From positions 1 through 12,229 of the forward strand of contig JAKAZN010000014.1 of the NCBI GenBank assembly GCA_021815835.1: 12,229 bases of DNA. The letters are read 5' to 3'. Under the pieces are notes generated by a model that did no database searches, had not been told where the DNA came from, and saw only the letters and a program-made list of their open reading frames with translations. Both the position numbers and the translations under genes were made by a program. Shown piece by piece: positions 1 to 12,229 of this stretch (its first letter is position 1; every line of letters starts with the position of its first letter). The stretch is from Pseudomonadota bacterium (GTDB taxonomy: Bacteria; Pseudomonadota; Alphaproteobacteria; Acetobacterales; Acetobacteraceae).

Positions 1-1
1 C

Positions 2-463
2 TATGGCGTGGGCGGGGGCTGCGGGCTGGCGCTCGCCTGCGATTTCCGGGTCGGCGACGAAACCACCAGGATGGGCATCCCGGCGGCCAAGCGCGGCATC
101 GTCTATAGCGTGCTGGACAGCCAGAACCTGCTGCGCACCGTGGGTCTGCCGCGTGCCAAGCTGGTGCTCTATTCGGCCCGGCTGTTCCCGCTGCACGCCT
201 GCCGCGCGATGGGGCTGATCGACGAGGTGGGGGAAGACGGGGCGCTGGCCGCCGCGCGCCGCCTTGCACAGGAGCTCGCCGCCTGCGCGCCGCTGTCGCA
301 GCGCGGCGCGAAGCTCACCCTGGAGGCGCTGGCGCGCGAGGACGTGCCGGCCCGCCTGGGCGAGATCATGGCCGCCCAGAAGCGCGCCGCGGACAGCGAG
401 GATTACCGGGAGGCCACTGCGTCCTTCATCGAGAAGCGCCGCCCGGTCTTCCGGGGGCGCTGA
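2..463 (+). CDS. Enoyl-CoA hydratase/isomerase (crotonase) family protein, 3' part only
   Basis: The last 153 residues of a crotonase-fold protein; the start lies left of the window. The fragment opens with the oxyanion-hole segment YGVGGGCGLALACD (residues 1-14) and ends with the family-typical C-terminal helix ATASFIEKRRPVF. It also has the segment around RTVG and the MGLIDEV block that follow in crotonases. Family members bind acyl-CoA and stabilise an enolate, acting in fatty-acid or aromatic acid breakdown. Compared from memory with rat mitochondrial enoyl-CoA hydratase (GGGCELAMMCD, then QPEILLG), Glu144 is replaced by Gly (codon 23-25) and Glu164 by Ala (codon 83-85). Simple hydratase activity is therefore doubtful; an isomerase, lyase or other crotonase reaction is more likely. 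The family is certain, the substrate unknown. Its 3' end overlaps the opposite-strand SGNH gene by 61 bases. Confidence 0.9.
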   Translation, partial: YGVGGGCGLALACDFRVGDETTRMGIPAAKRGIVYSVLDSQNLLRTVGLPRAKLVLYSARLFPLHACRAMGLIDEVGEDGALAAARRLAQELAACAPLSQRGAKLTLEALAREDVPARLGEIMAAQKRAADSEDYREATASFIEKRRPVFRGR

Positions 464-1539
464 GCGGCCTCCCGCGTCCCGTCCCCCAGAAGCCGGGCGA
501 AATCGGCGCTGAACCGCCGCGCGCCTTCCGGGTTCAGATGCGAGAACCCATCGCCGAAATACCGGTCCGGCCAATGCGGCATGACCGGGCCCACCACCCG
601 GAACCCCGGGTCGCCTGCCGCCGCGTGGGCGAGATAGGCCGCGAATGCGCGCCGCACCGCCGGGCGCACTGCACGGAACGTCGCCGCGTTAACCGGCATG
701 GCGACGAAGTCCACGGGCACGCCGCGCGACCGCGCCAGCGCCAGCAGGGCGCGGAAATACCAGTCCAGCACCGGCAGCGGGCGGAATCGGCGGAGCGCGG
801 CGTCCTCCGCCACCGCCGACGAACCGGGCGCGGTGCCGAAGAAATACTGCCCCCGCGCGGCGAGCACCTGGCGCAGCCGCGCCCGGTTCTCCCACCAGCG
901 CAGGAACACGCCGCCGCGGATCAGCGGCGCGAAGGACAGCGTGGGGAAGCGCACCGCATACAGCGCCGCGCGCAGCCGTGCGGGCTCCCCCGGCGGCAGG
1001 CGCAGCCGCTCGATCGAGGGATCGCCCAGCCGCGCCGAAACCCGCCCGAGGCGGGCCACCCCGCGCGGACCGACGAAGCCGAAAGCGACGCTGCGTTCCC
1101 AGAACAGATCCGGCCGCGCGAAATGCGCCGGGCCGAACGAGAGGATGATCCGCCGCGGCGGATGCGGGCAGGCGAGCGCGCGGCGCAGCGCGGCATAGGC
1201 CTCGATCGACTCGCCGCCGCCGACGGCGAGGTTCACCACCCGGCCCGGCAGCCGCGCCGGCATCAGATCGACCGCGGCGCGCGAATCCCCAAGCACGATC
1301 GTATCGCCGAGGGCGCAGGCGGCGAGCATCCGCTCCTTGGCAAGCCAGGCGGGATATTCCGGGTCGCGGAACGCCAGCGGCATGAACGCGACCCAGAGCC
1401 AGGCAAGCAGGAACACCGCGCCCGCCGCGCCCGCCGCGCCGGCAAGATAGCGACCAGGGGACAACGACCCAGGGGACAACGACCCAGGGGACAACGACTC
1501 GGGAGACAGCGGATCAGAACCGGAAATAGAGGAACTCAC
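403..1539 (-). CDS. Membrane-anchored SGNH/DltD-like acyl-transfer protein
   Basis: A 378-residue protein with one N-terminal membrane segment (about 31-57) and a periplasmic-type SGNH-like domain. Visible motifs are LGDSRA (nucleophile Ser86), NLAVGGGE (103-110), ILSFGPAHF (132-140) and, near the end, FGDGFSHLNPEGA, giving His334 with Asp330. The Asp-His spacing (DxxxH) is one longer than the DxxH I expect in this family. Such proteins partner MBOAT acyltransferases (DltD, AlgX/AlgJ types) and pass an acyl group to a cell-surface acceptor, or help it across. I chose the GTG at 1539, preceded by a G-rich ribosome site (1544-1549). The frame stays open to 1902, but that part is the shadow of the MBOAT gene. 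This start overlaps the MBOAT stop by 26 bases. Residues 11-29 are a repeated SPGSL tract encoded by a 15-bp tandem repeat; TTG codons within or after it are alternative starts. The basic C-terminal tail runs into the convergent crotonase gene. Confidence 0.82.
   Translation of the reverse strand: MSSSISGSDPLSPESLSPGSLSPGSLSPGRYLAGAAGAAGAVFLLAWLWVAFMPLAFRDPEYPAWLAKERMLAACALGDTIVLGDSRAAVDLMPARLPGRVVNLAVGGGESIEAYAALRRALACPHPPRRIILSFGPAHFARPDLFWERSVAFGFVGPRGVARLGRVSARLGDPSIERLRLPPGEPARLRAALYAVRFPTLSFAPLIRGGVFLRWWENRARLRQVLAARGQYFFGTAPGSSAVAEDAALRRFRPLPVLDWYFRALLALARSRGVPVDFVAMPVNAATFRAVRPAVRRAFAAYLAHAAAGDPGFRVVGPVMPHWPDRYFGDGFSHLNPEGARRFSADFARLLGDGTREAAQRPRKTGRRFSMKDAVASR
1454..1513. repeat. 15-bp tandem repeat, three perfect copies plus one decayed copy
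   Basis: The + strand unit ccaggggacaacgac repeats perfectly at 1454-1468, 1469-1483 and 1484-1498, followed by a diverged copy at 1499-1513. Read on the - strand it encodes a Ser-Pro-Gly-Ser-Leu repeat at the very start of the SGNH gene, directly before its membrane segment. Because the unit is 15 bp, copy-number change would keep the frame and alter only the length of the N-terminal cytoplasmic stub. If translation starts downstream of it, the array would instead be a 5' leader. Confidence 0.9.
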
Positions 1540-3076
1540 TGGTCCCCCCGAGCGACAGCAGCCCCAGCGCCGCGGCCCCGCCGATCGCCAGCGCCCAGGG
1601 CAGGCTCGGCCGCCAGACCAGCCACGGCCACGGTCCGGCCCGCACCGGATCGAGCGCCGGGCCGACCGCGCGCATGATCTGCTGCGTATTGGGCGCGCCC
1701 CAGACGATGGCATAGAGCGCAGCGAACCACCCGACCGTCCGCGCCCCGCGCAGCAGCCCGCGCGCGGACAGCCCGGCCGGTATCCCAACCCCATGCAGTC
1801 CCGCCATCCCGCCCAGCATCTGCCCGGCCACCCCCAGGCTGGGCGCGCGGAACACCACCGCGCCCACCAGCACCGCGAGATAGGTAAGCGCGATCCAGCC
1901 AACCCGCGTCGCGCGTCCCTGAACCCGCCCCGGCGCCCCTCCGCGCGCGCCCTGGCGCGGGCCGAAGACCCGCCAGGCGTGATTGGCGATCAGATAGGCG
2001 GCGTGCAGCGCGCCAAAGACGACGAAGGTCAGCCCGCTGCCGTGCCAGATCCCCGCCAGGGTCATCGTGATCCCGATCGGAATCGCCACCATCGCCGCGA
2101 AGCCGCCGGCGGTCGCCTGCCCCGCGCGTCCCACCGCCCGCCCGCGCCCCGCGCGCGCCCGCGCGGCCCGCAGCGCCAGCGGGTTGAACAGATAGAGCGT
2201 GAGGTAGCGCGTCAACGTCATGTGCCAGCGTTGCCAGTACTCGATCACGCTCGCGGCCTTGTAGGGCGAATCGAAATTCAGCGGGAACCGCAGGTTGAAC
2301 ATGCGCGCCAGCCCGATCGCCATGTCGGAATAGCCTGAGAAATCGAAGTAGAGCTGCAACGAATAGCCGCACGCCGCGCGCCACGCCCCGAGCATCGCCA
2401 GCCCCTGCGCGTGACCGAACCCCGCCGCCACCACCGGCGCCAGCGGGTCGGCGAGCAAGGTCTTCTTGAGCAGCCCGATCGTGAAGATGCTCGCCCCGAT
2501 CGCGATATTGCGCGCCGAGACGCGCCAGGTCCCGGCCGCGGCGAATTGCGGCATGATCTCCCGGTGATGCAGGATCGGCCCGGCGATCAGATGCGGAAAG
2601 AAGGTGGCGAACAGCAGATACCCGCGCAGCCCGCGCTCGCGCACCGTGCCGGCGCGGCAGTCGATCAGGTAGCCGAGCTGGGTGAAGGTGAAGAAGCTGA
2701 TCCCGAGCGGCAACGCCGGGCGCGCCATCGCCGCGTCCGCCAGCCCGTGCAGATGCAGGAACCCAACCAGATCCGCCAGATACTTGTAATAGGCGAGCGC
2801 GCCGAGATCGCCCGCGATCGCGGCACACAGCAGCGCGGTCTGCGCCCGCGTGCGCCCCTCGCAGGCCAGGATCGCGCGCGCCAGCGCGTAGTTCCCGCCG
2901 ATCGAGGCGCCAAGCAGCACCAGGAAGGCCGGGTTCCACGCGCCGTAGAACACCAGCGAGGCGACGATCAGCACCCACGCCCCGGCGGCCGGCCCGCCCC
3001 GGCGCGCGGCGAAGGCCACGCAAGCGCGCGCGGCCGGCAGGAAGCCCAGCAGGAAGACGGCGGAGTTGAACAGCAC
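1514..3076 (-). CDS. MBOAT-family membrane O-acyltransferase (DltB/AlgI-like)
   Basis: A 520-residue polytopic membrane protein of the MBOAT family, which moves acyl groups from a carrier to an acceptor through a membrane-embedded funnel. The N-terminus MLFNSAVFLLGFLP is the classic start of DltB/AlgI/PatA proteins. Then come LPLGISFFTFTQLGYLID (122-139), FFPHLIAGPILH (159-170), YFDFSGYSDMAIGLARMF (243-260), WQRWHMTLTRYL (281-292) and GIWHGSGLTFVVFGALH (342-358). His285 and His345 are the two conserved family histidines, the second being the proposed catalytic one. An Ala/Arg/Gly-rich loop (about 301-325) separates them. The start is GTG at 3076, three bases after the ACP stop, with no clear Shine-Dalgarno, so coupled translation is likely. 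Its neighbours, an ACP upstream and an SGNH protein downstream, point to a DltB-like role using an ACP thioester. The acyl group and acceptor cannot be read from the sequence. Confidence 0.95.
   Translation of the reverse strand: MLFNSAVFLLGFLPAARACVAFAARRGGPAAGAWVLIVASLVFYGAWNPAFLVLLGASIGGNYALARAILACEGRTRAQTALLCAAIAGDLGALAYYKYLADLVGFLHLHGLADAAMARPALPLGISFFTFTQLGYLIDCRAGTVRERGLRGYLLFATFFPHLIAGPILHHREIMPQFAAAGTWRVSARNIAIGASIFTIGLLKKTLLADPLAPVVAAGFGHAQGLAMLGAWRAACGYSLQLYFDFSGYSDMAIGLARMFNLRFPLNFDSPYKAASVIEYWQRWHMTLTRYLTLYLFNPLALRAARARAGRGRAVGRAGQATAGGFAAMVAIPIGITMTLAGIWHGSGLTFVVFGALHAAYLIANHAWRVFGPRQGARGGAPGRVQGRATRVGWIALTYLAVLVGAVVFRAPSLGVAGQMLGGMAGLHGVGIPAGLSARGLLRGARTVGWFAALYAIVWGAPNTQQIMRAVGPALDPVRAGPWPWLVWRPSLPWALAIGGAAALGLLSLGGTSEFLYFRF
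1544..1549 (-). promoter_or_regulatory. Ribosome binding site deciding the SGNH gene start
   Basis: A run of six G residues on the - strand lies four bases before the GTG at 1539, inside the end of the MBOAT gene. It is the only purine-rich site near the join, which is why this GTG is preferred over the TTG codons in the repeat. The site is weak and translational coupling to the MBOAT gene probably contributes. Confidence 0.45.
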
Positions 3077-3079
3077 GGG

Positions 3080-3343
3080 TCAAAAGCGGCGCCGCTTCGC
3101 CTCGATCAGGCGGACCAGATCGCTGACCCGGCGCAGCGCCTCGATCTCGGTCGTGCGGAAGGTGATGCCGAAGCGGCATTCGGCTTCCACGACCAGCGCG
3201 ATATGGGCCATGGAATCCCAGCCCGGCACGTCCGCGGCGACGGTGTCGGGGCTGATCGCGAGGTCCGGATCGTCCAGGACCGCGCGGAGGATGTCCGTCA
3301 CTTCGTCGAGGACGGAGCCGGTCGCGAGCGGGGCGAGGATCAA
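3080..3343 (-). CDS. Acyl carrier protein (DltC-like position)
   Basis: An 87-residue acyl carrier protein. The phosphopantetheine site is GWDSMAHIALVVEAE, with Ser44 in the DSM motif at the start of acidic helix II; the size and the preceding acidic stretch (LDDPDLAI) also fit. It would carry an acyl thioester on a 4'-phosphopantetheine arm in the cytoplasm. It lies directly before the MBOAT gene (3-base gap), so it is more likely a dedicated donor, like DltC, than the housekeeping fatty-acid ACP. The start codon is TTG at 3343, supported by a good AGGAG at 3351-3355; no ATG exists near the ACP N-terminus. The C-terminus ends in a basic KRRRF tail. No adenylating ligase or phosphopantetheinyl transferase lies in the window, so the loading route is unknown. 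Confidence 0.93.
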   Translation of the reverse strand: MILAPLATGSVLDEVTDILRAVLDDPDLAISPDTVAADVPGWDSMAHIALVVEAECRFGITFRTTEIEALRRVSDLVRLIEAKRRRF

Positions 3344-3350
3344 TTTGCGT

Positions 3351-3355
3351 CTCCT
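3351..3355 (-). promoter_or_regulatory. Shine-Dalgarno site for the TTG-started ACP gene
   Basis: AGGAG on the - strand, seven bases before the TTG at 3343. It is a near-ideal site and is the reason for accepting TTG as the start. Confidence 0.7.
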
Positions 3356-3383
3356 GGCGGGATCGGGCCGCGAGAAGACACCG

Positions 3384-3401
3384 GAAGTCTCTACGAAGTC
3401 T
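3384..3401 (-). promoter_or_regulatory. Paired AGACTTC heptamers upstream of the ACP gene (candidate operator)
   Basis: On the - strand, AGACTTC occurs twice, separated by four bases, so the repeat period is 11 bp, one helical turn. The pair lies 40-58 bases before the ACP start, in the only moderately AT-rich patch of the 77-base GMC-ACP gap. Tandem heptamers at 11-bp spacing are how PhoB/OmpR-type response regulators bind DNA. Whether this pair is bound by any regulator is inference. Confidence 0.3.
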
Positions 3402-3420
3402 TAATCGGAGCCCGCCCCGC

Positions 3421-5022
3421 TCAGCCGGCGGCGTCCTCCAGCACCATCGCGGCCGCCTTCTCGCCGATCATGATCGCCGGCGCATTCGTGTTGCCCGAGG
3501 TCAGGGTCGGCATGATCGAGGCATCCGCCACCCGCAGGCCGGCGATCCCGTGCACCCGTAATCTTGCATCGACCACCGCCATCGGATCGCCGCCCATCCG
3601 GCAGGTGCCCACCGGATGATAGGTCGTCTCCGCCGCGCCCCGGACCCAGTCCAGGATCGCCGCGTCGGTGGTCCGTTCCGGCCCCGGCGCGATCTCGGTC
3701 ACCAGCAGCTTCGCCATGGCGGGCGCGGTCATCACCGCGCGGGCGATGCGGACCGCGCGGGCGGTGATTTCGGCGTCGATCGGGGCCGAGAGGAAGTTGA
3801 AGCGGATCTCCGGCGGCCGGCGCGGATCGGATGCGACGATATGAACGTGCCCCTTGCTCTCGGGACGCATCGGATGTGCGTAGCAGGTCAGCCCCGACTG
3901 GCGTGAAAGCCGCGGCCCGCGCGGTCCCGGCTCGGTCAGCATCGGCACCCAGCCGAGCAGCACGTCCGGCGCCGCCAGCCCCTCGCGGGAACGGACGAAG
4001 GCGCGCATCGGCGCCGCGACCATGTTGAGCAGGCTCGGGCGGAACAGCGCATGGCGCAGCGCCTGGCCGATCATCCGCGCGCCGCGCGCGCGGTCGTTGA
4101 AGGTGTATCCCGGCGCGCCGATCGCCCAGCGCGTGCGGGGCGCGTAATGATCGCGCAGGTTCTCCCCCACCCCCGGCAGCGCGTGACGCACCGCGATCCC
4201 TAGCGCGGCCAGCCGCTCCGGCGCGCCGATGCCCGAGAGCTCCAGCAACTGCGGGGAATTGATGGTGCCGCCGCACAGCACGACCTCCCGCCCGGCGCGC
4301 GCCTCGCGCGCTCCGCCCGGCACCGCGTAGCGCACGCCGGCGCAGCGACCGCCGTCGAACACCAGCGCCTCGGCCAGCGCGCGCGTTTCGATATGCAGAT
4401 TGGGACGCCGGCGGATCGGGTCGAGGTAGCAGCGCGCGGTGCTCATGCGCCGCCCGGCGGCGATCGTCGCCTGACTCATGGCGATGCCGTCCTGCGTGGC
4501 GCCGTTATAGTCGGGGTTGTGGGCGATCCCTCGCTGCGCGGCGGCCTCGATCAGCAGGGCGAACAGCGGATCGCGTGGCGGCGGGTCGGTCACGCGCAGC
4601 GGCCCGTCACGGCCGCGGAATGCATCGTCGCCGACCGCGGTGCTTTCCATGCGCTTGAAGAAGGGCAGCACGTCGGCGTAGCTCCAGCCGCGATTGCCCA
4701 TTTGCGCCCAGGTGTCGAAATCCTGCGCCTGGCCGCGCACGAAGGCCATGCCGTTGATCGCGCTCGATCCGCCGAGCAGCCGGCCGCGCGGCACCGGGAT
4801 CGCGCGACCGTTCGTGGCGGCCTCCGGCTCGGCGCTGTAGAGCCAGTTCACGGCGGGATTGGTGATCATGCGCGCGAAGCCGATCGGCACGCGCGTCCAG
4901 GGGTGGTCGGCGGGGCCGGCTTCCAGCAACAGGACGGTGGTGCGGGGATCCGCCGACAGCCGGTGCGCCACGACCGCGCCGGCCGATCCGGCGCCGATGA
5001 CGATATAATCGTAGCTCTGCAT
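3421..5022 (-). CDS. GMC-family FAD-dependent oxidoreductase (choline dehydrogenase-like)
   Basis: A 533-residue glucose-methanol-choline oxidoreductase, a typical full length. The N-terminal FAD-binding motif is YIVIGAGSAGAVVAHRLS (6-23), with Glu35 in LLLEAG ready to bind the adenosine ribose. GMC signature 1 is GRLLGGSSAINGMAFVRG (80-97) and signature 2 lies around GGTINSPQLLELSGIG (251-266). The active-site pair is His469 in YHPVGTCRMGG and Asn511 in SGNTNAP, the His/Asn arrangement of choline dehydrogenases rather than the His/His of glucose oxidase. It should oxidise a primary or secondary alcohol to the carbonyl, passing electrons to oxygen or a membrane acceptor; there is no signal peptide, so it is probably cytoplasmic. 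The ATG at 5022 follows a GGGGGA ribosome site. It sits between prs (61-base gap) and the ACP gene (77-base gap). No betaine genes are nearby, so choline as substrate is unsupported. Confidence 0.94.
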   Translation of the reverse strand: MQSYDYIVIGAGSAGAVVAHRLSADPRTTVLLLEAGPADHPWTRVPIGFARMITNPAVNWLYSAEPEAATNGRAIPVPRGRLLGGSSAINGMAFVRGQAQDFDTWAQMGNRGWSYADVLPFFKRMESTAVGDDAFRGRDGPLRVTDPPPRDPLFALLIEAAAQRGIAHNPDYNGATQDGIAMSQATIAAGRRMSTARCYLDPIRRRPNLHIETRALAEALVFDGGRCAGVRYAVPGGAREARAGREVVLCGGTINSPQLLELSGIGAPERLAALGIAVRHALPGVGENLRDHYAPRTRWAIGAPGYTFNDRARGARMIGQALRHALFRPSLLNMVAAPMRAFVRSREGLAAPDVLLGWVPMLTEPGPRGPRLSRQSGLTCYAHPMRPESKGHVHIVASDPRRPPEIRFNFLSAPIDAEITARAVRIARAVMTAPAMAKLLVTEIAPGPERTTDAAILDWVRGAAETTYHPVGTCRMGGDPMAVVDARLRVHGIAGLRVADASIMPTLTSGNTNAPAIMIGEKAAAMVLEDAAG

Positions 5023-5083
5023 CGGCGTTTCCCCCGGGGCGCGGACCAGCCTCGCGCCCGTTTCGGGCCGAGCCTCGCCCTTA

Positions 5084-6016
5084 TCAGTCGAACAGCGAGC
5101 TCACCGAGGTTTCGTCGCTGATCCGCCGCATCGCTTCCGCCAGCAGCGGCGCGATGGTCAATTGCCGCACGTTATGCGCGAGCCGCACCGCCTCGGTCGC
5201 GCCGATCGAATCCGTGGTCGTCAGCATCTCGATCGGCGAGGACGCGACGCGCGCCACCGCGCCACCCGACAGCACCCCGTGCGTGACATAGACGCTCGCC
5301 GACCGCGCGCCCTGGCGGATCAGCGCTTCGGCGCCGTTGCACAGCGTGCCGCCGGAATCGACGATGTCGTCGATCAGGATGCAGTCGCGGCCTTCCACAT
5401 CGCCGATCACGTTCATCACCTCCGACACCCCCGCCCGCTCGCGCCGCTTGTCGATGATCGCCAGATCGCAATTGAGCCGCGTCGCGATCGCGCGCGCGCG
5501 GAGCACGCCGCCCACGTCGGGCGAGACGATCATCAGGTCCCGCCCGGCGTAGCGTTCCTTGATGTCGCGTGAGAACAGCGGCGCGGCGTAGAGATTATCC
5601 ACCGGAATATCGAAGAACCCCTGGATCTGGTCGGCGTGCAGATCCATCGTCAGCACCCGGTTGGCGCCGGCTTCGGTGATCAGATTGGCCACCAGCTTGG
5701 CGGAAATCGGCGTGCGCGAGCCGGATTTCCGATCTTGCCGCGCATAGCCGAAATAGGGAATCACCGCTGTCACCCGCCGCGCCGAAGCCCGCCGCAGCGC
5801 ATCCAGCGCGATCAGCAGCTCCATCAGGTTGTCGTTGGCGGGGTAGGAGGTCGATTGGATCACGAACACGTCCTCGCCGCGGACGTTCTCGTGGATCTCG
5901 ACGAATACTTCCATATCCGCGAAGCGGCGGACGGAAGCGCGGGTCAGCGGCAGATTGAGCACGGCGGCCACCGCCTCGGCCAGCGGACGGTTGCTGTTGC
6001 AAGCGACGATCTTCAT
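5084..6016 (-). CDS. prs: Ribose-phosphate pyrophosphokinase (PRPP synthetase)
   Basis: A full-length 310-residue class I PRPP synthetase, which makes phosphoribosyl pyrophosphate from ribose 5-phosphate and ATP for purine, pyrimidine, His, Trp and NAD synthesis in the cytoplasm. Diagnostic stretches are [20 protein letters not shown] (88-107), the divalent-cation/PRPP signature [17 protein letters not shown] (125-141), the flexible-loop region KRRERAG (190-196) and the ribose-phosphate-binding loop [12 protein letters not shown] (213-224). The conserved opening with [14 protein letters not shown] and NDNLMELL is intact. The start is ATG at 6016 ([17 protein letters not shown]), with only a poor Shine-Dalgarno. 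It lies 152 bases downstream of the protease gene, a gap containing a 12-bp tandem repeat, so it probably has its own promoter. Nothing in the protein is unusual. Confidence 0.98.
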
Positions 6017-6112
6017 GGCGGGGCCATCCAGATGGGGGCAGGTGCGGCGGCGCGGGGCCGGAATCCGCCGACCGCCGGGCTTCTAGCAACCGCTCCGTGA
6101 CGTGTCCATGAA

Positions 6113-6160
6113 CCTTGCCCGGGACTTTGCCCCGGACCTTGCCCCGGACCTTGCCCTTGG
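6113..6160. repeat. 12-bp tandem repeat upstream of prs
   Basis: Four successive 12-bp units on the + strand (6113-6124, 6125-6136, 6137-6148, 6149-6160) match the consensus ccttgccccgga, the inner two most closely. They fill much of the 152-base gap between the protease stop and the prs start, beginning 97 bases before prs. The rest of the gap holds a TTGCTAGAA string (- strand, about 6083-6091) that could be a -10 region, without a convincing -35. Confidence 0.8.
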
Positions 6161-6168
6161 GGGGCCGA

Positions 6169-7722
6169 TCATGGCGGGGCGGCGATCGGTCCCGACAGCG
6201 GCTCGCGCAGCGGCGGCAGCAGCGCCGCCGCATAGGCCGCCGGATGCTCGATCAGATAATGCGCGACCTCCAGGTCCAGTTCCTGGCCCACCGCCGGCGG
6301 ACAGGTGCCGCGCACCGCCATCATTTCCGCCGGCGGCACCGGGGCACGCAGGGTCCGCGCGCGCACCAGATCGGCATAAAGCGGCTGCTCGCCCCGATCC
6401 AGCGCCGCCAGGTCCCGCTCCACCGCCGGCACGCCGAGGCTGGTGCAGATTTGCGGCATCACCCCCAGCCCCTGCAGCGGCCAGCCGCGTGGCGCCAGCA
6501 CCCGGCTCCAGGTCACGAACAATTCCCCCCCGCCCGGCAGCCGGGTGAAAGTCTGCACCAGCCCCTTGCCGAAGGTCGCGCTGCCCACCACCACTGCCCG
6601 CCCGCGATCGGCCAGCGCGCCGGCGAGAATCTCGGCCGCACTCGCCGTCCGCCCATCGACCAGCACGACCACCGGCAGCCCGGCCGCCAGTTCCCCCGGC
6701 GTGGACCGCCAGATCGCCGAGGCTTTCGGGTCGCGCCCCTCGGTCCGCACCACCACGCCCGCGCCCAGCAGCCCGTCCGCCACCGTCACTGCCTCGTCCA
6801 GCAGGCCGCCGGGATCGCCGCGCAGATCGAGCACGATCCCGTCGGGCGCGGTGGGTCCGGCCAGCGCCTGTTCGATCGGGGCTGCGAATCCGGTCGCGGT
6901 GCCGCGATTGAAGCGGGTGATCCGGATCAGCAACATCCCCGCGAGCTGCTCGCTATAGACCGTGCGCGGCGGCACCACGACGCGCGGGATTTCGCCGTCG
7001 CGCGCCCGCCCGCGCGAAGCCCGCCAGCGGAGCCGAACGGACGATCCCTCGGCCCCGGCGATCCGCCGCGCCAGCCCGGCGAGATGCTGCCCGGCGGTCG
7101 GCGCGCCGTCGATCGCCAGGATCGCATCGCCCGGCCGCACGCCCGCCCGCGCCGCCGGCCCGTCCGGGTTCACCCGTCCCGCCACCACCGCGCCCGATTT
7201 GCCGCGCGCCAGCCGCAGCCCGATCCCCACCCCGCCATCGCGCGCCGCCTCGTCTTCCGCTGCCGCGCGCGGGCGGACATAGCGGGAATAGGGATCGAGA
7301 TGGTCGAACATCTCGTCGAAGAAGGCCTGGATCACGCCCTCCGTCCCGGCCCGGCGCACATCGGGCGCGGCGTTCCAGGCCGCCGTCGCCAGGATGGTGG
7401 CCGCTTGCGCCCAGGCTCGCGGCGATTCGTCGATCGGCGCCGGCAGGGACAGCAGCACCACCTGGCGCCGGCGCAGCACCAACCGCCCCGAACGCAGCGC
7501 GGCCGTCAGATCCGGATCGAGCGCGGTCAGCCCGCGCAGCCCCCAGACCGTGAGCTGCGGCACCGTGACCGGTTCCAGCGCGCGCGGCGCGATGAAGCTG
7601 AGCGCGGCGGCATAGACCTGCTCGGCCAGCGCGGCATCGAATCCCCCCACCGGCGCGGCCGGCGTGGCGTATGCCGGTCCCGCGAAGGCCAGGAACAGGA
7701 GCAGGAGACCGAAGCCTCTCAC
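6169..7722 (-). CDS. S41-family carboxy-terminal processing protease with signal peptide
   Basis: A 517-residue secreted or periplasmic serine protease of the CtpA/Prc type. A signal peptide (1-19) has a hydrophobic run LLLLFLAFAG and a likely AYA cleavage site. The FFDEMFDHLDPYSRYV segment (134-149) precedes a PDZ domain (about 160-235, with GVGIGL and GVRPGDAILAIDG). The S41 core follows (about 255-425). The catalytic serine is Ser361 in DGRTASAAEI and the general-base lysine is Lys386 in TFGKGLVQ, 25 residues apart as I recall for E. coli Prc/Tsp (Ser430/Lys455). DLRGDPGGLL (299-308) is the oxyanion strand. The last 90 residues match no domain I know. The start is GTG at 7722, overlapping the exoribonuclease stop by four bases (GTGA), so the two are translationally coupled. 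Members trim envelope or cell-wall proteins; the target here is unknown. Confidence 0.95.
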   Translation of the reverse strand: MRGFGLLLLFLAFAGPAYATPAAPVGGFDAALAEQVYAAALSFIAPRALEPVTVPQLTVWGLRGLTALDPDLTAALRSGRLVLRRRQVVLLSLPAPIDESPRAWAQAATILATAAWNAAPDVRRAGTEGVIQAFFDEMFDHLDPYSRYVRPRAAAEDEAARDGGVGIGLRLARGKSGAVVAGRVNPDGPAARAGVRPGDAILAIDGAPTAGQHLAGLARRIAGAEGSSVRLRWRASRGRARDGEIPRVVVPPRTVYSEQLAGMLLIRITRFNRGTATGFAAPIEQALAGPTAPDGIVLDLRGDPGGLLDEAVTVADGLLGAGVVVRTEGRDPKASAIWRSTPGELAAGLPVVVLVDGRTASAAEILAGALADRGRAVVVGSATFGKGLVQTFTRLPGGGELFVTWSRVLAPRGWPLQGLGVMPQICTSLGVPAVERDLAALDRGEQPLYADLVRARTLRAPVPPAEMMAVRGTCPPAVGQELDLEVAHYLIEHPAAYAAALLPPLREPLSGPIAAPP

Positions 7723-9755
7723 CGGCGGCGGGGTCGCTTTCCCGAATGCTTGCCGCGATGGGAGGGACGCGGCGGAAGGCCCTGCATGAGGTGGAACACG
7801 AGACCCCCGGTGGCGGGCGTCGCTTCGGCCAGCCGCACCTCGACCTCCTGGCCCAGGCGGATGGCGGTGGCGCTGCTGCTCCCCCGAGAGGACCTGCCGT
7901 GCCCCTCATGCTGGATAAAATCATCCGGCAGCGCGGAGCGCGGGACAATGCCGCTGGCGCCGTTTTCCGCGAGCGTGACAAAAAGGCCGAAGCGTGTGAC
8001 CCCGGAGACACGGGCCGCGAACACCATGCCCACCCGATCGGCCAGGAATGTGGCGAGGTAGCGGTCGATTGCCTCCCGCTCCGCCGCCTGCGCGCGACGC
8101 TCGGTGGCGGTGATCTGGGTTGCGATTTCGGGGAAATCAGCCGCCGCCTCTGGGGTCAGGCCATCTGGACCCAGGCCGAGGGCGCGGATCAGGCCGCGAT
8201 GGACCAGCAGGTCCGCATAGCGGCGGATCGGGCTGGTGAAATGCGCGTAGTCGCGGAGCGCCAGGCCGAAATGGCCGATATTGTCCGGGCTGTAGGCGGC
8301 CTGGGACTGGCTGCGCAGCACGATCTCGCTCACCAGCTGTGAATCCGGCCGGCCCGCCGCCGCGCGCAGCACCCGGTCCAGATCGCGCGGATGGATCTGG
8401 TTGCCGGGCGGCAGCGAGAGGCCCATGCCGTCCAGGATCGTACGCAGTTCGGCGAGCTTTTCCTCCTGCGGCGGCGGATGGATCCGGAACAGGCAGGGCG
8501 TCGCGCGCCGGATCAGCTCCTCGGCGGCGGCGACATTGGCCGCGATCATGAACTCCTCGATCAGCCGGTGGCTGTCGAGGCGCGGGCGCGGGCGCACATC
8601 CGCCACCCGCCCGTTCGGATGCAGGATGACCTGCCGCTCCGGCAGATCGAGATCGAGCGTCCCGCGCGCGACCCGCGCGTCCAGTAGCGCGGCAAACGCG
8701 GCGTAGAGATCGTCGAGCAGGCCGGGCGGCAGGTCGGGCAGCCGGGTGATCCCGTCACGCGCCTGCTGCACCTGCTCATAGGTCAGCCGGGCAATGCTGC
8801 GCATCAGGCCGCGGCCGAAACGATGGCGCGTGGCGCGGCCGGCGGGATCGATCGTGATCTCGGCGAACAGGCAGCCGCGATCCTCCCCGGGGCGCAGGCT
8901 GCACCAGCCATTCGACAGCGCTTCCGGCAGCATCGGCACGACGCGGTCGGGGAAATAGACGCTGTTGCCGCGGGCGCGCGCGGTGCGATCCAGCGCCGAG
9001 CCGGGGCGGACATAATGCGCGACGTCGGCGATCGCCACGACCAGGCGGAACCCGCCATCCGGCGCAACTTCGGCGAACACCGCGTCGTCGAAATCGCGCG
9101 CGTCGGCGCCGTCGATCGTGACCAGGTTCAGGGCGCGCAGATCCTCGCGCGCGGCCAGCGGCGTGGCGGTCGCCGCCTCGGCTTCGGCGAGAGTTTCGCG
9201 ATCGAAATCATGCGGGATGCCATTGCCGGCGATCGCGATCAGGCTGACGGCGCGGGCATCGCCCATTCGCCCCAGCCGCTCGACGATGCGCGCCGGCCGC
9301 AGCCCCAGCCGGTCATGCGGCAGCGGTTCGGCAAGCACGATCTCGTCCGCTTCCGCCCCGGCGGTCTCCCCGCGCGGGACCACCCATTCCGCCTTGGCGC
9401 GGCGATCGGTGGGGACGATGCGCCCGGCTTCCCGGTGATCCGGCGGGGCGGGGCGATAGACGCCGATCACCCGGCCGGGGGCGTCGGGGAGCAGGGTCAG
9501 GGTGCGGCCCTCGTAGCGCCCCGGGCCGACCGGGCGCAGCCGGGCGAGCACGCGCTGGCCGGGGGCGAGCGCGGGATGGCCGCGCTTCTCGGGCGCCATC
9601 AGGATCTGCGGCGGCGGCCCGGGATCGTCCCAGGAAAGCGGCCGGGCGATCGCGTCTCCGTCGGCGTCCGAGCCGGTGATCTGCACCACGGAGACGGGCG
9701 GGAGGTGGCCCGGAGCATGCGGCGCGGGTGGATGGCGGCGCGGGGGACGCGACAT
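7719..9755 (-). CDS. rnr: RNase R/RNase II-family 3'-5' exoribonuclease
   Basis: A 678-residue processive exoribonuclease. Cold-shock-like RNA-binding segments occupy about 20-195. The RNB catalytic domain begins at TIDGADARDFDDAVFAE, with metal-binding Asp215, Asp221, Asp223 and Asp224, and includes VADVAHYVRPGSALD (242-256), GNSVYFPDRVVPMLP (263-277) and HFTSPIRRYADLLVHRG (505-521). An S1 domain (about 575-655, VSGVTRFGLFVTL) and a basic tail KHSGKRPRRR complete it. It should degrade structured RNA in decay and rRNA quality control. The N-terminal winged-helix domain normal in RNase R is absent: the ATG at 9755 leads straight into a Pro/Arg-rich stretch and the first cold-shock-like part. 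The frame upstream is closed by a stop at 9876-9878 with no ATG between. The overall plan thus resembles RNase II, although rnr is the likelier orthologue in this type of genome. It overlaps the protease gene by four bases. Confidence 0.95.
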   Translation of the reverse strand: MSRPPRRHPPAPHAPGHLPPVSVVQITGSDADGDAIARPLSWDDPGPPPQILMAPEKRGHPALAPGQRVLARLRPVGPGRYEGRTLTLLPDAPGRVIGVYRPAPPDHREAGRIVPTDRRAKAEWVVPRGETAGAEADEIVLAEPLPHDRLGLRPARIVERLGRMGDARAVSLIAIAGNGIPHDFDRETLAEAEAATATPLAAREDLRALNLVTIDGADARDFDDAVFAEVAPDGGFRLVVAIADVAHYVRPGSALDRTARARGNSVYFPDRVVPMLPEALSNGWCSLRPGEDRGCLFAEITIDPAGRATRHRFGRGLMRSIARLTYEQVQQARDGITRLPDLPPGLLDDLYAAFAALLDARVARGTLDLDLPERQVILHPNGRVADVRPRPRLDSHRLIEEFMIAANVAAAEELIRRATPCLFRIHPPPQEEKLAELRTILDGMGLSLPPGNQIHPRDLDRVLRAAAGRPDSQLVSEIVLRSQSQAAYSPDNIGHFGLALRDYAHFTSPIRRYADLLVHRGLIRALGLGPDGLTPEAAADFPEIATQITATERRAQAAEREAIDRYLATFLADRVGMVFAARVSGVTRFGLFVTLAENGASGIVPRSALPDDFIQHEGHGRSSRGSSSATAIRLGQEVEVRLAEATPATGGLVFHLMQGLPPRPSHRGKHSGKRPRRR

Positions 9756-9924
9756 GCGGCGGTGTCCGTGGCGGGGGCGATGCGAATGGGGGCGGGTTGC
9801 CGAGGCGGCGGTCGCGGATCGGACCGTCGTTCCATGGCCCGCTGCAAGGATCGCTCGGGCAAGTCCGTCGTGTGGTCAAGCCCCGAACATAAGGGAAGCG
9901 GGTCCCGGGCCTCGGCTGACCAGC
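9756..9924 (-). promoter_or_regulatory. Intergenic region upstream of the exoribonuclease gene
   Basis: 169 bases without a gene. A TTGACC string lies at 9874-9879 (- strand) as a possible -35, but no good -10 follows at 16-18 bases. A hairpin lies at the right edge. I see nothing else; a promoter somewhere here is inferred from position. Confidence 0.25.
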
Positions 9925-9930
9925 CTAGGC
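9909..9930 (-). terminator. Hairpin overlapping the stop of the 184-residue gene
   Basis: Arms 9909-9917 and 9922-9930 pair over nine positions with one mismatch around a four-base loop; the TAG stop (9925-9927) is inside one arm. No U-run follows on the - strand, so it is at best a weak or factor-assisted terminator, or an mRNA-end protecting structure. Confidence 0.3.
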
Positions 9931-10479
9931 GAAATGCAGGCGGAGGAAATTCGCCCGTTCCTCGACCTTGCCGGCGAGCGGGCGCAGCGCGCCGAGCACG
10001 GCGTCGGGGAAGGCTGGGTCGGCGGCGGCGGTGGCATCCGCGGCATCGAGCCGATCCTGCAGTTCGAGGACCAGCGCAACCATTTGGGTATCGAGATCGC
10101 CGAGGGCGGCGAGGGTCTGCGCCTCGTTCCGGTGGCGGCGCCAGATCTCGTCGCGCTCGGGCGCGGGCGCGGCGCGGATTCGTCCCTCGATCGCGCCGAT
10201 TTCCGCCCCGGCGCGGGCGAGCGCCTGGGCCTGGGCGACCGCGCCGGCATCCGGGTAGGGGTTGGCCCGGGTCGGCGGCGGCAGATGGGCGCGACGGAAG
10301 GCGGATTCGAGCGCGGACAGACCAGCCCGCGCCGCGGCGAGAAGATCGGAGACCCGGGAGCGAACCAGCAGGTCGTCGGCGCGCAGCTGATTCTCGCGCC
10401 GGTATTGGTTATAGCCCCAGCCTTCGAACAGCAGGGTCGCGGTCCGCCGCAGCGGCCCGTGCGACGCCGGATCGCTCAC
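9925..10479 (-). CDS. Unrecognised 184-residue helical protein coupled to an SPFH gene
   Basis: I do not recognise this family. The 184-residue product has no signal peptide or membrane segment and is rich in Ala, Arg, Leu and Glu. It looks mostly helical: an N-terminal aromatic patch LLFEGWGYNQYRRENQLR (16-33), then Ala/Leu-rich helices (about 34-64 and 76-105), a Pro/Arg break, and helices at about 108-146 and 157-181 with coiled-coil character. The GTG start at 10479 overlaps the SPFH stop (GTGA), and GGAGGG at 10489-10494 is a good ribosome site nine bases before it. The coupling implies production alongside the SPFH protein and suggests direct partnership. Codon use and third-position GC match the neighbours, so it is a real coding frame rather than a shadow. 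Function unknown. Confidence 0.85.
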   Translation of the reverse strand: MSDPASHGPLRRTATLLFEGWGYNQYRRENQLRADDLLVRSRVSDLLAAARAGLSALESAFRRAHLPPPTRANPYPDAGAVAQAQALARAGAEIGAIEGRIRAAPAPERDEIWRRHRNEAQTLAALGDLDTQMVALVLELQDRLDAADATAAADPAFPDAVLGALRPLAGKVEERANFLRLHFA

Positions 10480-11333
10480 GGTTGGCCGCCCTCCGGCATC
10501 TTGTCCCCCTGCGACGGCGCGGTGAAGCCCGCGACCGGGTAGGTGCCGAGCCCGCCGATCGAGAAGGGCGCGCCGACCGCCATGTTGGGCGCGGAGACGA
10601 GGCCGCGTTCGGCCATGCGCAGCGCGGCATAGTAGCGCACCGCTTCCATCGGCGTGAGACCGAAGGCACGCAGCGAAATGAGCTCGCGCATCCGCTGGTC
10701 CTTGGGCAGGACCAGGATCTTCACGTCGTTGAGATGGATGCCGTAGCTGGAGAGGAAGTCGCCGAGATGGCTTTTCAGCAGTTCGGCGATCTCGCCGATA
10801 TGCTCGTTGATGTTCTCGAGCGGCGTGACCTGGGCGATCTGGTTGACCGCCTGCTCCACCACCGGGCCGGCATAGGCGGTCACCTGGTTGGCGGTGATGA
10901 ACAGACCGTCGAACGGCATATGGGTGACGAGCTTCAGCGCGTCTTCCTTGCTGTCCACGTGGACGTAGTAATCGACCTGGTAGGACAGCTCCGCCATTTC
11001 GGCCGAGGTGGCGACCCCTTCGACATGGGCCACGATCTTGGCGCGGTTGACGTAGAGCGTTTCGTACTGCCAGGGGGACTGGCCGCCGAAGAAGCCGCTC
11101 ACGATGCTGCCGAGGATCGGCTTGTCGGGCGTCTGGATCGGGTATTGGCCGGTGTCGTACACGTTGAGCACAGCGCCACGCGATTTGAGGACGGCGAAAT
11201 GGTTGCTCTCGACCGTGAGGAGGGAGCCGGAGACGATATTCTCGTCGGGATATTTGAAGGCGAGGGTCGCCGGACCCATCGCGTCCGTGCCGTCCGGCTT
11301 CAGGGTGGAGATGACTTGGCGAGCGAGAGCCAT
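10476..11333 (-). CDS. SPFH (band 7/stomatin-like) domain protein without a membrane anchor
   Basis: A 285-residue protein that I read as the soluble SPFH type (YdjI/virion-core-like). The N-terminal part (about 20-110) is the beta-rich entry, with LTVESNHFAVLKSRGAVLNV and SPWQYETLYVNRAKIVAHV. The SPFH core is SYQVDYYVHVDSKEDALKLV (117-136), followed by a helical stretch ending in FLSSYGIHLNDVKILVLP (193-210), the usual band-7 pattern before the C-terminal helix. The tail (about 246-285) is Gly/Pro-rich and disordered-looking. There is no N-terminal hydrophobic anchor or palmitoylation-type cysteine. Such proteins form oligomeric scaffolds, some in stress responses, but the role here is not known. 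The ATG at 11333 has a strong GGAGG eight bases upstream. It is the first gene of a pair with the 184-residue protein (4-base overlap). Confidence 0.85.
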   Translation of the reverse strand: MALARQVISTLKPDGTDAMGPATLAFKYPDENIVSGSLLTVESNHFAVLKSRGAVLNVYDTGQYPIQTPDKPILGSIVSGFFGGQSPWQYETLYVNRAKIVAHVEGVATSAEMAELSYQVDYYVHVDSKEDALKLVTHMPFDGLFITANQVTAYAGPVVEQAVNQIAQVTPLENINEHIGEIAELLKSHLGDFLSSYGIHLNDVKILVLPKDQRMRELISLRAFGLTPMEAVRYYAALRMAERGLVSAPNMAVGAPFSIGGLGTYPVAGFTAPSQGDKMPEGGQP

Positions 11334-11341
11334 GGGTCCTT

Positions 11342-11346
11342 CCTCC
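11342..11346 (-). promoter_or_regulatory. Strong Shine-Dalgarno site of the SPFH gene
   Basis: GGAGG, within GGAGGAAGGA, eight bases before the ATG at 11333. It is the best ribosome site in the window and suggests high expression of the pair. Confidence 0.75.
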
Positions 11347-11362
11347 GGCGCATTTCTAATGG

Positions 11363-11391
11363 ATCGTCGTCCAAGACGGCCGCGCGGTCAA
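11363..11391 (-). promoter_or_regulatory. Candidate promoter for the SPFH pair
   Basis: On the - strand, TTGACC (11386-11391) is followed after 17 bases by GACGAT (11363-11368), about 30 bases before the SPFH start codon. The -35 is good (five of six to TTGACA), the -10 is poor (three of six). Confidence 0.3.
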
Positions 11392-11422
11392 CGGGGGACA
11401 GGTCGCGTGTACGCACCAAATG

Positions 11423-11465
11423 GAAATGTCACCTTTCTGCAAAGTCGAAACGTCCCCTTTTCCGC
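11423..11465. repeat. Two imperfect 18-19-bp direct repeats, 24-bp period
   Basis: gaaatgtcacctttctgc (11423-11440) and gaaacgtccccttttccgc (11447-11465) share the pattern gaaa-gtc-cc-ttt-c-gc. They stand in an AT-richer patch of the 160-base gap between the SPFH start and the racemase stop. No coding frame covers them. The look, short purine-pyrimidine repeats around GTC and CTTTT, resembles multiple terminal repeats of some insertion sequences; a regulator site is the alternative. Confidence 0.55.
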
Positions 11466-11493
11466 CCGGGCGCGGCGCCGGGGGAATCGGCGT

Positions 11494-12229
11494 TCAGGCC
11501 CTACCGCCGATCACCCCCTCCGCGCGCAGCGCCGCGCGCTCGCCGGCAGAAAACCCCGCCTCCTCCAGGATCGCCTCGGTCTCCGCCCCACGCACGGGCG
11601 CGACCCGCGCCGCCCCGGGCGTGCGGGAGAAGCGCGGCGCCGGCGCGGGCTGCGGCACGCCGCCCATGTCCACATACGCGCCGCGGGCGATCGCGTGCGG
11701 ATGGACGGGCGCCTCGGCGATCGAGAGCACGGGGGCGAAACAGATATCGGTGCCCTCCATGATCGCGCACCATTCCGCGCGCGTGCGGGTGCGGAAGATC
11801 GCGCCCAGGCGCTCGCGCATCGCCGGCCAGGAGGCGCGATCGCGCTGGCCCGGAAGGTCGGCGCCGGCGAGGCCCGATTTCTCCAGCAACAACGCGTAGA
11901 ATTGCGGCTCGATCGAACCGATGGCGATGAATTTCCCGTCGGACGTTTCGTACGTGTTGTAGAAATGCGCCGCCCCGTCCAGCATGTTCGCCTCCCGCGC
12001 GTCGCGCCACGCGCCGGCCTGGAAGGCGCCGAACGCGGCACCGAACAGCAGCGCCGCGCCATCGACCATCGCCGCGTCCACCACCTGGCCCTGCCCGGAG
12101 CGCGCGGCCTCCAGCAGCCCGCAGACCATGCCGAAGGCGAGCAGCATCGCCCCGCCGCCGTAATCGCCCACCAGATTGAGCGGCGGCACCGGCCGCTCCC
12201 TGGTCCCGATCGCGTGCAACAGGCCGGTC
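11494..12229 (-). CDS. Alpha-methylacyl-CoA racemase (CaiB/BaiF CoA-transferase family), 5' end missing
   Basis: The last 244 residues of a family III CoA-transferase fold protein; the start lies right of the window. The segment [16 protein letters not shown] is characteristic of alpha-methylacyl-CoA racemases, followed by [15 protein letters not shown]. The general acid/base Asp (in VGDYGGG) and Glu (in [12 protein letters not shown]) are both present and 85 residues apart, the spacing I recall for Asp156 and Glu241 of the Mycobacterium enzyme. The third residue, His126, would be off the window. It epimerises 2-methylacyl-CoA esters so that branched fatty acids or steroid side chains can enter beta-oxidation. 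Its stop is followed by 160 bases holding direct repeats and the SPFH promoter region. Confidence in the racemase subfamily rather than a CoA transferase is good. Confidence 0.92.

Follow-up and report, generated by a model that had tools for sequence, protein, structure and literature searches.

A conserved ACP-MBOAT-SGNH gene trio in Acetobacteraceae, carrier-linked like Dlt and shuttle-fused like PatA

The closest described relatives of the locus reported here are the Dlt system (DltA-DltB-DltC-DltD-DltX), the PatA-PatB system of peptidoglycan O-acetylation, and the AlgI-AlgJ-AlgX-AlgF and WssFGHI systems, which acetylate alginate and cellulose, respectively. In Dlt, helix HC of the membrane protein DltB forms the surface that contacts the carrier DltC, whose Met36 and Val39 touch this helix, according to the available part of PMC11035591. 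The acyl-shuttle motif FXYXXF resides on DltX in Dlt systems, and PatA has it at the C-terminus of the MBOAT itself; there the tyrosine of the motif becomes acetylated, with acetyl-CoA as the donor. In the available sections of the 2025 PatAB paper that describes this, MBOAT/SGNH pathways other than Dlt are generalised as using acyl-CoA and having no carrier protein (PMC12148441). The accessible portion of PMC9558356 held nothing on carriers for MBOATs, and no MBOAT-FkbH-ACP acylation pathway appeared among the matches listed from the open-licence literature, which was available in part.

Here we describe a locus from the family Acetobacteraceae in which an acyl carrier protein (ACP), an MBOAT acyltransferase and a membrane-anchored SGNH protein are encoded side by side. 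The window, meaning the whole stretch of DNA that was analysed (12,229 nucleotides), is part of contig C558 of a genome that is 62% complete. The trio is real and conserved, and is best called a variant of MBOAT-SGNH envelope acylation that is carrier-linked like Dlt and shuttle-fused like PatA. With Dlt it shares a carrier, a DltB-fold MBOAT with an HC-like helix and a membrane-anchored SGNH protein whose model matches DltD. It differs in that no DltA was found, no separate DltX lies in the window, the shuttle is fused to the MBOAT, and the family is Gram-negative. With PatA-PatB it shares an MBOAT ending in FXYXXF and a periplasmic SGNH partner, but PatAB has no carrier, whereas the trio's operon starts with an ACP gene and its MBOAT contains a long, putative docking segment.

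Genes, folds and conservation

The three genes lie on the minus strand in the order ACP, MBOAT, SGNH, with the ACP gene directly upstream of the MBOAT gene across a 3-base gap. Their features are given below; A1 and A4 are MBOAT alignments of 16 rows (window included) and 42 rows.

3080..3343, minus strand: ACP gene, 87 aa, TTG start, PF00550 match
3212..3214, minus strand: codon of ACP Ser44 (WDSM), predicted phosphopantetheine site
1514..3076, minus strand: MBOAT acyltransferase gene, 520 aa, GTG start, PF03062 match
2222..2224, minus strand: codon of MBOAT His285 (RWH motif), near-invariant in A1 and invariant in A4
2147..2221, minus strand: MBOAT residues 286-310, helix that lines up with HC of DltB, on which DltC docks
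2042..2044, minus strand: codon of MBOAT His345, the catalytic His (WHG), invariant in A1 and A4
1556..1765, minus strand: C-terminal part of the MBOAT, containing helices 438-460 and 492-507 in the structure model and lying outside the DltB-aligned part (1-419)
1517..1534, minus strand: C-terminal acyl-shuttle hexapeptide FLYFRF, with the Tyr517 codon at 1526-1528
403..1539, minus strand: gene of the membrane-anchored SGNH protein, 378 aa if the start is GTG 1539 (start uncertain)
1282..1284, minus strand: codon of the SGNH nucleophile Ser86 (GDSRA; 378-aa GTG numbering), Ser invariant in alignment A5
538..552, minus strand: codons of the SGNH Asp (550-552) and His (538-540) within FGDGFSH, both residues invariant in A5

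For the SGNH gene, a start near GTG 1539 is more likely than the start at 1902 in the list of open reading frames, with later starts possible; the likely start gives a 26-base overlap with the 3′ end of the MBOAT gene. By Pfam, the other eight genes of the window comprise an enoyl-CoA hydratase, a GMC oxidoreductase, a ribose-phosphate pyrophosphokinase, an S41 peptidase, an RNB-domain protein, an SPFH protein, a family III CoA-transferase and one gene without a match, so that no ligase, DltA-type or other, is among them. No window gene encodes a glycosyltransferase, and the acceptor may therefore be a general constituent of the envelope and not something made by a linked exopolysaccharide cluster. 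The GMC oxidoreductase gene, 77 bases upstream in the window, was rejected as a partner, as it has no match in the corresponding stretches of four congeners. A family III CoA-transferase, joined in some loci by an enoyl-CoA hydratase, adjoins the trio in several genera. Some relatives of the window proteins are labelled Acetobacteraceae, Rhodospirillales or Pseudomonadota.

The earlier note had recognised in these letters an acyl carrier with a DSM serine, an MBOAT with two conserved histidines and a membrane-anchored SGNH protein with GDSRA and HLNPEGA motifs, and all three readings are borne out. The ACP matches PF00550 at 27.4 bits (cut-off 20.8) and falls below the cut-off of every NCBIfam ACP model, reaching at most 25 bits with the general ACP models, far under theirs, and 16.8 bits with the DltC model (cut-off 68). 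In loci that bear the window's SGNH type, hereafter SGNHw, the DSM motif occurs in 18 of 20 ACPs, the others having one DSL and one DDM; the ACP of locus L178 has Asp in place of Ser. Counted from the serine, DltC Met36 and Val39 correspond to Met45 and Ile48 of the trio ACP, and the position of DltC Glu40 is taken by Ala49. The concern that this might be the genome's only fatty-acid ACP can be set aside, as a separate one lies on another contig (G000:C297, 111.5 bits).

The MBOAT scores 59.9 bits against PF03062 (cut-off 27) and, with the invariant His of WHG, belongs to the superfamily. Its score against the DltB model TIGR04091 is 148.4 bits, below the equivalog cut-off of 375, and was rejected as proof of Dlt kinship because four Paenibacillus MBOATs with short segments reach 166-177 bits with this model, which makes the match unspecific. 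The best fold match, DltB, was likewise discarded as kinship evidence, since DltB was the sole bacterial MBOAT among the top matches. Since the searches found no DltA, the window has no DltX and the DltB score is below cut-off, the trio is outside Dlt by membership. Helix 286-310 is present in the structure model of the MBOAT, its correspondence to HC coming from a profile alignment to 6bug, and Arg306 and Arg308 within it are invariant across the 42 rows of A4. At the C-terminus, Phe515, Tyr517 and Phe520 are invariant in both A1 and A4, and 119 of the 124 MBOATs surveyed end in FXYXXF. The fused shuttle was overlooked in the first reading of the sequence. Besides the MBOAT frame, no frame in the window ends in FxYxxF, as a separate DltX-like protein would. 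An MBOAT that ends in FLYFRF beside a carrier gene makes the locus a hybrid, with a DltC-like carrier, a DltB-like core and a fused shuttle as in PatA and AlgI.

The SGNH protein scores 19.4 bits against PF13472 (GDSL), below the cut-off of 32.9, has no match to PF16822 (AlgX), and drew no more than two chance matches when its sequence profile was compared with the PDB. Its fold is taken from the model of P0121, a 99% identical protein, which has an N-terminal helix (8-32) followed by an SGNH fold and matches SGNH enzymes; DltD is among the top matches by Z score and is matched over 232-241 residues. Foldseek gave no match below E 0.001 for the SGNH model, with DltD ranked first at 0.0012. The motifs are in place, the His of HLNPEGA being encoded at 538-540. 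Two marks of the MBOAT-SGNH acyl-Tyr class are found in the trio, namely the C-terminal FXYXXF and a separate SGNH protein with catalytic Ser and His.

The expectation of the earlier note that the trio would be conserved as a unit also held. Four of five same-genus genomes keep homologues of the whole trio in unchanged order, at identities to the window of 68-75% for the ACP, 70-75% for the MBOAT and 69-71% for the SGNH protein, and the arrangement is therefore not due to chance; no match to the window's SGNH type was found in the same-genus genome G001 (66% complete). At an E-value limit of 1e-10, SGNHw (alignment A2) occurs in at least 26 of 397 genomes of the family and at least 8 of 102 genera, a lower bound because at most five candidates were scored per genome. 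ACP, MBOAT and SGNH genes share one stretch in 17 of the 26 SGNHw genomes, one of which (G398) has Asp for the ACP serine. Elsewhere a different contig carries the long-type MBOAT (G007, G019), a contig breaks off where the ACP would lie or earlier (G186, G047), or the ACP directly precedes the SGNH gene at a contig end on a stretch without an MBOAT (G326). MBOAT and SGNH genes are present and the ACP absent in G386, G373 and G344, and in G133 SGNHw is paired with a short-type MBOAT, again without an ACP.

Putative docking segment and carrier gene

The segment between the two histidines was measured in 124 MBOAT frames, drawn from 100 loci, 23 further loci and the window; 13 FkbH loci in the same scan had no MBOAT frame. 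The named loci comprise the best 80 of 587 when ranked by similarity to the window MBOAT, and L177-L198 were picked by SGNH type. Short, AlgI-type segments span 40-42 residues, mostly with LRDYLYIPLGG, whereas long ones span 44-60 residues, many with a YNPxxLxxxRxR-like helix, and align with the helix of DltB on which DltC docks. Segments of at least 43 residues were called long, a threshold set after the lengths were known, by which L182 (44) and L061 (49) are long and L098 and L102 (42) short.

Of the 48 long-type MBOATs, 37 have an ACP gene no more than 3.5 kb away, compared with none of the 76 short ones (Fisher p 4e-22, with related rows treated as independent). The scan of named genomes alone (83 MBOATs) gave 14 of 18 against 0 of 65. 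The two classes are largely clades: a quick tree built with the segment columns excluded has seven changes between them, two forced by well supported branches, and an independent-pairs test of segment length against ACP presence had no power. As a sensitivity control, the final ACP model scored the ordinary fatty-acid ACP of the host genome at 49 bits. Three divergent ACPs beside AMP-ligase-like genes reached 15-17 bits, so that some ACPs beside short types could be missed; a rescan at maximum sensitivity yielded a single further candidate, of marginal score (E 0.72), beside the 74 frames then classed as short. Of the 11 long-type MBOATs that lack a nearby ACP, three are truncated by a contig edge, either within the MBOAT or toward the ACP (L048, L181, L192), two are split over contigs (L027, L029), one is on a short contig with a piece of FkbH (L075), and five are plain exceptions (L061, L120, L179, L187, L191). 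The frames before the MBOATs of L179, L187 and L191 are ones that we take to resemble YqgE.

This association suggests a carrier rather than acyl-CoA as the donor. The earlier note had set the trio apart from AlgI and PatA systems by its ACP donor. The link between ACP genes and the docking segment upholds that separation in part, as does the comparison with AlgI-type MBOATs, which share the core and the shuttle motif but have the short segment and no ACP neighbour. At the C-terminus the separation does not hold, the MBOAT having the same fused hexapeptide.

Candidate loading enzymes and acyl groups

FkbH forms glyceryl-S-ACP. In the pathways that make glyceryl units for tetronate and methoxymalonyl compounds, FkbH works with a stand-alone ACP, as it might here, but glyceryl-ACP there feeds polyketides, whereas in the trio it would feed a membrane acyltransferase. 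FkbH genes accompany long-type MBOATs in L032, L046, L048, L050, L056, L059, L060, L103, L194 and L226, with a piece in L075; the four scanned (L048, L032, L046, L194) score 285-308 bits against TIGR01686. Two of these are SGNHw loci. L194 has FkbH, ACP, MBOAT and SGNHw in one run, and in L048 FkbH is divergent from the SGNHw-MBOAT pair, whose MBOAT is 54% and SGNH protein only 34% identical to the window's.

Across the family, FkbH is found in 23 of 26 SGNHw genomes, two of these 23 scoring under the curated cut-off, compared with 120 of the 371 remaining genomes (p 1.6e-8); counted by genus, the figures are 8 of 8 and 53 of 94 (p 0.02). It was not found in the window's genome (62% complete), in G003 (94% complete, with the trio) or in G074. 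In 16 of the 17 SGNHw genomes fetched for FkbH, an FkbH gene is next to an ACP gene of its own, mostly at a distance from the trio. Within the genus, G001, G002 (a fragment only), G004 and G005 have FkbH together with a second MBOAT of the long type, which comes with an ACP of its own, and G003 has neither FkbH nor this MBOAT, which weakens simple co-occurrence as an argument that FkbH loads the trio. On the strength of the two linked relatives and the co-occurrence by genome, FkbH is the leading candidate for loading the ACP, with a glyceryl group, although we put this forward tentatively.

Ligases are the other loaders seen beside long-type MBOATs. DltA-like ligases occur in L043, L044, L045 and L049 (315-357 bits against TIGR01734, cut-off 560), the two of these loci that were scanned, L043 and L045, having AlgX-type SGNH proteins. 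A protein resembling amino acid:[ACP] ligases occurs in L073 and L078 (NF005479, 154-162 bits, cut-off 357) and scores about equally, 154 bits, against the SerRS model (cut-off 611). As the earlier note had it, an adenylating ligase is absent here: none is in the window, and no DltA-type ligase came near the cut-off in the window's genome (62% complete) and four congeners (best score 112 against 560 bits).

The same ACP-donor machine could carry an amino acid or other carboxylate loaded by a DltA-like, AMP-forming ligase acting in trans. The ligases beside the related long-type MBOATs just described fit this reading, as do the 24 DltA-model matches of the window's genome, all below cut-off, its two pairs of ACP and AMP-ligase-like genes (one of the two ligases was scanned), and G003, with a trio and no FkbH. 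We nonetheless consider it unlikely, given the best DltA score in the five genomes of the genus, the lack of any homologue of the L043 ligase in SGNHw neighbourhoods, and the presence of FkbH instead in two SGNHw loci. Less likely again is that the trio works as a conventional O-acetyltransferase like PatAB or AlgI, with acyl-CoA as donor, and that the ACP gene is a neighbour with a different role. The distribution of ACP genes, near 37 of 48 long types and no short ones, speaks against it, as does the position of the window's ACP gene immediately upstream of the MBOAT gene. It would accommodate the hexapeptide fused as in PatA, for which the available part of PMC12148441 names acetyl-CoA, together with the SGNHw loci L179, L187 and L191, which keep MBOAT and SGNH genes without an ACP, and L180, where SGNHw stands with a short AlgI-type MBOAT and no ACP.

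A transfer of fatty or hydroxy-fatty acyl groups from the ACP to a lipid or lipid-linked sugar seems improbable. ACPs usually carry fatty acids, and the family III CoA-transferase, sometimes with the enoyl-CoA hydratase, that adjoins the trio in several genera would suit such a role. Against this stand the separate fatty-acid ACP of the genome, the low scores of the trio ACP with the general models, and the loaders beside other long-type MBOATs, which belong to small-acid families.

A proposed acylation route

Taking the evidence together, the trio probably encodes an inner-membrane acylation machine in which an ACP feeds an MBOAT-SGNH pair. This model starts from what was observed in the locus and its relatives, namely the gene unit, the residues, the predicted folds, the conservation and the association with ACP genes. 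Holo-ACP synthase would place phosphopantetheine on Ser44 of the ACP, and an enzyme encoded elsewhere, for which FkbH is the leading candidate, would load a small acyl group. To judge from the alignment and the ACP association, the acyl-S-ACP would then dock on the cytoplasmic, HC-like helix 286-310 of the MBOAT. By analogy with PatA and DltX, His345 would drive passage of the acyl group across the pore to Tyr517 in the FLYFRF end of the MBOAT itself; from there, as PatA, DltX and DltD suggest, it may pass to Ser86 of the SGNH protein, which would esterify a hydroxyl of a periplasmic glycan or lipid.

More speculatively, the trio may belong to a broad Gram-negative class of carrier-fed MBOAT-SGNH systems that combine a DltB-type helix with a PatA-type fused shuttle and draw on interchangeable loaders (FkbH, DltA-like ligases or an amino acid:[ACP] ligase). 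In such a class helix length would tell the donor, and the window's branch would put glyceryl esters on a common envelope component; we regard this as possible rather than likely. If it is true, ACP and CoA donors could be told apart by helix length from sequence alone. With a long segment in all 37 MBOATs that have an ACP neighbour and in none of the 76 short ones, the question of the donor becomes testable. The trio would be a conserved exception to the generalisation that MBOAT-SGNH pairs outside Dlt use acyl-CoA and no carrier, and it directs attention to non-acetyl modifications of the envelope, for example by glycerate or amino acids.

Variants of the trio

At the N-terminus of the window's SGNH protein, a 15-base repeat (1454-1498, three perfect copies) codes for successive SLSPG units. 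Among loci fetched from relatives by this SGNH type, L178 carries a trio ACP (10540-10809) in which the predicted phosphopantetheine serine is replaced by aspartate (WDDMD); open MBOAT and SGNH frames are retained beside it. At L180 (7643-10236), the SGNH type is paired with a short AlgI-type MBOAT and no ACP, which is a natural partner swap.

CoA-transferase neighbour, FkbH-ACP pairs and a second ACP-MBOAT pair

A family III CoA-transferase adjoins the trio repeatedly and across genera, in the window (2-463) and at L023, L024, L026, L177, L178, L182, L184, L188 and L189. In the window's genus and at L177 it comes with an enoyl-CoA hydratase whose gene converges on that of the SGNH protein.

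FkbH, the glyceryl-ACP-forming candidate loader, also occurs in stand-alone pairs with an ACP (WDSFKQIE in most), with no MBOAT within the fetched stretch (L135, L136, L143, L145, L208, L209, L211, L212, L214, L216-L220 and L222). A second ACP-MBOAT pair, ending in FIYWQF, is present in the same genus as the window (L030, L031 and L033). Its ACP resembles that of L226, a locus from another genus with FkbH, an MBOAT and an ACP (WDSFAY) in a row.

Loci with ligase-like proteins

At L043 (8882-15165) and L045 (4003-15144), a long-type MBOAT is adjoined by a DltA-like ligase, an ACP and an acyl-CoA dehydrogenase, a combination that we take to be the pyrrole-2-carboxyl recipe. Both clusters also hold AlgX-type SGNH, AlgF-like and TPR/NfrA_C proteins, some members having been scanned in one locus only; they possibly attach an unusual acyl group to a secreted polymer. 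Two further loci, L073 (9983-13084) and L078 (9980-13032), place an ACP, an MBOAT and an amino acid:[ACP] ligase-like protein in a single row. We know of no purpose assigned to amino acid:[ACP] ligases; this ACP-MBOAT row would supply one for such ligase-like proteins.
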